Positions 1-64,000 of a stretch of 64,000 nucleotides of DNA are shown piece after piece; the stretch's first letter is position 1; each line of letters begins with the position of its first letter. The stretch comes from Halorussus limi (GTDB taxonomy: Archaea > Halobacteriota > Halobacteria > Halobacteriales > Haladaptataceae). The stretch spans positions 2,745,626-2,809,625 of the forward strand of contig NZ_CP096659.1 of the NCBI RefSeq assembly GCF_023238205.1, written 5' to 3'. The position numbers were made by a program, and so were the translations under genes. The notes beneath the pieces are model-generated. The model was not told the origin of the DNA. It worked only from the letters and a program-made list of their open reading frames with translations, and did not search any database.

Positions 1-2
1 AG

Positions 3-389
3 AACGCTGGCGGCGAGTGCGAGACGGTCGAGTGCGTTCCGGAGACCGTCAGTGAGTGGGTCGGCGACTCGGTCCGTCGGCGCGCGCTCGCGCCGGTCGA
101 GGAGATAGACGGTCCGGTGCTGCTCCTCGGGGGAACCGACGACGCGACGTGGCCCGCCCCGGCGCTGTCGGCGATGGCTATCGACCGACTCGACCGCCGG
201 GGCCACGACGCGCCGTACCGACTCAGAGTGTACGACGGCGCGGGACACCTCTTCGGCCTGCCGTACCACCGATACACCGGCGAGGCGACGGGACCGCGAT
301 TCGGCGGGTCGCCCGGGGCGAACGCCTTCGGAGCGGCGAACTCGTGGCCGGTGGTGCTCCGGTACTTGCGCGCGGGTCTACAAAGGTAG
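3..389 (+). CDS. acyl-CoA thioesterase/BAAT C-terminal-like protein (5' partial)
   Basis: The reading frame is open from the left edge, so only the last 128 residues are visible. The stretch IDGPVLLLGGTDDATWPAP followed by a methionine-containing helix matches the C-terminal alpha/beta-hydrolase part of the BAAT / acyl-CoA thioester hydrolase family, where the Asp of GxDD is the usual acid of the triad. The GAGHLFGLPY segment supplies the expected catalytic His. In the family this domain hydrolyses or transfers acyl groups from CoA thioesters. The nucleophile lies outside the window, so activity cannot be judged. The gene ends 20 nt before the first promoter-like element at 410. Any other serine hydrolase of the dienelactone type remains possible. 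Confidence 0.7.
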   Translation, partial: NAGGECETVECVPETVSEWVGDSVRRRALAPVEEIDGPVLLLGGTDDATWPAPALSAMAIDRLDRRGHDAPYRLRVYDGAGHLFGLPYHRYTGEATGPRFGGSPGANAFGAANSWPVVLRYLRAGLQR

Positions 390-409
390 TCGCTCACTTC
401 CCGAAGTCA

Positions 410-444
410 TTTAAGTAGTTCTGGCGACAAGGGGTAGATACGAG
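410..444 (+). repeat. rpoeps-flanking element, copy 1 (promoter-like)
   Basis: 35-nt element starting TTTAAG, containing CTGGCGACAAGG and ending GATACGAG. It differs from copy 2 at three positions. TTTAAG is a plausible TATA box and GATACG lies where the transcription start would be expected. It is followed by the inverted repeat ACGAGG / CCTCGT (440-459). Confidence 0.75.
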
Positions 445-540
445 GGAAGACGGCCTCGTTCTACGGGACGCTATTCACCAGACGCCGGTCTCTCGCCTCG
501 GAAAGTAGAAGGAGAATCGTCGTCGCTACGCCGGTCTCCG

Positions 541-575
541 TTTAAGTGCTTCTGGCGACAAGGGATAGATACGAG
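541..575 (+). repeat. rpoeps-flanking element, copy 2 (promoter-like)
   Basis: Same element as copy 1 and oriented the same way. It is identical to copy 4 (minus strand) over 34 nt. It is followed by an inverted repeat GAAGA / TCTTC (576-596). Confidence 0.75.
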
Positions 576-658
576 GAAGATTCGTTCGCGGTCTTCTGCG
601 GTTTTCGTCTCTTTGTGTACTCACGCTCCGCAGTCCCTACTCCTCACACGCCACTCCA

Positions 659-1405
659 CTACTCCTCGTGAGCCTCGTCCGCCCGGCGAGCGTCGAGACT
701 CGGCAGGTTGGGGTCTCGGTGGGGGTTCCGACCGTAGACGGCGTCTTCGAGGTGCTGGTCGGTGAGTTGGTCTTTGAGCGTTCGCCGGAGTCGGTTGAGG
801 CTAGTCACGTCGAGACCGTGTTTCTCGACGAGGTCCGTGAAACGCTGTTCGTCGGTGATAGAGCGGAACTGGTCGTAGAGGTCTCCGAGTCGGTCCGGCG
901 GGAGTTGGCCGATCCACTCCTCGTCGTGGAGGCCGAGGTAGTGTTCGCGCTCTCGGTCCACGACGTGGCGGATGACGACCAGCGCGACCTTCGGAATCGC
1001 GCGCTGGCTTCCGAACGCAGTCAGGTCGAGGTCCGACATGATGCCGACCACGCGGTCGCGCTGCCACGGCGTCAGCGAGAGGTCGTTACAGAGCGCGTGG
1101 GAGATGCGGAGTTTGTCGAGGCGGTGCATGCGCGAACTGTGACCCGCCATCGCGGAGTGTCGCTCCTCGTGCATCCGGCGGACGCTCTCCGAGAGGTCGG
1201 CGTCGGGCGATTCGGCGCGGCCGATTTGGGTCGCGCTCGGCGTGACTGGCCCCCACTGGCGGACCGTCTGGTCGCGCTGGAGGTCCGCCCGGCCGACCGC
1301 CCCGTCGCCGGGGCGCTGGCTGAGCGGTCGGTCGGCGTTCCGGTCGTCGTGCGTCCTCGACTGCCACGTCGGCAGTTGCGAGTCCGTCCACCCCTCGGTC
1401 ATCAC
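659..1405 (-). CDS. rpoeps: DNA-directed RNA polymerase subunit epsilon (haloarchaeal)
   Basis: 248 residues. The N-terminal ~60 residues are polar and variable-looking. From about residue 80 the sequence is dense and helical, with the stretches LRISHALCNDLSLTPWQRD, SDLDLTAFGSQRAIPKVALV and GLHDEEWIGQLPPDRL, which I recognise as the halophile-specific RNA polymerase epsilon family. The protein copurifies with haloarchaeal RNA polymerase; its role is not settled, and a helical cyclin-like fold is an inference. Homologues appear to begin near the QRDQTVRQWGPV segment, so the start may be later than the ATG at 1405. The TATA of copy 3 (1537-1542) predicts a start of transcription near 1510 and a leader of about 100 nt. 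Two more copies of the same element face the gene from its 3' side. The assignment rests on family memory, not on a search. Confidence 0.72.
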   Translation of the reverse strand: MMTEGWTDSQLPTWQSRTHDDRNADRPLSQRPGDGAVGRADLQRDQTVRQWGPVTPSATQIGRAESPDADLSESVRRMHEERHSAMAGHSSRMHRLDKLRISHALCNDLSLTPWQRDRVVGIMSDLDLTAFGSQRAIPKVALVVIRHVVDREREHYLGLHDEEWIGQLPPDRLGDLYDQFRSITDEQRFTDLVEKHGLDVTSLNRLRRTLKDQLTDQHLEDAVYGRNPHRDPNLPSLDARRADEAHEE

Positions 1406-1507
1406 TCGCCCGTACTCGGCGGGGATAGTTCAAACATGCGCCTCTCGGGAAGGTGAGAAGACGCGTCGCTCCTCGAAAACGAATCCAGTAGAACGGGCCG
1501 TCGTTCC

Positions 1508-1542
1508 GTCGTATCTACTCCTTATCGCCAGAAGCACTTAAA
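1508..1542 (-). repeat. rpoeps-flanking element, copy 3 (likely rpoeps promoter)
   Basis: Minus-strand copy of the 35-nt element. TTTAAG lies at 1542-1537 and the predicted transcription start is near 1510. It is followed by the inverted repeat GAACG / CGTTC (1506-1491). As the copy nearest the 5' end of rpoeps and in the right orientation, it is the best candidate for its promoter. Confidence 0.75.
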
Positions 1543-1676
1543 GAGGAATCGTAGCGGAGACGCCCTGTCTATTCGGTCGCGTGTTTGAAGTCCGTAGTTC
1601 AGGGTCACGCAGAACGAGGCACGCCGGCGCGGGCGCTATTCGGAAACTTGAGTCGGCAGAACGTCGCGCACTTTCC

Positions 1677-1711
1677 GTCGTATCTATCCCTTGTCGCCAG
1701 AAGCACTTAAA
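1677..1711 (-). repeat. rpoeps-flanking element, copy 4 (promoter-like)
   Basis: Minus-strand copy, identical to copy 2 over 34 nt although the two lie 1.1 kb apart in opposite orientation. It is followed by a longer inverted repeat CGGAAA / TTTCCG in the leftward direction. Confidence 0.75.
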
Positions 1712-1788
1712 CGCCGAGCGCTGACGTGACGAGTCCGACCGCTGTCGCTCGCCGCAGACCGACCCGTTCGCTGCTCACCACCGGGAGA

Positions 1789-2355
1789 CTACTGGTCGTC
1801 CTCGTAGAACTCCGCGCGCAGGTCGTCGTCGTCCAGCGTTCCGGCGGTGTCCGAGAGTTGAGTCCGGAGTTCGGCCAGTTCCTCGGTGAGGTCCGCGTAC
1901 TCCTCGTTGGCGTCGAGTTCCTCGGGGCTCTTCTTGGTCTCCAGAGCGGCCTTCTTGTTGGCCAGCGAGAGGAACTGCTGCATCTGTGCGTCGTAGGTCG
2001 AGCGCTTGAGCAGCGTCTCGACGGTTTCGAGCAGTTCCTCCGCCTCCGAGACTGGCTTTTCGAGGTAGGCGTCGAAGCCGAGTTCGAGGATGTCGAAGTC
2101 GGGTTCGACCGCCGAGACCAGCGCCACCCGGCAGTTGAGTCCCTGTTCGTGAATCCGCGCCAGTACGTCCTCGCCGGAGAGGTTCGGCATCCGGCGGTCG
2201 AGGAGGACCACGTCGACCTCCTCGTCCAGTTTTTCGAGCGCTTCCGACCCGCTGTAGGCGGTTCGGACGTGGTAATCCTCTTCGAGCCACTGGGCGTAGG
2301 CGTCGGTTATCGGCTTCTCATCGTCGACTATCAGCACTGTAGCGTCCTTAGGCAT
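1789..2355 (-). CDS. HalX-domain response regulator
   Basis: A receiver domain (about residues 5-110) is followed by a HalX domain (about 115-185). Receiver residues are all present: the acidic pair in VDDE, phosphoacceptor Asp53 in VVLLDRRMPN, Ser81 in LVSA and Lys100 in YLEKP. The C-terminal half, with FLSLANKKAALETKKSPEEL, is the haloarchaeal HalX helical domain, which has no known DNA-binding motif. An ATG 39 nt upstream (2394) extends the frame, but a TTTAAC TATA-like box at 2406-2412 predicts transcription starting near 2383, inside that extension, so I chose 2355. Such proteins take phosphate from PAS/histidine kinases; none lies in this window. The next gene on the same strand encodes a DUF7504/winged-helix protein. 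Confidence 0.9.
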   Translation of the reverse strand: MPKDATVLIVDDEKPITDAYAQWLEEDYHVRTAYSGSEALEKLDEEVDVVLLDRRMPNLSGEDVLARIHEQGLNCRVALVSAVEPDFDILELGFDAYLEKPVSEAEELLETVETLLKRSTYDAQMQQFLSLANKKAALETKKSPEELDANEEYADLTEELAELRTQLSDTAGTLDDDDLRAEFYEDDQ

Positions 2356-2497
2356 ACTTGCGATATCGCTCGCACTCCGTGATGATTCACTCATACTCCC
2401 TCGATGTTAAACTGGCGTCTCGCAGCGTTCGGCGACTGCGTCCGGACGCTGGTTCGATTCGCCGAGTCGTCGCGCGGTCGGCGGCGAGTTGTCGTCG

Positions 2498-3607
2498 TCA
2501 TCTGTCGGTCGTCTCCTGTTCGAAGGGCGATTTGGCGGTCTCCGGTTCGTAGCCGCTCAGGAAGACGAGGTTGCCGCGGCCGACCTGTACCCGGGTGATG
2601 AGACCCTTCTCCTCCATCTTCGACAGTTTCCGGCTGACGGTCGACTTCGACCAGTCGGTCTCCTCGGTCACGTCGGCCTGTTTCATCCGGCCGCCGTAGC
2701 GGGTCAGCAGTTCGCGGATGCGGTCCTCGTCCGTCAGCATCGCCTCCTCGGGGAACTGCTCGACGTTCGACTCGCGCGCGGACTGGTCGTCCGACGGCGT
2801 CGACTCGACGGTATCGCTCCCGGCGGTCGTCTCCGGTGAGTCGGTCGTGGCCGCGGAGCGGTCGGTACCGTCCGCCCCCGAGAACAGGTTCGACACCGAA
2901 CTCAGTACGGACGTGAACAGGCCGCCGTCGGAGTCCGGAACCGAGACGTCGGTGTCGTGAGACTGGGCGTGGTCGCTTGTCGCGCTCCGGTCGCCGTAGG
3001 TCTCGGCGACGGACCACTCCTCGCCGTCGTCGGAGACCTCGACCACGGCGTCGAACAGCGTCTTCAGCGTGTTGATGGTCTCCTCGTCGTGGATGTCCGG
3101 GTCCATGTGGTAGAACCCGATGGCGTTGGCCGCCTGTACCCGGTGGGTGAGGATGTGCAGGTACCGGAACGCTGTGTCGAAGTCGACGTACTCCAAGAGG
3201 ACGGTCAGCGTCTGTACCGACACGAGCGTCTGGTTGCCGTTCCCCTCCCAACGGGTCAACTGTTCGCTCAGCGGCGCGATGATGTCCATCGGCTGGTTCG
3301 GATCGACGCGCGCGACCGACACGTTCGGCGGGACCTCGTTGCCGGCGGGTCCCTCGTCGGTCTCGACCGTGTTCGCGTGGATGAACGCGAGTTCGGCCGG
3401 GAGGTCGCCGACGTGCGCCGTCCAATCGGAGATCCACGTCTCGGGCGGCGGCGTGTACGTCACTGCGGCGACGTTGGCCTCGTCCGGTTTCGTCGTCGAG
3501 GCGAGCAGTTCGAGACAGGCGCGATTTCCCGTCGGCGTCAACGGTGCCAGTAAGAGGACGTTCGATGACTGGTCCAGTTGCCGCTTGTCCGATGTATCGA
3601 TGTTCAT
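2498..3607 (-). CDS. DUF7504-type protein with C-terminal winged-helix domain
   Basis: 369 residues in three parts. The N-terminal ~200 residues form an alpha/beta domain, starting with NVLLLAPLTPTGNRACLELL, that resembles the haloarchaeal DUF7504 (RecA/GvpD-like) family. Residues ~205-280 are a Ser/Asp/Thr-rich low-complexity linker. The C-terminal ~80 residues form a MarR/IclR-like winged helix, with RIRELLTRYGGRMKQADV, DWSKSTVSRKLSKMEEKGLI and a wing RVQVGRGNLVFL. It is probably a cytoplasmic transcription regulator. Two further DUF7504-like proteins lie at 22334-22864 and 58895-59653; the latter shares the FDAVVEV segment but has no winged helix. CTTAATAT near 3696-3703 is a possible TATA box, with a leader of about 65 nt. 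Confidence 0.75.
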   Translation of the reverse strand: MNIDTSDKRQLDQSSNVLLLAPLTPTGNRACLELLASTTKPDEANVAAVTYTPPPETWISDWTAHVGDLPAELAFIHANTVETDEGPAGNEVPPNVSVARVDPNQPMDIIAPLSEQLTRWEGNGNQTLVSVQTLTVLLEYVDFDTAFRYLHILTHRVQAANAIGFYHMDPDIHDEETINTLKTLFDAVVEVSDDGEEWSVAETYGDRSATSDHAQSHDTDVSVPDSDGGLFTSVLSSVSNLFSGADGTDRSAATTDSPETTAGSDTVESTPSDDQSARESNVEQFPEEAMLTDEDRIRELLTRYGGRMKQADVTEETDWSKSTVSRKLSKMEEKGLITRVQVGRGNLVFLSGYEPETAKSPFEQETTDR

Positions 3608-3947
3608 TCGTTGTCAGTCATGGTGCGTTGTTTCCGACCCCGTCGTGGGAAAGCCCGAGGTATCTGCAAGTCGGAGAGAGTTACGGTCTCCGGATATTAA
3701 GCCGTTTACCATCGAGTGAACTCCGTCGCCTACCTTCGAGCGAGTCCCGTAACAGTTCCCCCGCGACGGGTCCCTGTTTCTACGTATGTACGACAGCCAA
3801 AGGGTAAAAACCCGGGGCAGGACGGGTACGGGGATTTAAGTAGGGTGATTGGTGATACCGTACCACATTACCTATCTGACGCGCGTCCGGCCGGCGCGTC
3901 TCGGCGACTCCGAGGGACTGAAACCCGTGGCCTCCGAATCCGAACTC
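3608..3947. other. divergent intergenic region
   Basis: 340 bases between the divergent gene starts at 3607 and 3948. They hold a CTTAATAT TATA candidate for the leftward gene (near 3700), a TTTAAG TATA box for the rightward gene (3835-3840) and a small hairpin GGGT-AAAA-ACCC near 3802-3813. No gene is supported. Confidence 0.5.
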
Positions 3948-5129
3948 ATGCAAGCAGTGCTTCTGGCCGCGGGCGAGGGGACCCGGATTCGACCGCTGTC
4001 GGCGTCGCTCCCGAAGCCGATGCTGCCGGTCGCCGACCGCCCACTGGTCGCACACGCCGCGGACGCCGCGGTGGACGCGGGCGCGGAGGAACTCGTGGTG
4101 GTCGTCGGCTACGGGGCCGAGACGGTCCGGAACTACTTCGGGGACGACTACCGCGGCGTGCCGGTCCGATACGCGGTGCAGGACGAGCAGGCGGGGACCG
4201 CCGACGCGGTGCGAGCGGCCCGCGAGCATCTCGACGGCGCGTTCGCGGTGCTGAACGGCGATAACCTCTACGACCCCGAGGCCGTCGCCGACCTGTTCGA
4301 GTCGGGACCGAGCGTCGGCGCGATTCGGGTCGACGAGCCCTCGAACTACGGGGTGCTCTCGACGGCGGGCGACGCGGTCACCGACATCGTGGAGAAACCG
4401 ACGGACCCGCCGACCGACCTCGCCAACGCCGGTGCGTATGTCTTCCCCGCCGAGGCCCGCGAGTGGCTGGACGTGCCCGCGAGCGAGCGCGGTGAACGCG
4501 AGATTACCGACGTGCTGGCGCGCGCCGTCGAGGAGTACGACGTGAGCTACGTCGCGATGGACCGGTGGCTGGACGTGGGACGACCGTGGGAACTGCTGGA
4601 AGCCAACGAGTGGAAGCTCGCCGAACTCGAACGCGACGTTCGGGGCGAGGTCCACGACGACGCCGACCTCCGCGGCCCCGTCGTGGTCGAAGAAGGCGCG
4701 ACCATCGACGCGGGCGTCGTGATAGAGGGGCCTGTGCTCGTCCGAGCGGGTGCGAGCGTCGGTCCAAACGCCTACGTTCGCGGCGCGACCCTCCTCGGCG
4801 AGGACGCCCACGTCGGCCACTCGGTCGAGGTCAAAAACAGCGTGGTCGGCGAGGGGAGTCACGTCGCGCATCTCAGCTACGTCGGCGACAGCGTCCTCGG
4901 CCGGAACGTCAACTTCGGCGCCGGGACGAACGTCGCCAATCTTCGCCACGACGACGAGGCGGTGAAGCTCACGGTCAAGGGCGAGCGCATCTCGACCGGC
5001 CGCCGGAAGTTCGGCGTCGTCGTCGGCGACGACGCGAAGACGGCCATCAACACGAGTCTGAACGCGGGCGTGACGCTCTCGACCGGCGCGACGACGACGC
5101 CCGGCGAGGTCGTGACGCGGGACAGATGA
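3948..5129 (+). CDS. glmU: bifunctional sugar-1-phosphate nucleotidylyltransferase/acetyltransferase (GlmU-like)
   Basis: 393 residues. The N-terminal nucleotidyltransferase domain (1-225) has the signature AVLLAAGEGTRIRPL, the Lys of LPKPMLPV, and LNGDNLYD with the metal-binding Asp. The C-terminal ~150 residues are a left-handed beta-helix of hexapeptide repeats (VVEEGATI, VLVRAGASVG, YVGDSVLGRNV), typical of acyltransferases. Archaeal enzymes of this layout make UDP-GlcNAc or dTDP-sugars from sugar 1-phosphate; the specificity here is not visible. The frame is open upstream to 3849, but TTTAAG at 3835-3840 puts the transcript start near 3862, and the conserved N-terminus begins at the ATG at 3948. 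A GTG at 3927 is a weaker alternative. UDP-GlcNAc would supply the glycosylated surface proteins encoded further right (inference). Confidence 0.88.
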   Translation: MQAVLLAAGEGTRIRPLSASLPKPMLPVADRPLVAHAADAAVDAGAEELVVVVGYGAETVRNYFGDDYRGVPVRYAVQDEQAGTADAVRAAREHLDGAFAVLNGDNLYDPEAVADLFESGPSVGAIRVDEPSNYGVLSTAGDAVTDIVEKPTDPPTDLANAGAYVFPAEAREWLDVPASERGEREITDVLARAVEEYDVSYVAMDRWLDVGRPWELLEANEWKLAELERDVRGEVHDDADLRGPVVVEEGATIDAGVVIEGPVLVRAGASVGPNAYVRGATLLGEDAHVGHSVEVKNSVVGEGSHVAHLSYVGDSVLGRNVNFGAGTNVANLRHDDEAVKLTVKGERISTGRRKFGVVVGDDAKTAINTSLNAGVTLSTGATTTPGEVVTRDR

Positions 5130-5165
5130 GCGGTACCGCCCGAGTCTCGGGGGTCCGGCCTCCCG

Positions 5166-5594
5166 TTACCGACTCACTTTCGCGGTGTGCCACGCGTTCG
5201 CCGCCAACTCCCCGAACGCGTCCCGCGCCTCTTCGGCGAGCGGAAACTCGCCGTGATACGGGTCTGGCTCTCCCTCGACGCCCGTCACGCTCCGAATCGC
5301 GTCGGCCAGCGACTCGTAGTTGTCGCCCACGATGTCCTGCACGAGGACGGGCATCCCCGCCCGATCGCAGAGTTCGCGGGCCGCCTCGCGGCCGACGTAG
5401 ACTCGGCCCTCGCGGCTATCGGCGAAGACCAGCGCGAACGGCGTCTCGCCGAACTGGGCCGCCAGAAACGCTTGGGCCGGTTCGTCCTCCCACTCGATAG
5501 CGCCGACGCCTTCGACCCGACGGAGCGCCGAGGCGGCCGCCGAGCAGAACGGGCACTCCCCGTCGTAGATGAGCACGCCGTGATAGTCGCTCAC
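5166..5594 (-). CDS. DCC-family (DUF393) thiol-disulfide oxidoreductase-like protein
   Basis: 142 residues with the hallmark N-terminal motif YDGECPFCSAAASALRR, the DxxCxxC of the DCC family, on a thioredoxin-like core. The frame is open to 5666, but a TATTTTA box at about 5623-5629 predicts transcription starting near 5597, so the leaderless GTG at 5594 is preferred and puts the motif at residues 11-17. The function is presumably thiol redox; substrate unknown. It lies convergent to the GlmU gene and upstream, on the same strand, is a 2Fe-2S ferredoxin, 85 nt away. Confidence 0.82.
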   Translation of the reverse strand: MSDYHGVLIYDGECPFCSAAASALRRVEGVGAIEWEDEPAQAFLAAQFGETPFALVFADSREGRVYVGREAARELCDRAGMPVLVQDIVGDNYESLADAIRSVTGVEGEPDPYHGEFPLAEEARDAFGELAANAWHTAKVSR

Positions 5595-5679
5595 GGACGC
5601 GGGTACGCTCGCTGGCGGTAAAATAGCGGCGGGCGTGCGAGATAGCCGCGGGCAGGTGAGAGCCACGAGCGGCGGGCGC

Positions 5680-6042
5680 TCACCGCTTCGACCGGCCCGG
5701 CGGCTTGTCGTGTTCCGCGCGGTGGTCGAGCATCTCGTCGTACCGGCAGGCCCGAATCCGGAGGTCCGACTCGGGCTTGGCAGTGCAGGGCAGAATCAGG
5801 TCGGCTTCCTCGTCGGACTCGTAGTACCGCTTGGCGTCGGACTGGTCCACTTCGCCCTCCAGCAGTTCCGCGGCGCAGGAGGTACACCATCCCTGCTGGC
5901 AGTCGGCGGGGAGCCAGACGCCCTCGCTCCGGGCGGCCGAGAGGACGTACTCGGTCTCGGGCACCTCGATTTCGACGGTCTCTCCGGCCTGCTCGACGTC
6001 GCAGTCCTCCGGCACTTCGATGGCGACGGTGTGGGTACTCAC
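5680..6042 (-). CDS. [2Fe-2S] plant-type ferredoxin
   Basis: About 120 residues with the ligand motif CQQGWCTSC (C-x4-C-x2-C) and the distal Cys in LILPC, the plant-type 2Fe-2S pattern. The surface is acidic (TVEIEVPETEYVL, LEGEVDQSD), as expected for a salt-adapted electron carrier. The frame continues upstream, but that part overlaps the neighbouring helicase gene and is basic and proline-rich, unlike the rest, so the GTG at 6042 is chosen. It probably donates electrons to a cytoplasmic oxidoreductase; the partner is not evident from context. Confidence 0.88.
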   Translation of the reverse strand: MSTHTVAIEVPEDCDVEQAGETVEIEVPETEYVLSAARSEGVWLPADCQQGWCTSCAAELLEGEVDQSDAKRYYESDEEADLILPCTAKPESDLRIRACRYDEMLDHRAEHDKPPGRSKR

Positions 6043-6134
6043 GGGAGCGGCTAGCGGACAAGCGGGAATGAACGTGTCGGCGGGGTTCGGAACCGCGTGA
6101 AATCTGGCGCGCCTGCGGGACTCGCGGGGGGTCG

Positions 6135-8462
6135 CTACTCGCCTCCGCCGGTGAGCGCGTCGAGGAGGTATCGGGCCTGCGCCTTGTCGAGCGGGTCGTT
6201 GGCGTTCCCGCAGTGGGGCGACTGGACGCAGGACGGACACCCGCCCGGCGCGTCGCAGTCGCAGGCCGCTATCATCTCGGCGGTCCGAACCATCAGGTCC
6301 GCGACCGTCTCGTAGCCCTCCCGGACGAGTCCGACGCCGCCGGGGTAGCCGTCGTAGATGAAGATGGTACTCTCGCCGGTGTGGGGATGCATCGGCGTCG
6401 AGAGGCCGCCGATGTCGGCGCGGTCACAGAGCAGTTCCAGCGGGAATAGCGAAATCATCCCGTGTTCGGCGGCGTGGATGCCGCCGGCGAAGTCGCCCTG
6501 CTCGCGCATCGCCGCCTCGACTTCGCGGGGCACCGTGAAGTACAGCGCCTTCGTCCGGAGCGAGACCTCCGGCAGGTCGAGCGACTCGCGGGCCAGCGTC
6601 TCGCCCGACCGGTCGCGGCGCTCGAAGCCCGTAATCTGCTTGCGCATCGTCACGTCGGCGAATCTGACGGGCACGTCCTCGCGGGTCGCCAGTCGCTTCT
6701 CGCGGAGGTCCTCCTCGACGGTAATCTCCTTCTCGTGGAGGACCTTGGTGTGGTAGTCGGCCCACGTGGGGCTGAGTTCGGCGACTTCGCGGCTCAGGTC
6801 GAGGTCCACGACCTCGTAGGACTGGCCCTGATGGTGGTAGATAGCGCCGGGGTGGGCGTCGGTCAGCGCGTCCTCGAACGGGAGAGTGGCGATGGTGTCG
6901 TTGTTCCGCCTGTCCAGCAGGTTCACCTCGCGGTCGTCGATGGAGCGCAGACTCATCTCGTGTTGCGGACTGCCGTCGCCGTCGTAGGTCCAGCGCAGGC
7001 CGTCGGGAGTCGTCCGGCGCTCCAGCAGGCCCTCGGCTTCGAGGTCGGACACGAGGTCCGGGAACTCCTCGCCGAAGTAGTCGCCGTCCTCGGGCGAGAG
7101 CCACGTCTCGCGGGCCGCAGACAGCACGTGGTCGGGCAGGAGTTGGTCGTTCGCGGGGTTGACGACCGCGCGCTCGGGGTCGCCGGCGAAGAACTCCTCG
7201 GGGTTGGCCATCAGGTACTGGTCGAGTTGGTCCTCGCCCGCGACGAGGGCGACGAGGCTCGGGTCGTCGCCCCGGCCCGCGCGCCCGGCCTGCTGGAACG
7301 CCGCCATGCGCGTGCCGGGGTAGCCGTCGAGCAGGACCGCGTCGAGGCCGCCGATGTCCACGCCGAGTTCCAGGGCGTTGGTACTCCAGACGCCCCGGAC
7401 CTCGCCGTCCCGAAGCCCTTCCTCGATTTCCTTCCGTCGGTCGTCGCTCAGAGCGGCCTGATACGCCGTCACGTCGGGCGCGAGGTCGCCCCGACCCCGG
7501 TCGCGGAGTTCGTCGGCGCTCTCCATGGCCCACTGTTCGGCGGCCTGCCGGGCGCGGGTGAACGTCAGCGTCTGGTGGTCGTTCGAGACGAGGTCGGCGA
7601 ACACGCGCTTGGTCTCGGCGTGGTTCGACCGGCGTTGGCCCGACGCTCCGGCCTGCGGGGACTCGTACTCCGGCGGGTTCCAGAGCAGCCAGTGGGTCGG
7701 CCCGGTGTCGCTCACGTCCTCGTCCACCAGTCGGAACGAGTCGGCCTCGGTCCCCGTCACGCTGGCGGCGTGTTCGACCGGGTTGCCGACGGTCGCCGAA
7801 CAGCAGACGAACTCGGGGTCCGAATCGAACCGGTCGCAGACGCGCCGGAGGCGCCGGAGCAGGAGCGCGACGTGGCTCCCGAAGACCCCGCGGTACTCGT
7901 GGACCTCGTCCAGCACGACCGTCTCCACCCCTTTGAAGAACCAGTCCCAGAGGCGGTGGGCGTGGGGCAACAGCGCGTAGTGGAGCATGTCGGGGTTCGT
8001 CAGGACGACGGTCGGCCGCCGGTCCCGGACCGCCCGCTTCTCGGACTTGCTCAGTCGCCCGGTGTACTGCTCGACCGAGACCCGACTGCCGAACCCGAGG
8101 TCCCGCGCGAGCGCCGAGAGGGTCTCCTCTTGGTCGTTGATGAGCGCGTTCTGGGGCGCGACGTAGAGAGTGCGCCCGCCGTGGTCCATCGCGCGCTCGA
8201 AGGCCGGGACCGTGTACGCGAGGCTCTTCCCGCTCGCGGTCGGGGTAGCGACGACGACGTTCTCGCCCGCCCGAACCGCCTCGACGGCCTCGACCTGATG
8301 GCGGTAGAGTCGGTCGATGCCCCGGGATTCGAGCGCGCTCTCCAGACGGGGTTCGAGGTCCACGTCGGCGAAGTCGCCGTCCCGGCCGGGGAGGGTCCGG
8401 TGGGCCTCGACCTGCCCGTCGTAGTACGGTCGGCCCCGAAGCCAGTCGATGGTCACGTCCAC
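6135..8462 (-). CDS. DEAD/DEAH-box helicase with DUF1998 zinc domain (Hrq1/MrfA-like)
   Basis: 775 residues. Two RecA-like domains carry the SF2 motifs: Walker [13 protein letters not shown] in [11 protein letters not shown], motif III SAT, the motif V region [13 protein letters not shown] and motif [11 protein letters not shown]. The C-terminal ~200 residues form a DUF1998 region ending in a Cys cluster ([12 protein letters not shown] and CGN), which in the family binds zinc. This layout matches Hrq1-like archaeal helicases and bacterial MrfA, which act in repair of bulky or crosslinked DNA. Length is normal and all motifs are intact. Its start lies 155 nt from the divergent Dps-like gene, so the two could share a control region; a functional link through DNA protection is only an inference. 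Confidence 0.9.
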
Positions 8463-8617
8463 GAGTCGGCGATAGGGTCGGGGTCCCTAACGACTTTCGC
8501 CGCGGAGCGAAAGTGAACCCGAGCGGTCGGCGTTCCCGGAATCGAAAACCTATGTTCGTAATCTGGGAAGAATTATTAAGGGTAGGAAAGTCGTCGGTGG
8601 CCGTGGGGGAGAACACA

Positions 8618-9283
8618 ATGGCAGACGACGAACGGCGACACGGTTCCGGCGACTACGAACCGGGCGATACGAGCAAACGAGTGGGGATGGAAGTGATTCG
8701 CGAGCGCGGACTCGAACCGGAGGAACTCCGCGAGCGACTCATCGACGCCATCGGGGCCGAGTTTTCGACGTACTACTACTACACCAACCTCCGGATGCAC
8801 CTCGCGGGCCACGAGGACTACAAGGAGATAGCCGAGGACGCCCGCCTCGAGGACCGCGCGCACTTCGAGTTGGTCGCGCCGCGCGTCTACGAACTCGGCG
8901 GGTCGCTCCCGAACGACATCAGCGACTTCATGGGTCGGGCGTCGTGTCCGCACGCCGACCTCCCGACGCCGTATCAGGGCGAGGAACCCGACGAAATCAA
9001 CGAGGGCGCCTCCGCAGAGCTGATTCTGGAGACGCTCCTCGAAGCCGAGCGGTGCGCCATCCGGACGTGGAGCGAAATCTGCGACATGACGCAGGGCAAG
9101 GACCCGCGGACCTACGACATGGCGAGTCGCATCCTGCAGGAGGAAATCGAACACGAGGCGTGGTTCGTCGAACTCCTCTCGATGGAGCGCGACGGCGAGG
9201 CCAACCCGGCGGGCCACTTCGTCCGGGGCGAACCCGGCGACGCGCCGCTCTCGACCAACCGTCGCTTCAACGACTCGGCGTGA
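8618..9283 (+). CDS. Dps-like ferritin-family protein (DPSL type)
   Basis: 221 residues with a ferritin four-helix pattern. Helix A is [18 protein letters not shown], followed by [21 protein letters not shown], then [18 protein letters not shown] and [16 protein letters not shown], giving the E-x2-H type carboxylate/His ligands of a di-iron centre. The Cys residues in SCPH, ERCA and ICDM recall archaeal Dps-like (DPSL, thioferritin) proteins, which use peroxide to oxidise iron and protect DNA. The ATG at 8618 is the first start after the TATA-like ATTATTAAG at about 8572-8580. The ~20-residue acidic tail looks disordered. A classic DpsA is encoded at 57376-57909, so the organism has both types. 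Confidence 0.85.
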
Positions 9284-9626
9284 CGATTTCGACGCGAACC
9301 TCGGCGTAACGACCGCCAGACGACCGCCGACGAATCACTCGACTCGCGCTCGGTGACACGAGCCGCCGGCCCGAGCGGACCGGACCGGCCGCTCGGTCGC
9401 GCGAGCGATGCGCGGCCCGAAGTGCCGCGCACTGCGGGCGGCCGAGGATTCTGCGAACGTCCCCTGCTCCGTCGTCCGACCACCGGCGAGTGGCGACTCC
9501 GAATCGCGTCGAACCGCGCCGAGGCGGCCTTCCGGAGGCGAACTTCCGGGAGGCGACCCGCAGAATTATCGACGCTGAGAAGCGGGCCGCAAAATTAAGT
9601 CACCCCCTTCACAACTCCCGAACGAC
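9284..9626. other. intergenic region
   Basis: 343 bases with no supported gene. The only signal I see is AAAATTAAG at about 9590-9598, a TATA box placed for a leaderless start at 9627. Confidence 0.5.
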
Positions 9627-10022
9627 ATGGACGACGAGGACCTCGACGCGGTACGTGAGCGCAAGAAACGCGCGCTCGTGCAGGAACAGGGCCTCGGCGC
9701 GCCGCCGTCCCCGGTCTACGTCGACGGCTCTCAGAGCTTCGACCGGACCGTGACGGCCCACGACGTCGTGTTGGTCCACTACTACGCCGACGGCGGCGCG
9801 GGCCAGCGACTCCACCCGGTAGTCGAGTCCGTCGCGCGCGAGACGTTCGCGGCGGTGGCGAAAGTGAACGTCGTACACCACCAGAAGTTGGCGCTGAAGC
9901 GGGGCGTCGAGGCGACGCCGACGTTCGAGGTGTACGCCGACGGCGAGTGTCAAGAACGAGTCCGGGGGCAGGTCGAGAAGGAGGAGTTGGTGGAACTGGT
10001 CGGCGAGTACACGGCGTTCTGA
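9627..10022 (+). CDS. thioredoxin-fold protein lacking the CxxC motif
   Basis: 131 residues. After a charged N-terminal helix the protein follows the thioredoxin pattern: a central strand VVLVHYYAD, the active-site loop, a strand AAVAKVNVVHHQ, then the cis-Pro loop ATPTFEVYADGE and a final helix. The place of WCGPC is taken by YADGGAGQR, so neither redox cysteine is present, and the only Cys is in the DGECQE turn. It cannot act as a classical dithiol reductase; a binding or chaperone role is possible. The TATA box AAAATTAAG about 30 nt upstream supports the leaderless ATG at 9627. Confidence 0.75.
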   Translation: MDDEDLDAVRERKKRALVQEQGLGAPPSPVYVDGSQSFDRTVTAHDVVLVHYYADGGAGQRLHPVVESVARETFAAVAKVNVVHHQKLALKRGVEATPTFEVYADGECQERVRGQVEKEELVELVGEYTAF

Positions 10023-10064
10023 CGCCGGCCGGACCGGCCAGTCACCGGCGTCCGGTCCGACGGA

Positions 10065-10232
10065 CTACATCGCGCCGGCGACGCCGCTTCCGATGGCGGC
10101 ACCGCAGTCGGCGCAGGCGACGAGGTAGAATCGCTTCGAGGCCTTGAAAAATCCCGTCGTGGAGTCCATGTCCAGAAACTCCACGTCGGACGCTTCTTCG
10201 AGCGTCGTCTCGCACTCCGGACAGTGAACCAT
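10065..10232 (-). CDS. small zinc-ribbon protein, downstream copy
   Basis: 55 residues with two CxxC knuckles, CPEC near the N-terminus and CADC near the C-terminus, the pattern of a treble-clef or zinc-ribbon protein. It is a close paralogue of the gene immediately upstream (ATG 3 nt after the upstream stop codon begins, intergenic spacing 2 nt): they share MVHCPECET at the start, TGF-(V/F)-(R/K)-ASKRFY in the middle and IGSGVAGA at the end. The two almost certainly arose by tandem duplication and are co-transcribed. Function unknown; small CPxCG-type zinc proteins of haloarchaea are often regulatory or adaptor proteins. Confidence 0.85.
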   Translation of the reverse strand: MVHCPECETTLEEASDVEFLDMDSTTGFFKASKRFYLVACADCGAAIGSGVAGAM

Positions 10233-10234
10233 CG

Positions 10235-10420
10235 TCAGGCGGCACCTCCGTTCGATTTCGCGCCGGCGACGCCGCTCCCGATGGTCCGGCCGCACTCGGC
10301 GCAGTTGGCTGTGTAGAACCGCTTCGATGCTCTGACGAACCCGGTCGCCGAGTCCATCTCGACGAACTCGATGTCCGACGAGTCGGCGAGGGACGTTTCG
10401 CATTCAGGGCAGTGTACCAT
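10235..10420 (-). CDS. small zinc-ribbon protein, upstream copy
   Basis: 61 residues, the first gene of the tandem pair, with CPEC and CAEC zinc knuckles about 32 residues apart. It differs from its neighbour mainly in the first third (SLADSSDIEFVEMD) and in a six-residue C-terminal extension. An A/T-rich AGATTATGT box near 10446-10454 is a weak TATA candidate. The pair faces the gene at 10528 divergently, across the double DtxR-type operator. Confidence 0.85.
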   Translation of the reverse strand: MVHCPECETSLADSSDIEFVEMDSATGFVRASKRFYTANCAECGRTIGSGVAGAKSNGGAA

Positions 10421-10490
10421 GCGGGAGACGGTTCAGAGACTCGACACATAATCTTTGTGGCGAGCGAGAGCCACCCCATCGAAAGCTCTT

Positions 10491-10504
10491 TTAGGCCGGC
10501 CTAA
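10491..10504. promoter_or_regulatory. DtxR-type operator, site 1
   Basis: Perfect 14-bp palindrome TTAGGCCGGCCTAA, 24 nt before the start codon of the gene at 10528. The half-site TTAGGC matches the consensus of DtxR/IdeR/SirR-type metalloregulators (TTAGGTTAGnCTAACCTAA class). Confidence 0.65.
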
Positions 10505-10510
10505 TTTAGA

Positions 10511-10524
10511 TTAGGCCAGCCTAA
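10511..10524. promoter_or_regulatory. DtxR-type operator, site 2
   Basis: TTAGGCCAGCCTAA, a near-perfect copy of site 1 with centres exactly 20 bp apart (two helical turns). It ends 3 nt before the ATG at 10528. An AATTTAGAT TATA-like sequence lies between the sites, so occupancy would block the core promoter. Confidence 0.65.
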
Positions 10525-10527
10525 ACC

Positions 10528-10974
10528 ATGCCCGACTCCCTCGACGCTATCCGCGGTCGAATCGACCGACGAGCCGACGAGTCCGGTGATTTCTACGTCG
10601 CGTGCGCCGAGACCGACGAGCGCCCCGCGCCGCTGACCGGCCGACGGTTCCCCACCGAGGCGGCCGCCAGCGAGGCGGCCGACCTCGCTCGCGCGTACCG
10701 CGAGGCCCTCCGCGAGTCCGACCCCGAACTCCCCGAGCGTCGCCTCTCGGTCTACGAACTCACCGACGACCCGCCGACGCTGGTCTCGACCCGCAAGCGC
10801 GCCGCGGGGCGGCGCGACAACGGCCTGCCCCGGACCTCGCGGTCGGTGACGCTCTCGGGCGACTGCGAGTCGGAGTGGCTCCGCATGGACAACGCCCCGC
10901 TGGTCCACGTCCGGCGCGACGGCGAACCGCTCCCCGACGACGCCGTCGAGCGCCAACTCGACTCTAAGCTATGA
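10528..10974 (+). CDS. haloarchaeal small protein (DUF7552-like), metal-operator controlled
   Basis: 148 residues, acidic, with no transmembrane segment. The C-terminal end, SEWLRMDNAPLVHVRRDGE, is almost repeated in the paralogue at 11869-12363, and both begin with MxDSL(D/E) and a LxxLR helix. The fold looks like two small domains joined by a basic linker. The start is fixed by the operator/TATA block immediately upstream. The stop overlaps the start of the next gene (ATGA), so the two are translationally coupled. The twin DtxR-type operators suggest control by iron or manganese. I tentatively place it in DUF7552; no function is known. Confidence 0.7.
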   Translation: MPDSLDAIRGRIDRRADESGDFYVACAETDERPAPLTGRRFPTEAAASEAADLARAYREALRESDPELPERRLSVYELTDDPPTLVSTRKRAAGRRDNGLPRTSRSVTLSGDCESEWLRMDNAPLVHVRRDGEPLPDDAVERQLDSKL

Positions 10975-11786
10975 CCGAGGAGTTCGCCGCGGGAGACGCG
11001 GCGGCGCTCGACCTCCGGACCCCCGCGGCCGTCGAGCGCGCGGCGGCCGAGCGCGACCGCATCGAGGAGAAGGTCGCGGCGTTCGGCGAGTTCCGCGAGC
11101 GCGTCGAGTCGGTGCCGACCGACGCGAACCGGCGGGCCGGCCGGTCGTCCCGGTCCGGGAGCAGGGCAGTCGGGAGCGCACTCGCGGTGGGAGCGAGCGG
11201 AACGAGTACGACCGGCGGCGCGGCGACGGTCCGCGAGGCGTTCCGCGAGACCGTGTTACCTTACGCCGACGCCGACTCGATGCAGGAGGCGATGGCCGAC
11301 GAGCTATCGCCGGAACTGACCGCGGCGCTCTCGCCCGCGGCGGGCGGATTCTCGACCGGACTCCAGCGCCAACTGGTCTCGCGGGCCGACCGGCGCCGCA
11401 AGGAGTGTGGACTGCTCGCCGACGGCATCGAGGGCGAACGCGACCGAGTTCGGGCGCTCGCCGACGAACTGGGCGAGATTACCGATTGGCTCGCGGACGC
11501 CGACGAGACGCCGCTCCTCCAACTCGGCTTCGAGGAGTTGCGGGCGCGCCACGACCGACTGGAGGAGTTCCGCGCGACCTGCGACCGCCTCGCCGCCGAG
11601 CGACAGGCCGCGATTCGGGAGACCCGAAGCGACGGCCTGACCGGGATTCGGGAGGCGGAACTGATAGCTCACCTCTACGGCGAGTTCGACGACGCCCACC
11701 CCGTGCTGGCCGACCTCGCGGAACTCGACGCGGTGCTGGCCGAGTGCCAGCGCGCGGTCCGGCGTCACCTCTGTGCGCGAGTCTGA
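10971..11786 (+). CDS. haloarchaeal coiled-coil protein (DUF7260-like)
   Basis: 271 residues, largely helical and charged, starting in the ATGA overlap with the preceding gene. There are predicted coiled-coil stretches at about 18-45 (ERAAAERDRIEEKVAAF) and 130-230 (ADRRRKECGLLADGI, RVRALADELGEITDWL). A Gly/Ser-rich segment (RAVGSALAVGASGTSTTG) separates them. There is no signal peptide, membrane segment or catalytic motif. The layout resembles the uncharacterised haloarchaeal DUF7260 proteins. Through the overlap it should share the metal-type control of the upstream gene. Confidence 0.65.
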   Translation: MTEEFAAGDAAALDLRTPAAVERAAAERDRIEEKVAAFGEFRERVESVPTDANRRAGRSSRSGSRAVGSALAVGASGTSTTGGAATVREAFRETVLPYADADSMQEAMADELSPELTAALSPAAGGFSTGLQRQLVSRADRRRKECGLLADGIEGERDRVRALADELGEITDWLADADETPLLQLGFEELRARHDRLEEFRATCDRLAAERQAAIRETRSDGLTGIREAELIAHLYGEFDDAHPVLADLAELDAVLAECQRAVRRHLCARV

Positions 11787-11868
11787 GTCTCCTTTCTGTC
11801 AGCCTCGCGGCCGATGCGGATTCCGAAACAACTTCAACGGTCCGCTGAGGTCTGCCCACCGAGTCCCC

Positions 11869-12363
11869 ATGACCGACTCTCTGGAACACCTCCGCGAGCG
11901 GATAACCGACTTGACCGACCCCGACGGCGATTTCGTCGTCGTCTGTCCGCTATCCGGCAAGTGCCCGGTGCCCGTCAGGGGCGAGACGTTCCCCTCGGCG
12001 GACGCCGCCGAGGAGGCCGTCGACCTCGTCTGCGAGTACCGCCGCGTCCTCCGGGAGGTGGACCCGCACCTCGAAAACATTCCCATCGTGGCGACCGAAC
12101 GAACCGCCGACCCGCTCGCGCTCGACGCGCACGAGCGGAGCGAGCGCGGGGGCGGAGCCGAGCGTTCGGCCGAGACCGCTCGTCGCTCCCGCACCCGTCG
12201 CGCCCGCGCTCGCCGCACCACCGGCCGGTCGGTCTCGCTCTCGGGCGACGGCGACGGCGAATGGCTCCGCATGGAGAACGCGCCGCTGGTCCACGTCCGG
12301 CGCGACGGCGAACTGCTCGACGACGAGACCGTCTCGCGGCAACTCCGGTCGGAACTGAAGTAG
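11869..12363 (+). CDS. haloarchaeal small protein (DUF7552-like), second copy
   Basis: 164 residues, paralogous to the protein at 10528-10974: the start MTDSLEHLRERI, a CPLSGKCPVPVRGETF segment and the C-terminal GEWLRMENAPLVHVRRDGE correspond. It differs by an Arg/Ser-rich insert at about residues 88-122. The ATG at 11869 was chosen because homology begins there; the frame extends to 11773 without similarity. No DtxR-type palindrome is visible upstream, so the two copies are probably regulated differently. Confidence 0.7.
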   Translation: MTDSLEHLRERITDLTDPDGDFVVVCPLSGKCPVPVRGETFPSADAAEEAVDLVCEYRRVLREVDPHLENIPIVATERTADPLALDAHERSERGGGAERSAETARRSRTRRARARRTTGRSVSLSGDGDGEWLRMENAPLVHVRRDGELLDDETVSRQLRSELK

Positions 12364-12367
12364 CCGA

Positions 12368-13390
12368 CTACCCCGTCTCGCGTATCTTGCGACGCAGGTC
12401 CGGAATCAGGTCGAAGTCCGCGTCGGTGTCGCCGAGGACGAGCAGCGCGTGATACCGGAGGTAGGTCTGAATCGGCACGAAGACCACCGCGAGGGCGGCC
12501 GTCAGGAGCGCGAAGTACGCCAGCGCGAGGAGACCCGCGACGGCCAGCGCGACCGGGTTCGACAGCACCGCGCCGACGCCGCCGAGCGCCGGCACCGCCA
12601 CGACGCCGACGACGGCGACCGGAGCGACCAACAGCGCGCCGACGACGCCGCCGACGACCGAGGCAATCAGACCGACTCCGAGCGCGAGGACGAACCGGAC
12701 GAGCGCGTAGACGCCGTACTGCTTCCACTCGCGGGTCAGCGTCGGCCAGAACCGCCGCCACCCCGCGAGGACGCCGACGTTTTTCAGTATCATCACCGGC
12801 ACGACGAAACTGACCGTGAATGCGTCCACCGCGGCGACGAGAAACCCGAGGAGCGCGAGCAGGGGAATCAGGACGACGAGCAGGCCGAGCGAGACGTCGA
12901 GGCCGCCCGTCGCGAGTCCGACCGCGCCGACGACCAGCGCGACTGCGGGAACCGCGACTAACAGACCGAGCGCGACCCGGAAGACGAACAACCTGAGGGC
13001 GCGCCCGAGGTGCTGGTCGGCGTAGGACCGAATCCGGACGCGCTGGCGGCGCAGCGATTCCACGAAGACGAACTCCATCACGGCCCCGACCAGCACGTAC
13101 AGCAGACCGACGACCAGCGCTACCGCAATCGCGCCGAGGAGTATCGGCAACACGTCGCCCAACGCGGCCGGAACGTCGAACTCGACGCCGTGACCGGGAG
13201 TCGTCCCCGGCCCGTCGGCGGGCGTGCCCGTGGACCCGCCGGCGCCGGCCGACGGTCCGCCGCCCCCGCCGCTCCCGAGGAAGAAGACCACGAGCGCGAG
13301 TTTCAGCCACTGGCGGGCGTCGAGCGGCGTGAGCAGCGACTTCGTGGCGTCGAGCGCGTCGTCGAGCGCCTCCACGGCGTACCACGTCAT
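12368..13390 (-). CDS. multi-pass membrane protein (DUF7544-like)
   Basis: 340 residues. The hydrophilic start (WYAVEALDDALDATKSLL) is followed by one short hydrophobic segment, a Gly/Pro/Ser-rich loop (about residues 38-70) and then six or so transmembrane helices, including VLPILLGAIAVALVVGLLYVL, LLVVLIPLLALLGFLVAAV and LALAYFALLTAALAVVF. The C-terminal ~30 residues are cytoplasmic and acidic. This resembles an uncharacterised haloarchaeal membrane family (DUF7544). It is convergent to the gene ending at 12363 (4-nt gap). No function can be deduced. Confidence 0.75.
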   Translation of the reverse strand: MTWYAVEALDDALDATKSLLTPLDARQWLKLALVVFFLGSGGGGGPSAGAGGSTGTPADGPGTTPGHGVEFDVPAALGDVLPILLGAIAVALVVGLLYVLVGAVMEFVFVESLRRQRVRIRSYADQHLGRALRLFVFRVALGLLVAVPAVALVVGAVGLATGGLDVSLGLLVVLIPLLALLGFLVAAVDAFTVSFVVPVMILKNVGVLAGWRRFWPTLTREWKQYGVYALVRFVLALGVGLIASVVGGVVGALLVAPVAVVGVVAVPALGGVGAVLSNPVALAVAGLLALAYFALLTAALAVVFVPIQTYLRYHALLVLGDTDADFDLIPDLRRKIRETG

Positions 13391-13514
13391 GCGTCGTGCT
13401 ACGACGCCGACCGGGAAAACCTTCGGGGAAGAGTTACAGGTCTAGTTTCCGACCGTTTTCGCGGTCGTCGGTCGCGCGAGTACGGCACCGTCGATTTCGG
13501 CGAGGTGACCGGCG

Positions 13515-14516
13515 TTACGGCACCGTCGCCCGTCCGAGTACCGCCGAGAAGTCGCCCTCCGGCGCGGTCCAGACCACGCGGACGGTCGTTCCCGACTCGA
13601 CGCCCGAGAGGTCCGCGGTGACAGACTCGCCGGCGCTGACCTCGTCGGGGAACGCCGCGTCGGTCGCCTCGCCGCCGACTTCGACCGAGAGGGTCGGGCC
13701 CGACAGGGTATCCCCGCCCTCGTGGGTGATAGTGACCGACTCGTCGGCGAACTCGTAGGCCAAGGCGACCTTCGGGGCGGCGGGCGTGCGCCGGAGCGAC
13801 TCGCCCGACTGGAGGGCGACGCCCCGCACGTCCGCCGCGTCGCCGGACCGCACCGCGTCGAGGGGCGCGTCGAAGACACCCACCGAGAGGGGCGCGCCGT
13901 CTTCCGCTCCGTCCACGTCCGCGCCCGAGACGGTCGTCCGGCCCACGGCGTCGGTCCGCGAGTCGAACTCCGCGGGCCGCGAGACGGCGGCGTCGCCGGC
14001 GACCGTTCCGCCGGGGCCGGCCCAGACGTGGAGGTCGCCCATCTCGCGGAACGCGGTGTTGGCGTAGACCCGGAACTCGAACCCGCCGTCGCGGTAGACC
14101 GGGGCGACGAACGCCCGCGGTTCGTCGGCGGGCGTCAGCGTCTTCGACGCGGTCGGCGGGCCGTCGGTGACGACTTCGCCCCCGGCCGCCGCCGCGAGTT
14201 CGAAGGTGGCGTCGGTGGGTCCCGAGAAGGCCAGCGTCGTGATTCCGTCCTCCGAATCGACCGACACCTCGCCGTCGGTCATCGCCGGGAAGTCCACGAC
14301 CGTCTCGCCATTCCGGCGTGTCAGGTCGTCGGGGAGCGAGGGCGTGGTCGTCGCCTCGTCGGCGGTGGTCGTCCGTCCGGTACCGTTCGTCTCGTCGCTC
14401 GTCTGTCCGGTTCCGCCCGCGTCGGGCGCGCTTCCGAGACAACCGGCGAGGGCGACGCACGGGAGGGTAGCGAGGAGTCGGCGGCGGGTCGGCATGGTCG
14501 GTCGTTCTCGCGGCAT
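13515..14516 (-). CDS. Tat-type lipoprotein, haloarchaeal hypothetical
   Basis: 333 residues. The N-terminus, TRRRLLATLPCVALAGCLG, combines a twin-Arg motif with a lipobox (LAGC), so the mature protein should be lipid-anchored at the outer face. A Thr/Gly/Ser-rich spacer follows (about residues 28-65). The rest is predicted to be all-beta. The last ~90 residues, with VTITHEGGDTL and VRVVWTAPEG, resemble the C-terminal domain of haloarchaeal type IV pilin-like proteins. The ATG at 14495 (MPTRRRLL) is an equally good start. A ligand-binding or adhesive surface role is an inference. Confidence 0.7.
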   Translation of the reverse strand: MPRERPTMPTRRRLLATLPCVALAGCLGSAPDAGGTGQTSDETNGTGRTTTADEATTTPSLPDDLTRRNGETVVDFPAMTDGEVSVDSEDGITTLAFSGPTDATFELAAAAGGEVVTDGPPTASKTLTPADEPRAFVAPVYRDGGFEFRVYANTAFREMGDLHVWAGPGGTVAGDAAVSRPAEFDSRTDAVGRTTVSGADVDGAEDGAPLSVGVFDAPLDAVRSGDAADVRGVALQSGESLRRTPAAPKVALAYEFADESVTITHEGGDTLSGPTLSVEVGGEATDAAFPDEVSAGESVTADLSGVESGTTVRVVWTAPEGDFSAVLGRATVP

Positions 14517-14579
14517 TACAAAATAGTTTGGAACTTCGAGAGTCGCGGAATTATCGGCGGGGTCGCCCGCCGACCCGTC

Positions 14580-15365
14580 TCAGACCGACACCGCGTCGCC
14601 GAGTCCGCCGTCGATGAGTTGGATGAGGACCGCGGCGATGCCGGTCTTCGACGACCAGATGGCGGTCTCCTCCTCCAAGTCGAGGTCGTCGCGCCTGTCG
14701 CGGACGCTCAGCAGGACCGTCTCTGCGTCCACGACCACGACGCGACCCACGGGGTCGTCGCCGTGGGGGTGGTTGTTGTGCGGGTGGTCGGCCGGGAAGT
14801 CGACGACCGTAACGTCGCTGTCGGCGAACAGTTCGCCGAGCGCGGCGTCGCCGACGAGGACCACCTCGACGCCCGCGTCGGCCCGCTCTCGCAGGCGGTC
14901 GGCGAGGTCCTCGGTGAGTCCGCGGGCGTCGCGACCCACGCCGAAGACGACGCGGTGCTCGGCCTCTTCGAGCAGTTGCTCGACCCGGCCGTCGATGCTG
15001 GTCCGTCCGTGGACCGTCCAGATGTCCTCGCGCTCCTCGTCGCCCTCGCCGCGCTGTTGGCGGGCCGCTTCGAGGTAGTCGAAGGCCCGCTCTTGGGTGC
15101 GCTCGAACTCGCCGCGGAGATGCGACCGGGCGGCGTCGAGGCTGACGGGGCGGTACTGGATGGGCTTGGACTGCTGGACCTCCACGAGACCGCGGTCCTG
15201 TAGCGATTCGGCCGCGCCGTAGACCTGCGAGCGGGGCACGTCGGTCGCGACGTGTACGTCGCGGGCGGTCCCGGTGCCGAGTCGCTGGAGCGCGGTGAAC
15301 ACCTTGGCCTCGTAGTTCGAGAGGCCGAGGGTCTCGAGCGCGTCGATGGCGTCGTCTTCGTCCAT
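14580..15365 (-). CDS. TrmB-family transcription regulator
   Basis: 261 residues. The N-terminal winged helix (about 1-80) reads IDALETLGLSNYEAKVF, RDVHVATDVPRSQVYGAAESL and GLVEVQQSKPIQYRPV, the typical TrmB layout. The rest is the TrmB C-terminal domain with RTSIDGRVEQLLEEAEHRVVF and an HNNHPHGDD histidine-rich loop that could bind metal. The start ATG overlaps the stop of the RND exporter gene (TGATG at 15363-15367), which fixes the start and implies co-transcription. It is most likely the local regulator of the exporter, acting at the palindrome at 18466-18484. Confidence 0.88.
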   Translation of the reverse strand: MDEDDAIDALETLGLSNYEAKVFTALQRLGTGTARDVHVATDVPRSQVYGAAESLQDRGLVEVQQSKPIQYRPVSLDAARSHLRGEFERTQERAFDYLEAARQQRGEGDEEREDIWTVHGRTSIDGRVEQLLEEAEHRVVFGVGRDARGLTEDLADRLRERADAGVEVVLVGDAALGELFADSDVTVVDFPADHPHNNHPHGDDPVGRVVVVDAETVLLSVRDRRDDLDLEEETAIWSSKTGIAAVLIQLIDGGLGDAVSV

Positions 15366-18300
15366 CAGTCCTCGCTCACCTCCGTCCGACCGCTCGCGAC
15401 CGCGGCGTTCGGTTCCGCGGCGCCGGCCTCGTCCGGCCCGAGGTAGCGCGTCCACAGCGTCAGCAGACTCGGGAGGACGAGGACGCTGGCGAGGAACGCG
15501 TAGATGATGGTCAGCGCGGTGATGATGCCGAACTGCTGGAGCGCGGGCAGGATGGCGAACACGAGGACGCCGAACCCGCCGACCGTGGTCGCCGCGCTAC
15601 CGAGGAGCGCGCCGCCGGTACCGGTGACGCTCTCGCGCATCGCCTCACGGACGGTGCCGCGCCGCCCGAGTTCCATCGTGTAGCGCTCGCTGAGGTGGAT
15701 GCTGTAGGCCACCCCGAGACCGACCGTGAGGGAAGTTATCATCCCCGTCAAGACGTTGAACGGCATCCCGAGCAGGTACATCGTCCCGAGAATCCACGAG
15801 ACGCTGAACGCCACCGGGAGCAGGGTGATGGCTCCGAGCGTGGCGCTCCCGTGGGCGAGACGGTACGCTATCATCAGGAACGCGAACGTCGCGCCGAGCG
15901 TGATGAGCAGGCTCTGGATGACGGTGTCCAGAAGCTGTTTCTGGACGATTTCGAAGACGATGGGCTGGCCGGTCGCGGTCGCGGTCAGACCGCCGCCTTG
16001 GATGTTCGCGGCGATGTCGCGCATCTCGGCCGTGACCGTCGAGGACGACGCGCCGCCCTTGACCGAGACGACCATGCGCGCGGCCTCGTACTCGCCGTCT
16101 TGGCGACTGATGACGCCTTTCGCCTCCTGTGGCGCGACCTCGAACAGTTTATCGAAGACCTTCTCGACGTTCCGGTCGGGCACGCCGTCGCCGTCGGTGT
16201 CGGCCGCCGCGAGCGTCTCGTTGAACGACTCGTTCCGCGCCGCGACCCGCTCCATCACCGAGAGCGGACTCCGAATCTGCGGTTCGCCGTTCGAGAGGAC
16301 CACGACCACGTCCTCCTTCTGGGCCGCGGTCTGCTCGGCCTGCTCGAGTTTGTCGAGGGCTTGGGGCGTCGCCACGCCGCCCTCGACCAGAATCTGGGCC
16401 TGCGAGTCCTGTCGCAGGAAGTTCTCGTTGACGTATTCGAGGTTCGCCTTCGCGGTGTAGGTCCCTGGCGCGAACGGTTCGGGCAGGTCCTTCATCCAGT
16501 TCGGCGGGTCCTCCGCGAGGAAGTCGGTCTGCGAGAAACTGGTGTCGACCTGCGTCGCGCCGTAGGCGCCGCCGGCCGACAGCACGAGCGTCAGCGCGAT
16601 GACGACGAAGGGTGCCTTCCGGGCGGCGACCGCACCGACCGACAGCATCGAACCGAGCGCGCCGCCGCCGGTCCCGAAGGCCCGCTTCTTGCGGTCGTAG
16701 CCTCTGGCTTCGAGGTAGCCGTCGATTTCGACCTTGAGCGCCGGAATCAGGCCGCCGAAGACTATGAGCGCGGCGAGGATGCCGACCGAACTCACGATAC
16801 CGAAGTCCTGAATCGGCGGCAGGGGGCTGACGAGGTTCGACATGAAGCCGATGACCGTCGTCGCGGTCACCCAGACGAGCGCCACGCCGACGCTCGCCAG
16901 CGCGACCGACATGCCCTGTCGGACGCTCTCGCCCTCGTGTTCCGCGCGCTCCTCGCGGTGGCGCATGAACACGTGAATCGCGTAGTCGATGGAGAGGCCG
17001 ATGAGCAGGACCGGCACCGCGATGAAGATCTGGTTGAACGTGATGTCGAACCAGCCCATGAAGCCGAAGGTCCAGACGAGGACCGCGACGATGCCGAACA
17101 CCCCGAGCAGGATGTCGAGCAGGTCGCGGTAGGCGATGACCAGCGTCAGCACGACGAACACGAGCGCCATCGGGCCGACGATGGCGATGCTGTCGGCCAT
17201 CGACTGCTCGGTCTCCTCGCTGATGATGCCGGACCCGAAGACCAGCACCTCGCGGTCGAGTTGCTGCTTGGCGATGTCCTGTATCGCGGTCTGGGACTCG
17301 ACGATGGTGCTGGAGGCCATGCTCTGGACGGTCTGGCCCTGCTGGGTCTGGAACACGACGAGCATCGTCGCGTTCGCCTGCGTGCTACCGGGGTCGTAGG
17401 AGGTCGGCATGAACGCGAACGCCCGACTCGACGGGCCGCTCCCGCCCTCGCTCAGGACGGTGCTGACCGTCGACTCGACCTCCGACTCGTTCATCGACTG
17501 CAACTGCTGTATCTGCTCTTCGAGCGTGGGCGCGGAGGCGTTCTGTAACTGCTGGCGCTGCTGGCGAAGCTGTTTGCCCGACTCGCGCAGCGACGCGAAC
17601 TCCCCGCGGAGGACGCCCGGGAGTCCCCTCTCGTAGACTTGCCGGAACTGCTGTCGAATCTGGGCGGCGCGCTCGGCGTACGTCGAGCGGTTGATTTCGT
17701 TCGCGGCGAGCGAGGCGTTCAGCGCGTCGAGGTTCCCCTGCAGCGTCCGGGTCTGCCCGACGAGTCGCACGAACCGACCGGTCTGCTGGTCGGTCAGAAG
17801 TCGGTCGGCCCGACTGCGAACCTCTCGGAACTGCGATTCGAGTCGGTTCGCGCGCTGGCGATAGGTCGAGTTGTTGACCTCGCCGCGCTGGCGCGAGCGG
17901 TTCAGTCGGTCGTACTCGCGCTGAATTTCTCGGGTCCGGTTCAGCAGGTCAGAGAGGTTCCCGACCGTCGCGTTGAGGTCCGCGCGCTTGCGTTGGAGTT
18001 GCGCGCCCTGCTTGCGGAGTTCGGTCGCTTGCTCCTGCCGGATGGCGACCGTAGCGACGATGTTGGCGACGCCCGCGGTGGGCGTCTCGTTCGCCAGCGT
18101 CCGGTTGACCGTCGCGTTGTTGCGCAGGGCCTGCTGTAGTTGCAGGGTCTCGACCATCGCCCCTTTCGAGAGGACGTTGCCGTTCTCGTCGCGGACGATG
18201 AGTTGGACTGTCGTCTGGTTCTGGTCGCCGGACGCGAAGTTCGACTCGATGTAATCGAGCTTCTGGGCGGCCGTGCTGTCGCTCTGGAACTGGTCGAGCG

Positions 18301-18418
18301 ACGACGACTGCTCGACCATGGGCGCGCCCGCCCCGACCAGCACGGTCAGCACGAGCAGCACGGCGATGATTCCGCGGCTGTACTTCGTCACGGCGGCGAA
18401 GAGGTCGCTCGCGTTCAC
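15365..18418 (-). CDS. RND-superfamily (MMPL type) exporter
   Basis: 1017 residues with the duplicated RND plan: TM1 near residue 20, a large external loop, five TMs (about 410-575), a second TM at about 610, a second external loop and five C-terminal TMs. Motifs include GLSIDYAIHVFMRH and GLGVAYSIHLSERY at equivalent places, with the Asp of the first missing from the second. The first loop contains a long Gln/Arg-rich coiled coil (about 120-300). Archaeal members export lipids or hydrophobic compounds by ion-motive force. It shares an operon with a TrmB regulator, and a perfect palindrome lies between its TATA box and start. A second, 30-40% sized-alike exporter is at 47684-50602. Confidence 0.9.
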   Translation of the reverse strand: MNASDLFAAVTKYSRGIIAVLLVLTVLVGAGAPMVEQSSSLDQFQSDSTAAQKLDYIESNFASGDQNQTTVQLIVRDENGNVLSKGAMVETLQLQQALRNNATVNRTLANETPTAGVANIVATVAIRQEQATELRKQGAQLQRKRADLNATVGNLSDLLNRTREIQREYDRLNRSRQRGEVNNSTYRQRANRLESQFREVRSRADRLLTDQQTGRFVRLVGQTRTLQGNLDALNASLAANEINRSTYAERAAQIRQQFRQVYERGLPGVLRGEFASLRESGKQLRQQRQQLQNASAPTLEEQIQQLQSMNESEVESTVSTVLSEGGSGPSSRAFAFMPTSYDPGSTQANATMLVVFQTQQGQTVQSMASSTIVESQTAIQDIAKQQLDREVLVFGSGIISEETEQSMADSIAIVGPMALVFVVLTLVIAYRDLLDILLGVFGIVAVLVWTFGFMGWFDITFNQIFIAVPVLLIGLSIDYAIHVFMRHREERAEHEGESVRQGMSVALASVGVALVWVTATTVIGFMSNLVSPLPPIQDFGIVSSVGILAALIVFGGLIPALKVEIDGYLEARGYDRKKRAFGTGGGALGSMLSVGAVAARKAPFVVIALTLVLSAGGAYGATQVDTSFSQTDFLAEDPPNWMKDLPEPFAPGTYTAKANLEYVNENFLRQDSQAQILVEGGVATPQALDKLEQAEQTAAQKEDVVVVLSNGEPQIRSPLSVMERVAARNESFNETLAAADTDGDGVPDRNVEKVFDKLFEVAPQEAKGVISRQDGEYEAARMVVSVKGGASSSTVTAEMRDIAANIQGGGLTATATGQPIVFEIVQKQLLDTVIQSLLITLGATFAFLMIAYRLAHGSATLGAITLLPVAFSVSWILGTMYLLGMPFNVLTGMITSLTVGLGVAYSIHLSERYTMELGRRGTVREAMRESVTGTGGALLGSAATTVGGFGVLVFAILPALQQFGIITALTIIYAFLASVLVLPSLLTLWTRYLGPDEAGAAEPNAAVASGRTEVSED

Positions 18419-18465
18419 GGGCAGACCTCCCGCGCGACGGATTCTCGTAACATATCTGTCGCTGT

Positions 18466-18484
18466 TGTTAGTAGCCTACTAACA
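18466..18484. promoter_or_regulatory. 19-bp perfect palindrome, candidate operator of the RND/TrmB operon
   Basis: TGTTAGTAG-C-CTACTAACA, nine perfect base pairs around one central base. It lies between the TATA box TTTATAC (18498-18492, minus strand) and the RND start codon, covering the expected transcription start near 18470, a position typical of repressor operators. Confidence 0.75.
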
Positions 18485-18490
18485 GCGCGC

Positions 18491-18499
18491 GTATAAATG
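18491..18499 (-). promoter_or_regulatory. TATA box of the RND/TrmB operon
   Basis: The minus strand reads CATTTATAC, a good archaeal TATA box. Transcription is predicted to begin near 18470, giving a leader of about 50 nt before the ATG at 18418. Confidence 0.65.
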
Positions 18500-18733
18500 C
18501 CTTGAATTAGGTGGCACTCGCCGGAGTAGGGTCGAGGATAGTCTGAGACAGAAAAATACGGGTTAGGAATATCTATATGTCACTAAAAGTAGTCTATAAT
18601 CACCTAAACAGCATCTGTTCGTGTCCTATTCGGAGAAAGCGGAGCAACGCGGCCGACGCACTCGCGTCGGCCGCGAACGTGCGACCGGCGGGTCGGCGAC
18701 GAAAACCGAGCGCGAGCGACGGGGGACTCTGCC

Positions 18734-20056
18734 CTACTTCAGCGCCTCGTAGGTGTTCAGTTCCCCGGCACCGTAGTAGGTCTTGTCGAACTCCTCGGGA
18801 ACGTCGGCGGTGGTCCGGAGTCGCTCGCGGACCTCGTTCGCGCCGAGGTCGGGGTTCTGGCTCCGGACGAGCGCGACCGCACCGGCGACCTGCGGCGCGG
18901 CCATCGAGGTGCCCGCGAGCCACGAGTAGGTGTAGTTCGCACCGGTGTAGTCGCCGTCGGCGTCGAACTGGGGTTCCGCGACCGTGTTGAACACGAGGTC
19001 GTAGTAGTAGCCCGCCGGGAAGTCGGGGTCGAAGTTTCCGCCGGGCGCGGCCACGTCGATGGCGTTCGTGCCGTAGTTCGTGTACTTCGCGGGCGTGTAG
19101 GTCGGCGAGTCCAGTCCGTCGTCGCCGCGGTTGAAGCCGATGGGACCGGTCGCGCTGACCGAGAGGACGTTGGCCGCCTCGGCCGGGAGGCTAACGAGAC
19201 TGCCGTCGTGCTGGAGGTCCGCGGCGTCGTTGCCCGCCGCGACGACGACGACGGTGCCCTGATTCTTCGCGTAACTCGTCGTCCGATTGAGGACCTTGCC
19301 GTAGAAACTCCCGTTGGCCTTCCGGGAGACGGGGTACGCGCCGAGGCTGAGGTTCGCGGCGTCACAGCCGATGCGCGCGCTGTAGACCAGCGCCGCGACG
19401 ATGTCGGCGAACGACGCGTTCTCGGTCGGGGAGAAGACCCGACAGTCCACGATTTCGGTGCCGGGCGCGGAACCGACCGTCCCGGCGTCGTTGCCGTCGT
19501 CGGCCGCGACGATGCCCGCGACGTGGGTGCCGTGATAGCCGCCGTAGGGGCCGGCCGCGCCGTAGCCGTCGCCGGTGAAGTCCCGCGAGCGGTCCACGTC
19601 GACCGCGTGCTGGAGGTCGGGGTGGCCCGCCGCGACGCCGGTGTCGATGACCGCCACGCGGGTGCCCTCGCCGCGCGTAATCTCGTGAGCGTCCGGGATG
19701 TTCTGGGCCTGCTTGTCCCACTGGTAGGAGTAGTCCGGTTCGTCCGAAGCGTCTTCGGCCGTGACGGGTGACTTCTGTTCGAGGGGCAGGTCGAGCGAGT
19801 AGGCGCTGTCGGCGGCGTAGCCTACGCCGAGCGACTCCACGTCGGACTCCGCGCCCTCGACGACCAGCAGGTCGATTTCGGGGAGGTCGTGAACTACGTC
19901 GAGACCCGCCGCCTCGGCCTCGGACGCACTGGTTTCGGTGCTGTCCACGAGGAATCGCTCGCTCGACGCCGCGACCGTCACGGTGGTACCGACCGCGATT
20001 CCGCCGAGCGCTGCGCCGCTGAGTTCGAGGAACGACCGTCGGTTGTAACGTGGCAT
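18734..20056 (-). CDS. secreted subtilisin-family serine protease (halolysin type, S8)
   Basis: 440 residues. It has a Tat signal (RRSFLELSGAALGGIAVGTT), an inhibitor-like propeptide (about 33-115), then the S8 catalytic domain. The triad is visible: Asp in VAVIDTGVAAGHPD, His in GYHGTHVAGIVAADD and Ser in LAGTSMAAPQVAGA; the oxyanion Asn is in VVAAGND. The protein ends right after the catalytic domain, so it lacks the C-terminal extension found in several halolysins. Folding before Tat export is usual for such proteases. A TATA-like GATATTATAAG near 20080-20090 supports a leaderless ATG at 20056. Confidence 0.92.
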   Translation of the reverse strand: MPRYNRRSFLELSGAALGGIAVGTTVTVAASSERFLVDSTETSASEAEAAGLDVVHDLPEIDLLVVEGAESDVESLGVGYAADSAYSLDLPLEQKSPVTAEDASDEPDYSYQWDKQAQNIPDAHEITRGEGTRVAVIDTGVAAGHPDLQHAVDVDRSRDFTGDGYGAAGPYGGYHGTHVAGIVAADDGNDAGTVGSAPGTEIVDCRVFSPTENASFADIVAALVYSARIGCDAANLSLGAYPVSRKANGSFYGKVLNRTTSYAKNQGTVVVVAAGNDAADLQHDGSLVSLPAEAANVLSVSATGPIGFNRGDDGLDSPTYTPAKYTNYGTNAIDVAAPGGNFDPDFPAGYYYDLVFNTVAEPQFDADGDYTGANYTYSWLAGTSMAAPQVAGAVALVRSQNPDLGANEVRERLRTTADVPEEFDKTYYGAGELNTYEALK

Positions 20057-20251
20057 AGGAATTTACCTAGTTTTGATAGCTTATAATATCTTTGTCTAGA
20101 ACTAGAATTATATTCTCCGTACCGAATTTCGACATAGATTTCTCCTGCCGCGAGGTACGGAACCGCCGGTGGTGGTCGGACTTGTCGCGGTCCTCGCGTC
20201 GAGTCGCAGTCCGCCGGTGTTTTTTACTCGTCTCCCGTCACGTCTCCATCG

Positions 20252-21334
20252 ATGGTCGAGTTCGCTACGGTCGCTCGGTTGCTCGGCGGCGTCGGTCTCC
20301 TTCTCGGCAACGCCTACTTCGTGACCATCGAGTTCGCGATGACCCGAGTCCGGCAGTTCACGGCGGGCGAGTTCGAAGGGTCGATGGGTCTCGAACGCGC
20401 GTGGGAGATGACCGACCGACTCGAAATCTTCCTCTCGGGGTGTCAACTCGGTATCACTATCTGTAGCGTCGGACTGGGCGTCGTGGCCGAACCCGCGCTC
20501 GCCCACCTCCTGAGGCCCGCAGTCGAGTTGACCGGCGTCGGTTCGCACGCGCTGGCGGCCGTCGGCGCACTCGCGGTCATCAACCTCATGCACGTCGTCG
20601 TCGGTGAGCAGGCCCCGACGTATCTGGGCATCGAGCGCACGAAGGTCGTCGCCAAGTACGGGTCCGCGCCGCTGTACTACTGGACGAAGCTCATGTCACC
20701 GGTCATCGTCCTCGCGGACAAGACCGCGAAGTGGTTGCTCTCGCTGTTCGGCGTCGAAATCACCCGGTCGTGGACCGAGGCCGAGGAGGGCGACGGCCGC
20801 GAGGTGTCGAGTCGCGGCGACGCCCGCCGCGAGATGGGCGAGATGCTCCGGGAGGCCGGACTCGAAGAGGAACGCGAGGAGGAGGTCCTCGCGGCGCTCG
20901 ACCTCGGGACGATTCCGGTCCGGGACATCATGGTTCCGCGCGAGGACATCGTCGCGCTCTCGACCGCCGACCCGTCCGAGGAGAACCTCCGACTCCTGCG
21001 CGAGTTTCCCCACACTCGCTTTCCGCTCGTCGGCGAGTCGCTCGACGAGTTCGCGGGCATCGTCTACACCCCGCCGCTGGTGGGCCGCGAGGACGACCTC
21101 CTCGACGGGTCGCTGACGTTAGCGGACGTCGCGGGCGAACCGGTGACAGTCGAGTCGAGTATCGCGGTCAGCCGACTCGTGGACCGCTTTCAGGAGGAGG
21201 GACAGGAACTCGCGCTGGTCGTGGACGACGGGGAGACGGTCGGGATGGTGACGGCCACCGACGCCTTCGAGTCGATGATGGGCGAACTCGAAGACCCGTT
21301 CGACGACGGCGAGACGCCCGACGCGGCGGTCTGA
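20252..21334 (+). CDS. CNNM/CBS-domain membrane protein (hemolysin C/CorB-like)
   Basis: 360 residues. The N-terminal CNNM (DUF21) domain has three or four TMs, with the conserved stretches NAYFVTIEFAMTRVR, GCQLGITICSVGLGVVAEPAL and NLMHVVVGEQAPTYLGI. A cytoplasmic pair of CBS motifs follows: DIMVPREDIVALS..., FPLVGESLDEFAGIVYTPPL, and LALVVDDGETVGMVTATDAFESM. The C-terminal CorC_HlyC domain is absent, as in several archaeal members. The family is linked to Mg2+ or other divalent cation transport (CorB/CNNM), with CBS domains binding ATP-Mg. A T-rich stretch about 30 nt before the ATG is a plausible promoter. Confidence 0.88.
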   Translation: MVEFATVARLLGGVGLLLGNAYFVTIEFAMTRVRQFTAGEFEGSMGLERAWEMTDRLEIFLSGCQLGITICSVGLGVVAEPALAHLLRPAVELTGVGSHALAAVGALAVINLMHVVVGEQAPTYLGIERTKVVAKYGSAPLYYWTKLMSPVIVLADKTAKWLLSLFGVEITRSWTEAEEGDGREVSSRGDARREMGEMLREAGLEEEREEEVLAALDLGTIPVRDIMVPREDIVALSTADPSEENLRLLREFPHTRFPLVGESLDEFAGIVYTPPLVGREDDLLDGSLTLADVAGEPVTVESSIAVSRLVDRFQEEGQELALVVDDGETVGMVTATDAFESMMGELEDPFDDGETPDAAV

Positions 21335-21364
21335 GTCGAGAGACGCGAGCGCCGCGGCGCGCGG

Positions 21365-22153
21365 TCAGCCCTGCACCGTGCCGGAGGCGAGGTCTTCGAG
21401 TTTTCCTTCGACCGTGTAACTGGGCGTCTCGACTTCGATGGTCGAGTCCGGGCCGACCTCGTGGAACTTGAGGTGGAGTTCGTAGCTCCCGGCGTCCGAG
21501 ATGTCGGTCGACTCCACCTGACCGGTCGAGCGGTGGCGCGCCCACGCGTTGCGCCCCGCGAGCGAGGCGTCGGTCTCGCCGCGGATGACCCAACTCTTGG
21601 GCTTGCTGGCCACGTTCTCGCCGCGCATCGGGTAGCCGCGGTCGTGCCACCCCTTCCAGAAGCCCTCGTCGATGACGTAGACGTTCTTGTAGCCCGAGTT
21701 GATGAGTTGCGAGGCGCGAATCGACGAGAGGTGGTGGGGACAGCCACAGTAACAGACGATGCGGTCGCCCTTCGGCCAGTCCATCACGGGGTCGTTGTCG
21801 GCGCGTCGCTTCGGCGACGCCTGACTCAGCACCGCGCCGTAGATGTGGGATTTCTTGTAGGTCGACTCGGTGCGGGCGTCGGCCATGCGGGCCTCGCCGC
21901 GCTTGTACCAGTAGTGGACCACGTCGGCGGGCGCCAGCGGCACCTGCACGCCGTTCTCCTCGACGGTGTCGAACGACGAGGTGTCGACGTTCCGCTTAGT
22001 CGGTTGGTCGTCGAACTCCGGCGGGTAGCCGTCGGTGTCGCCGTCGCTCGGTGTCACCGCCAGTTCGCTACCGCTACCGCCGCCACCGCCGAGGCACCCG
22101 GCAGTCAGGGAGAGCGACGCTGCCCCGCTCGCCAAAAACGTTCGTCGTTTCAT
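21365..22153 (-). CDS. rhodanese-domain lipoprotein
   Basis: 262 residues. It has a twin-Arg signal with lipobox (MKRRTFLASGAASLSLTAGC), a short Gly/Ser linker, then a rhodanese-like domain with the active-site loop CYCGCPHHLS, strand YVIDEGFWKGWHDRGYP and a C-terminal beta region (KFHEVGPDSTIEVETPSYTVEG). The loop cysteines could carry persulfide or act as a thiol switch outside the membrane. The frame starts at 22171, but an AAATTAATATC TATA box near 22180-22190 predicts a leaderless start at the second ATG, 22153. Confidence 0.83.
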   Translation of the reverse strand: MKRRTFLASGAASLSLTAGCLGGGGGSGSELAVTPSDGDTDGYPPEFDDQPTKRNVDTSSFDTVEENGVQVPLAPADVVHYWYKRGEARMADARTESTYKKSHIYGAVLSQASPKRRADNDPVMDWPKGDRIVCYCGCPHHLSSIRASQLINSGYKNVYVIDEGFWKGWHDRGYPMRGENVASKPKSWVIRGETDASLAGRNAWARHRSTGQVESTDISDAGSYELHLKFHEVGPDSTIEVETPSYTVEGKLEDLASGTVQG

Positions 22154-22333
22154 CTTGAGTACTATTAGCAAACGGCGAGATATTAATTTTACCGTCTATA
22201 GATGCGTACGCAGTATTCGGAAAATTAGTCCCGCGGCGCGTCGAATGTAGTCCGGCCGTGGGAGGAATGTATCTCGGCCGTGCGGCGAAGATAGATCGAA
22301 CGTGCGGGGAGTCGGTCCCTGTCTCGCGAGGAC

Positions 22334-22864
22334 CTATTCGACCGTCACGGTCAGGGTACAGAGGTCCCGAAGCCGGGCGTACGTCTCGTCGGTGATGGCC
22401 TCTCGAACCGTGCAGTAGGCACCGCAGGCCTGCCTCTCGCGGGCGCTCGACACGACCGAGTCGAGGAGTCGGTACACCTTCTCCTCGCGGCCGTACATCA
22501 ACAGGACGTTCACGTTGTCGACGACCACCCACCCGCCCTGCATCACGTACTCCATCGCCTTCGAGACACGGATGCTGATGCCCGTCAGGTCGCTCGGGTC
22601 CACCGGGTCGGTGGTCCAGAGCGGGCCGTCGTACTCGCTGGGCGACCCCGTAATCGGGATGACCCCGACCTTCTGGGGGTCGCCGCCCCGGCGCTCGACC
22701 AGCGACTCGACTTTGCCGGGCGCGGCGGTGGCCGAGACGACCAGCAGGTTGTCGAACGCCTCGTCGGGCAGGGTGGTCAGCGGCGACCCCATCGAGGGAA
22801 CCGACACCAGCGCCTGCTGGCCGGGGTCGAGCGAGAACCGCGGACCCTCAGTCGTCTCCGGCAC
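22334..22864 (-). CDS. DUF7504-like RecA-fold protein
   Basis: 176 residues with a compact alpha/beta domain: QALVSVPSMGSP, NLLVVSATAAPGKVESLV, KVGVIPITGSP, then EYVMQGGWVVVDNVNVLLMYG and a VTV-type terminal strand. The arrangement resembles the N-terminal domain of the regulator at 2498-3607 and the protein at 58895-59653, and RecA/GvpD-like ATPases with an altered P-loop. There is no Walker A lysine. It overlaps the end of the upstream membrane protein gene by 17 nt, so it belongs to a three-gene operon (23482 to 22334). Signalling through membrane partners is an inference. Confidence 0.65.
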   Translation of the reverse strand: MPETTEGPRFSLDPGQQALVSVPSMGSPLTTLPDEAFDNLLVVSATAAPGKVESLVERRGGDPQKVGVIPITGSPSEYDGPLWTTDPVDPSDLTGISIRVSKAMEYVMQGGWVVVDNVNVLLMYGREEKVYRLLDSVVSSARERQACGAYCTVREAITDETYARLRDLCTLTVTVE

Positions 22865-23201
22865 TCTCGAACCCTCCGGTCGCGTCGCCCACCGTCGGCG
22901 TCTCCACGTCTTGGTCGTCGAGTTGCACGAACGGCCGAGCGAACTGCCAGATTCCGGCGGCCGCGAGAACCGACGCCGTCAGGTCGAGCACGGCCGACGC
23001 CAGCGACATCCCGAGCGGTACCGAGGCGACGTACGACACCGTCAGAACGAGGAACGCGGCGGCCAGCAACAGCAGACCGCGGGTGTGCGCGACGTTCCGA
23101 GCGTACGTGACGACGGGGTAGGCGAGCAGGACGCTGGTGATGACCAGCATCGTGGTCTGGGCGATGAAGACGAACGAGACGAGGTCGCTCAGCGTGTTCA
23201 T
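22848..23201 (-). CDS. small haloarchaeal membrane protein, three to four TMs
   Basis: 117 residues with hydrophobic helices around residues 8-30 (FVFIAQTTMLVITSVLLAYPV), 42-62 and 66-85, followed by a 30-residue acidic cytoplasmic tail. The ATG sits in a 4-nt overlap with the upstream gene and its end overlaps the DUF7504-like gene. It looks like the small membrane partners often found next to haloarchaeal signalling proteins; no function is known. Confidence 0.75.
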   Translation of the reverse strand: MNTLSDLVSFVFIAQTTMLVITSVLLAYPVVTYARNVAHTRGLLLLAAAFLVLTVSYVASVPLGMSLASAVLDLTASVLAAAGIWQFARPFVQLDDQDVETPTVGDATGGFESAGDD

Positions 23202-23482
23202 ATCTTCCTCCGTTCCGTGAGCAGGACGAGGACGTTCGCCGCCCCGACCAGCGCGCCCACGGTCGCCACCCCCGACGCCACGAGGGCGACGGCCGGGGGA
23301 AGCGAGACCCCGACCGCCGTCCCGGCGTTCAGCGCGACGTACGCCAGCAGGACGAACGGGAGCGGTCGCAGGACCGACCCGAACGGCGCACCTTGAAAGC
23401 CGCGAGCGGCGACGACCGCCAGTGGAAGCGTCCCGGCGAGGACGATTATCGTCGCCAGCGCGAGTATGCGTTCGAGTACCAT
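23198..23482 (-). CDS. small haloarchaeal membrane protein, three TMs
   Basis: 94 residues, nearly all hydrophobic: helices at about 5-27, 40-60 and 62-88, ending in the charged TERRKI. It is the first gene of the 23482-22334 operon and resembles the following membrane gene in size and layout, although sequence similarity is weak. Start: first ATG, with GGATTAAATAACCC-like A/T-rich sequence (complement of 23500-23515) as TATA candidate. Confidence 0.75.
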   Translation of the reverse strand: MVLERILALATIIVLAGTLPLAVVAARGFQGAPFGSVLRPLPFVLLAYVALNAGTAVGVSLPPAVALVASGVATVGALVGAANVLVLLTERRKI

Positions 23483-23605
23483 TCGCCACCGGGTTTTCGC
23501 TCCCGGATTAAATAACCCGCCGGTGCCGACGGGAAGACATTCGGAGTCGGTGGACCGACACGGAGTCCGAAGAACGATAACTGGCGACTTCGTACCGCCG
23601 GACCG

Positions 23606-23983
23606 ATGGATTCGAAGATCGAACGATTAGTGTCGTCGCTCCGCGAGCGCATCGGTGACGGCCTGCGCGGCGTCTTTTACGGCGACTTCCGCGAGCGGGA
23701 GTACTCGGTAGCCTACGCCTCGGAGGACGCCACCGAGGGATACTCGGCCGACCAGATACGCGACGTCGTCGACGACGTCGCGTTCGAGCAGTTACACAGC
23801 GACCGGAAGAACGACCTCCACGAACCGCTCGGACGCTACACCGCCTCGGTCGAAGTCTTCGAGGACGGCATCAACCTCATCTTCATCGAAACGGAGGACG
23901 CGCCCACCATCTTCGTCGGGATGGACGGCGACGTGGCGAACGTGACGCCCGCGCTCGAAACCGCTCGGGACTGCTTGGAGTAG
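23606..23983 (+). CDS. haloarchaeal hypothetical protein (DUF7522-like)
   Basis: 125 residues, alpha/beta, soluble and acidic: a helix IERLVSSLRERIGDGL, then GDFREREYSVAYASED and a terminal strand pair INLIFIETEDAPTIFVGM, ending in a helix ETARDCLE. It has the size and look of an uncharacterised haloarchaeal family (tentatively DUF7522). It diverges from the membrane-protein operon to its left and converges on the GNAT gene to its right (6-nt gap). Confidence 0.65.
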   Translation: MDSKIERLVSSLRERIGDGLRGVFYGDFREREYSVAYASEDATEGYSADQIRDVVDDVAFEQLHSDRKNDLHEPLGRYTASVEVFEDGINLIFIETEDAPTIFVGMDGDVANVTPALETARDCLE

Positions 23984-23989
23984 GCCGCT

Positions 23990-24529
23990 CTAGCTCTCGC
24001 GTCCGTTCCACTCGTCGGCCAGCACGCCGAAGTACCGAACGTCGACGTACTCACCGCCGGTGAACGCCTCGTCCCGGTGGACGCCCTCCTCCTCGAACCC
24101 CAACTTCTCCCAGATGCGCGCCGACGCCGGATTGGTGGCGAGGACGCGCGCCGTCACGCGCCGCATCCGGAGTTCGTGGAAGGCGTGGTCGGTCAGGAGG
24201 CGCGACGCTTCGGTGCCGTACCCCTCGCCGTGGTAGTCGGTCGCGAGCCACAGGCCGATTTCGCAGTTGCCCGCCCGCGAGTTCAGGTCGTGAAGCCCGA
24301 TAACGCCGGATATCTCGCCGTCCGCGCAGATAGCGAGGTTCACGTCCTCCTGATTCGAGACGCGCTCCTCGAAGTACTCGCGCTCCTGTTCGGCGTTGAG
24401 CGGGTGCGCGGTCGTCAGGCCCTCGCGCACGTCGGGGTCGTTGACGGTGTCGCGCATGAACTCGATGTCGTCCTCCTCGATGGTTCGGAGCGTGACCGAG
24501 TCTCCTCGGAGGAACACTGCGCCGGGCAT
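23990..24529 (-). CDS. GNAT-family N-acetyltransferase (RimJ/RimL type)
   Basis: 179 residues. The GNAT core is clear: strand VTLRTIEEDDIEFM, the acetyl-CoA motif ATDYHGEGYGTEASRLL (the Q/RxxGxG/A loop as HGEGYG) and NPASARIWEKLGFEEEGVHRDE, typical of RimJ/RimL-like protein N-acetyltransferases. A TATA box ATTATACTC near 24552-24560 fits a leaderless ATG at 24529. The substrate is unknown; homologues modify N-termini of ribosomal or other proteins, or small amines. Confidence 0.88.
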   Translation of the reverse strand: MPGAVFLRGDSVTLRTIEEDDIEFMRDTVNDPDVREGLTTAHPLNAEQEREYFEERVSNQEDVNLAICADGEISGVIGLHDLNSRAGNCEIGLWLATDYHGEGYGTEASRLLTDHAFHELRMRRVTARVLATNPASARIWEKLGFEEEGVHRDEAFTGGEYVDVRYFGVLADEWNGRES

Positions 24530-24708
24530 ACTCGCGGGTATTCGGGGTGTGAGTATAATAGATGGGGTCGTGTGAAATATGTTAGCGTGTTTTAGTTGTT
24601 GGCGGAACTCGTTCTCAGAATCGTCGCGGGGTCGTCAGCGACCGGTCGTGCAGGAGGAGGTAGCTTCGGGGACGAATCGATTTACGCTTCCGCGACGAAT
24701 CGCCACCC

Positions 24709-25740
24709 ATGCGCACGGCAGTCCTGAACGAACCGGGAGAACTCGCGGTCGAGGAGCGCCCGCGGCCCGACCCCGCGCCGGACGAGGTATTGGTCGCGGT
24801 CGGCGAGGTCGGCATCTGCGGGTCGGACCTCCACTACTACGAACACGGTCGAATCGGCGACTACGTGGTCGAAAGCCCGCTGATTCTGGGCCACGAGAGC
24901 GCGGGCGAGGTGGTCGAAGTCGGCGAGCGCGTGACCGACCTCGAAGTCGGCGACCGAGTGGCGCTCGAACCCGGCGTCCCCTGCCGCCGGTGCGCCCACT
25001 GCAAGCGCGGCGAGTACAACCTCTGTCCGGACGTGACCTTCATGGCGACGCCGCCGGACGACGGCGCGTTCGCCGAGTACGTCGCGTGGCCCGCCGACTT
25101 CGCCTACCGACTCCCCGACGAGGTGTCGGTCCGCGAGGGCGCGCTCTGCGAACCCCTCAGCGTCGGCGTCCACGTGGCGCGCCGGGGGGACATCGGCGTC
25201 GGTGACTCGGTCCTCGTCACCGGCGCGGGCCCCATCGGACTCCTGACGATGGAGGCCGCCCGCGCCGCGGGAGCCACCGAAATCGTCGTCTCCGACGTGG
25301 TCGAGGGGAAACTCCGACGGGCCGAGGAGCGCGGCGCGGACGCGACCGTGGACCCCCGCGAGGAGGACCTCGGCGATGCGGTCGCCCGCCACACCGGCGG
25401 CGAGGGCGCGGACGTGGTCGTTGAGGCGTCGGGCGCGGAGTCGGCCATCGCGGGGTCGCTCGACGCCGTGCGGCGCGGCGGCACCGTGGTCTTCGTCGGA
25501 CTCGCCGACGAGGCGGAGGTCCCGCTGGACGTGCTCGACATCGTGGACAACGAGTTAGACGTTCGCGGGTCGTTCCGCTACCGGAACACGTACCCGGCGG
25601 CGATAGAACTGCTCGCGGACGGCGCGGTGGACGCGGCCGGACTCGTGGACTTCGAGGCCGACCTCAGTGACGTGGACGACGCCTTCCGGCGCGCGATGGA
25701 CCCCGACACCGTGAAGGGGATGGTGACGGTCGGAAGGTAG
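24709..25740 (+). CDS. zinc-dependent medium-chain alcohol/polyol dehydrogenase
   Basis: 343 residues of the MDR superfamily. Catalytic zinc ligands Cys37 (GICGSD) and His62-Glu63 (GHES) and four structural zinc cysteines (Cys92, 95, 98, 106) are all present. The Rossmann motif is VLVTGAGPIGLL. The sequence YYEHGRIGDYVVESPLILGHESAGEV is the sorbitol/xylitol dehydrogenase signature, so the substrate is probably a polyol or sugar-derived secondary alcohol with NAD(P)+. The TATA box GATTTACGC near 24676-24684 gives a near-leaderless start. It converges on the BioD/DRTGG gene (5-nt gap). Confidence 0.87.
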   Translation: MRTAVLNEPGELAVEERPRPDPAPDEVLVAVGEVGICGSDLHYYEHGRIGDYVVESPLILGHESAGEVVEVGERVTDLEVGDRVALEPGVPCRRCAHCKRGEYNLCPDVTFMATPPDDGAFAEYVAWPADFAYRLPDEVSVREGALCEPLSVGVHVARRGDIGVGDSVLVTGAGPIGLLTMEAARAAGATEIVVSDVVEGKLRRAEERGADATVDPREEDLGDAVARHTGGEGADVVVEASGAESAIAGSLDAVRRGGTVVFVGLADEAEVPLDVLDIVDNELDVRGSFRYRNTYPAAIELLADGAVDAAGLVDFEADLSDVDDAFRRAMDPDTVKGMVTVGR

Positions 25741-25745
25741 CGCCG

Positions 25746-26849
25746 CTACTCCTCGGTCTGCTCCGACTCGGACTCGTCCGAGGTCGGTTCCGCGTCGCCC
25801 ACCATGGCCTCCACGTCGGCGTGGTCGTGGAGCAGGTCTCGCATCGTCTCGACCGTCTCGGCGTCGCGGGTGCGACCGCTCCGAATCACGTCCTCGGCGC
25901 GTTCGACCGTCGTCAGCGTGTCCGACTGGACCAGCATGACCGGCACGCCCTTCTCCTCGGCCTTTCCGATGATGGCCCCCGGCGGCCGGAATCCGCCGGT
26001 CAGAATCAGGCACTTCACGCCCGGCGCTTCCAGCGCGACTCGCTGGAGGTCCGGCCGGTCGCCGCCGGTGACCAGCGCGGCGTCCTTCGTCCGGCGGAGG
26101 TGGCGGAGCGCCGAGTCGCCCGACATCGCGCCGACGAGGAACCGCTCGACGAAGGCGTCGCCGGGCGCGTCGTTCAACTGCTCGGCCGACAGTTCCGCGG
26201 CGAGTTCCTCGACGGTCACGCCCGCGAGCGACTGCTCGCGCGGGACCACGCCGAGGACCGGCACGCCCCGGCCTTCGAGGAAGGGGACGACTTCGGTGTC
26301 GAGACCGTCGAAGTTGCCCTCTTGCACGGCGTTGAACAGCACGCCGAGCAGTCGGTCGCCCAGGTCGTCGGCGGCCGCCAGCACGTCGTCCACGTCGCCG
26401 GCCTGCGAGTACCTCGAGAGGAGCAGGACCTCGGCGTCGAGCAGGTCGGCCACGTCGGCGTCGGTCAGGTCCACGATGCCGCCCGTGGTGAGTTCGCCGC
26501 CGCCCTCGATCACCATCAGGTCCTTGCCCTCCGCGAGACGCTCGAAGCTCTCGCGGACCTGTTCGCGGAGTTCTTCCGGGTCTTCCCGCCCCCGAATCGC
26601 CTGCTCGACGAACGTCGGCGAGTAGACCACGGGTTCGAGGTCGTGCATCTCGGCGTCCAAGTCGAGCAGTTCGCGGGCGAGCATCGGGTCCTCGTCGAGC
26701 GTCTTACCGACGTTGCTCTGGAGTCGGGTTCCCTTGGGCTTCATGTAGCCGACCGAGAGACCGCGCTCGGCGGCCAGTTCGGCCAGCGCGAGCGCGACCG
26801 CGGTCTTGCCTGTGCTCTCTTCGGTCGCGGTAACGAGTATCGTTTTCAT
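25746..26849 (-). CDS. BioD-like/DRTGG-domain protein (phosphotransacetylase N-terminal family)
   Basis: 367 residues. The N-terminal BioD-like P-loop domain (about 1-210) has ILVTATEESTGKTAVALAL and VIEGGGELTTGGIVDL. A DRTGG domain follows (about 215-330: FLVGAMSGDSALRHL, AALVTGGDRPDLQRVAL, CLILTGGFRPPG). The acidic tail of ~25 residues is haloarchaeal. This is the N-terminal half of long bacterial phosphotransacetylases without the catalytic domain. It lies 49 nt downstream of the ADP-forming acetyl-CoA synthetase gene on the same strand, so a regulatory or sensing role in acetyl-CoA/acetate conversion is likely (inference). The Walker A sequence is intact, so nucleotide binding is expected. 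Confidence 0.88.
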   Translation of the reverse strand: MKTILVTATEESTGKTAVALALAELAAERGLSVGYMKPKGTRLQSNVGKTLDEDPMLARELLDLDAEMHDLEPVVYSPTFVEQAIRGREDPEELREQVRESFERLAEGKDLMVIEGGGELTTGGIVDLTDADVADLLDAEVLLLSRYSQAGDVDDVLAAADDLGDRLLGVLFNAVQEGNFDGLDTEVVPFLEGRGVPVLGVVPREQSLAGVTVEELAAELSAEQLNDAPGDAFVERFLVGAMSGDSALRHLRRTKDAALVTGGDRPDLQRVALEAPGVKCLILTGGFRPPGAIIGKAEEKGVPVMLVQSDTLTTVERAEDVIRSGRTRDAETVETMRDLLHDHADVEAMVGDAEPTSDESESEQTEE

Positions 26850-26898
26850 GATTCGGTGGTCGTCATGGTCGGGTGTCGGTGATCGTCGTCGGTGGTCC

Positions 26899-29010
26899 TC
26901 ATAGTTCGTCGGTGTCCACGGTCAGTCGCACGTCCACTGCCTGTACGCCGTCGGGTCCCGCGACGAGCGGGTTCACGTCGAGTTCCAGAATCGCGGGGAA
27001 GTCGGTCACGAGTTGCGAGAGGCGCTGGAGGCTCTCGACGATGGCCTCTCGGTCGGCGGGGTCCCGGCCCCGCGCGCCCCGCAGGAGCGGCGCGGACCGG
27101 ATGCCCTCGACCATTTCGGTCGCCTCGCGCTCGCTCACGGGCGCGACCCGGGTCTCGGTGTCCTCCAGAATCTCCACGAAGATGCCCCCGAGGCCGAACA
27201 GCAACAGGGGACCGAACTGCGGGTCGCGGTTCATCCCGATGATGGTCTCGGTGCCCGCGTCGAGGTCCACCATCTCCTGTACTTGGACGCCCAGAATGTC
27301 GGCGTCCGGCTGGTAGTTCCGGGCGCGGGTCACGAGGTCCTCGAAGGCGTCGTACACGTCCTCGGGCGGGACCCCGACCTTCACGCCGCCGATGTCGGAC
27401 TTGTGGAGGATGTCGGGGCTGACTATCTTCATCACCACCTCGTCCTCGATGTCTTGGGCCGCGGCGACCGCCTCCTCGGGGTCCGCGGCGACGGTGCCCT
27501 CCGGCGTCGGAATCCCGTAGGCGTCGAGCAGGCCCATCGCCTCCACGCCGAGGCGGTTGTCGCCGCGCTCCTCGGCGCGTTCCAGAATCTCGCGGGCGCG
27601 CTCGCGGTCCACGTCGAACCGTTCGGGGTCCTCGTACTCGCGCCGGCTAATCTCCCTGTAGCGCGAGAGCGCGTCGAGGCTCCGGACGGCGCGAGCGGGG
27701 TCGAAGTAGTTCGGGATGCCGCCCTCGCGCAGGACCTCCTTGGCCGACTCGGTGCGCTCGCCGCCCATCAGCACCGAGGCGACGGGCTTGCCGTGTTCGG
27801 CCTGCAGGTCGGTGATGACCCGGGCGAGGTCGTCGAAGTCGATGACCGCAGTAGGTGCCGACAGGACCACCGCGCACCCGACGTTCTCGTCGGCGAGCGC
27901 GATGTCCAGCGCCTCCTCGAACCGCTCGATGTCGGCGTCGCCGATGGCGTCGATGGGGTTGTAGATGTTGGCCTCCTCGGGCATCGCCTCCGAGAGCGAT
28001 TCGAGCGTCTCGTCGGTGAACGACGCCAGCGAGAGGTTCGAGTCGCCCACCGCGTCGGTCGTCATGACCCCGGGGCCGCCCGCGTTGGTCACGATGGCCA
28101 CGTCGTCGGAGTCGGGCAGGGGTTGGCCCGACAGAATCTGAGCGAAGTCGAACAGTTCCTGCACGTTATCGACCCGGAGGACGCCCGCCTGCTCCAGTCC
28201 GGCCTCGTAGGCCTGCTCGCTCCCCGCGAGCGTCCCGGTGTGCGAGGAGACCGCCTGCGCGCCCGCCTCGGTCCGGCCGGATTTGACCATCACGATGGGC
28301 GTGTCGTCGGTGACGCGCCGGGCCGACTCGATAAACTCGCCGCCGTCCTCGACGCCCTCCAGATAGCCCAGAATCACGTCGGTGTCGGGGTCCTCGCCCC
28401 ACGCCTCCACGAAGTCGGTCTCGTCCAACACGGCCTTGTTGCCCAGCGAGACCACGTCCTTGAAGCCGATGCCCTCGTCGTTGGCCCAGTCCAGCACCGC
28501 GGTGATGAACGCGCCCGACTGGCTCATGAAGGAGATGGAACCGGGGAGCGCGTTCTCGGGGCCGAAGGTCGCGTTCAGACCCGAGGGCGTACTCATCACC
28601 CCGAGGCTGTTCGGGCCGACCAGATTCAGGTCGTACTGGCGGGCGACTTCGGTCAGTTCCCGCTCCCGACTCGCGCCCTCGCTCCCGGTCTCGCCGAACC
28701 CGGCGGTGATGACCACCACGTTGCGCACGGCGGCCTCGCCGCACTGGCGGACCGCCTCGACCGCGATTTTCGGCGGGACGACGACGATAGCGAGGTTCAG
28801 TTCGCCCGGTACGGAGTCCACGTCGGGGTAACAGTCCAACCCCAGCACGTCGTCGTAGTTGGGGTTCACCGGAACGGTCTCGCCCGCGAAGTCGTCCTGC
28901 AAGTTCCGCGTAATCGCGCGACCGATAGACCCCTCGCTCTCGGTCGCGCCGATGACGGCGACTCGCTCGGGCGCGAACAGTCCCGACAACCCTCCTGTGT
29001 TCTCGTCCAC
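26899..29010 (-). CDS. acd: ADP-forming acetate-CoA ligase (acetyl-CoA synthetase), fused alpha-beta
   Basis: 703 residues. The CoA-binding and ligase-CoA domains of the alpha part (about 1-430) include FAPERVAVIGATESEGSIGRA and the phosphohistidine loop AVSSHTGTLAG. The ATP-grasp beta part (about 470-703) includes VVMKIVSPDILHKSDIGGVKVG and FGPLLLFGLGGIFVEI. The enzyme converts acetyl-CoA, ADP and Pi to acetate, CoA and ATP, and is the main acetate-forming route in archaea. The frame is open to 29103, but a CTTTTAACC TATA box at about 29035-29043 predicts a leaderless GTG at 29010, and homology begins soon after. The BioD/DRTGG gene follows. Confidence 0.92.
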   Translation of the reverse strand: MDENTGGLSGLFAPERVAVIGATESEGSIGRAITRNLQDDFAGETVPVNPNYDDVLGLDCYPDVDSVPGELNLAIVVVPPKIAVEAVRQCGEAAVRNVVVITAGFGETGSEGASRERELTEVARQYDLNLVGPNSLGVMSTPSGLNATFGPENALPGSISFMSQSGAFITAVLDWANDEGIGFKDVVSLGNKAVLDETDFVEAWGEDPDTDVILGYLEGVEDGGEFIESARRVTDDTPIVMVKSGRTEAGAQAVSSHTGTLAGSEQAYEAGLEQAGVLRVDNVQELFDFAQILSGQPLPDSDDVAIVTNAGGPGVMTTDAVGDSNLSLASFTDETLESLSEAMPEEANIYNPIDAIGDADIERFEEALDIALADENVGCAVVLSAPTAVIDFDDLARVITDLQAEHGKPVASVLMGGERTESAKEVLREGGIPNYFDPARAVRSLDALSRYREISRREYEDPERFDVDRERAREILERAEERGDNRLGVEAMGLLDAYGIPTPEGTVAADPEEAVAAAQDIEDEVVMKIVSPDILHKSDIGGVKVGVPPEDVYDAFEDLVTRARNYQPDADILGVQVQEMVDLDAGTETIIGMNRDPQFGPLLLFGLGGIFVEILEDTETRVAPVSEREATEMVEGIRSAPLLRGARGRDPADREAIVESLQRLSQLVTDFPAILELDVNPLVAGPDGVQAVDVRLTVDTDEL

Positions 29011-29228
29011 GCTCGGAGATTCGCCCGATTCGCGGTTAAAAGTGATGTCCCGTTTTCGGACGCCGGGAATCGAGCGGGATAACCGACTCCTACGCCGACA
29101 CAATCGCCGCCATCCGACGGAAAATCCGGATTATTTACTCGCATCCGAAATCAAAAATCCGGAGTAGAGGCCCCAACGGCCGCGTAAATGGTGCATAATT
29201 ATACGTCCGGCCACCCTGTTTTCACTCG

Positions 29229-30761
29229 ATGTCAGAATCCGGGAAGACAGTTCGGTCGCTGGAGACAGCACTCCCCGACCCTGTCGAAGCGGGGAACGTG
29301 GTATACAATCCGTCGGCGGACCGACTCCGCGAACTCTCCGCGCACCTCGAAACCGCGACGGAGTTCGGGTCGCCGTCGTACGTCAGCGACGAGCGCTCGC
29401 GGAACGCCGACCGGACGAAGAACGCGGTTGACGACGAGTTCGGCCCGGCCGACTACGCGCGCATCGAGGAGGCCCTCGAAGCCGCGAGCGAACGCGAGAT
29501 GGTCTGCGTGGACCGCCGGATGGGCCGCCACCCCGACCACTCGTACGTCTGTCGACTCTTCGTCTCGAAGGAGCAGGCCCGCATCGCGCTGGCGTGGTCG
29601 AAGCTCTTCGAACCGGTGGAGAGCGGGGCGGGCGCGGACGCCGCCCCGGACCCGGACTTCGTGACGGTGCAGGTTCCCGAGTTCGACGAGACCGCAATCC
29701 GCGTCCTCCCCGACGAGGGCGTGACCGCGGTTCTCGGAAGCGACTACACCGGCGAGGCCAAGAAGTCCTTCCTCCGACTGTTCATGTACTACGCGAAACA
29801 GCAGGGCGGACTCGGACTCCACGCCGGGAGCAAGCGGGTCCGCCTGCGCGACGAGTCGGGCGACCTCCGGACGGTCGGACAGGCGTTCCTCGGCCTGTCG
29901 GCGACCGGCAAGTCCACGCTGACGGCCCACGGCCTCTGGTTGGACGAGGAGGCTGGCGAGGAGGCGACGATGCTACAGGACGACGTGTGCGCGCTCCGCC
30001 CGGACGGGGCCATCGCGGGGAGCGAGGGCAACGGTCTCTACGTCAAGACCATCGGCCTCGACGCCGACGAGCAACCCGCGATGTACGACGCCGTGACCGA
30101 CGAGTCGGCCGTACTGGAGAACGTCGACGTGGCCGAGGACGGCGCGGTGGATTTCGACAGCGACCGCCACACCTCGAACGGGCGCGCGGTCATCGAACGC
30201 GAGGAACTCGCCTCGGCGGGCGAGGACATCGACCTCGACGGCGTGGACCAGATTTTCTTCATCACCCGGAACCCCGTGATGCCGCCGGTCGCCAAACTCG
30301 CGCCCGAGGAGGCCGCCGCGGCGTTCATGCTCGGCGAGTCGGTCCAGACCAGCGCGGGCGACCCCTCGAAGGCCGGCCAGTCCATCCGAGTGGTCGGCAC
30401 CAACCCGTTCATCGTCGGGTCGAAGGGCGAGGAGGGCAACCGCTTCCGGGACCTCGTGGCGGACCTCGACGTGGACTGCTTCGTCCTCAACACCGGCCAC
30501 CTCGGGGGTCGGGACATCGGCGTCGAGGACTCGGTGACGCTCCTGCGCGAAATCGCCCGCGGCACGGTCGAGTGGACCGACGACGAGGCGACCGGAATGA
30601 CGGTCCCGAGCGAGGTGCCCGGCGTGGACGTGCGGGAGTTCGACCCGGCCGAGAACGTGGCGAATATCGACGGAAAACTGGCGACGCTCCGGACCGAGCG
30701 TCGGACCCACCTCGACACGTTCGAGGACTTGGACGACGAGATATCGGGCGCGGTGTACTGA
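29229..30761 (+). CDS. pckA: phosphoenolpyruvate carboxykinase (ATP)
   Basis: 510 residues. The kinase-1a loop GLSATGKST, kinase-2 LQDDVCAL and the FFITRNPVMPPV segment are characteristic of ATP-type PEPCK, as is the substrate region around residues 75-100 (CVDRRMGRHPDHSYVCRLF). It catalyses oxaloacetate + ATP to PEP + CO2 + ADP, the entry to gluconeogenesis. An AATTATACG TATA box at 29196-29204 precedes the ATG by about 28 nt. Sitting next to acetate-CoA ligase it suggests a local set for interconverting acetyl-CoA, C4 and C3 compounds. Confidence 0.93.
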   Translation: MSESGKTVRSLETALPDPVEAGNVVYNPSADRLRELSAHLETATEFGSPSYVSDERSRNADRTKNAVDDEFGPADYARIEEALEAASEREMVCVDRRMGRHPDHSYVCRLFVSKEQARIALAWSKLFEPVESGAGADAAPDPDFVTVQVPEFDETAIRVLPDEGVTAVLGSDYTGEAKKSFLRLFMYYAKQQGGLGLHAGSKRVRLRDESGDLRTVGQAFLGLSATGKSTLTAHGLWLDEEAGEEATMLQDDVCALRPDGAIAGSEGNGLYVKTIGLDADEQPAMYDAVTDESAVLENVDVAEDGAVDFDSDRHTSNGRAVIEREELASAGEDIDLDGVDQIFFITRNPVMPPVAKLAPEEAAAAFMLGESVQTSAGDPSKAGQSIRVVGTNPFIVGSKGEEGNRFRDLVADLDVDCFVLNTGHLGGRDIGVEDSVTLLREIARGTVEWTDDEATGMTVPSEVPGVDVREFDPAENVANIDGKLATLRTERRTHLDTFEDLDDEISGAVY

Positions 30762-30870
30762 CCCGGCCCGGCCGTTCTCCGTCGGTCCGAACTGGGTCAC
30801 CTCTCGATTTCCGCGAGGAGCTATCGGCGTCTCGTAAACGTACTTGTATCGAACGTCTGTACACCCGAAT

Positions 30871-31044
30871 ATGTCTGCTAAAGAATGGCCCGTGTGGGTC
30901 GCGGCGCTGACCGCGGGCTTGGGTGTATTCACCGCCGGGGTCCTGTATCTGGACGGAACTGGGACGATTCGGTACGCCGTTCCGGGTGCGGGGGTCCTCG
31001 TGTGTTGGGTCGCGCTCAGTCGGTTGCGGACCCTTTCGGCGTGA
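30871..31044 (+). CDS. small membrane protein, 57 aa
   Basis: 57 residues with two hydrophobic helices (VWVAALTAGLGVFTAGVLYL and AVPGAGVLVCWVALS). The ATG at 30871 is preferred to an in-frame start at 30844 because the peptide added by the latter is hydrophilic and unlike the rest. Codon use is typical for the genome. No family recognised; similar two-TM proteins are common in haloarchaea. Confidence 0.55.
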   Translation: MSAKEWPVWVAALTAGLGVFTAGVLYLDGTGTIRYAVPGAGVLVCWVALSRLRTLSA

Positions 31045-31078
31045 CCTCCGGCGGGGTCCGCGCGGCGTCCCGCCGGTG

Positions 31079-31969
31079 TTACCGCTCGTCCGCGGGGGCC
31101 TTTCCCCCGGTCGCAGACTCCTCCACGCGGAGGTCCCCGCTCAGTTCGCGCTCGGCGGCCGGACTGATGGTGATGCCGGCGGCCTCGAACTTCGACTTGA
31201 CCGCGAGTCCGAACTCCGAACGGATCCGCAGGATGTCCTGGCGCGTCGGATTGCGTATCCAGAACTGGACGTGGAGCACCAACTCGTCGTCGCCGAACTC
31301 CGAGAAGTAAACGCGGGGTTCGGGGTCGGACATCACCGCGGCGTGAGAGGTCGCCGCCTCCGCGAGCAGCGACATGGCCTCCTCGACGTCGTCGTCGTAC
31401 GCGATGCCGACCTCCTCGGAGACGCGGAACTCCGCGCGGCCGTACTGGCTCACGATGGTACTCGTCGTCAGTTCCGTGTTCGGCACCGTGACAGTCTCGT
31501 TGTTCTCGGTGCGGACGCGAGTGGTGCGGAAACTGATGGCCTCGACGACGCCCTCCCGGTCGCCCCACGCTATCCAGTCGCCGACGTTGAAGTTCGGGTT
31601 GACGACCAGGAACAGACCGCTGATGAGCGCCCCGATGACCTCCTGGCCCGCGACGCCGATGGCGAGGGTCGCCGCGGCGACGATGAGCGTCGAGTTCGTC
31701 AGCACCTGTCCGTACCCGCCCGCCGCCATCCCGAAGGCGACTCCGATGACGATGACGACCAGTCGCAGGTAGCGACGGAAGGCGTCCAGAATCGTCGGGT
31801 TGTTCGGGTTCCGCTGTCGAACGATTCTGTTGGCGGCGGGTTCGACGAGGAACCGACCGACGAGGTAGACTGCGAGGAACGCCAGCGCGAACTTCCCGAA
31901 CGGGAGTAGCACCTCGCGGTAGGCCTCCTCCGGCGTGTCGACGGGGTCTTGGAGCGGGTCCAGTTGCAT
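31079..31969 (-). CDS. small-conductance mechanosensitive channel (MscS family)
   Basis: 296 residues. Three TM segments occur at about 25-45, 68-90 and 92-115. TM3 reads LIVAAATLAIGVAGQEVIGALISGLFLVV, followed by the beta-domain hallmark FNVGDWIAWGDREGVVEAISFRTTRVRT and PNTEL. The cytoplasmic alpha/beta domain has VHVQFWIRNPTRQDI-like sequence. The C-terminal ~25 residues are charged. Such channels release solutes under hypo-osmotic shock, which fits a salt-in archaeon. TATA candidate GATTATCTT near 32000-32008. Confidence 0.9.
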   Translation of the reverse strand: MQLDPLQDPVDTPEEAYREVLLPFGKFALAFLAVYLVGRFLVEPAANRIVRQRNPNNPTILDAFRRYLRLVVIVIGVAFGMAAGGYGQVLTNSTLIVAAATLAIGVAGQEVIGALISGLFLVVNPNFNVGDWIAWGDREGVVEAISFRTTRVRTENNETVTVPNTELTTSTIVSQYGRAEFRVSEEVGIAYDDDVEEAMSLLAEAATSHAAVMSDPEPRVYFSEFGDDELVLHVQFWIRNPTRQDILRIRSEFGLAVKSKFEAAGITISPAAERELSGDLRVEESATGGKAPADER

Positions 31970-32080
31970 CGGCGCGTCCGCACTGATATGTCCGCCGGAA
32001 AGATAATCGCCGTGGGCGAACGCCCGCGTTTCGGCGCGTCCAGCGAGGACCTGCGAGAGGGGTCTGCCGACGAGACGGGT

Positions 32081-32517
32081 CTACGTACCGCGGTGGTCGG
32101 CGTGGGCCCGCCGGACCGCCCGCTCCAAGCGCTCGCGCTCCGGCGCGAACTGGAGGTGCGACTCGCAGTCGCAGTCCGACGCGCCGAGACCCGCGACCGA
32201 CTCGACCCCCGCCTCGTCGTCGGCTTCGACCGCTCGACTGACCGCGCACTCCGCGTCCGCGCCTGCGGTCTTCACCGCGTCCGCGACCCGACTCGCGGGG
32301 TGCCCGAGCAGGTAATCGACGTGCCAGTGGCGGGCGTCGCGCTCCCCGGCCGCGAGTTCGCGGTGTCGCTCGACGCGCGCGCGAACCCGCCGGTCCCGAA
32401 CGCGCTCCCGGTGTAAGCGTACCACCCGGACGAGAGGTCGCGCTCGCCCGCCGCGCCGAACGAAACCGTCGCAGATTCGTCGAGCGCTATCAGCAACGTG
32501 TAGGTTCCTTTCGCCAT
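32081..32517 (-). pseudogene. DUF123 (GIY-YIG-like) gene split by a frameshift in a CG repeat
   Basis: Two overlapping frames together give one DUF123 protein. The first (from ATG 32517) encodes MAKGTYTLLIALDE... and WYAYTGSAFGTGGFAR, the family's start and GSA motif. The second (ending 32081) carries VERHRELAAGERDARHWHVDYLL and LGASDCDCESHL, the family's RHWHIDYLL and SDCxCxSHL motifs. The break falls in a (CG)5 run at 32374-32383. Removing one CG unit joins the frames as GGFARVERHRE, exactly the family pattern. So either a recent dinucleotide expansion inactivated the gene, or it is a sequencing error, or the locus is phase-variable. The family is related to nucleases of the GIY-YIG type. 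Confidence 0.8.
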
Positions 32518-32550
32518 TATTCTTCGTTCCTTTAGAAATAAAGAGTCACG

Positions 32551-32967
32551 TTAGAGGTGCGAAACGACCAGCGCGACGCCGACCGCGAGCATCGTGACGC
32601 CGTTCAGCGCGACCGACTGCTTGTGGTACTTCGCGAACCCGTCGTCGCCCGCCCGCTCCATCTTCGGGATGAGGACCTGCCGGGCGTAGAGGTTGAGCGC
32701 GACGCCGACCAGCGGCAGTACTGCGAGCGCGACGCCGTCGTAGGGACCGACGCGCGCGACCAGCGCGGCGGCGGAGGCGACGAACCCCAGCGCCGTTCCA
32801 AACGAGTAGTACTTCGGGAAGATGGCGTTGACGACTCGCCCCGCGTCGTCGCCCAGCACGTCGAAGGTCGTGGGCGCGCCGACGAACGAGAAGAAGACGA
32901 TGCTTCCGAGCCAGACGCCGAGGCTGGCGTCCACGACGGTCACGAGCGCGGTTTCGAGGAGGCTCAT
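32551..32967 (-). CDS. DUF4149 / TMEM205-like membrane protein
   Basis: 138 residues with four TM helices: LLETALVTVVDASLGVWLGSI, SFGTALGFVASAAALVAR, GVALAVLPLVGVALNLYA and SVALNGVTMLAVGVALVV. The pattern GxxxFF and APTTF after TM1 and PKYYSFG before TM2 is typical of DUF4149/TMEM205. The ATG at 32967 (MSLLE) is preferred over 32997, since the first ten residues of the longer form are outside the family. Function unknown. Confidence 0.8.
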   Translation of the reverse strand: MSLLETALVTVVDASLGVWLGSIVFFSFVGAPTTFDVLGDDAGRVVNAIFPKYYSFGTALGFVASAAALVARVGPYDGVALAVLPLVGVALNLYARQVLIPKMERAGDDGFAKYHKQSVALNGVTMLAVGVALVVSHL

Positions 32968-33080
32968 GCCCGGCGGTTCGGACGCACGGAAAATCAAGGA
33001 TTCGGATGCGAGAGACGGGAAGTCGGGTCGGTCGTCTCCGAGTCGTGTCGGTCGGCGACGTCAGTCTCGGCGCGCGGCGT

Positions 33081-33557
33081 TCACTCCGCCACGTCGGCCA
33101 CCGTCGCCTCCGACAACTCGCCGAGTTCGTCGGGCGCGATTGGGAACACCGCCTCCGGGGTCCCCGCGGCGGCCCAGACCGTCTCGAACTCGGTGAGGGT
33201 CCGGTCCAAGTAGACCGGCACGTCGGCGTCGTGGCAGAACGGCGGCACCCCGCCGATGGACCAGCCGAGCGTTGCCTTGATTTCGGCGGCGTCGGCCATC
33301 TCCACGTCGCTCTCGTCGAGTCCGAGCAGGTCGGCGAGCCTCGCTTCGCTGACCCGGTTCGCGCCGCTGGTGACGACCACGACGAGTCGGTCGTCGGCCC
33401 GCATGGCGATGCTGCTCGCGATTTGAGCCACGTCGCACCCGACGGCCTCGGCGGCGTCCGCGGCGGTCTTGGTCCCCTCGGGGAACTCCTTCACGTCCAC
33501 CTCGAAGCCGTACTCGCGGCGCGCCCGGTCGGCGAACTCCTCGGCTCGCTCGTGCAT
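33081..33557 (-). CDS. YbaK/EbsC-type aminoacyl-tRNA deacylase
   Basis: 158 residues of the YbaK/ProX fold: FPEGTKTAADAAEAVGCDVAQIASSI, LVVVVTSGANRVSEARLADLLG, a GWSIGGVPPF loop and VPVYLDRTLTEFETVWAAAGTP. These are the hallmarks of free-standing trans-editing domains that hydrolyse mischarged prolyl- or cysteinyl-tRNAs. The family's conserved Lys occurs in EIKATLG. A TATA-like AACTATTTGAC near 33582-33592 supports a leaderless ATG at 33557. Confidence 0.9.
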   Translation of the reverse strand: MHERAEEFADRARREYGFEVDVKEFPEGTKTAADAAEAVGCDVAQIASSIAMRADDRLVVVVTSGANRVSEARLADLLGLDESDVEMADAAEIKATLGWSIGGVPPFCHDADVPVYLDRTLTEFETVWAAAGTPEAVFPIAPDELGELSEATVADVAE

Positions 33558-33697
33558 GCCCGTGGCTTGTGGTGGCGCGGGTCAAATAGTTCTGGGTCGA
33601 GGAGAGATTTCGTGCGGGGGTTCGCGGTCGGTTCCGGCGTTCCGAGTCACCCGAAGATTTGCTCCGCGACGACTGCGACTGCGACGGCTCTGCCGAC

Positions 33698-35032
33698 TCA
33701 GTCCGTGCCCGACTCGCTTCCGGCGGTCGCGACGCCGGACCCGCCCGCCGTCGACAGTCCCCGGAGCGCGGCCACCACGACCGCACCCGCGGCGACCAGC
33801 GCGCCCGCGACGGCGAAGGCGACGCCGTAGCCGAACTGCGCGGCCCACCCGCCAAGCAAGCCGCCGACGCCGCCGGACGCGGCCACCAGCGCGGCGTGGA
33901 CGCCGAGCGACTCCCCGCGGAGCGACGCGGGCGCGAGACGCGTCACCAGACCGGTCCCCGTCACGGCGATGACGGCCCACGTCACGCCGAGGAGCGCGAA
34001 GACCCCGCCGTTCGCGGTCAGACCGACGGCGCCCGCGGCGGACCCGACGACGGCGACCGCGGGGAAGGCGAGGGCCCTGACTCCTAACGCGGCGCTCTGG
34101 AACAGTCGCACGTCGAAGCGGTCGCTCAACTCGCCGACGACGCCGTAGCAGAGCGCCGACGCGAGACTCGTGGCGAGATACAGGCCGAACGTCGCGTCGC
34201 CGCCGTGGCCGGCGGTCGAGAGGTACGCCGGGAGCGGCGCCCAGAACGTGGCGAACCCGGTCGAGAACAGCGCGACGGCGAGGAAGTACGCGGTGAGCCG
34301 CGGGGTGAAGCGCCCGACGAGCCGACGCGGCCGAATCCCGAGCGTGGTCCAGTAGAGCCGATTCGGCGTGAACGCGAACGTCGCCGTCTTGGCGTTCCGC
34401 TGGGTCCGCGAGAGGAGTCGCGCGACCCGCCTGCGCTGGCCCCGTCCGAGGTCCGCCGCCGCGGGCGAGACCGACGGGACCCACTTCGCGGCCGCCGCGG
34501 CCGACACCGCCGCGAGCGCGCCGCAGACCGCGAACAGCCACTGCCTCGCCGCGAGCGGGGAGGCGAACCGGGGCGCGAGGACTCCGAGCCACGCGGTGCC
34601 GAGGACCAGACCGCCCGCCCACCCGTACCCTTGGTACTTGTTGAGCGCGGCGATTCTGCGCGACCACTCCGACTCGGGCGCGTCGGCGACTACCAGCAGG
34701 GTCAACACCGGTCCGCCCGCCGCCGAGACGAACCAGAGCAGGGCGTTGAGCGCGAGGACCGCGGTCACCGACTCGACGAGCGGAATCGCCGCGAGCGACG
34801 CCGCGACCCCGACCAGACTCCCGACGACCACCGGCCGGCGGTCGGCGGTCCGGTCGGCGACCCGGCCCCAGAGGAGTGCGCCCGGAGTCCCCAGCAGCGC
34901 CGCGCTCGCAGCGAGCAGACCGAGCGCCACGGGGTCGCCCCCGAGCGCGACGACGTAGAGCGGAACGAGCAGGGAAGCAGCGCCGAGCGCGACCGACCCG
35001 AGTCCCCACGCGTAGAGCCAGCGGTGTCTCAT
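33698..35032 (-). CDS. MFS transporter
   Basis: 444 residues, about twelve TM helices in two halves with a charged loop in the middle (about 190-235: LGRGQRRRVARLLSRTQRNAKT). The motif A-like loop after TM2 reads GRVADRTADRRP. The start RHRWLYAWGLGSVALGAASLLVPLYVVALGG is typical of archaeal drug/sugar-exporter MFS proteins. The substrate cannot be told. The stop lies 140 nt from the YbaK gene and the start 41 nt from the OtsA stop on the same strand. Confidence 0.85.
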   Translation of the reverse strand: MRHRWLYAWGLGSVALGAASLLVPLYVVALGGDPVALGLLAASAALLGTPGALLWGRVADRTADRRPVVVGSLVGVAASLAAIPLVESVTAVLALNALLWFVSAAGGPVLTLLVVADAPESEWSRRIAALNKYQGYGWAGGLVLGTAWLGVLAPRFASPLAARQWLFAVCGALAAVSAAAAAKWVPSVSPAAADLGRGQRRRVARLLSRTQRNAKTATFAFTPNRLYWTTLGIRPRRLVGRFTPRLTAYFLAVALFSTGFATFWAPLPAYLSTAGHGGDATFGLYLATSLASALCYGVVGELSDRFDVRLFQSAALGVRALAFPAVAVVGSAAGAVGLTANGGVFALLGVTWAVIAVTGTGLVTRLAPASLRGESLGVHAALVAASGGVGGLLGGWAAQFGYGVAFAVAGALVAAGAVVVAALRGLSTAGGSGVATAGSESGTD

Positions 35033-35073
35033 CGGCGGAGTTCACGAAAGCCCGATACGTAAAGGCCGTGAAA

Positions 35074-36561
35074 TTACCCGGAGTCGGCGCTCTCGGCCCG
35101 GAGTTCCGCCACGGTCTCGAAGATGTCGTCCATCCACGCGTCGAGGTCGTACGCCGCCACGAGTTGGCGCATCTGGCGCATGCGGTTGCGCCGCTCCGTG
35201 GGCGAGTCGGTAATCGTCTGGTGGATGGTCTCGGCGAACTCCTCGGTGGCGTACGGGTTGATGGTGTAGGCGTAGTCGCCGAGCGTGTCGTCCACGCCCG
35301 CGAAGTCCGAGAGGACCAGCGCCCCCTCGTTCTCCAACTGGGACGCGACGTACTCCTCGGCGACGAGGTTCATCCCGTCCCGGACCGAACTGACCAGCGC
35401 GAGGTCCGCGTGGCGGTAGAGACTGTAGAGCGCCGTCGCGGGGAGCATCTCCGTGACGTTGACCACCGGTTTCCACTCGTCGGTCCCGAACCGGTCGTTG
35501 ACGCGCTCGGCGGTCTCGGCCACCTCGCGCTGAATCTCCCGATACGCCGGAATCTCGCTCCTGCTCTCGCTGGCCTTCTGGACGTAGACGAACTCCCCGC
35601 GGAACTCGGGGTACGAGTCGAGGAAGTACTCGATGGCCCGGAGGCGCTCGGGGATGCCCTTCGTGTAGTCGAGGCGGTCGACGCCGACGGCGACGATGGC
35701 GTCGGCGTCGATGCCACGCTCGTCGCGAAACGAGTCCCAGAACGCCTCGGCCTCGCCGCTGTCGGCGAGTCGCTGGATTCGGTCGGCGTCCACGCCCATC
35801 GGGAACGACTCGACCAGCGTCGGCGTGTCGCCGCGGTGAACCACGCCGGCGTCCCAGTCGATGACGGCGTCGTCGAAGCAGGCGTCGACGCCCTCGAGGA
35901 ACTGGGCGCAGAACCGGTCGACGTGGAAGCCCAGCAGGTCGTTGGCCAGCAGGCCCTCCAGCAACTGCTCGCTCTGGGGACACACCCGGAAGTCGTCCCA
36001 CGTCGGCCACGGGATGTGCCAGAAGTGCGCCAGCGTGACCTCCTCGCCGCGGTCCCGCCGGACCATCTCGGGCGCGAGTCCGAAGTGGTAGTCCTGAAAC
36101 CAGATTAGCGACCCGGAGTCGGCCTCCTCGCTGGCCGCCTCGGCGAAGCGCCTGTTGACGTCGCGGTAACGCTTCCAGAACCGTGGTTCGTAGGTGATTC
36201 GGCCCCGGTCGCTGTGACAGAGCGGCCACAGCACCTGATTGCTGTAGCCGTAGTAGTACTCCTCTACCTCGTCGTCGTCGAGCCAGATGCGACGGAGCGT
36301 GTAGGACGGGTCCTCGGGCGGCACCCGGACGCGGTCGTCCTCGTCCACCACCTCCCGGTCGGCCTCGCCGTCGCCCCACGCGACCCACGTCCCCGACGCT
36401 CGCTGCATGACCGGGTCGAGACCGGCGGTCAGTCCGCCGACCGGCCGTTCGACCGTGATTTCGTCGCCGTCGTACGAGTGGCTGTACGGTTCGCGGTTCG
36501 AGACGACGACCAGTCCCTCGGTCGGGGCCGGACCGCCGTCCGGCGGTTGGTCGCCCGTCAT
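35074..36561 (-). CDS. otsA: alpha,alpha-trehalose-phosphate synthase (UDP-forming type, GT20)
   Basis: 495 residues, GT-B fold of family 20. Diagnostic segments: VVSNREPYSH, GGLTAGLDPVM, YYGYSNQVLWPLCH, WFQDYHFGL, FWHIPWP, VGVDRLDYTKGIPERL and VSSVRDGMNLVAEEYVASQ. It transfers glucose from a nucleotide sugar to glucose 6-phosphate to form trehalose 6-phosphate. The N-terminal ~15 residues are a disordered Gly/Pro stretch. No trehalose-6-phosphatase gene is in the window. The PfkB kinase gene lies upstream on the same strand. Trehalose would serve as a compatible solute. Confidence 0.92.
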   Translation of the reverse strand: MTGDQPPDGGPAPTEGLVVVSNREPYSHSYDGDEITVERPVGGLTAGLDPVMQRASGTWVAWGDGEADREVVDEDDRVRVPPEDPSYTLRRIWLDDDEVEEYYYGYSNQVLWPLCHSDRGRITYEPRFWKRYRDVNRRFAEAASEEADSGSLIWFQDYHFGLAPEMVRRDRGEEVTLAHFWHIPWPTWDDFRVCPQSEQLLEGLLANDLLGFHVDRFCAQFLEGVDACFDDAVIDWDAGVVHRGDTPTLVESFPMGVDADRIQRLADSGEAEAFWDSFRDERGIDADAIVAVGVDRLDYTKGIPERLRAIEYFLDSYPEFRGEFVYVQKASESRSEIPAYREIQREVAETAERVNDRFGTDEWKPVVNVTEMLPATALYSLYRHADLALVSSVRDGMNLVAEEYVASQLENEGALVLSDFAGVDDTLGDYAYTINPYATEEFAETIHQTITDSPTERRNRMRQMRQLVAAYDLDAWMDDIFETVAELRAESADSG

Positions 36562-36758
36562 GTCGTCGGTGGGAGGTCGCTCCGGCGGGGGTCGGGTCGG
36601 CAGTCGCGTTCCGGCGCAGTGCGGCGCAGTCGTCGCGGACTCCCCCGCACAGTCGGTCGGATATCGGTCGGTGAGCGCATTTCCGTCTGATAACGACGTA
36701 CGCGCCCTTCCCGTTTGGGGTCGAGCGGGTCGGCCGGGTCACTTCCGGAGTGCCCGAG

Positions 36759-37742
36759 TCACTCCCGAAATTTCCGGACCTCCTCGCGGGTCGGGAGCGC
36801 GGTCATCGCGCCCGGCGCGGTGGTCGTGACCGCCGCCACCGCGTTCGCGAAGCCGAGGACCTTCGAGAGCGACGTCTCGATCGAATCGCCGCGCGTCCGG
36901 GCCGCGAGCGCAGAGAGCGCACCCGCGGTGAAGGCGTCGCCCGCGCCCGTGGTGTCGGCGACCGATTCGACCTCGAACCCGCCGTGTGATGCCGCGCCCG
37001 CGCCCCACGGGGCGTCGTCGGTCGCGCGGGCGAACGCCCCCGAGCCGCCGAGCGTCAGCAGGACGGTGTGGGGTCCGGTCTCGATGACTCCCTCGGCGAG
37101 CGCCTCGGGCGACTCGCCCTCGAATCCGGCGGCCCGCAACTCCTCGGGCGTGGCCTTCACCACGTCGGCGAACGCGAGCATCTCGCGGACGCGCTCGCCG
37201 AACGCCGCCTCCGACTCCCAGAGTTCCGGCCGGGCGTTGGGGTCGAAGACCACGGTGCAGTCGCGCTCGGTCGCGCGCTGTGCGAGGTCCAGCGTGGCCG
37301 TCCGGCCGGGGTCGGCCGCGAGCATCACGCCGCCGACGTAGACCCACGAGACCGACTCTAGCATCTCGTCCGGGACGCCGCCGGGTTCGACCCGCGTGTC
37401 CGCGGTCCCGTCTCGGTAGAAGGTGAACTCGCGGTCGGCGTCCGCGTCGTGGCTGACGAACGCCAGCGCGGTCTTGGCGGTCGGGTCGCGCTCGACGAAC
37501 CGGTCGGGGACGCCGAACTCGGCCAGCGTCTCCGCGAGGTAGTCGCCGAAGGGGTCCTCGCCGACGCGAGTCCAGAACCACGGCGGGTCGTCGAGTCGCG
37601 CCAGCGCGACCGCGACGTTCGCGGGCGCGCCGCCCGCGCGCCGCGAGAAGTTCGCCACGTCTGCGAGCGGGCCGGGCGAATCCGGCAGGAAGTCGATAAG
37701 GGCTTCGCCTGCCACGAGGATGTCGGGGTCCGAATCGGTCAT
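36759..37742 (-). CDS. PfkB-family carbohydrate kinase (fructokinase-like)
   Basis: 327 residues. PfkB signature 1 is FSRRAGGAPANVAVALARL (about 32-50) and signature 2 is VADTTGAGDAFTAGALSAL, containing the catalytic Asp. The sequence begins ILVAGEALIDFLP, typical of fructokinase/2-keto-3-deoxygluconate-type kinases. An A/T-rich GAATACTTTT box near 37775-37784 suits a short leader before the ATG at 37742. It is on the same strand as OtsA but 197 nt away, so it may be an independent unit. Confidence 0.87.
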   Translation of the reverse strand: MTDSDPDILVAGEALIDFLPDSPGPLADVANFSRRAGGAPANVAVALARLDDPPWFWTRVGEDPFGDYLAETLAEFGVPDRFVERDPTAKTALAFVSHDADADREFTFYRDGTADTRVEPGGVPDEMLESVSWVYVGGVMLAADPGRTATLDLAQRATERDCTVVFDPNARPELWESEAAFGERVREMLAFADVVKATPEELRAAGFEGESPEALAEGVIETGPHTVLLTLGGSGAFARATDDAPWGAGAASHGGFEVESVADTTGAGDAFTAGALSALAARTRGDSIETSLSKVLGFANAVAAVTTTAPGAMTALPTREEVRKFRE

Positions 37743-37857
37743 GCGTCTCCAAGCTATCGCCGGGGCGCGGAAAAGTATTCAGTCCGCTACCGCGACTCCG
37801 GCGGTCGGACCGGGTTCCGCCAGACGACGCGCTCGCGGTCACGATTCGACCTCGCAG

Positions 37858-38640
37858 TCACGACTCCACCGTTTCGAGGACGTCGTTCAGATATTTCTTG
37901 CTCACGCCGATGTAGCCGTAGTCCAGCGTGAACACCTCCAGCGAGAGCGTCCCCGACCAGTCGTCGGGGAGCGCACCGAGCACCTGCTCGAAGTCGATGG
38001 TGCCCGCGCCGAACGGCAGGTGTTCGTCTTGGGCCTTCCGGGTGTCGTTGAGGTGGAAGTGCGAGATGCGGTCGGCGTGCCGTGCGACGAACTTCGCCGT
38101 CGCGGCCGAGTCGAGACCGTCCACGCGGGCGTGGCCGGTGTCGAGGGTCATCGCGGCGTCGGTGTCGGCGAAGAGGTCCTGAAAGTTCCCGGTCGAGAAG
38201 GCCCCGCGCGGGATGTTCTCGAAGCAGACCTCGAAGCCGTCGGGCGTCTCGGCGTCCACCTCGCGGACCGATTCGAGGACGATTTCGCGCAGGTCGGTGG
38301 CGTCCCACGCGGGACTCCACGCCTTCGAGTTGGCGTGGGCGACGCCCTTCAGTGCGCCCATCTCGGCCGCGGTCTCGGCCGCCGCGACGAGTTCCCGGAC
38401 CGCGCCCTCGCGGACGTGTTCGTAGGCCGACCCCACGTCGAGCGCGAACGGGAGGTGGACCAGCAGGTCGAGGTCTCGTTCCGCGGCCGCCTCGCGCACT
38501 GCGTCGGGGTCGAGGCTCCGGCGCTCGTGGTCGCCGTCCATCAGCAGTTCCACGAAGTCGAAGTCCGCCTCAGCGGCCACGTCGAAGGCCGTCTCGTAGT
38601 CCATCCCGAGTTGGGTGACGAAGCCGATGGTCGCGTCCAT
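37858..38640 (-). CDS. sugar phosphate isomerase/epimerase (xylose isomerase-like TIM barrel)
   Basis: 260 residues of the AP_endonuc_2 family: IGFVTQLGMDYETAFDVAAEADFDFVEL, LLVHLPFALD, VCFENIPRG, MTLDTGHARVDG and ISHFHLNDTRKAQDEHLPFGAGTIDF. Metal ligands (Glu in FEN, Asp/His in LDTGH, His in HFHLND, Glu near SLEVF) are in the expected places. Substrate unknown: sugar or inositol derivatives are typical. It lies 115 nt upstream of the PfkB gene on the same strand. Confidence 0.85.
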   Translation of the reverse strand: MDATIGFVTQLGMDYETAFDVAAEADFDFVELLMDGDHERRSLDPDAVREAAAERDLDLLVHLPFALDVGSAYEHVREGAVRELVAAAETAAEMGALKGVAHANSKAWSPAWDATDLREIVLESVREVDAETPDGFEVCFENIPRGAFSTGNFQDLFADTDAAMTLDTGHARVDGLDSAATAKFVARHADRISHFHLNDTRKAQDEHLPFGAGTIDFEQVLGALPDDWSGTLSLEVFTLDYGYIGVSKKYLNDVLETVES

Positions 38641-38681
38641 GCCGGTGGGACGACCGCCGGGCAGTTAGTCGTTTTCGGGGG

Positions 38682-39026
38682 TCACTCCGAGGCGCTCTGG
38701 TCGCCCGCCGGCCGGAACGTCACCCGGACGAGACCGAGGTCCATCCGGACCTTCCCGACGACCTCGCCGAGGACGAACCGGTCGCCCGACTCCACCTCGG
38801 CCGCCTTCGGCGGGTAGAACAGCACGAACTCGTTGGTGCCCGCGTAGCGCGCGATTCGCGTCTCGTAGTCGTTCCAGAAGAAGTCGGCGAGGAACGACTC
38901 GCCCTCCTGAAACTCGACCGCCGGGTAGAACGCGAGCGGTTCGGAGACGACTCGAAACGCCGCGCCCGCCCGAACGTCGGTGGCGTGCATCCGCGCCGGT
39001 CGGTCGGCCCGCGAGCGGAGTCCCAT
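38682..39026 (-). CDS. haloarchaeal hypothetical protein
   Basis: The frame extends to 39056; the ATGs at 39026 and 38990 (MHATDVRAGAAF) are alternative starts, and the conserved-looking part begins at the latter. It is a small beta-rich protein: FYPAVEFQEGESFLADFFWNDYETRI, GTNEFVLFYPP and VLGEVVGKVRMDLGLVRVTF. I do not recognise the family. It diverges from the cupredoxin gene to its right and follows the TIM-barrel gene on the same strand (41-nt gap). Confidence 0.6.
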   Translation of the reverse strand: MGLRSRADRPARMHATDVRAGAAFRVVSEPLAFYPAVEFQEGESFLADFFWNDYETRIARYAGTNEFVLFYPPKAAEVESGDRFVLGEVVGKVRMDLGLVRVTFRPAGDQSASE

Positions 39027-39134
39027 CTTCCGAACCCGTACCGGAGCCACGGTCAAAGCTCTCTCGGCCGCGCTGGCCGCCTCCGGTGGCCCGTGGACTC
39101 TTACGGACTCGCGGCCAAGTCCCGGGGAGAACCG

Positions 39135-39887
39135 ATGACTGGGGATTCTACGTCTGCGGAGCGCGGGGACTCAACGGGAACCGGTGGCGGGACCGGGACG
39201 GAGTCGGGGCGCGACCGCGGAGCGGACGGGGACGGCGCGACTCCCGAGAGTGACGGCGGAACCGGGAGCGACGGCGAAACGAGGGGGGACGACGGCGGAA
39301 CCGTGGACGACGGCGTGACCCGCCGGACGTTCATCCGGGCGAGCGGTGCGACTGCCGCGGCGGGAGCGGGCGCCGCGTTCGCCGCCGACGACGTCTCGGC
39401 ACAGACCCAGACCTACCGATTCGGCGGCGAGGTGGCGGCGTGGCGGGGCCGAGCGCCCGCGGCCATCGAGGGGGAGTCGAACCCGACCATCGAGTTGCAG
39501 GCCGGACAGGAGTACGAGTTCTGGTTCGAGAACATCGACGGCGCGCCCCACAACATCGCCATCTACGACGACGAGGAGAACGTCATCCAGCAGAGCGACA
39601 CCATCCTCGAAGAGGGCGCGACCGCCTCCATCACGTTCACCGCGACCAGCAACATGGCCCAGTACGTCTGCACCGTCCACCCGACGTCGATGATAGGCGA
39701 CCTGAACGTGACCGGGCAGGTCGAAGGCAGCGGCGGTGAGGGCGGCGGCATCTTCTCGTCGCTCTCGTTCGGCGCGCTGGTGTTGGTCGCCGGTCTCGCG
39801 CTCGCGTTCCTCTCGCCGCTCCTGTTCGCGCTGTTCCTCTTCTCGCGGGGCGACGACCGCGGCGGGGAAACGACGACCAGACCGTAA
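39135..39887 (+). CDS. membrane-anchored cupredoxin (halocyanin/plastocyanin-like), Tat-exported
   Basis: 250 residues. The first ~60 are Gly/Asp/Thr-rich low complexity, then a twin-Arg signal (TRRTFIRASGATAAAGAGAAF). The cupredoxin domain (about 95-195) shows the type 1 copper ligands His in GAPHNIAIYDDE, then Cys, His and Met in YVCTVHPTSM. A Gly-rich linker precedes a C-terminal TM (LVLVAGLALAFLSPLLFALFLF), so the protein hangs on the outer face. Role: electron transfer, probably to a terminal oxidase. The unusually long hydrophilic stretch before the Tat motif is the oddity. ATG at 39135 was chosen because no signal is lost. Confidence 0.85.
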   Translation: MTGDSTSAERGDSTGTGGGTGTESGRDRGADGDGATPESDGGTGSDGETRGDDGGTVDDGVTRRTFIRASGATAAAGAGAAFAADDVSAQTQTYRFGGEVAAWRGRAPAAIEGESNPTIELQAGQEYEFWFENIDGAPHNIAIYDDEENVIQQSDTILEEGATASITFTATSNMAQYVCTVHPTSMIGDLNVTGQVEGSGGEGGGIFSSLSFGALVLVAGLALAFLSPLLFALFLFSRGDDRGGETTTRP

Positions 39888-39963
39888 CTAATCGACCGTT
39901 TCCGGAGTTCAAGCGGCGACGACCGCGCAGGGCGTTATTGCCTTCCGGAACGCACGCACGGGT

Positions 39964-42654
39964 ATGAGAACCACCGCCCTGTTTCTCGTCACCGGACTGG
40001 TCGTCGCGGCGGGCGTCCTCCCCGCGGTCGGTCCCGCCGACCGGTCGCTCGCACAGGAGGAGGGAACGGTCGTCGGCCGCCCCAACATCGAACTCTCCGC
40101 GACCGAGAACCGGTTCGGACCGGGCGAGCAGGCCGTCGTCGAGGTGTTCGTCTCGAACAACGGCGACCTCGACCGCGGCGGTCCCCCCGAGTTCGAGGAA
40201 CGCGTCACGACAGCGCGGAACGTCAGACTCGACGTTCTGGACGACCGTCTCCCCGAGGAACTCGCGGGCGAGTTGCAGGTCGATACCGGCGAGGTGTTCG
40301 CCGGGAGCGTTCCGGAGGGCGTCTCCGGGCCGTTCGGGTTCAACGTCGAGATTCCGGAGTCGGTGCCGCCGGGGACCTACCGGATTCCGGTCGAAGTGAC
40401 CTACGACTACACCAACTTCGTCCGGTACGGACCGGGCCGCGCGCCCGAGTACGGCGACACCCAGCGGACCGAGACCGCCTACTTCACCCTCGTCGTCGAG
40501 GACCGGCCGCAGTTCGACATCCGCGCCCGGAACCTGACCCGGGTCTCGGCGGGCGACACCGCAACGTACCAGATAGCAGTCACCAACGAGGGGACCACGG
40601 CCGCGACGAACGCGCGGGTCCAGTTGTCGGTCGCCAACACCTCGGTCTTCTTCGGCGGCGCGGACGACCCCCAACAGCGGACCAGCGTCTTCTTCGAGCG
40701 AATCGACCCCGGCGAGACCGAGATAGCGAACGTCACCGTCGGGGCGAGTCGGGACACCGCGCCGGGGACCTACCTCGCCGACGCCTCGGTCGCGTACACC
40801 AACCCGAACGGCGTGCAGGAACGCTCCAGACCGCTCACGTTCGGGGTCGCGGTCGGAGGCGAACAGACCTTCGCGGTCAGAGGCGTCCACACCACGCTCC
40901 GGGTCGGCGAGACCGGCGTGGTCAGCGGTCGGTTGGTCAACACGGGAGAGACCAACGTCTCGGACGCGGTGGTCGTCGTCGGCGGCGAGAACTCCAGTTT
41001 CCGACCGCGGGAGACCGAGTTCGCGGTCGGCGACCTCGCGGCGGGCGAGTCGGTCAACTTCTCGTTCCGGGTCGACACCGCGAACGGGACCGACGCCGGA
41101 CCGCGCCGCATCCCGATTCGAGTCCAGTACCGGAACGCGGGGGGCGACCAGCGGACGAGCGCCCCCATCGACGTGCCGGTCGCGGTCGCCCGCGAACAGA
41201 CCTTCGACGTGGCCGCGACCGCGTCCGGACTCGTCGCGGGCGACTCGGGTACGGTCTCGGGCACCGTCCTCAACACGGGCGAGACCAACGTCTCGGACGC
41301 GGTCGTCGTCCTCCAGACGCAGGACTCGGGGCTTGAACCGGCCGAGCGCGAGTACGCCCTCGGCGACCTCGCGCCGAACGAGTCGGCCGCTTTCGAGTTC
41401 GAGGTCGCGGTGCCCAACCAGTCGAACCCCGGGGTCAGGCCGGTCTCGTTCCGAGTTCGCTACCGGAACGCCGACAACGAGATTCGGTACTCCGACTCGT
41501 TCGACGCCGCGGTGTCGGTCGCGGGCGAGCGGACCTTCGCGGTTCGGAACGTGAGCGCCGACCTGCAGGTCGGCGACGCGGGCACGGTGTCGGGAACGGT
41601 GGTCAACACCGCGAACGTATCGGTCTCGAACGCCGTGGTCGTCTTCGGCGGAAGTTCCGACCTCGTTCCCCGCGAACAGGAGGTCGCGGTCGGCCGCCTC
41701 GAACCGGGCGAGGCCGCCAATTTCAACGTTACCGTGGACGTGCCCAACACCTCCGAACCCGGCCCGCGGCAGGCGTCGTTCTTCGTGCGCTACCGGAACC
41801 GGGACGGCGACCTGCGTCTCAGCGAGGGCCTCGACGCGCGGGTCGCGGTCGGCGCGGAACAGACCTTCGGCGTCGAGAGCGCCAACGGCACGCTCAGGGT
41901 GGGCGAGACCGGCGAAATCTCCGGGCGAGTCACGAACCGGGGCGAACGACCGGTCTCGAACGCGGTCCTCGTTCTCCAGACGAACAACCCGAACCTCGAC
42001 GCCCGGGAGTCCGAGTACGCGCTCGGCCGACTCGGACCGAACGAGTCGGTGCCCTTCGAGTACACCCTCGACGTGAGCGGCGAGGCCGAACCGGGACCGC
42101 GTCAGGTGACCTACCGCGTGCGCTACCGGAACCGGAACGGCGACCTGCGCACGAGCGACACGATAGACTCCCGGGTCGTGGTGGCCCCCGAACGCGACGA
42201 GTTCCGGGTCGAACCGGTCAACGCGACGGTTCCCGTCGGTTCCTCGGAGGTCGTCGAACTCCGAGTCACGAACACCGCGAACCAGACGCTCCGGGACGTG
42301 GAGGCGAAACTGTTCGCCAGCGACCCCCTGTCGAGCGACAACGACGAGGCGTTCGTCTCCCGACTCGCGGCAGGTGAGTCCACGACGATGAAGTTCCGGG
42401 TCGCCGCCGCGGGCGGGTCGATTCCGAAGGTCTACCCGGTCTCGGTCGATTTCACCTACGAGGACGCGCGGGGCGACACCGTCCTCTCGGACACCTACCG
42501 GGTGCCCGTCGAGGTAGTCGAGCGACAGGGCGGAGGTCTGCCGCTTCCGACGGGTTCGGTTTCGCCCGCGCTGGTCGGGTTCGCCGTGCTGGTGGTCGCC
42601 CTCGGGGCGCTGGTCTGGTGGAAGCACGAGACCATCGCGAAGTTGCTCCCGTGA
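39964..42654 (+). CDS. cell-surface COG1361-type protein built of NEW3/CARDB-like repeats
   Basis: 896 residues. It has a Sec signal peptide (1-31), about seven beta-sandwich domains and a C-terminal TM (GFAVLVVALGALVWW). The central four domains repeat with a period of about 111 residues, starting near residues 299, 410, 521 and 631, each opening with EQTF or ERTF, followed by RVGETG-type turns and an NTGETNVSDAVVVxxG strand; a fifth, diverged copy starts near 742. The family (COG1361 S-layer domain) often accompanies RND exporters, one of which follows at 47684. A TATA-like GTTATTGCC near 39932-39940 suits a leaderless start. N-glycosylation sequons are frequent. Confidence 0.85.
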   Translation: MRTTALFLVTGLVVAAGVLPAVGPADRSLAQEEGTVVGRPNIELSATENRFGPGEQAVVEVFVSNNGDLDRGGPPEFEERVTTARNVRLDVLDDRLPEELAGELQVDTGEVFAGSVPEGVSGPFGFNVEIPESVPPGTYRIPVEVTYDYTNFVRYGPGRAPEYGDTQRTETAYFTLVVEDRPQFDIRARNLTRVSAGDTATYQIAVTNEGTTAATNARVQLSVANTSVFFGGADDPQQRTSVFFERIDPGETEIANVTVGASRDTAPGTYLADASVAYTNPNGVQERSRPLTFGVAVGGEQTFAVRGVHTTLRVGETGVVSGRLVNTGETNVSDAVVVVGGENSSFRPRETEFAVGDLAAGESVNFSFRVDTANGTDAGPRRIPIRVQYRNAGGDQRTSAPIDVPVAVAREQTFDVAATASGLVAGDSGTVSGTVLNTGETNVSDAVVVLQTQDSGLEPAEREYALGDLAPNESAAFEFEVAVPNQSNPGVRPVSFRVRYRNADNEIRYSDSFDAAVSVAGERTFAVRNVSADLQVGDAGTVSGTVVNTANVSVSNAVVVFGGSSDLVPREQEVAVGRLEPGEAANFNVTVDVPNTSEPGPRQASFFVRYRNRDGDLRLSEGLDARVAVGAEQTFGVESANGTLRVGETGEISGRVTNRGERPVSNAVLVLQTNNPNLDARESEYALGRLGPNESVPFEYTLDVSGEAEPGPRQVTYRVRYRNRNGDLRTSDTIDSRVVVAPERDEFRVEPVNATVPVGSSEVVELRVTNTANQTLRDVEAKLFASDPLSSDNDEAFVSRLAAGESTTMKFRVAAAGGSIPKVYPVSVDFTYEDARGDTVLSDTYRVPVEVVERQGGGLPLPTGSVSPALVGFAVLVVALGALVWWKHETIAKLLP

Positions 42655-42731
42655 GTCGCGGGGTCGCTCGCCCGCGACGGACCGAACTTCGCCGCGAACT
42701 TCTTGGGCGGTCGCGTCGATAGACGAGTCCA

Positions 42732-43889
42732 ATGGCCGACTCGTCCCGCCAGCGACGCCGTCTGCGGGTCGCCCTCGCGGTCAGCGTCGCACTGCTCGCG
42801 GCGCTCTCGCTGTCGATGGCGACCGCGACGCCGGCCGGCGAACGAGGGTCGCAGGTCCGGCAGGCGACTCTCGCCGACCTCGACGAGCGGTCCGTTTCCT
42901 CTACCGACCCCGGCCAGCGGGCGACCACCGACGCCGCGGAAAACGACAGCGCGGACAGCGCCAATCGGACAGGTCCGACGTTCGACGCGACGGTCTTCCG
43001 GGACATCGCCGGGCAGGTGGCGACGGAAGACGCCACCGTGACGGTCCGGGGAACCGCGACGGAAACCGACGAGGTGCTGGTCGCGCTGTTCGACCGCAGG
43101 GGCCGGGTCCTCACGGAGTCGGTCTCGGTCGGCGACGACGGGACGTTCGAGGAGGAAGACCTCGAACTCGTCGCCGACGGGACTCCGCTCGCCGAGGGCC
43201 GGGTCGTGGCGACGGTCCTCTCGCCCGGCCGGGACGCGCAGGTCGGCGACGGCGAAGTCGGGAACGCGACCGAGGCCGACCTCGCGGCGTTCGCGGCGGC
43301 ATTCCGCGAGACGGTCGGCCAGCGGTCGGGCGGCAGGGTCGTCTCGCGGACGCAGCGACAACTGGTCGAACTCTACTACGACCAGACCGTCGAGGACGCC
43401 GGGAGCGACGACCTCCTGCTGGCCGAGGAGTTCGTCTACACCGACGCGCGGACGAGCATCGAACGCGTCGCTCCTCGGTCGGCGGGGAACGCGACGGGAC
43501 CGGTCGAACCGATTCGCGTCGGCGACACGCTGGTCGTCCGTGGACTGACGAACCGCAGACCCGAGGACAATACGGTCTTCGTCGAGGTGGTCTCGGGGCC
43601 GAGCGCCGACGCCTTCGACCTCGCCGCGACCGAAACGTGGGGCACCGACGGCGTCTGGCGAGTCGAACTCGACGCGGCGGACGTGCAACCGGGCGTCTAC
43701 ACCATCGAGGCCGAGGACGGCGCGTCCAGCGACAGCGTACGCGTGAGAATCCTCCCGCGGGTCGGAAACGCGACGGTCGAGAACGCGACGACTGCGAATA
43801 CGACGGCCGAAAACGGGAGCGTCGGAAGTCACCGTCGTATCTCGTTTTTCTCGGGCGGACTGTTCGCGGAATCGTTCTCTGCGCGGTAA
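42732..43889 (+). CDS. secreted paralogue of the S-layer glycoprotein's central domains
   Basis: 385 residues with a signal peptide (RVALAVSVALLAALSLSMATATPA) and a linker, then two domains that match residues ~600-860 of the S-layer glycoprotein at 44545: DEVLVALFDRRGRVLTESVSV, EDAGSDDLLLAEEFVYTDA, VRGLTNRRPEDNTVFVEV, and WGTDGVWRVELDAADVQPGVYTIE correspond to segments there. The C-terminal tail is Asn/Thr/Ala-rich with sequons and ends RRISFFSGG... without a membrane anchor or PGF-CTERM. It probably decorates or assists the S-layer; a partial duplication of the S-layer gene is the likely origin. Confidence 0.8.
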   Translation: MADSSRQRRRLRVALAVSVALLAALSLSMATATPAGERGSQVRQATLADLDERSVSSTDPGQRATTDAAENDSADSANRTGPTFDATVFRDIAGQVATEDATVTVRGTATETDEVLVALFDRRGRVLTESVSVGDDGTFEEEDLELVADGTPLAEGRVVATVLSPGRDAQVGDGEVGNATEADLAAFAAAFRETVGQRSGGRVVSRTQRQLVELYYDQTVEDAGSDDLLLAEEFVYTDARTSIERVAPRSAGNATGPVEPIRVGDTLVVRGLTNRRPEDNTVFVEVVSGPSADAFDLAATETWGTDGVWRVELDAADVQPGVYTIEAEDGASSDSVRVRILPRVGNATVENATTANTTAENGSVGSHRRISFFSGGLFAESFSAR

Positions 43890-44544
43890 CGACGGTTTGC
43901 CAGCGCGCTACGGTCGATTACCGACGGTAGCCTCCGACTGACTCGCGGCCGTCCGTCACACCCGGTGGCAATCGGCGGATAACCGCATATAAGCGCACCC
44001 GAGCGACACCCCGGCGACGCCGAACCGTCCTCCTCGCGGAAACTCGACATCCCAGTTGAGTTACCCTAACCTACCTCTCGGCTAACAATTATTCCGATGA
44101 CAGCTCCAGCGAGTTCACTCTCGGAGAAAAGCGGCGTAACACGACGTTCTGTGGCGTGGTTCGTCGCCGAACCGCGCCGAGGCCGCGAGACCGATTCTCA
44201 GAAGAGAGTGACCGAATCTCGATACTACCCTCGGCCTATCCCGGATACCACGGCGGGATATTCTCTCCCTATGTGAGTAATCGGGGTTTCAGTCGAGTAG
44301 TTAGGGATGTCCTTTCGGTATTAGCCGATACTTACTCGGGGTGGCGAAAAACGGTCTGCGCTTTTTATGCACTCATCTGGCGTCCGCCTTTTCCGAGGTG
44401 AAACCTGCGAGACTCAGGACGCGGTGACGACGACCTGACGAACGACGACGATGGGATGGGGGGAACCGGCGCTCGAACACTGATAGGGGGAGTCCCGTAT
44501 CAGCGACCAATATCAAACATGACCCGCATACGGAAATATCAAAC
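43890..44544. other. S-layer gene upstream region
   Basis: 655 bases without a protein gene. It contains CATATAAGC near 43985-43993 and CTTTTTATGC at 44361-44370, two TATA candidates, a TCGGTATTAGCCGA inverted repeat near 44313-44326, and the duplicated start region at 44510-44560. If the 44361 box is used the leader is about 150 nt, long for this genome. Confidence 0.55.
44361..44370 (+). promoter_or_regulatory. candidate TATA box of the S-layer gene
   Basis: CTTTTTATGC, the best A/T-rich box before the S-layer gene. Transcription is predicted to begin near 44393, giving a leader of about 150 nt. S-layer genes of other haloarchaea also have leaders of over 100 nt (established for Haloferax). 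Confidence 0.5.
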
Positions 44545-44560
44545 ATGACACGCATACGGA
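44510..44560 (+). repeat. 26-nt tandem duplication of the S-layer start region
   Basis: Two 25-nt copies (44510-44534, 44536-44560) in a 26-nt period, each with ATATCAAACATGAC and CGCATACGGA, differing at one position. Each contains an ATG followed by codons for T-R-I-R. The first ATG (44519) opens a nine-codon ORF, the second (44545) opens the S-layer gene. Confidence 0.85.
44519..44548 (+). CDS. nine-codon upstream ORF overlapping the S-layer start
   Basis: Encodes M-T-R-I-R-K-Y-Q-T and stops with TGA at 44546-44548, overlapping the S-layer ATG (44545) as ATGA. It arose from the 26-nt duplication and shares its first five residues with the S-layer protein. It could couple translation to, or damp, S-layer synthesis. 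Whether it is translated is unknown. Confidence 0.5.
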   Translation: MTRIRKYQT

Positions 44561-47500
44561 TAACGAGAAAGAAGGCGAGTGCGCTCGCACTCACGGCGAT
44601 ACTGGTACTTTCGACGGTAGCCATGTCGGGGGCGGTCCTCGGCGCAGACGTGCAGCGAGGCGGACAGGACCCGACGTTCAACCCGGGCGTCGGTGGACCG
44701 AACACGGTCGTCGCGTCGGAGGAGAAACCGGTCGTCTTCCAAGGTGAGGAAGACATCAACTTCGTACAGGACAACGGCCAGCCGATAGACCCGTCGCAAC
44801 TCATCGGAGTCTCGGGCGACGCGGAGGGCATTCCGCTCGAATCGCCCGTTCCGGAGGACCAGGAACTCGGCCAGTACGCCGTCAACGGCCAGCGCAGTAA
44901 CATCGGCGTCACCGTCCAGAAGCCGCGAGTGACCGACCTCGAACTCTTCAACGAGCGCGGTATCGACGTCGAAGGCTCGACGGTTCAGGAGGACGAGACG
45001 CTCCTCGTCAAGGCCGACTGGAACTTCCAGAACGCCGAGGACCTCTCGCTCGAAGTCACCGACGAGAACGGTAACGAGATAACCGGCGACGTGCTGACCA
45101 ACGTCGAGTCGCTCTCGGACGCGCAACTGCAGGAACTCAACGGCGCGTACGCCCAATACCCGGAGAAGATAGACAACCCCGGTCAGCGGGGCACCGGCAC
45201 GGGCATCGAGTACCTGCAGGGCATCGGTCAGTTCAACAACACCCAACTCGAGACGAACAACACCAGCGTCCAGTCGGCGTACTGGGCCATCGACCTGAGC
45301 GACCAGAGTTCGGGCGACTACACCATCACCGTCGAGGGATGGGACAACCTGAATCAGGAGTCGGCGACCCGTTCGACGGTCGTCTCGGTGACCGGTGAGA
45401 CGAACGTCGCGCTCGACCTCGAAGGTGACGAGGCCACGCGCGGCCAGAACGTCCGCTACACCGTCCGCGGTTCGACGGCGGGCGCGTCTCACATCGTCAC
45501 CATCGAAGACAACGACTTCCGGAACAATCAGGTCAACGAGAACGTGTTCCGCGACGTGGAGGACGTCATCGACCGCGGGACGCTCGACACGAACAACGAC
45601 GGCAGTTCCGACCTCGCGTGGGCCCAGATCGAGGTCAACGAGGACACCGGTCTCGGCGTCGGTCAGATCGACACCTCGTACCTCGACGACACGAACGTCG
45701 ACGTGAACCTCTACCAGGAGGGCCAGAACCTCACCGACATCGCGCAAGACGCGGGCGACACCGAGGACGACCGGACGCTCAACGTCGTGCAGGGCGGCCT
45801 GACCTTCGAGAGTCCGGCGGGGACCTACATCGCCGGACAGGAAGTCGACGCGCGCGGTACCGCCGCGCCCGGCGTCGACGAGGTCGCCATCTACGTCCGC
45901 GACCAAGGCGACTGGGAACTGGCCGACATCAACGAGGACGGCCAACTCAACCAGCAGGACCTCATCAACGTGGACTCCGACGGCGAGTGGGAGGAGCGTG
46001 ACGTGACGCTCTCGCAGGCCAGCGACGTGCTGAGCATCCCCGGTCGGTACCGCATCGGCGTCGTCGAAGGTGACGACGTCGTCGGGCAGAACGGCACCGT
46101 CCAGGAGCAACTGTCCACGTCCGAGTTCAGCAGCGCCACTAGCGAGCAGACGTCCATCATCGTCACCGAGCCGACGCTCGGCGCCACTAACAACAGTTCG
46201 ATGGTCGCGTCGTTCGGTATCGGCGCGCCCGCGGCGATGCAGGACGGAAACAACACGACGCAGGACAACCAGACGCAGGACAACCAGACGCAGGACAACC
46301 AGACGGCGCAGGACGACCAGCGGATACGGCAGAACACTCCGGTGACGAACGAGAACCCGACGTGGGTCTTCCGCACCTACAACGAGCAGATCGCCGTCGA
46401 GGACGGCACCGTCGAGGTCACGGGCGTCGCGCCCGGCCTCGAAGAGGTCCTCGTCGTGATGGTCGACTCGCGCGGACGTATCGTCACCGAGACGGTCAGC
46501 GTGGACGACAACGACATATTCGAAGAGGACGACATCGAACTCATCAACGAGGAGGGACGCGAACTCAACGAGGGCGAGATTACCGGGATGGTCATCGGTC
46601 TGGGCCGCGACACCGTCGTCGGTGACGGCGTCGTGCCCGGTCAGGACCAGTCCGACCTCGCGGCGCTCGAGAACTGGATCAAGAGCTTCAGCACCGGGCT
46701 GACGCAGGACCAAGTCGTCGCCCGTATCATCGACGAGACGACCGGCGAAGCGGGTAGCGACGACCTGCGGCTTCGGCAGTCGTTCCGCTACGCCGACGCC
46801 GCGACCTCGGTCTCGGCCATCGTGCCGCAGGACGAGGCGAACGTCAGCAGCCAACCCGGCCTCCAGTCGCGCATCGTCCCCATCGAAGCGGGTCAGACGA
46901 TGGTGGTCGAGGGCGTGACGAACCGCAAGCCCGACGACAACACCATCACGGTCGAAATCATCGACGGCCCGAGCGCCGACGAGTTCGACTCGGCGGCGGT
47001 CGACCAGTGGGGCCGCAACGGCATCTGGTCGGTCAACCTGAGTACCGAGGGCATCCAGCCCGGTACCTACACGATGGAAATCGACGACGGCGACAACACC
47101 GACATCGTCCAGTTCCAAGTCGTCGAGCAGGGCCAGCAGAACGAGACGACCACCACTACGACGAACCAGACCGAAGCGGGTGACAACGAAACCACGACTA
47201 CGACCACGACAGCGGGAAATGAAGACACCGCGGCGGGTAACGAGACGACCCAAGCAGCCAACGAGACGGACGCCGCCGCGGGTAACCAGAATCAGCAAGG
47301 GGCACAGGCAGGAAACACGCTCGAAATCCGGAGCGAAGGAGTGACGCTGAACTACAGCATCTCCTTCGCGGGCACGGTCGAGGCGGTCAGCGACCAGACC
47401 GAGGAGAGCGACGACGTTCAGGACTCGACCGTCACGGGACAGGTCGGTGACGGCGACGCGGCCGACGCCTACAACTTCGTCGGCCAAATCAGCGACATCT

Positions 47501-47631
47501 CCGCCGAGGGCGACCTGAGCAACGCGACGTTCATCCTCAACGGCGACGAGGTCCAGCCCGGCGACCTTCCGGACGCGTCCGGGAACAACTCGTCGATGGT
47601 CGCTCCGGCAGTCGTCAGCGGTCCGGCGTAA
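44545..47631 (+). CDS. csg: S-layer glycoprotein
   Basis: 1028 residues, very acidic. Signal peptide 1-34 (KKASALALTAILVLSTVAMSGAVLGA). Long beta-rich domains follow; the segment WNFQNAEDLSLEVTDENGNEIT and YWAIDLSDQSSGDYTITVEGWD are typical of haloarchaeal S-layer proteins. A (QDNQT)3 run of sequons is near residue 570. Domains at ~600-860 are shared with the protein at 42732. A Thr-rich linker (about 866-900) is the usual O-glycosylation site. The end (about 926-1028: LNYSISFAGTVEAVSDQT, VTGQVGDGDAADAYNFVGQI) is a small domain common in secreted haloarchaeal enzymes. The PGF motif and terminal TM of classical S-layer proteins are missing. Confidence 0.88.
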   Translation: MTRIRITRKKASALALTAILVLSTVAMSGAVLGADVQRGGQDPTFNPGVGGPNTVVASEEKPVVFQGEEDINFVQDNGQPIDPSQLIGVSGDAEGIPLESPVPEDQELGQYAVNGQRSNIGVTVQKPRVTDLELFNERGIDVEGSTVQEDETLLVKADWNFQNAEDLSLEVTDENGNEITGDVLTNVESLSDAQLQELNGAYAQYPEKIDNPGQRGTGTGIEYLQGIGQFNNTQLETNNTSVQSAYWAIDLSDQSSGDYTITVEGWDNLNQESATRSTVVSVTGETNVALDLEGDEATRGQNVRYTVRGSTAGASHIVTIEDNDFRNNQVNENVFRDVEDVIDRGTLDTNNDGSSDLAWAQIEVNEDTGLGVGQIDTSYLDDTNVDVNLYQEGQNLTDIAQDAGDTEDDRTLNVVQGGLTFESPAGTYIAGQEVDARGTAAPGVDEVAIYVRDQGDWELADINEDGQLNQQDLINVDSDGEWEERDVTLSQASDVLSIPGRYRIGVVEGDDVVGQNGTVQEQLSTSEFSSATSEQTSIIVTEPTLGATNNSSMVASFGIGAPAAMQDGNNTTQDNQTQDNQTQDNQTAQDDQRIRQNTPVTNENPTWVFRTYNEQIAVEDGTVEVTGVAPGLEEVLVVMVDSRGRIVTETVSVDDNDIFEEDDIELINEEGRELNEGEITGMVIGLGRDTVVGDGVVPGQDQSDLAALENWIKSFSTGLTQDQVVARIIDETTGEAGSDDLRLRQSFRYADAATSVSAIVPQDEANVSSQPGLQSRIVPIEAGQTMVVEGVTNRKPDDNTITVEIIDGPSADEFDSAAVDQWGRNGIWSVNLSTEGIQPGTYTMEIDDGDNTDIVQFQVVEQGQQNETTTTTTNQTEAGDNETTTTTTTAGNEDTAAGNETTQAANETDAAAGNQNQQGAQAGNTLEIRSEGVTLNYSISFAGTVEAVSDQTEESDDVQDSTVTGQVGDGDAADAYNFVGQISDISAEGDLSNATFILNGDEVQPGDLPDASGNNSSMVAPAVVSGPA

Positions 47632-47683
47632 CTCGCCGACCGTCACCGACGACTCGACCGACTTCCGACGCGCGCTTTTTTCG

Positions 47684-50602
47684 CTACTCTACGTCGCCGG
47701 GAGCGGCGTCGTCCGACGCATTCGGAGCGGACGCGTCCGACGACTCTCCGCGCGCGCCAGCGCCCGACTCCACGCCCGAGAGTCGTGCCCAGACGACCAG
47801 CACCGAGGGCAAGACCAGTATCGACGCCAGATAGGAGTAGACGACGCTGAGCGCGGTGAGAAGGCCGAACTGTCCGATGGCAGGGAACACCGCGAGGACG
47901 AGGACGCCGATGCCGAAGACGGTCGTGAGCATGCTCCCGGTCAGCGCGCCGCCGGTGCCGGTAATCGTCCGGGAGAGCGCGACCAGCGTCTCTCGCTGGT
48001 CGGCTTGCTCGCCTCGCTCGGCGGACTCGCTTCGCTCGGCCGACCTGTCTCCTCCTCGTTCGCCGGTCCGGGGCGACTCCGCCGCCTCGCTCAGTTCGTC
48101 GGTGAACCGATGGACCACGTGGACCGAGTAGTCGATGCCCAGACCGATGGTGATGGCGAGGACTGTGGCGGTGAAGGCGTTGAGCGAGATGCCGACCGCT
48201 CGCATCGTGGCCGCGAGCGCAGCGACGGTCACGACGATGGGGACGACGTTGACGACGCCGAGCGACGGCCTGCCGACGAGGACCCAGTAGACGACCACGA
48301 GGAAGACCGCGGTGCCGACGAGCGCGACCGCGAGGCTGACGACGGCCGACTCGAAGATGAGGTCCGAGACGGCCTGAAAGACCACGATGTTGCCCGTCGC
48401 GGTGGCCTCGTAGCGGTAGCGGTCGGCGACCCGGCGGGCGTCGGCGGTCACCGCCGCGTCGGGGGCGTCGGCTTCGACCGAGTAGACGACGCGCGCGCTC
48501 CGGCGGTCCTCGGTCAGGTACTGGCGCGCCAAGGCCTCGTACTCCGACTCGAAGACCGCCTCGTAGATGCTGGCGAGGTCGTCGTCCGGAATCCCGTTAC
48601 CGTCGCGGTCGTTCCGCGCGACGAGTCTGGCGAACTCGGGGTCGGTGGCCGCCAGCGACCGAACGACCGTGACGATGCTCCGGTCGCTGGCCCGACCGTC
48701 CTCGGTGACGAACGTGTCGGGCGGGTCCGCGCCCGCCCGGTGGATGGCTTCGAGCGCGGTGTCGCTGGTCATCGGTCCCTCGACGTAGACGACCACCTCC
48801 TCGTCCTCGCCGGTCTCGAAGTTGTCTTCGAGGAAGTTGATGTCCCGCGTGACGGTGTACTCGCTCGGCCGGAACGGTTCCGGCAGGGCGCGGAGGTAGT
48901 CGGGCGTCTCCTCGGGCGGGAGGAACTGCTCCTGACTGAACGAGGTGTCCACGCCGGTCGCGTATCCCGTCGCGCCCGCCGTGAAGACGGCGGTCAACAG
49001 GAGGAAGGCGAGGGGTGCGCGCCGAGCGACGGCGACGCCGCCGGTCAGCGCACGTCCGAGGGCCGACTCCTCGGAACCGAGTGGGGTCTGGCTGAACGTC
49101 GGGATGGGATACCGCTCGCGGCCGTAGTCGAGCAGGACCTTCGCCGCGGGGAGGAAGACGCCGAAGATGAGCGCGGTGAAGACGATGCCGACGCTGGCGA
49201 CCACGCCGAAGTCCCGAATGGGAACGAGGGCGCTCGTCAGATTCGAGGCGAAGCCGATGACCGAGGTGGTCGTGACGACGAAGAAGGCGACGAGCAGTTG
49301 GTCGGTCGCGGTCCGCATCGAGTCGGCGACTCCGAACCCCTGGACGCGCTCCTCGCGGTAGCGGTTGACCGCGTGGATGCCGAAGTCGATGCCGACCGCG
49401 AGCAACAGCGGCGGGACCGTGATGAGAATCTGGTTGAACGGGACGGACGCGAATCCCATGAAACCGAAGGTCCAGACGATTGCCATCAGGAGCGCGACGA
49501 CGCCGAGCAGGAGGTCCGCGAGGTCCCGGTAGGCGACCACCAGAAAGAGGACGATGAGGACCGTCGCGGCGGGCACGACGACGAGCAGGGTGTCGCCGAT
49601 GACGCTCCCGAACTCGGCGTCCACGATGCCAGCGCCGAACACGCGAACGTCGCCGCCGACCGACGCCGCGACCGACTGCATCTCGCGCTGGATGGGCGTG
49701 AGCGGATTCGTCCCGGCGGCCTCCGCGTCGTCGGCGAGTTCCGGGACGGCGTGTTCGACGACAGTGACCGACGCGGAGGCCCGCGCCGACTCGGGGTTGA
49801 AGTCCTCGCTGAGGAGGTTCCGGAACGAGGGGTTGTCGCGGGCCGCCGCCCGAACCGCGGCGTCGATGCGGGCCGGAGACGCCCGCTCGACCGCACGGAG
49901 TTGCTGTTCGGGCGTCGTCGCGTTGGGATTCAACGTGGTCGCGACGACGTTGGCGGGGCCGGTCGCGCCGACGATTCGGAGTTCCTCGCGGCGACTGGCG
50001 AGGCGCTCTTGAACCGTGAGCATTCGGGTCAGGCCCCGCTTCGAGAGGACGTTCTCTCCGGTGTGGATGAGTTGCGTCGTCGCGGTTCCGGACCCGAAGG
50101 GCGGTTCGAACTCCCGGTTCACCGCGTCCAGCGCGACCTGTTCGGGCACGTCCTCGGCGAAGCTCTCGGTGCCGGACTCGGTCGAGACCTGCGTCGCGCC
50201 GACCGCGAGGACGGCGGTCACGACGAGGAAGACGGCGACGACCCGTCCCGGTCGGTTCACGATGCGGTCGTCCAACCAGTCGATGACGCGTTGGTAGTCG
50301 AGTGCCACTCGCTGTTCCCCCTTCTCCCCGTCGGTTCGACTCTTTTCTCCGTCTCCTTCGACCCCGAGTGCGCTCGTCGGTCGGATGCCGTCCCGGTTTC
50401 CGACTCGTATCGGATTTCCCCTGCGGACTCCGGCGACGAGCGGTGCGATTGCGACGGAGTACAAGGTGATTATCACGCCGAGCAGGAAATACCCGCGGGT
50501 CGGTCGGGAGCGCACGGCGGGGTTCGGACGCTCCGAACGGAGCGGCCACGAGACATCTCCGAACGGAGCGGTGACGGGACACGAGAGGCGGGTCGTCCCC
50601 AC
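47684..50602 (-). CDS. RND-superfamily (MMPL type) exporter with extended N-terminus
   Basis: 972 residues. The RND core starts with YQRVIDWLDDRIVNRPGRVVAVFLVV, has the two TM blocks and two external loops, and motifs GIDFGIHAVNRYREER and GLGIDYSVHVVHRF with both Asp residues. A Ser/Glu/Arg-rich insert (about 870-900) lies in a cytoplasmic loop. Homologues seem to begin at the GTG at 50308 (VALDYQ), but the frame is open to an ATG at 50602 that lies about 28 nt after an A/T-rich ATATTTATTTT box (50628-50638), the spacing of a leaderless transcript. The added 98 residues contain a membrane helix (GYFLLGVIITLYSVAIAPLV). I annotate the long form; the short form remains possible. Confidence 0.85.
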   Translation of the reverse strand: MGTTRLSCPVTAPFGDVSWPLRSERPNPAVRSRPTRGYFLLGVIITLYSVAIAPLVAGVRRGNPIRVGNRDGIRPTSALGVEGDGEKSRTDGEKGEQRVALDYQRVIDWLDDRIVNRPGRVVAVFLVVTAVLAVGATQVSTESGTESFAEDVPEQVALDAVNREFEPPFGSGTATTQLIHTGENVLSKRGLTRMLTVQERLASRREELRIVGATGPANVVATTLNPNATTPEQQLRAVERASPARIDAAVRAAARDNPSFRNLLSEDFNPESARASASVTVVEHAVPELADDAEAAGTNPLTPIQREMQSVAASVGGDVRVFGAGIVDAEFGSVIGDTLLVVVPAATVLIVLFLVVAYRDLADLLLGVVALLMAIVWTFGFMGFASVPFNQILITVPPLLLAVGIDFGIHAVNRYREERVQGFGVADSMRTATDQLLVAFFVVTTTSVIGFASNLTSALVPIRDFGVVASVGIVFTALIFGVFLPAAKVLLDYGRERYPIPTFSQTPLGSEESALGRALTGGVAVARRAPLAFLLLTAVFTAGATGYATGVDTSFSQEQFLPPEETPDYLRALPEPFRPSEYTVTRDINFLEDNFETGEDEEVVVYVEGPMTSDTALEAIHRAGADPPDTFVTEDGRASDRSIVTVVRSLAATDPEFARLVARNDRDGNGIPDDDLASIYEAVFESEYEALARQYLTEDRRSARVVYSVEADAPDAAVTADARRVADRYRYEATATGNIVVFQAVSDLIFESAVVSLAVALVGTAVFLVVVYWVLVGRPSLGVVNVVPIVVTVAALAATMRAVGISLNAFTATVLAITIGLGIDYSVHVVHRFTDELSEAAESPRTGERGGDRSAERSESAERGEQADQRETLVALSRTITGTGGALTGSMLTTVFGIGVLVLAVFPAIGQFGLLTALSVVYSYLASILVLPSVLVVWARLSGVESGAGARGESSDASAPNASDDAAPGDVE

Positions 50603-50686
50603 TTCGGATACGAACCTTCGGCGAGTGGAAAATAAATATCTATGTTTAGCAGGGATATAGTTAGGTTAAGAGCGGGTCGGCCGTCG

Positions 50687-50980
50687 TCAGAAGAACCGGC
50701 GGACGCTCCAGTACATCCCCGACAGCAGGTTCGTGACCTCGGCAATCGGCGAGAAGTCGGCGTCCGGATTCTCGGCGCGTTCGAACTCGTCGGTCAGCGT
50801 CTCGGACGCGACGTGACGCAGGTCGCCGGTGTTCGCGCGCCGACCGGCGGCGTCGGTGACGCGGAGCAGTACGATTTCGTCGGTCGCGCCGACGACGCGA
50901 TAGACGGGACCGTCGCCGCTCTCGCCGGTGTCGTCCGAATCGCCGCGCGCCGGTCTGTAGTGGTCGCCAACTTCGACCAT
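50687..50980 (-). CDS. haloarchaeal hypothetical protein, 97 aa
   Basis: 97 residues. EVGDHYRPARGDSDDTGESG opens, then a small beta barrel-like part (VYRVVGATDEIVLLRVTDAAG) and a C-terminal helix ending in NLLSGMYWSVRRFF. It resembles the short haloarchaeal proteins with an early VGDxY...VVxxxDEVVLLR pattern; function unknown. It lies 84 nt upstream of the RND gene on the same strand. Confidence 0.65.
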   Translation of the reverse strand: MVEVGDHYRPARGDSDDTGESGDGPVYRVVGATDEIVLLRVTDAAGRRANTGDLRHVASETLTDEFERAENPDADFSPIAEVTNLLSGMYWSVRRFF

Positions 50981-51295
50981 GTGTACGCTCGACTATTTTG
51001 TCGGGTACCGAATAATTGGTGGAAAGCCGGACGAGACACGCACGGAGTACGGTCAGCGGTACTGTGCGGTCACGGCCCGAACCAGCGAGTAGTGCGGTCG
51101 GGCTAGCGTGACGACCGCGAGCGAGGAGTGACAGCGCGGCGCGAAGCGCCGGGCGACGCGACGAGCGAGCGGACCAAGGGAGGACTAACACGAGGGAGCG
51201 AGTGGAGGGACGACCGCCGTGTTTTTTCCCCAAGCTTTTGCCAGCGAGGGAACCCGAGCCGCAGGCTCAGGGCGACCGAGCGCAGCAAAAAGTGG
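50981..51295. other. region between orc1 and the hypothetical gene, with an intergenic repeat-like sequence
   Basis: 315 bases with no supported gene. The left half has a CTATTTTGTC TATA candidate for the 97-aa gene. The right part, 51221-51292, has T-runs on both strands and imperfect inverted arms (CTTTTGCCAGCGAGG near 51235-51250, and the complement of CGAGCGCAGCAAAAAG near 51277-51292). Similar sequences are commonly seen after haloarchaeal genes. Confidence 0.4.
51281..51295 (-). terminator. T-rich stretch after orc1
   Basis: On the minus strand the orc1 stop codon is followed within a few bases by ACTTTTTGCTG, a T5 run of the kind that ends archaeal transcripts. No strong hairpin is needed or seen. 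Confidence 0.4.
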
Positions 51296-52510
51296 TCATA
51301 GGTAGCCCTTGACGCTGGCGTGGACGCCCATCGACTCGAAGGTCTCTTCGAGCGCGTCCAAGACGACCGCGAGGTCCTGCTGGAGGTCGTACTCCCGGTA
51401 CTTGCCGCCGGCCGAGCCTTCGTTGATTTCGGTGACGTTCAGGATGCCGAGCATGGCGAGGTCGTCCAAGTGTTCGCGTAGCCACCGGGCGGTGAGCGAG
51501 TCCTTGCCCGCGGCGTCCGCGAGCGACTTGTAGCGCGTGTAGATCTCCCGGGAGCGCGCCGGGGTGTCGTCCTCGGCTTCGAGCGTGGCGAGCGCGTAGA
51601 CCACGAGGCGCTCGTGGTCGTTGAGGTCCGCGATGCCGCGAGCGACCTGTTCGCGTTCGAGGAGTTGGCGGCCCCGGCGGACGTGCTGTTCGGTGACCTC
51701 CTCGTCGTTCTGCTCGCGGGCGAGGTCCCCCGCCTTCAGGAGCAGGTCGAGCGCCTTTCGGGCGTCGCCCGACTCTTGAGCGCCGAACGCGGCGCAGAGC
51801 GGCACCACGTCGTCGCTCAGTACGTCGTCCTTGAACGCGACTTCCTTGCGCTGTTCGAGGACCGCGCGGAGTTCGTTGGCGTCGTACGTCGAGAAGGAGA
51901 TAGCGCGCTCACAGAGCGACGAGCGGACCTTGGGCGAGAGCGAGTCGCGGAACGTGAGGTCGTTGCTGATGCCGATGAGACCGATGCGGGCCTCGGTGAG
52001 GTTCTCGTTTTCCCGGGCGCGAGAGAGTTGGTAGAGGATGGAGTCGTCCTTGAGGTGGTCGATTTCGTCCAGCACGATGAGGATGATGCCGCCCGCGTTG
52101 TCGAGTTCCTCCCACATGATGTCGTAGACCTGCGAGCGAGAGTACCCCGTCTCGCTGATGTGGTTCGAGGGCGGTCGCATCGTGTTGACGAGGTTGCTGG
52201 CGACCCGATACGAGGAGTTGAGCCCGTCGCAGTTGATGATTTCGGTGCGAACGTCGAGGTCCTCGTACTGTTCGGCGTTGTCCACGAGTTTGTTCAGGAG
52301 AAATCGGGTGGCGGCGGTCTTGCCCACGCCCGCCTTGCCGTAGAGGAAGATGTTGTCGGGTTGCTCGCCGTAGATGGCGGGTTGGAGCGCCCCGTGGTAC
52401 TCCTCCAGTTCGTCGTCGCGGCCGACCAGCGTGTCGGGCGTGTAGTCGTCCAACAGCGCCTCGCGGTTGGTGTACGGGGAGTACTCGCGGACGAAATCGA
52501 AAGAGCCCAT
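51296..52510 (-). CDS. orc1: Orc1/Cdc6 origin-binding initiator
   Basis: 404 residues. The AAA+ domain has Walker A GKAGVGKT (residues 58-65), Walker B IVLDEIDHL and sensor 1 IGISNDL; arginine-rich LSPKVRSSL follows. The C-terminal ~90 residues are the winged-helix DNA-binding domain (LTARWLREHLDDLAMLGILN, EINEGSAGGKYREYDL). The frame extends to 52558, but MGSFDFVREYSPYTN at 52510 is the typical haloarchaeal start and a CTTAAATAA TATA box (complement of 52592-52602) predicts transcription near 52570. Its promoter lies against one of four origin recognition boxes, so it probably autoregulates. Confidence 0.92.
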   Translation of the reverse strand: MGSFDFVREYSPYTNREALLDDYTPDTLVGRDDELEEYHGALQPAIYGEQPDNIFLYGKAGVGKTAATRFLLNKLVDNAEQYEDLDVRTEIINCDGLNSSYRVASNLVNTMRPPSNHISETGYSRSQVYDIMWEELDNAGGIILIVLDEIDHLKDDSILYQLSRARENENLTEARIGLIGISNDLTFRDSLSPKVRSSLCERAISFSTYDANELRAVLEQRKEVAFKDDVLSDDVVPLCAAFGAQESGDARKALDLLLKAGDLAREQNDEEVTEQHVRRGRQLLEREQVARGIADLNDHERLVVYALATLEAEDDTPARSREIYTRYKSLADAAGKDSLTARWLREHLDDLAMLGILNVTEINEGSAGGKYREYDLQQDLAVVLDALEETFESMGVHASVKGYL

Positions 52511-52550
52511 GCTACTCGTGGCGGAGTGGTGGGTCGGTCTTGAACTTGTC

Positions 52551-52572
52551 GAAACCACCCGTTCCGCTGATT
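52551..52572 (-). repeat. origin recognition box, outer left
   Basis: The minus strand reads AATCAGCGGAACGGGTGGTT, 17 of 22 positions like the outer right box. CAGCGGAA plus a following G-rich string is the shared core of all four boxes. Confidence 0.7.
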
Positions 52573-52602
52573 CCGCTGATTCATGTGAGCGAGTTATTTA
52601 AG

Positions 52603-52632
52603 AAACACCCCCACCCCATCGTTCCGCTGAAT
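52603..52632 (-). repeat. origin recognition box, inner left
   Basis: The minus strand begins ATTCAGCGGAACGATGGGG and runs into TGGGGGT. It matches the inner right box at 27 of 30 positions. It directly adjoins the predicted orc1 TATA box. Confidence 0.8.
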
Positions 52633-52679
52633 AGCGTGAGAGGCGGGGTGGGTGGGGCAGTCAGCGAGGAGTCCCTGAA

Positions 52680-52790
52680 AATAGCAAGCTTCTTGTCCTA
52701 GTCTCAGAAACAGAATCCGCAAACTAGTCTATTTAGTCTATTTCGACTACATCGTTCCGGAAATAACCGATGTCCGTTCGCTTTCACCGT
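52680..52790. other. A/T-rich core, candidate unwinding element
   Basis: The lowest-GC stretch of the origin, with repeated CTAGT/CTATTTAGTCTATTT. It lies midway between the inner boxes and near a TTCCGGAA palindrome (52755-52762). Confidence 0.55.
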
Positions 52791-52814
52791 ACCCACCCCA
52801 CCGTCCCCGGGCCG

Positions 52815-52844
52815 ATTCAGAGGAACGACGGGGTGGGGGTATTT
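52815..52844 (+). repeat. origin recognition box, inner right
   Basis: The plus strand begins ATTCAGAGGAACGACGGGG and runs into TGGGGGT, the inverted partner of the inner left box. A TTTATATAT stretch follows. Confidence 0.8.
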
Positions 52845-52865
52845 ATATATCCCCCCGAACAGACG

Positions 52866-52887
52866 AAACAGCGGAAATGGTGGTTGG
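52866..52887 (+). repeat. origin recognition box, outer right
   Basis: Contains AAACAGCGGAAATGGTGGTT, the inverted partner of the outer left box. Confidence 0.7.
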
Positions 52888-53052
52888 CTGTACCACGGTT
52901 CGCCGTGACGACTCCGACAGAACGAACTCGGTAGTACGAACCCAGCAGAACGAATCCAGCAGAACGACCCCGACAGAACAACCGGTTTCCGACCGAGACC
53001 TATCACCGGATTCCACGGAACGTTTTTATCTTCGGATTCGCTCTCCACCTTC

Positions 53053-54600
53053 GTGGACGACGCCGGAAGCGAGACCCGAACTTCGAACGCCGACCGGCCG
53101 GGAGCCGGTTCCCGAAGTGATGACATCTCCCACAGCGACGCCACCTCCCGGAACGATACCACCTCTCAGAATGGTTCCGCCTCCCGGAACGATTCCACCT
53201 CCGGAAACGACGACGCCCTCCGTGACGTTCGAGGCGCGGTTTACCTCCCGCAGAAGGACTGGAACGCCTACCAGATGTGGGCCGACTACGAGAACGCGAC
53301 TATTGAGCGGGAACTGGGCTACGCCGCCCGACTCCGCCTGAACAGCGTCCGGGTCTTCGCGTCCTACGAGTACTGGCGCGAGGACGGCCCGGCGTTCTTC
53401 GCGCACGTCGAACACTTCCTCTCGGCCTGCCGCGAGCGGGGCATCCGACCTATCGTCGTTCTCTTCGAGGCTCCCCCGGAGTTACCGCCGACCGAGGAAA
53501 ACTGCCGCGAGAGAGACCCCCAGAAGGCTTTCGGCGTCCACTCACCGTCGCGACCGGAAATCCTCCGACCGCGCAACTGGAAGGGCTACGACCGCTCGCC
53601 GATTCACTTCGCGCGCCGATGGGCGCAGGAGTACGCCGAGGACGACCGACTGCTCGCCACCGAAATCATGAACGAACCCGGCGACGTTCGACCGCGCCGA
53701 GACTTCGTGACCGACGCGCTCGGAGTCGTCCGCCGGACCGCGCCGGAGGCCACGCTCACGATGGGCACCAAGGACGTGCGCTTCGCCCGCGTCTACGACC
53801 GCGACGACGCGCTCGACGCCTACCAGTTCCACATGAATCTCCCGAGAGACCGGGACGCGGCACGCGAGTACGTCGCCGAACAGCGCGCGCTCGCCGACGA
53901 CATCGCCGCGGAGGTCGGCGACGGAGAGTCGTCCTCCCCGAAACCGCTCTGGTGTACCGAGTGGCAGCGCACCCTCGAAGAACCGCCCACGCGCTTCGCG
54001 CCGAATCTCGCCAGTCTCGCACCGACGATTCGGGAGGTCCACGACGCGGGCACGCTCGACGGCGACTTCTTCTGGAGTTTGATGCTCCGCCCGGCGTACC
54101 TCCGGACGCCCCGCGAGAAGGGTCGGGTCAACGGTCTCTTCCACGAGGACGGCGCGGTCTACTCCCGACTCGACGCCGAGACCATCGCGGGCCAGTCTCT
54201 CGAACTCGCGCGCCGAGACTCGCTCCCGTCGTCGTGGCGAACCCACCGGTTTCCGTACCCCGATTCCGACGGTGCCCGGAGACCCGACCCGGGGAGCAGA
54301 CCCGAAATCGCTCGCGTCGACGAACCCGTCTCGGAATCGAAGTCGGCGGGAGTCGGGAGTCACCAAACCCTACGTGAACTCCGAGAGCTACGAGACGCCC
54401 TGACGAGGCGAATCCGGGAGATGTTCGACCCCGGCGTCGGCGACCAGTCGAACGACGAGAGGTCGAACGACGAGAGGTCGAACGATGGGAGTTCGAACGG
54501 CGGAATGTCGAACGGCGAAACGTCGAACGGCGGAATGTCGAACGGCGAAACGTCGAACGGCGGAATGTCGAACGGCGAAACGTCGAACGACGGGAAGTAG
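53053..54600 (+). CDS. GH5-like glycoside hydrolase with repetitive tails
   Basis: 515 residues. The first ~55 are Ser/Asp/Asn-rich. The (beta/alpha)8 barrel (about 60-390) shows LNSVRVFASYEYWRED, IRPIVVLFEAPPELPP, general-acid Glu in LLATEIMNEPGD and nucleophile Glu in PLWCTEWQR, the pattern of clan GH-A (GH5-type cellulase/mannanase). There is no signal peptide or membrane segment, so it would be cytoplasmic unless exported unusually. The last ~45 residues are SND/SNG-type repeats. A TTTTTATC TATA box at 53023-53030 predicts a leaderless GTG at 53053. It borders the origin, divergent from orc1. Confidence 0.78.
   Translation: MDDAGSETRTSNADRPGAGSRSDDISHSDATSRNDTTSQNGSASRNDSTSGNDDALRDVRGAVYLPQKDWNAYQMWADYENATIERELGYAARLRLNSVRVFASYEYWREDGPAFFAHVEHFLSACRERGIRPIVVLFEAPPELPPTEENCRERDPQKAFGVHSPSRPEILRPRNWKGYDRSPIHFARRWAQEYAEDDRLLATEIMNEPGDVRPRRDFVTDALGVVRRTAPEATLTMGTKDVRFARVYDRDDALDAYQFHMNLPRDRDAAREYVAEQRALADDIAAEVGDGESSSPKPLWCTEWQRTLEEPPTRFAPNLASLAPTIREVHDAGTLDGDFFWSLMLRPAYLRTPREKGRVNGLFHEDGAVYSRLDAETIAGQSLELARRDSLPSSWRTHRFPYPDSDGARRPDPGSRPEIARVDEPVSESKSAGVGSHQTLRELRELRDALTRRIREMFDPGVGDQSNDERSNDERSNDGSSNGGMSNGETSNGGMSNGETSNGGMSNGETSNDGK
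54451..54597 (+). repeat. minisatellite encoding SNx-rich tail
   Basis: Inside the 3' end of the hydrolase gene: two copies of a 15-nt unit AACGACGAGAGGTCG, then about three copies of a 30-nt unit (starting AACGGCGGAATGTCG) coding for N-G-G-M-S-N-G-E-T-S. All units are multiples of three, so copy-number changes keep the frame. Confidence 0.85.
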
Positions 54601-54736
54601 AACCACGGAAAGTAGAACGACGAGAAACAAAAGTAGCGAGAGAGCGACGCGGAAAACCAGCGCGCGTCGCCGCAAAACGCTAGCGCAGCGTCGGAGCGCA
54701 ACGACCACAATCGACGGGGGAGCGCGGCGGCCGACT

Positions 54737-56167
54737 TCAGAGGACGATGCTCTTCTTCCGGACCATCTCCTCGATGGTCGTGTGGAGGCCCTGCCGACCG
54801 ATGCCCGAGGCCTTGTTGCCGCCGAACGGGATGTCGCCGAGACCGTGACTCGGGGCACCGTTGATGCGGACCGCCCCGGCGTCCAACCGGTCGCTGAGGT
54901 CCATCGCGCGGTCGTAGTCGCTCGTGAACACCGACGCGTCGAGCGCGAGGTCGCCGCGGTTGGCGATTTCGACGGCCTGCTCCTCGTCCTCGAAGGTCGT
55001 GACGGCCGCGACCGGACCGAACTGCTCCTCGTGGACGATGCGGGCGTCGTGGGGCACGTTCGCCAGCAGGGTCGGTTCGAAGTGGATGCCGTCGCGCTCG
55101 CCGCCGCGAACGAGGTCGGCGCCCTTCTCGACGGCGTCTTCGACCAGTTCCTCGACCCACTCGGCCTGCCCCTCGTTGATGAGCGGCCCCATCGTGGTGT
55201 CCTCCTCGAAGAGGTCGCCGGGTTGCCAACTGTCCATCTCGGCTTCGATCAGGTCGACCACCTCGTCGTGGACCGACTCGTGGGCGAGGACGCGGCTCAC
55301 GGCCGAACACCGCTGGCCCGCGTACTTGAACGACCCCTTGGCACACTGGCCGGCCACGTCGCCCAAGTCGGCGTCGGGGAAGACCACGGCCGGGGCGTTC
55401 CCGCCGAGTTCCATGTGGAGGTTGACCATGCCGCTCTCCTTGGCGACGTGCTTGCCCGCCGCGCTCGACCCGGTCATCGAGATGGCGTTCACGCGGTCGT
55501 CGCCCGAGAGCACGTCGCCGATGACGCTCCCGCGACCCGGCACGAAGTTGAACGCGCCGTCCGGCAGGTCGAGTTCCGAAATCACGTCGGCCAGAATCGC
55601 CGCGCTGACCGGCGTGTCGCTCGCGGGCTTGAGGATGACGGAGTTGCCGGCCGCCATCGCGGGCGCCACCGACAGCGCCGTGGTCGATAGCGGGTAGTTG
55701 TACGGCGTGATGGCCAGCACGGTGCCGATTGGTTCGTGCTTGACGATGGCCTTCCAGCCCTCGTGTCCGGCGGTCGTGCCCTCGCGGAACTCGCCCTTCA
55801 GCGAGCGGGCCTCCTCCTTCGCGCGGCGGAACCGCTCGGCCGCGCTCTCGACTTCGCCGCGGGCCGACGAGATGGGCTTGCCCGCCTCGCGGACGATGAC
55901 CTCGGCGAGTTCCTCCTTGCGTTCGAGCAGGCCCTCCGCAATCGCGTCGAGCCATTCGACGCGCTGGGGGATGGTCGTCTCGCGCAGTTCCGACTCGGCG
56001 CGCTGCGCCGCGGCGAGCGCGTCGTCGGCCTGCTCGGGGCTGGCGGCCGCGACCTGCGCGAACGTGCCGCCGTCGGCGAGGTCGGTCACTTCGAGTACGT
56101 CGTCGGCCTCGTGCCATTCACCGTCGATGTAAAGGCGCTCCCGACGCTGGAGTGGTTGTTGGGACAT
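54737..56167 (-). CDS. NAD(P)-dependent aldehyde dehydrogenase (GapN/lactaldehyde-like)
   Basis: 476 residues of the ALDH superfamily. Visible: PYNYPLSTTALSVAPAMAAGN, the cofactor loop MTGSSAAGKHVA, general-base Glu in HMELGGNAPAVVF, nucleophile Cys in YAGQRCSAVSRVL and the C-terminal INGAPSHGLGDIPFGGNKASGIGRQG. GQRCSA and APSH...PFGG are typical of the subgroup of non-phosphorylating glyceraldehyde-3-phosphate and lactaldehyde dehydrogenases. A GTAAATATTTTAC TATA box near 56190-56202 puts the transcript start at the ATG (56173 or 56167). The physiological aldehyde is not determined. Confidence 0.88.
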   Translation of the reverse strand: MSQQPLQRRERLYIDGEWHEADDVLEVTDLADGGTFAQVAAASPEQADDALAAAQRAESELRETTIPQRVEWLDAIAEGLLERKEELAEVIVREAGKPISSARGEVESAAERFRRAKEEARSLKGEFREGTTAGHEGWKAIVKHEPIGTVLAITPYNYPLSTTALSVAPAMAAGNSVILKPASDTPVSAAILADVISELDLPDGAFNFVPGRGSVIGDVLSGDDRVNAISMTGSSAAGKHVAKESGMVNLHMELGGNAPAVVFPDADLGDVAGQCAKGSFKYAGQRCSAVSRVLAHESVHDEVVDLIEAEMDSWQPGDLFEEDTTMGPLINEGQAEWVEELVEDAVEKGADLVRGGERDGIHFEPTLLANVPHDARIVHEEQFGPVAAVTTFEDEEQAVEIANRGDLALDASVFTSDYDRAMDLSDRLDAGAVRINGAPSHGLGDIPFGGNKASGIGRQGLHTTIEEMVRKKSIVL

Positions 56168-56413
56168 ACACACCCCTTTGCACTCCGCGGGTAAAATATT
56201 TACTCAAGATTGGATTAACGACGATTCCGCCGCTCTCCCTCCATTCGAGCGGGTTCGGCGTCGATTTCCGGGCAAGCGGTCCAGCAGTCGCCCACTACGC
56301 TCCGAGGAATCACCCGGCGGCGCTTCGACACGTCCGTCGAGGGTCCCCAGACTCGAAAAGGTACTCGCCGCGAACCCCGACCGCTTTTCTCGCGTCGCTC
56401 CGAGTCGTCGGAC

Positions 56414-57229
56414 GTGAACGGGGATTCACGACCCGTCGAGACGCCGACCACCGCCGCGCGGACGCCGACCGTCGCCGCCTGCCAGACGGCGGTGGCCGAC
56501 CTCGACGTGGCGGCGAACCTCGAAACCGTCTGTGAGCGCGTCACCGACCTTCCACCGGAGATAGACGTCGCGCTGTTCCCCGAGTACGCTCTGACCGGGT
56601 TCGTCGCCGACGAGCGAATCCGGACCGCCGCCCTCTCGCGCGACGCCGCGGCGCTCGGACGACTGGCGGACCTCGCCGTCTCGACCGACACCGCGCTTCT
56701 CGTCGGCTTCGCCGAGGACGCTGGCGAGACCCGCTACAACGCCGCGGCGTACCTCGGCGCGGACGGTTCGACCACCGTCTACCGCAAGCGCCACCTCTGG
56801 GCAAACGAAGCGTACGTCCTCGACCCCGGCACCGAGCGCATCACGGTCGAGACGCCGGTCGGCACCACCGCCCTGCTGACCTGCTACGACCTCAACTTCG
56901 TCGGCGAGAGCGCGGCGTTCGCCACGCCCGACGTCGAAGCCCTGTTCGTCGTCGGCGCGTGGCCCGCGGCCCACAGCCAGAATTGGAAACTTCTCCTCCG
57001 CGCCCGCGCACTCGACGGGGTTCGGTGGGTGGTCGGCGCGGGCCGGACCGGCCGGAGTACGGTCGGCGACCCGACGGCGTACGCCGGGCGCTCGCGGGTC
57101 GTCCGCCCCGACGGGAGTGTGCAGGCGGGCCTGAACCGCGGCGAGCGGAACTTGGTGGCGGATTTGGACCCAGACGTTCTGGTAGAGTGTCGGGAGTCCG
57201 TTCCGATTTTCGACGAGCGCGGAGACTGA
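56414..57229 (+). CDS. carbon-nitrogen hydrolase (nitrilase superfamily)
   Basis: 271 residues with the complete nitrilase triad: Glu57 in LFPEYALTG, Lys125 in VYRKRHLW and Cys157 in LLTCYDLNF. The rest follows the omega-amidase/amidohydrolase pattern (EALFVVGAWPAAHSQNWKLLLRARALDGVRWVVGAGRTG). The start is a GTG; the 20 residues before AACQTAV are disordered, so the start might be later. The reaction is hydrolysis of an amide or nitrile C-N bond; the substrate is unknown. Confidence 0.87.
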   Translation: MNGDSRPVETPTTAARTPTVAACQTAVADLDVAANLETVCERVTDLPPEIDVALFPEYALTGFVADERIRTAALSRDAAALGRLADLAVSTDTALLVGFAEDAGETRYNAAAYLGADGSTTVYRKRHLWANEAYVLDPGTERITVETPVGTTALLTCYDLNFVGESAAFATPDVEALFVVGAWPAAHSQNWKLLLRARALDGVRWVVGAGRTGRSTVGDPTAYAGRSRVVRPDGSVQAGLNRGERNLVADLDPDVLVECRESVPIFDERGD

Positions 57230-57375
57230 ATTGGCTCCGCCTTCTCCGTGACGCTGATGCCCGGTTCGAGTCTCGAGGGATGTAGCCAATGCCGACGCGA
57301 TTAGACCGCACGGCATCGCGACTGCGAGTACGCTTAAGCGGCCGCCGGTGGTACCCGAGTCGGAGGCTAACCCAC

Positions 57376-57909
57376 ATGAGCCAACAGCGACAGGTACTCC
57401 AGCAGGCGGGCACCGTCGAGGCCAACGCCGTCCGCTTCGACGCCGAGAAGGCCGAGCAGGTCGTGGAGGCCCTCAACCTCGACCTCGCGGCGAGCGTCGT
57501 CCGCTATCACCAACTCCGCAAGCACAACTGGAACGTCGCCGGACCCGAGTCGCGCGAACTCGCCGGGTTCCTCGGCGAGGCGGCCGCGGAGTCCGAGCGC
57601 CACGCCGACGCGCTGGCCCGCCGAGTCGCCGAAATCGGTGGCGTCCCCCTGAGCGGTCCCGCCGCGTTCGAGCGCCACAGTCCGATTCCCTTCGAGGGCG
57701 AGGACGTGTACGACGTCCGGTCCTCGCTGGCCAACGACCTCGAAGCCTACGGCGACTCCATCGAGAGCGTCAGCAGTCACATCGAACTCGCGGAGAGCCT
57801 CGGCGACCACGCCACCGGCCATCTGCTCCGGGGCCACCTCGCAGACCTCGAACGCCGGGCCAGCGCCATCGACGGACTGCTCGCGCGGACCTCGCTCACG
57901 GACTGGTGA
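57376..57909 (+). CDS. dpsA: DNA-protecting ferritin DpsA
   Basis: 177 residues of the classical Dps family: VRYHQLRKHNWNVAGPESRELAGFLGEAAAESERHADALARRVAEIGGVPL contains the dimer-interface ferroxidase ligands (His in HNWNV, Asp/Glu downstream). Dodecameric Dps proteins sequester iron and protect DNA from peroxide; haloarchaeal DpsA is a known example. The ATG at 57376 begins the typical MSQQxxVxQxxGTVE sequence; the frame opens at 57289 but a CTTAAG TATA-like box near 57332-57337 predicts transcription close to 57362. A DPSL-type protein is encoded at 8618-9283. Confidence 0.9.
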   Translation: MSQQRQVLQQAGTVEANAVRFDAEKAEQVVEALNLDLAASVVRYHQLRKHNWNVAGPESRELAGFLGEAAAESERHADALARRVAEIGGVPLSGPAAFERHSPIPFEGEDVYDVRSSLANDLEAYGDSIESVSSHIELAESLGDHATGHLLRGHLADLERRASAIDGLLARTSLTDW

Positions 57910-58004
57910 AAACCGAAGCCACAGCCCCGACGTCTACCGATTCTCGCAGGTGATAATCCACGAGAAATTTATTGTCGAGCGGTGATTCGATACGGGTAGC
58001 GCCG

Positions 58005-58781
58005 ATGGTGTCGAAAGCGTTCTTCACGGGGTCGAAGTACCTCGTCGAGGACAACGACGGCCGGTACGACTACCTGCGCCTCGACGGTGAGCGATTTCTG
58101 GAGGCGCTCGCGACCGCGGGCCAGCGAGTCGTCGGTCTCCCGGTCGAGGCCGACGACCAGAAGTCGGCCTACCTGAAGTCGCTGGTGACGCTCAACGGGA
58201 ACTACTTCGCCGCCCGCGAGTACGAGGCCGACGCCAAAGGCAAGTACCTGAAACACGACGAGCGCGCCGAGCGACGCTTCCGAATCAAGACCGCCGAGCG
58301 ACTCAGCGATTTGGTCGACGACCTCCATACGGTGCTGTCGGCCCACGACGCGCTCGTTGACGCCGCGGTCGAACACGTCGACCGCACCGAGAGCGGGGAG
58401 GACCGCCAGCAGAAGCGCTCGGCGGCCCGGTCGACCCTGCTCGCCTGTACGAACGACGCGGTCAGCGGAGGGTGGTACCCGACGGTCGAGTCGTACTACT
58501 ACAGCCTCAGCCCCGGCGAACTCGTCGCGGAGGACCGCGAGCGCCGAAAACAGCGCATCGAAGGCACCGAGGAGTCCCGCGGCATCCGGGAACTGCTCGG
58601 CAAGCCCCACTTCCACCGACTCGGCAAACGCGACCTGCGTCGGATTCGACACGTCAACCGGGAGTCGCCCGGCGCGGACCCCCGCGTCTGGAAGCGACTC
58701 CTGGAGGAGCACGACTGGTACGTCGGCCACGAGCGCGACCGGTCCGTCGCCTCAGGCCCCACGGGGCCGTCGAAGCGGTAG
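58005..58781 (+). CDS. haloarchaeal hypothetical protein, 258 aa
   Basis: 258 residues, soluble, rich in charged residues and predicted mostly helical. Notable stretches are NGNYFAAREYEADAKGKYLKHD, FRIKTAERLSDLVDDLHTVLSAHDALVD and GWYPTVESYYYSLSPGELVAED. There are no catalytic motifs or membrane segments that I recognise. A GAAATTTATTG TATA box at 57963-57973 supports a near-leaderless ATG at 58005 rather than the upstream start at 57972. The C-terminal tail is Ser/Gly/Pro-rich. Confidence 0.65.
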   Translation: MVSKAFFTGSKYLVEDNDGRYDYLRLDGERFLEALATAGQRVVGLPVEADDQKSAYLKSLVTLNGNYFAAREYEADAKGKYLKHDERAERRFRIKTAERLSDLVDDLHTVLSAHDALVDAAVEHVDRTESGEDRQQKRSAARSTLLACTNDAVSGGWYPTVESYYYSLSPGELVAEDRERRKQRIEGTEESRGIRELLGKPHFHRLGKRDLRRIRHVNRESPGADPRVWKRLLEEHDWYVGHERDRSVASGPTGPSKR

Positions 58782-58894
58782 CGGGCGACAGGATGGGGAC
58801 GAAGGGATGGCGGGGAAAAGATGGCGGACGTAGGCGTGCGCTCGAAACGGTTAACTGGACAGGAACGAGGCGACGCGCTCGAAGGAGAACCGTC

Positions 58895-59653
58895 CTACAG
58901 CGACAGCCAATGGGTCGTCATGTCCGGTTCCGAGAGGTGCCACCGCTGTTCGATGCCGTCGCCGCCGTACCGGACCTCCACGACGGCGTCGAACAGCGCC
59001 TCGACGGAGCGGACCGTCTCGGAGTCGTACTCCGCGGGGAGGTGGTAGTGAGCCATCCCGTCGAACCGCTCGACGGTCTCGGTCAGGCCGAGGAGGAACC
59101 GGCGTACGTCCCGGTCCTCGTGGTCGGCGACCAACGGGACGATAGAGTCGAAGCAGAGCCGTAGCTCCGCGGGCGAGAGGCCACCGCTGTCGGCGTCGAA
59201 GCGCTCGATGGTCTCCTCGACGGTACTGCCGAGGTCCCGGAGTTCGTCGCCCTCGACGGGCACCCGAGCGAACGACTCGTCGGAGGAGTCGCGCACGCCG
59301 GACCCGTCCCCGAGCGATTCGTCTCCGAGCGTGCCGGTTTCGTGCGAGGCGTCGTCGGCCGCGCTCCCCCCGCGAACGTCGGCCTGCCAGTTCACGACCG
59401 CGGCTTCGTCGCCGTACGGTCCCGACTGGACGGACTTCAGCCTCGCGTAGGCGGTCGGCGGTCTCGCGTCGGTCGTCACGAACAGCCGGTAGCGCGGTCC
59501 GGCGCTCGACTCGCCGAGCAGTCGCTCGCAGGCCGCGTCCAGCGCGTCGGTACCGACGAGTAGAATGTTACACCCGTTCCGCTTGAGGTCCGCCAGTCGA
59601 CGTCGAAATCGAGCTATCGATTTCTGGCTCCCCCTTCGTTCCTCCCCAGACAT
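58895..59653 (-). CDS. DUF7504-type protein without DNA-binding domain
   Basis: 252 residues. An N-terminal part (about 10-60: IARFRRRLADLKRNGCNILLVGTDALDAACERLLG) is the degenerate P-loop strand-helix of the DUF7504 family. After an Asp/Ser-rich linker (about 95-125) a second part includes LSPAELRLCFDSIVPLVADHEDRDVRRFL and VEALFDAVVEVRYGGDGIEQRWHL, matching the segment TLKTLFDAVVEV of the regulator at 2498. No winged helix follows. The ATG at 59653 is supported by an ACTTATTGT TATA box about 25 nt upstream; the frame's extension to 59728 is not needed. Likely a signalling or regulatory protein. Confidence 0.7.
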   Translation of the reverse strand: MSGEERRGSQKSIARFRRRLADLKRNGCNILLVGTDALDAACERLLGESSAGPRYRLFVTTDARPPTAYARLKSVQSGPYGDEAAVVNWQADVRGGSAADDASHETGTLGDESLGDGSGVRDSSDESFARVPVEGDELRDLGSTVEETIERFDADSGGLSPAELRLCFDSIVPLVADHEDRDVRRFLLGLTETVERFDGMAHYHLPAEYDSETVRSVEALFDAVVEVRYGGDGIEQRWHLSEPDMTTHWLSL

Positions 59654-59780
59654 TGATTCACCAATAACGGGAATGGCTACAATAAGTGTTTCGGAGGTGC
59701 GAAAACCCAGAATCGCAACCCTCGGCAAGAAACGTGGGTGAGCCGAGGCCTTTCGGGCCCGGAGTCCCGAGGAGCAAGCG

Positions 59781-59891
59781 ATGACCGACGACCTCTTTGC
59801 CGCGCTGTCGATTCGCGACGCGGAGATTCGGAATCGCGTGATGGTCTCGCCGATGTGCCAGTTCTCGCTGAATGAGTATATACAGCGTTAA
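59781..59891 (+). pseudogene. truncated NADH:flavin oxidoreductase (OYE family), N-terminal 30 codons
   Basis: Starts MTDDLFAALSIRDAEIRN followed by RVMVSPMCQFS, a textbook N-terminus of an Old Yellow Enzyme/NADH:flavin oxidoreductase (FMN-binding SPM(C)Q motif). From about 59866 the similarity ends and the frame stops at 59891 after LNEYIQR. GAGGAG precedes the ATG by ~8 nt. The rest of the gene is not in the window, consistent with insertion of the element that follows. Confidence 0.8.
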
Positions 59892-60753
59892 CGGTCGTGA
59901 GGTTGCCCGACGCCCCCGATTTTTCTTGGCCGAGAGGCTATATGGTCCCGTGAGCATGGAGAATGTGACCGACAGTTGCGTGAGCGAATCCTCGGCGAGG
60001 GGCAAGGGGTTGGGTCGTCTCTCGCTGGCGGTTTGTGAGCGAGACCGAGGGCACTCTGTGAGAACTCACGGGCGATTGTGAGCGTAGGGGGTAGCCCGAA
60101 GGGGCCGGAGCGCAAGGAACCGAAGCGCAAGAGTCCCAATGCGCAGTAGTCCCCAACACTTGATGTAGGGCGTACCGGGCCTTATCGAGTAACGGAACCG
60201 TTCGAGATTCATACTCTCGGGGTGGTACTCTTGGGTTGCCCCCCTCGGTTTGTCCCCCTCGTGGGTTTCTCTCCGAATGTAGATTACGCCCACGTGAGCG
60301 TCTGCGAGCGCGTGAGCGATTGCCCGCGAAGGCCGAGGGCTGAGGGTCGAACCCCGAGGGGCAGTAACGCGAGAAGCCGCCGAGACCGACGCGCGAGTTC
60401 CTGCGCCCGATTGTGCGCGGGGCGAGGACGGGGCCTTCCCGCGTTCGGTGTCGCCGAGGGTTGCCCCCGAGGGCCAGCCCCGCCCGCGATTCGCGCCCGC
60501 AACCCAACCCCGCGAGGTACCGCCCCACGCGAGGGGCGGGAAGGCGGTTATTACACCAGTCAGCCCGCCAATCGCGTTTGTTGGTAACTCGGCGTGCGTC
60601 GTAGTCTCGATTTTGCCTGAATTTCACCCGATTTTGCGCTCGGGGCGGGAGCGGGCCGTTATCGAGTCGAGTCTCGCCGAGTTCCTGCCTTGAGTTCTCC
60701 CCATTCTCGGCGGCGCGAGAGGCTGAGTCCCGAGTTCTCACGCGCGGATTCGG

Positions 60754-60809
60754 CCAAATTTGGAAGACAAACGTCCAACTTTCTCCGAGAAACTTGGAGG
60801 TATATCCAA
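60754..60809. promoter_or_regulatory. cluster of CCAA/TTGG dyads
   Basis: Contains the perfect palindrome CCAAATTTGG (60754-60763), then TTGGA-N9-TCCAA (60760-60778) and TTGGA-N6-TCCAA (60794-60809) around a TATATCC box. The repeated arms suggest binding sites of one dimeric protein. Confidence 0.6.
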
Positions 60810-60855
60810 CTATTCCGCGTAGAGTTGAACGCCAAGAGTATATAAGTGATTTGGG

Positions 60856-60887
60856 ATTCGGCCCGAGAAGTTCTCTGTCGGCCGAAT
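60856..60887. promoter_or_regulatory. nested palindrome upstream of the element operon
   Basis: Outer arms ATTCGGCC / GGCCGAAT (8 bp) enclose an inner palindrome GAGAA-G-TTCTC. It follows the TATA box TATATAAG (60839-60846) by about 10 nt, a typical operator position. Confidence 0.65.
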
Positions 60888-60904
60888 AGGTGGGGGGTAG
60901 GGGG

Positions 60905-60939
60905 CGGTATATATACCCTTGTGCTTTCACAGGAATGAG
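60905..60939 (+). promoter_or_regulatory. element promoter, copy 1
   Basis: Starts GGTATATATACC and continues with TTGTGCTTTCACAGGA. Direct repeat with copy 2 (60988-61023), 83 nt downstream. Confidence 0.6.
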
Positions 60940-60950
60940 GAAGGAGATTC

Positions 60951-60973
60951 GGAGGGACCCCCGTGGGTCCTCC
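60951..60973 (+). terminator. hairpin between the two element promoters
   Basis: GGAGGGACCC and GGGTCCTCC form a stem of about nine pairs with one bulged G and a short CCGT loop. It lies between the repeated promoters and could end or attenuate transcripts from copy 1. Confidence 0.4.
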
Positions 60974-60987
60974 GAGCATCCACCCCC

Positions 60988-61023
60988 CGGTATATATACC
61001 ACTTGTGCTTTCATAGGAGTGAG
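60988..61023 (+). promoter_or_regulatory. element promoter, copy 2
   Basis: Repeats copy 1 with a one-base insertion and two changes: GGTATATATACC then CTTGTGCTTTCATAGGA. Transcription would start near 61020, about 54 nt before the ATG at 61074. Confidence 0.6.
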
Positions 61024-61073
61024 AGCGAGGTCGTGGTCCCCGCCACGCAGTCTCCTTTCGATTCAATCCAATC

Positions 61074-61304
61074 ATGGCCCGAAACAAGTCAATCCTACTG
61101 AGCGAAGACGAGAAGCGAGACCTGAAGAAAGCCGCCGAACAACTGTTTGGTACGACCGACGTGGCGAACGGCGCGGTCGTCAGCGCGCTCATCGAGCGTG
61201 TCCTCGAAGACGAACAGGACGAAAACGAGAGCGACTTCGCCGACAAGTTCGCCGACGTGGATACCGACCAGTCGTGGAAGGAAATCCGAAAGGAGTTGTC
61301 CTAA
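61074..61304 (+). CDS. small helical protein, likely DNA-binding
   Basis: 76 residues, very charged: MARNKSILLSEDEKRDLKKAAEQ then TDVANGAVVSALIERVLEDEQ and an acidic tail. A short strand followed by two helices suggests a ribbon-helix-helix protein (basic N-terminal strand NKSILLS, then helix-turn-helix), although the similarity is weak. It is the first gene after the duplicated promoters and forms an operon with the next gene (2-nt gap). It could bind the palindromes upstream (inference). Confidence 0.65.
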   Translation: MARNKSILLSEDEKRDLKKAAEQLFGTTDVANGAVVSALIERVLEDEQDENESDFADKFADVDTDQSWKEIRKELS

Positions 61305-61306
61305 CA

Positions 61307-61480
61307 ATGGCGTATCGTAGAGAAGTCCTCTTTCGACCGAACCGCGACAAGCGAAACGACTTCCCGCAACCCGAGGAGGGCGAGTTCGTGGACGTAATCG
61401 AATCGACCGCCGACAAGCTCGTTCTTCTGCTCGAAGTCCCCGACGAAGACGCAGACTTAGACTACGGCGACGACGAGTAG
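61307..61480 (+). CDS. small acidic protein, 57 aa
   Basis: 57 residues: a basic first third (MAYRREVLFRPNRDKRNDF) and an acidic last third (PDEDADLDYGDDE). The ATG is 2 nt after the stop of the preceding gene and has an AAAGGAG ribosome site 10-16 nt upstream, which is unusual in a genome of mostly leaderless genes. Pairing of a small DNA-binding gene and a small acidic gene could be a toxin-antitoxin or regulator/anti-regulator pair; no family recognised. Confidence 0.6.
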   Translation: MAYRREVLFRPNRDKRNDFPQPEEGEFVDVIESTADKLVLLLEVPDEDADLDYGDDE

Positions 61481-62074
61481 AACCGACTTGCGGAGTTCTG
61501 GCCGGTGAAAGCCCGGTCGAGCAAAGCGTCCGTTCGAGGTCAAGGGCTATGTCCATAGGGCATAGCTCTCGTGCCCCTGCCGCTGGATGGTGGCCCGCCG
61601 TAGGCTAAGGCTGAACCGAGGAATACAACTCGTGGAAGCCGCCGACGCCTACGCGCGACTAAGAGGCCTTCAGCAACAGTCCGAGGCAAGCACGGCCGAG
61701 GGACGCACCCACTTCATGGGGGGAATTTGCAGTTTTAAATCCCGCGTTGGGAACTCAGCCCCCGTGAGAGTTCGATTCTCGGCTTTCGCGTTGCCCGCGT
61801 TGGATTCTCGTTCAACAACACGGCGAGTAACAACTCGCAACACCGAACGCGGGAAGTCCGGCAGAGTCCTACACGACAGTCTTCGGCGTTCTAACCCGAA
61901 GGGCCGTAATCCTATGCGCGTTAGGTTCATCGCGCTCGGTTCCTTCGGGGAGCAGTCGATTGACTGCGCGTAGTGTTTCCTACCGTCGCCGAGTTACTCG
62001 GCATCCTATTTTCCGTATCGCGGCCCTCGCTGTGCTGTTTTTGGCCGCGCTCCGCCGTCCGAAACCCCACAACA
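61481..62074. other. non-coding region of the element with RNA-like hairpins
   Basis: 594 bases without a supported gene. It contains CTATG-TC-CATAG (about 61547-61558), a nested structure at 61719-61764 (GGGGG/CCCCC closing arms around TCCC-GCGTT-GGGA), and TGAGA-GTTCGAT-TCTCG (61766-61782), and further right GAACGCGGG and its complement. This may be a structured RNA. Confidence 0.45.
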
Positions 62075-62548
62075 ATGTCCACGACGCAACCCACCTCCAC
62101 GACGACCGAGAGCAGTACTGACACGACCGAACCGAAGTACCGCGACGAGGAGTTCCTGCGCGAAGCCTACTGCGAGAAGGGTCTCAGCCAGCGTGAGATT
62201 GCCGCGCGATGCGGCTGTAGTCGCGGGGCAATTCGTCACCACATGGACAAGTTCGACATCTCGCCGCGCTCGACGCGCTCGCCGTCCGACCGTCCCGCCA
62301 ATTTTGACACGAAAGAGAATGGTTACGAACGGTGGCGGTGTCAGGCTGGCGAAACGGACGACTACGTGTACGTTCACCGCTTACTCGCCACGCTCAAGGT
62401 GGACGACCTGAGCGAACTCGAAGGTATGCACGTCCATCACAAGGACGGCCATCCGTTCGACAATCGCCCTGACAACATCGAGGTCGTCAGTCCTGCCGAG
62501 CATCGCCAGAAGCACGCCGACGACGAACCCCTCAAAGCCGAGCAGTAA
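62075..62548 (+). CDS. HNH endonuclease with N-terminal helix-turn-helix
   Basis: 157 residues. After a Thr/Ser-rich start (about 1-22), a helix-turn-helix reads EEFLREAYCEKGLSQREIA and CSRGAIRHHMDKF (about 28-63). The C-terminal half is an HNH nuclease of the phage/homing type: VHRLLATLKVDDLSELEGMHVHHKDGHPFDNRPDN, with His-His, Asn and the following Asn/His motif. Such genes are common in haloarchaeal viruses and plasmids. The ATG at 62075 was chosen since the 34 upstream residues are cysteine/proline-rich and unrelated. Confidence 0.83.
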   Translation: MSTTQPTSTTTESSTDTTEPKYRDEEFLREAYCEKGLSQREIAARCGCSRGAIRHHMDKFDISPRSTRSPSDRPANFDTKENGYERWRCQAGETDDYVYVHRLLATLKVDDLSELEGMHVHHKDGHPFDNRPDNIEVVSPAEHRQKHADDEPLKAEQ

Positions 62549-62709
62549 CCGTTCGGAGGGCCATCTCGCCCGTCCAACCCCACACCCTACGCCGGGAGAA
62601 CCGCACTCCACGCGTTTCCACGCGAGAAGCGCCCGTCCCCGCCGTTGCGCGTCGGCGTCGGTCGTGGCCTTCTCGCGTTACTGCCCGAACCAATCCCACC
62701 CACCCAATC

Positions 62710-62916
62710 ATGAGCCATCTCCAGAACCGCGAACTCATGCGAGTAATGTTTGTTGACCGAGGAATGTCTGCCCGAGAAATCGCCGACGAGACCGGCGCGA
62801 ACGTCGAGACCGTCCGGCGGTGGCTCTTGAAGCACCGACTCGCTATCCGAGGCACGACTACGCACTCGTCCGACGACGACTACAACCCCGACTGGAGTCG
62901 TCTCAAGCAGGACTGA
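62710..62916 (+). CDS. small helix-turn-helix protein
   Basis: 68 residues. The helix-turn-helix is LMRVMFVDRGMSAREIADETGANVETVRRWLLKHRL, of the homeodomain/transposase-resolvase type, and resembles the HTH of the preceding HNH protein. The tail is acidic and short. It is probably a regulator of element genes. The ATG is 161 nt after the HNH gene on the same strand. Confidence 0.75.
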   Translation: MSHLQNRELMRVMFVDRGMSAREIADETGANVETVRRWLLKHRLAIRGTTTHSSDDDYNPDWSRLKQD

Positions 62917-63031
62917 GCGCGTCGGCGTCGGTCGGCGGCTTATCGAGTTGCCTGCGCAGAAAGAGCGAGAGCGCGTTGTGGCCGTCCCTGCGACCGGAGG
63001 GAGCGACGGCCCCGCGTGGAACTATTCCCGA

Positions 63032-64000
63032 CTACTGCCCCAGTTCGGTCCCTGCGCCGTAGGTTCGCGCGGCGTCGAGCAGGTCTTTGTCGGTGAACTG
63101 AAGGTATTTCTCGGTCGTCTCGATTTTCGAGTGACCCATGAGCTTCTGGAGTCGCCGCGTGTCCATCCCGTTTTTGATGCATTGCACGGCGTAGCTATGC
63201 CGGATAACGTGCGCCGTGATTCTGTCGTGGTCGTTGTCCTGCGCGTCGGTGTAGAGGTATTTCTGTAGCCCGGCGTTGTCGGCGGCCTTCTTTATCATCC
63301 GGTTGACGTGATTTGGGTCAATGCGCTCCGAGTGACTGGTGGGAAACAGGTAGTCGCTCCCGGCAGTTGCGAGGGCCTTACGTTCGACGTTCAGCCACCG
63401 AGTCATGGCCGTATCGAGCGACGACTGATAGCGCACGGTGCGGTTCTGGTGGGTCTTCTCGGCGTGTACGTCGATAGTGCGCCGTTCGGTGTCCAAGTCG
63501 TCAAGCTGGATGTTGACGAGTTCGCCCCGCCGAAGCCCGGTATGATACAGCAGTCGAACTATCAGGTCGTTGCGGGGAATTGGCGACGGGACGTTGTTTG
63601 CCAACTCCCTGATTTCGTCGGGTTCGAGGTACGTCGGGCCTTTCGCCTCTTGCTTTTTCTTCGTCCCGTTCTTCAATGACTCCCAATCTGACAGGTCAAG
63701 GTCTTCAATGGGGTTCTCGGTTGAGGGTAGGTCTTCGTCAATGCGGGGGTCTCGGTCAATCTCCTCAAGCTCCTGATAGAATACGGACAGGGCGGTTTCC
63801 CGAACCCCGATACTGCCGCCTGTATAGCCGCCATTCTGTAGCAGTTGTTCAAGAAAGACTTCGACGTAGCCGGTCGTAGCCTCCCAAATCGACTTCGGTT
63901 CTCGGTCATGCAGGTTTGGGTCATAGTCCTTCTCGCCGGGGTTCTCCAGCCACTCAGCGAAGTCCTGCACGACTTGCGTATAGCGGTTGGCGGTGCTGTC
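63032..64000 (-). CDS. tyrosine recombinase/integrase (5' end beyond window)
   Basis: At least 322 residues are open to the right edge. The SAM-like N-terminal domain is followed by the catalytic domain with the tetrad: Arg in YHTGLRRGELVN, HxxR in AHVIRHSYAVQ, His in LMGHSKIETT and nucleophile Tyr in TEKYLQFT. It is of the XerC/D-like haloarchaeal integrase type. A GTG at 63970 could be a start, but codons upstream (STANRYTQVVQDFAEWL) match the SAM-like helix, so the gene almost certainly begins past 64000. It should integrate and excise the element whose left junction is at about 59866. Confidence 0.9.
   Translation of the reverse strand, partial: DSTANRYTQVVQDFAEWLENPGEKDYDPNLHDREPKSIWEATTGYVEVFLEQLLQNGGYTGGSIGVRETALSVFYQELEEIDRDPRIDEDLPSTENPIEDLDLSDWESLKNGTKKKQEAKGPTYLEPDEIRELANNVPSPIPRNDLIVRLLYHTGLRRGELVNIQLDDLDTERRTIDVHAEKTHQNRTVRYQSSLDTAMTRWLNVERKALATAGSDYLFPTSHSERIDPNHVNRMIKKAADNAGLQKYLYTDAQDNDHDRITAHVIRHSYAVQCIKNGMDTRRLQKLMGHSKIETTEKYLQFTDKDLLDAARTYGAGTELGQ

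Follow-up and report, generated by a model that had tools for sequence, protein, structure and literature searches.

A conserved promoter-like element that accompanies the gene of RNA polymerase subunit epsilon in haloarchaea, and a predicted TFB-like fold of the subunit as its putative reader

The window, which denotes the entire stretch of 64,000 nucleotides from Halorussus limi that was subjected to analysis, contains close to its beginning the gene rpoeps, encoding subunit epsilon of the RNA polymerase (RpoEps), with two copies of a promoter-like element on either side. Further along, the gene is neighboured by a HalX response regulator (1789–2394, minus strand) and a DUF7504/DUF7343 winged-helix protein (2498–3607, minus strand). 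The features of the locus, together with the matches of the element in the remainder of the source genome, are as follows:

410..445, plus strand: element copy 1 (TTTAAGTAGTTCTGGCGACAAGGGGTAGATACGAGG), oriented towards the rpoeps 3' end, predicted start at about 440
541..576, plus strand: element copy 2 (TTTAAGTGCTTCTGGCGACAAGGGATAGATACGAGG), likewise oriented towards the rpoeps 3' end, predicted start at about 571
659..1405, minus strand: rpoeps, RNA polymerase subunit epsilon, 248 amino acids, start codon either GTG at 1405 or ATG at 1402
1424..1438, minus strand: weak candidate for an ordinary TATA-like site proximal to rpoeps (TTTGAAC, located about 30 nt 5' of the ATG)
1507..1542, minus strand: element copy 3 (TTTAAGTGCTTCTGGCGATAAGGAGTAGATACGACG), in sense orientation to rpoeps and a candidate for its proximal promoter
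1676..1711, minus strand: element copy 4 (TTTAAGTGCTTCTGGCGACAAGGGATAGATACGACG), in sense orientation to rpoeps and a candidate for its distal promoter
C1:2744365, plus strand: exact match outside the window, 1.3 kb before its start
C1:2897738, minus strand: exact match outside the window, located 125 nt 5' of a gene for a UbiA-family prenyltransferase
C1:529518: weak seventh match in the source genome

The four copies of the element are all present at the positions and on the strands proposed in the first-pass annotation, and the described identity of copies 2 and 4 over 34 nt was borne out (sequence TTTAAGTGCTTCTGGCGACAAGGGATAGATACGA). Copies 1 and 2 match by 92% over 36 nt, as do copies 3 and 4 over 39 nt. 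Copy 4 is located 169 nt upstream of copy 3, whose start at about 1512 would leave rpoeps with a leader of about 110 nt, and a U-rich stretch (about 600–615) is found 3' of copy 2. It had also been stated that the window holds no further copy, and a search with the core CTGGCGACAAGG at zero or one mismatch indeed returns these four places only, while at up to two mismatches the 10 matches in the window are near the number expected by chance (mean 7.3). In the source genome of 4.62 Mb, we found six exact matches to the consensus, namely the four of the window and two elsewhere, one of which (C1:2744365) lies upstream of a BAAT/thioesterase-like gene whose end corresponds to position 389 of the window. 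An origin of the element by chance or as an artefact of GC content is excluded by a control with the reversed pattern, which gave 0 copies in 292 genomes.

An alignment of diverse copies defines the consensus TTTAAGT nn YTCT S G Y n AYAA S G nnn, followed by a start region that reads either AGATAY or CGTAGT-like and subsequently by purines and a TTCT-rich stretch, with TTCT/TTTTC tracts being enriched 10–35 nt past the predicted start. Of the extent of 35 nt that was originally ascribed to the element, the conserved interval was confirmed, but conservation continues beyond this limit into the purine-rich and TTCT-rich sequence past the predicted start. Judged from the spacing to the TATA-like box, this start would reside near position 31 of the element. 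Compared to the canonical haloarchaeal core promoter (with a BRE CGAAA, a TATA box TTWT and WW at –10), the element shares a TATA-like TTTAAG located about 27–30 nt before a purine at the presumed start, whereas it does not contain a BRE of the CGAAA type, the motif proposed for haloarchaea (PMC4983044), and instead carries 15–20 additional conserved bases that extend from the TATA box to the start and into the transcript. The CGAAA-type BRE upstream of the TATA-like box is missing in almost all copies, and the bases directly 5' of TTTAAGT are pyrimidine-rich with at most 15% A at positions –4 to –1. The conserved stretch matches the span that would be covered by an initiation complex downstream of TATA.

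In a scan for exact matches of the core in one genome per species, matches were found in Halobacteria only, in members of Halobacterium, Halorussus, Halococcus, Halocatena, Haladaptatus, Actinarchaeum, Halomicrococcus, Saliphagus and unnamed Halobacteriales. The element is ancient. It is rare, with 1–15 copies per genome rather than hundreds at unrelated sites, and it is kept across many haloarchaeal genera along with its placement at rpoeps, all in line with the earlier proposal that the whole interval from TATA to start is under selection. The core was also detected in two viral contigs of IMG/VR (L173, L174); with just these two, we rejected the idea of a virus-borne element.

The arrangement around rpoeps follows a general pattern, where in most of the genomes containing the gene and examined at the locus, at least one copy is located upstream on the same strand, usually 90–300 nt before the start codon. 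Tandem copies are frequent (spacing 108–160 nt, median 129 nt) and copies are often also found upstream of the gene preceding rpoeps. The copy nearest to rpoeps is located about 116 nt from the start of the gene in Halobacterium and several further genera, and in Halococcus-type genomes with several rpoeps genes, copies are found near the individual genes. Four genomes of the family f8 (G209, G250, G256, G327) contain two to three rpoeps genes each, with element copies nearby. Several genomes contain in addition an ordinary TATA-like site about 30–37 nt before the rpoeps start, and the weak candidate at 1424..1438 of the window was read in this way by analogy with TTTAAACC and TTTATTCC found at the same place in Halobacterium. 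In close relatives of the source organism, the element is present around rpoeps and its placement is conserved. The inward-pointing bracket, which had been the central observation of the first-pass annotation, recurs within the window's family, where inward antisense copies downstream of rpoeps were found in every genome examined at the locus (L020, L028, L081, L108–L112; in L110 at a distance of about 3.2 kb from rpoeps), but the general pattern consists of sense copies upstream and of unlinked copies elsewhere. Outside of this family, inward antisense copies are nearly absent, with the exception of L086, where the sole element copy at the locus is an inward antisense one. The bracket is thus largely a lineage feature added to the general rule.

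The relationship between element and gene becomes manifest in their co-occurrence. Allowing for up to three mismatches, the element was detected in 95 of 292 genomes, all of which (95/95) contain rpoeps, and in none of the 169 genomes lacking the gene. With the profile R1, the element was found in 120 of 123 genomes with rpoeps and again in 0 of 169 without, and a sensitive scan of 35 relatives devoid of rpoeps gave matches at chance level, none below an E-value of 0.02. In an extended set of 391 genomes, 157 contain both, 230 neither, three only rpoeps and one only the element; the 99 newly added genomes among them account for 37 with both, 61 with neither and the single case with the element only. 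Two of the exceptions (G165 and G178) contain a derived 45-nt form of the element in four copies and one copy, respectively, and a third (G180, rpoeps only) encodes a very divergent RpoEps on a long branch. The genome with the element only (G357) is an 87%-complete Halobacterium draft, whose element positions agree within about 1–2 nt with those on a contig of Halobacterium sp. CBA1126 (L033), where a transposase-like reading frame, called by eye, starts shortly past the last element at the place where rpoeps would be expected, and where the contig ends. In G357, the rpoeps region thus appears to be cut by an insertion sequence. These genome counts are inflated by relatedness, and a cautious view admits one contrast per family that holds both states, which leaves six taxonomic families (f2, f3, f5, f7, f8, f9), all of which agree (6/6). 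Full agreement was also found within the genus g33, where two genomes (G195, G226) contain both and four (G060, G134, G201, G216) neither.

The element is not confined to the vicinity of the gene. Of 203 copies located in 39 genomes containing rpoeps, 104 have an rpoeps gene within 10 kb and 99 do not, the latter being distributed over 29 of the 39 genomes. Were the element no more than the promoter of rpoeps, some genomes lacking the gene should contain unlinked copies, and none were found there, such that linkage alone does not account for the co-occurrence. We searched for a common function of the targets of unlinked copies and found none; on crude gene calls, targets vary by lineage and include UbiA in Halorussus-type genomes, a DsbA-like protein in Halobacterium and GNAT proteins in others, and many copies have no coding gene just downstream. 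In G226, six to seven copies (L114, L115, L119–L122) each face the 3' end of a paralogue of a TRAM-domain gene at about 100 nt, which reflects either duplication of the locus or a shared antisense arrangement.

On a tree of 59 RpoEps proteins, the label of the taxonomic family requires 11 changes, indicating that rpoeps has probably moved between lineages. Plasmid-borne rpoeps genes are found in Halorussus vallis, Halorussus halophilus, Halococcus dombrowskii and Halocatena salina (plasmid records NZ_CP100002, NZ_CP044526, NZ_CP095010 and NZ_CP096020). On the same tree, the type of initiator (AGATAY or CGTAGT-like, with types termed A and B) requires two changes, and a single RpoEps clade is formed by 18 of the 19 genomes of type B, drawn from three families. 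Unlinked copies carry the type of their own genome, being all B in G031, G128, G204, G214, G215, G239 and G266 and all A in G046, G050, G077, G087, G089, G132 and G213. Such co-variation of the initiator type points to a trans-acting reader that either is RpoEps itself or travels with it.

The window protein shares 79% full-length identity with a protein of Halorussus vallis classified in RefSeq as DNA-directed RNA polymerase subunit epsilon and 58% with the homologue of Halobacterium salinarum (in L038). It belongs to the same family as epsilon of H. salinarum (OE_1279R), which was described just as an extra subunit of enigmatic relevance that enables transcription of native templates (PMC8305020). 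In Halobacterium, epsilon was found by biochemistry to be physically part of the RNA polymerase, and the purified enzyme containing it transcribes native templates efficiently, unlike polymerase without epsilon, its role still being termed enigmatic in 2021 (PMC8305020). A general role of this kind in transcribing native DNA need not involve any special promoter.

Sequence searches of RpoEps against Pfam, NCBIfam and the PDB gave no significant match, including none to Pfam TFIIB, and neither did a comparison with alignments of TFB by hhalign, with and without remote paralogs; one remote paralog shows a sub-threshold match to Pfam TFIIB (E 0.025). An AlphaFold model based on 44 homologues displays an all-helical domain, confident at residues 90–220, which constitutes a single fold of about 130 residues. 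A Foldseek search with this model returned weak matches to cyclins, TFIIB and Brf2. In VIA-align with residues 88–220, the first 17 matches are TFIIB and Brf proteins, aligned at their first cyclin repeat with Z-scores of 10.3–11.6 (best match: Z 11.6, 2.3 Å over 97 residues), followed mostly by cyclins, where it should be considered that a Z near 11 can reflect an arrangement common among helical folds. The archaeal TFB 1d3u scores at Z 9.7, and for a remote paralog with about 30% identity, modelled separately, the first 28 matches are TFIIB, Brf and TFB. What we claim from these models is a predicted TFIIB-like cyclin fold of RpoEps, and not its membership of the TFB family. The predicted core is nearest to the first cyclin repeat of archaeal TFB and eukaryotic TFIIB and Brf, with which RpoEps would share the recognition of promoters within the initiation complex. 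In contrast to these proteins, it has no detectable sequence homology to TFB/TFIIB, no zinc ribbon (as no CxxC pairs are found) and a single cyclin fold in place of the two repeats, and it has become known as a polymerase subunit. The source genome harbours about 14 genes of the TFB type on the chromosome and on plasmid-like contigs.

RpoEps also matches phrog_12649, a haloarchaeal virus and plasmid family of unknown function (E 1.3e-6), as do most of the remote paralogs tested, while a search of phage records with RpoEps gave no match. This remote RpoEps-like family (L213–L226), whose members are sometimes annotated as epsilon, is found on small haloarchaeal plasmids and at other sites and shares the same predicted cyclin fold. 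Its members differ from RpoEps in being remote (about 30% identity) and, with several on small plasmids, in having no element linked to them in our analysis.

From the copies, their conservation, placement and co-occurrence with rpoeps, the co-variation with the RpoEps clade and the match of the model fold, we infer transcription from the elements, RpoEps as the factor that binds them and a direction of regulation. In complexes of TFB, TBP and DNA, the second cyclin repeat of TFB reads the upstream BRE and the first is placed over DNA just downstream of TATA. A fold predicted to resemble the first repeat and promoters that lack a BRE but are conserved downstream of TATA would thus make a coherent match. 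We regard it as probable that RpoEps acts as a TFB-like promoter-specificity factor, which reads the DNA past the TATA box and drives both its own gene and a few other sites. The elements would in this case define an extended class of core promoters, spanning about –30 to +15 and dependent on subunit epsilon, with a layout consisting of a TATA-like TTTAAGT devoid of the usual purine-rich BRE, followed by the blocks YTCT, SG and AYAASG and the start region. RpoEps would join the initiation complex and, replacing the normal recognition of the BRE, read the blocks located between TATA and start. Copies 3 and 4 would serve as promoters of rpoeps and thereby confer autoregulation by RpoEps, a small set of other sites would be driven likewise, and the ordinary TATA-like site near the rpoeps start could provide a basal level. 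In the window's family, copies 1 and 2 would give rise to transcripts directed towards the 3' end of rpoeps, which could limit its expression, with feedback of either sign being conceivable. Two of the original suggestions, a site for a specific factor and feedback on a polymerase subunit, fit well with the evidence, with transcription in either direction being presumed.

The properties of the element could also be accounted for by an ordinary TATA promoter overlapping with the operator of a conventional regulator, which controls rpoeps and few other genes and was gained and lost together with rpoeps, in which case RpoEps would not be the reader of the DNA. Archaeal repressors often bind at the position of the conserved blocks, conservation of the whole interval is silent on the identity of the protein that reads it, and both co-occurrence and co-variation require just some trans-acting factor whose phyletic distribution and history equal those of rpoeps, such that a co-lost DNA-binding regulator would leave the same pattern of co-occurrence. 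We nevertheless consider this explanation rather unlikely, since the element is not a palindrome, since an additional hypothetical protein would have to track rpoeps through repeated transfers and losses, and since the missing BRE in almost all copies suggests altered contacts of basal factors rather than a simple operator.

Still less probable, in our judgement, is that the elements serve as promoters for a family of small RNAs, either non-coding or antisense, which act on rpoeps and other mRNAs. Such a role would be consistent with the many copies that are not closely followed by a coding gene and that are oriented towards the 3' end of a converging gene, as in case of copies 1 and 2 of the window and the six to seven TRAM-domain-facing copies in G226, and with the TTCT/TTTTC tracts 10–35 nt past the presumed start, which could end transcription early. 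Against it stands the absence of a conserved transcribed body past about +20, where the base composition is near background, a folding that is no better than that of shuffled sequences (mean z 0.07), a search of Rfam with the sequences past the presumed start that gave no match, and the location of other copies at roughly 90–260 nt in front of coding genes (rpoeps, UbiA, DsbA-like, GNAT, SfsA). The family of small RNA genes that had been offered as an example in the first-pass annotation is therefore not supported. Finally, we give very little credence to a mobile or recently duplicated cassette transferred horizontally with rpoeps, whose copies would be remnants without shared function, since despite the plasmid-borne rpoeps genes in several species, the conflict between tree and taxonomy (11 family changes) and the tandem and inverted arrangements, the copies listed have just about 36–50 nt in common, with no sequence shared outside of this stretch, always extend from the TATA-like box to near the presumed start, reside within flanks that differ among copies and genomes, and are under constraint across a class of archaea with initiator types that shift in concert at unlinked sites.

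The preferred interpretation of RpoEps as a reader of these promoters can be extended to a broader one, towards which we lean only slightly, where epsilon is a TFB-like initiation factor with a single cyclin fold, which accompanies the polymerase and determines a promoter class of its own by reading the DNA from TATA to the start site, with factor and promoters together forming a sigma-like, horizontally transferable and autoregulating module. We found no prior description of the element in open-access papers, where subscription papers may differ, and in open-access papers also no description of a cyclin fold or a promoter class for epsilon. Alternative initiation factors of archaea with promoters of their own are of a known kind, whereas epsilon as such a factor, together with its promoter class, appears to be new. 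The element provides epsilon with a concrete and testable set of promoters, and the co-variation between the type of promoter and the clade of the protein offers natural pairs for tests of swapped specificity. If epsilon reads these elements, archaea would possess a specificity factor that is borne by the polymerase, outside of the set of TFB and TBP proteins, with an autoregulated and transferable regulon.

Follow-up and report, generated by a model that had tools for sequence, protein, structure and literature searches.

The S-layer glycoprotein gene of Halorussus limi carries a 26-nt tandem duplication of its start region, and as a result it is preceded by a nine-codon upstream reading frame (uORF) whose stop codon overlaps the start codon of the gene as ATGA. 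The duplication, located in the 64,000-nucleotide stretch of DNA analysed here (the window), is a rare and real event. We infer that ribosomes probably start at both copies of the ATG (ATG1 and ATG2), and the chances that a real part of S-layer translation proceeds by reinitiation, with the change itself being nearly neutral, appear to us evenly balanced. The mechanism is known; what this locus adds is a new case, with an upstream frame that was copied from the gene's own start. The part of the literature that was searched yielded no description of a duplicated S-layer start, nor of a uORF in front of this gene.

The repeated unit comprises the ATG with 10 nt of preceding and 13 nt of following sequence, and its two copies follow each other head-to-tail without a spacer (44509-44560) with 25 of 26 positions identical. 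Bases -10 to +5 are the same around ATG1 and ATG2; the single mismatch lies in the second codon, ACC in one copy and ACA in the other, with Thr encoded in either case. Indeed, a sequence-only reading had described a 26-nt tandem repeat bearing two ATGs and two products beginning M-T-R-I-R, and the codons of both copies agree with it. A scan for tandem repeats (unit 15-200 nt, at least 95% identity) in 464,000 bases of the genome, made up of the window and 20 stretches of 20 kb each, kept seven places, after removal of entries with a period equal to a multiple of a shorter one found at that location. Five of the seven have a unit of at least 20 nt, and two of these five have a length not divisible by three. 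With so few tandem places in this sample, the 26-nt repeat is a true duplication and is not in doubt.

Features of the S-layer start region and its leader, in window coordinates
Feature	Position	Strand	Remarks
TATA box TTTTTAT of the S-layer promoter	44362..44368	+	from leader alignments, invariant columns
GAGGTGA, Shine-Dalgarno-like	44395..44401	+	near the predicted 5' end; invariant in 11/11
30-codon ATG ORF	44456..44548	+	in frame with the nine-codon uORF
Leader hairpin CTGATAGGGGGAGTCCCGTATCAG	44480..44503	+	distance from the end of its 3' arm: 15 nt to ATG1, 41 nt to ATG2
Repeat copy 1	44509..44534	+	contains ATG1 at 44519
Nine-codon uORF MTRIRKYQT	44519..44548	+	TGA overlaps ATG2 by 4 nt
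Repeat copy 2	44535..44560	+	contains ATG2 at 44545; from the ATG onward equals the nearest relative's single copy
S-layer glycoprotein gene, 1028 aa	44545..47631	+	HVO_2072 family TIGR04216; related to PDB 7ptp

The protein encoded from ATG2 belongs to TIGR04216, scoring 535.8 bits as a whole protein against a curated cut-off of 400, and is related by sequence to the cell surface glycoprotein of PDB 7ptp (E 6.7e-99). Directly upstream of the gene, at 42732-43889, lies a 385-aa S-layer-like paralogue whose match to the family model is confined to the C-terminal part, and several relatives likewise have S-layer-like matches shortly upstream of their S-layer gene. A perfect 15-nt tandem repeat of 3.3 copies, read as TQDNQ in the protein, is present further into the S-layer gene (46257-46305); it is single-copy in the nearest relative, making it a second recent expansion in one gene. 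The C end of the protein is NNSSMVAPAVVSGPA. The name of the family calls its members ArtA-dependent, with what is presumably a PGF-CTERM anchor at the C end; the window protein gave no match to the PGF-CTERM model at E up to 0.001, and it and its orthologues end near MVAPAVV (window 47560-47631).

Orthologues of the S-layer protein were found (E up to 0.001) in 10 of the 17 other Halorussus genomes, and the duplication is absent from all ten. The nearest orthologue, with 962 of 1017 residues identical (95%), has one repeat copy, which from the ATG onward matches copy 2, and the bases that follow directly, without a difference. Between the window and this relative, 52 of 515 fourfold sites and 21 of 172 aligned leader bases are different, and between the two repeat copies one of 26. 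Therefore, because the copies have diverged less than the window has from its nearest relative, the duplication would postdate the species split. These comparisons point to a recent and lineage-specific event, whose age, read from one difference in 26 bases, has a very wide error. The earlier suggestion of a recent neutral duplication, which was to be judged by comparison with relatives, thus gains support from its absence in every orthologue of the genus and from the lack of any uORF conserved among them. It is very improbable, in our judgement, that the repeat is an assembly or strain-specific artefact and that most cells of the species are single-copy: although a single genome of the species was compared and the TQDNQ-encoding repeat is another recent tandem expansion in the same gene, plain assembly stutter would not give a one-base difference between copies. 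As a separate observation, when searched with the S-layer protein (E up to 0.001), seven of the 17 genomes (G001, G003, G005, G009, G012, G014 and G017) yielded no match, and the coat protein may therefore have been replaced within the genus.

Frame analysis confirmed that ATG1 opens MTRIRKYQT and that its stop codon TGA (44546-44548) overlaps ATG2 (44545-44547) as ATGA. The length of nine codons that had been given for the upstream ORF is right for the frame counted from ATG1; it missed that the same frame is already open from ATG 44456, reading MGGTGARTLIGGVPYQRPISNMTRIRKYQT before the stop, so that a longer uORF is possible, of which the nine codons form the 3' end. ATG 44456 sits in a conserved ATGGGGG motif, and an ATG is found there in 8 of the 11 genes (the window gene and its ten orthologues), with no conservation of the reading frame. 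All 11 S-layer starts read ATGA, and for such a start any copied length of 3k+2, here 26, produces the overlap automatically if no stop intervenes. The exact overlap is thus weaker evidence and is not an independent oddity.

Upstream ATGs are common in these leaders, with 15 in the leaders of 8 of the 11 genes and none in the other three. Five of the 15 end on the same TGA (two in the window, two in the orthologue L005 and one in L012), where about one third would be expected by frame, and two are in frame with the S-layer gene; their frames vary among orthologues in length and end point. Because these counts are about what frame alone would give, upstream frames seem to be tolerated, not conserved. 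Indeed, no reading frame is common to the orthologues and the nine-codon uORF occurs in 1 of 11, and a conserved regulatory uORF or leader peptide was rejected on these grounds. We consider it very unlikely that S-layer synthesis is under selected translational control by the uORF, whether through attenuation or sensing. The ATGA geometry is ideal for coupling and the only difference between the copies is synonymous in the uORF, as selected control would have it, but selection cannot be read from a single change that is synonymous, and a frame that is present in a single orthologue encodes no conserved peptide. A regulatory role therefore finds no support in the sequences compared, in which nothing indicates selection as control.

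In contrast to the uORF, the leader itself is conserved. The stretch from 44347 to 44519 contains the TATA box, GAGGTGA, a GGGG motif and the hairpin, and is gene-specific in the genus. The TATA box and the preceding AAAAACGGTC are common to 11 of 11 orthologues with small changes, and from TATA spacing the mRNA is predicted to start at about 44390. An alternative, and in our view the least probable of those weighed, is that the duplication has placed an A/T-rich stretch at a promoter-like position and a leaderless transcript starts at ATG2. The AATATC of copy 1 does sit 31-36 nt before ATG2, but it is a poor match to the consensus of the haloarchaeal TATA box and slightly too far away, and the upstream TATA box is the one conserved in all 11 genes. 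Leaderless mRNAs are nonetheless the majority in Haloferax volcanii, as stated in an extract of PMC7531240.

The spacing of the leader elements indicates which of the two ATGs occupies the ancestral position. GAGGTGA lies 123-136 nt from the start in relatives and here lies 124 nt from ATG1 and 150 nt from ATG2. The hairpin is followed by the ATG after 15-16 nt in the six orthologues with the same outer stem and after 10, 17, 21 and 23 nt in the other four, the ten together spanning 10-23 nt (distances counted by hand from the sequences). Since ATG1 keeps this spacing and ATG2 does not, ATG1, and not the real start, occupies the former start position. When folded alone, the hairpin segment forms in 11 of 11 leaders, and in longer leader folds it is not always in the best structure; on the alignment its ten pairs are 81% paired, as compared to 32-54% for slid partners. 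Strong covariation was rejected for the hairpin (two double changes, a value reached in 56 of 500 shuffles, and a RNAalifold covariation term that was not favourable), as was unusual stability of the whole leader (z -0.38).

Known RNA families were also rejected for the leader, which had no match at gathering score; the one sub-threshold match lies on the opposite strand, inside the gene. A covariance model built from the 11 leaders themselves places the leader once per genome, before the S-layer gene, in all 11 genes. When 18 genomes of the genus and 28 of the family (the 28 include those 18) were searched, only the 11 S-layer leaders scored well and other matches reached 14-19 bits, so that use of the leader as an element elsewhere was rejected. 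By eye, no shared leader was seen in four stretches upstream of more distant S-layer genes, two of which reach the gene start.

How, then, might ribosomes reach the S-layer frame? Within the 25 nt before ATG1 or ATG2 there is no Shine-Dalgarno match, meaning a match of at least 4 nt to GGAGGTGATC. The stop of the uORF overlaps the downstream start as in a termination-reinitiation pair, for which a Shine-Dalgarno motif before the downstream start, lacking here, is usual and not essential. In Haloferax volcanii, nine of nine tested overlapping or near gene pairs were strictly coupled; when the Shine-Dalgarno motif was removed, reinitiation dropped by about 20-80% in six of seven pairs but was never abolished (extracts of PMC6728339). 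In three Haloferax pairs, natively spaced at +1, -4 and -1, coupling was down to about zero at 22-23 nt, and in E. coli 15 nt of the upstream gene sufficed for coupling (extracts of PMC10666635). The 4-nt overlap seen here is a geometry shown to couple translation in Haloferax volcanii, according to the same two extracts. Therefore, since this overlap couples in Haloferax and the hairpin is still at its ancestral distance from ATG1, it is mechanically plausible that reinitiation sets the level of S-layer translation. The earlier description of the S-layer mRNA as the most abundant one of the cell is a presumption drawn from S-layer genes in general. What counts against reinitiation, judging from sequence, is that neither ATG has a Shine-Dalgarno motif, that all relatives do without the duplication and that covariation in the hairpin is weak.

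Haloarchaeal leaders that lack a Shine-Dalgarno motif are translated without 5' scanning (extract of PMC3986360, citing Hering 2009), and ribosomes may thus start directly at ATG2, with the uORF perhaps of no consequence. The duplication would then be a pure accident, with ribosomes binding internally and starting mainly at ATG2 while ATG1 is little used and the uORF is without effect. We regard this as a serious possibility, on the doubtful side of even. It fits well with copy 2 and the next bases, which from the ATG onward are the start region of the nearest relative, with a close context of ATG2 that is a near-exact copy of the ancestral one, and with the frequent, unconserved upstream ATGs of the other leaders. 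However, the close context of ATG1 is no different, and only ATG1 retains the ancestral hairpin distance, so that it should attract ribosomes at least as well. At the opposite extreme, if the conserved hairpin were to place ribosomes only at the ancestral start position, nearly all S-layer protein would come from ribosomes that translate the nine-codon duplicated start and then reinitiate. This is unlikely; if true, one slip-type duplication would have made a major structural gene strictly dependent on reinitiation.

Between these two lies the reading that we prefer. A recent 26-nt tandem duplication took in all of the sequence close to the S-layer start, leaving ATG1 in the ancestral place, 15 nt past the hairpin, and pushing the S-layer frame 26 nt further. 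Ribosomes would probably still be loaded at the ancestral site, with initiation at both ATG1 and ATG2. From ATG1 they would make nine residues before halting at the UGA that overlaps ATG2, where many would restart by termination-reinitiation. Because many would restart, the change may cost little: both ATGs would be usable and starts at ATG1 would end on ATG2 in a geometry that favours reinitiation, so that S-layer synthesis could survive the duplication. The arrangement would thus work like a natural two-cistron leader, and the accident would be tolerated because the copied length is 3k+2 and the gene starts ATGA. This also suggests an easy route to an ATGA-coupled frame, namely the duplication, by 3k+2 bases, of a start region beginning with ATGA. 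The mechanism of start choice in leaders without a Shine-Dalgarno motif is called still unknown in extracts of PMC3986360 and PMC3828320. Since its two ATGs share positions -10 to +5 and differ in their distance to the hairpin and the 5' end, this locus is a natural experiment on that choice in haloarchaea.

Among known systems, the closest are the ATGA pairs of Haloferax volcanii (Huber et al. 2019, 2023), which share the 4-nt stop/start overlap, the commonest coupled geometry, and a haloarchaeal host. Unlike in those pairs, the upstream frame here is nine (or 30) codons long and is a copy of the gene's own start instead of a gene, there is no Shine-Dalgarno motif before the downstream start, and coupling is putative. 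The arrangement also resembles regulatory uORFs and leader peptides, in that a short frame precedes a presumably highly expressed gene within its 5' leader, but neither the peptide nor the frame is conserved in relatives and there is no sign of sensing. In the bicistronic design leaders of synthetic biology, a short leader frame is likewise made to end with a stop that overlaps the start of the gene of interest. Whereas those leaders were engineered in bacteria, the S-layer leader of H. limi would be a natural accident, in an archaeal leader that has no Shine-Dalgarno match.
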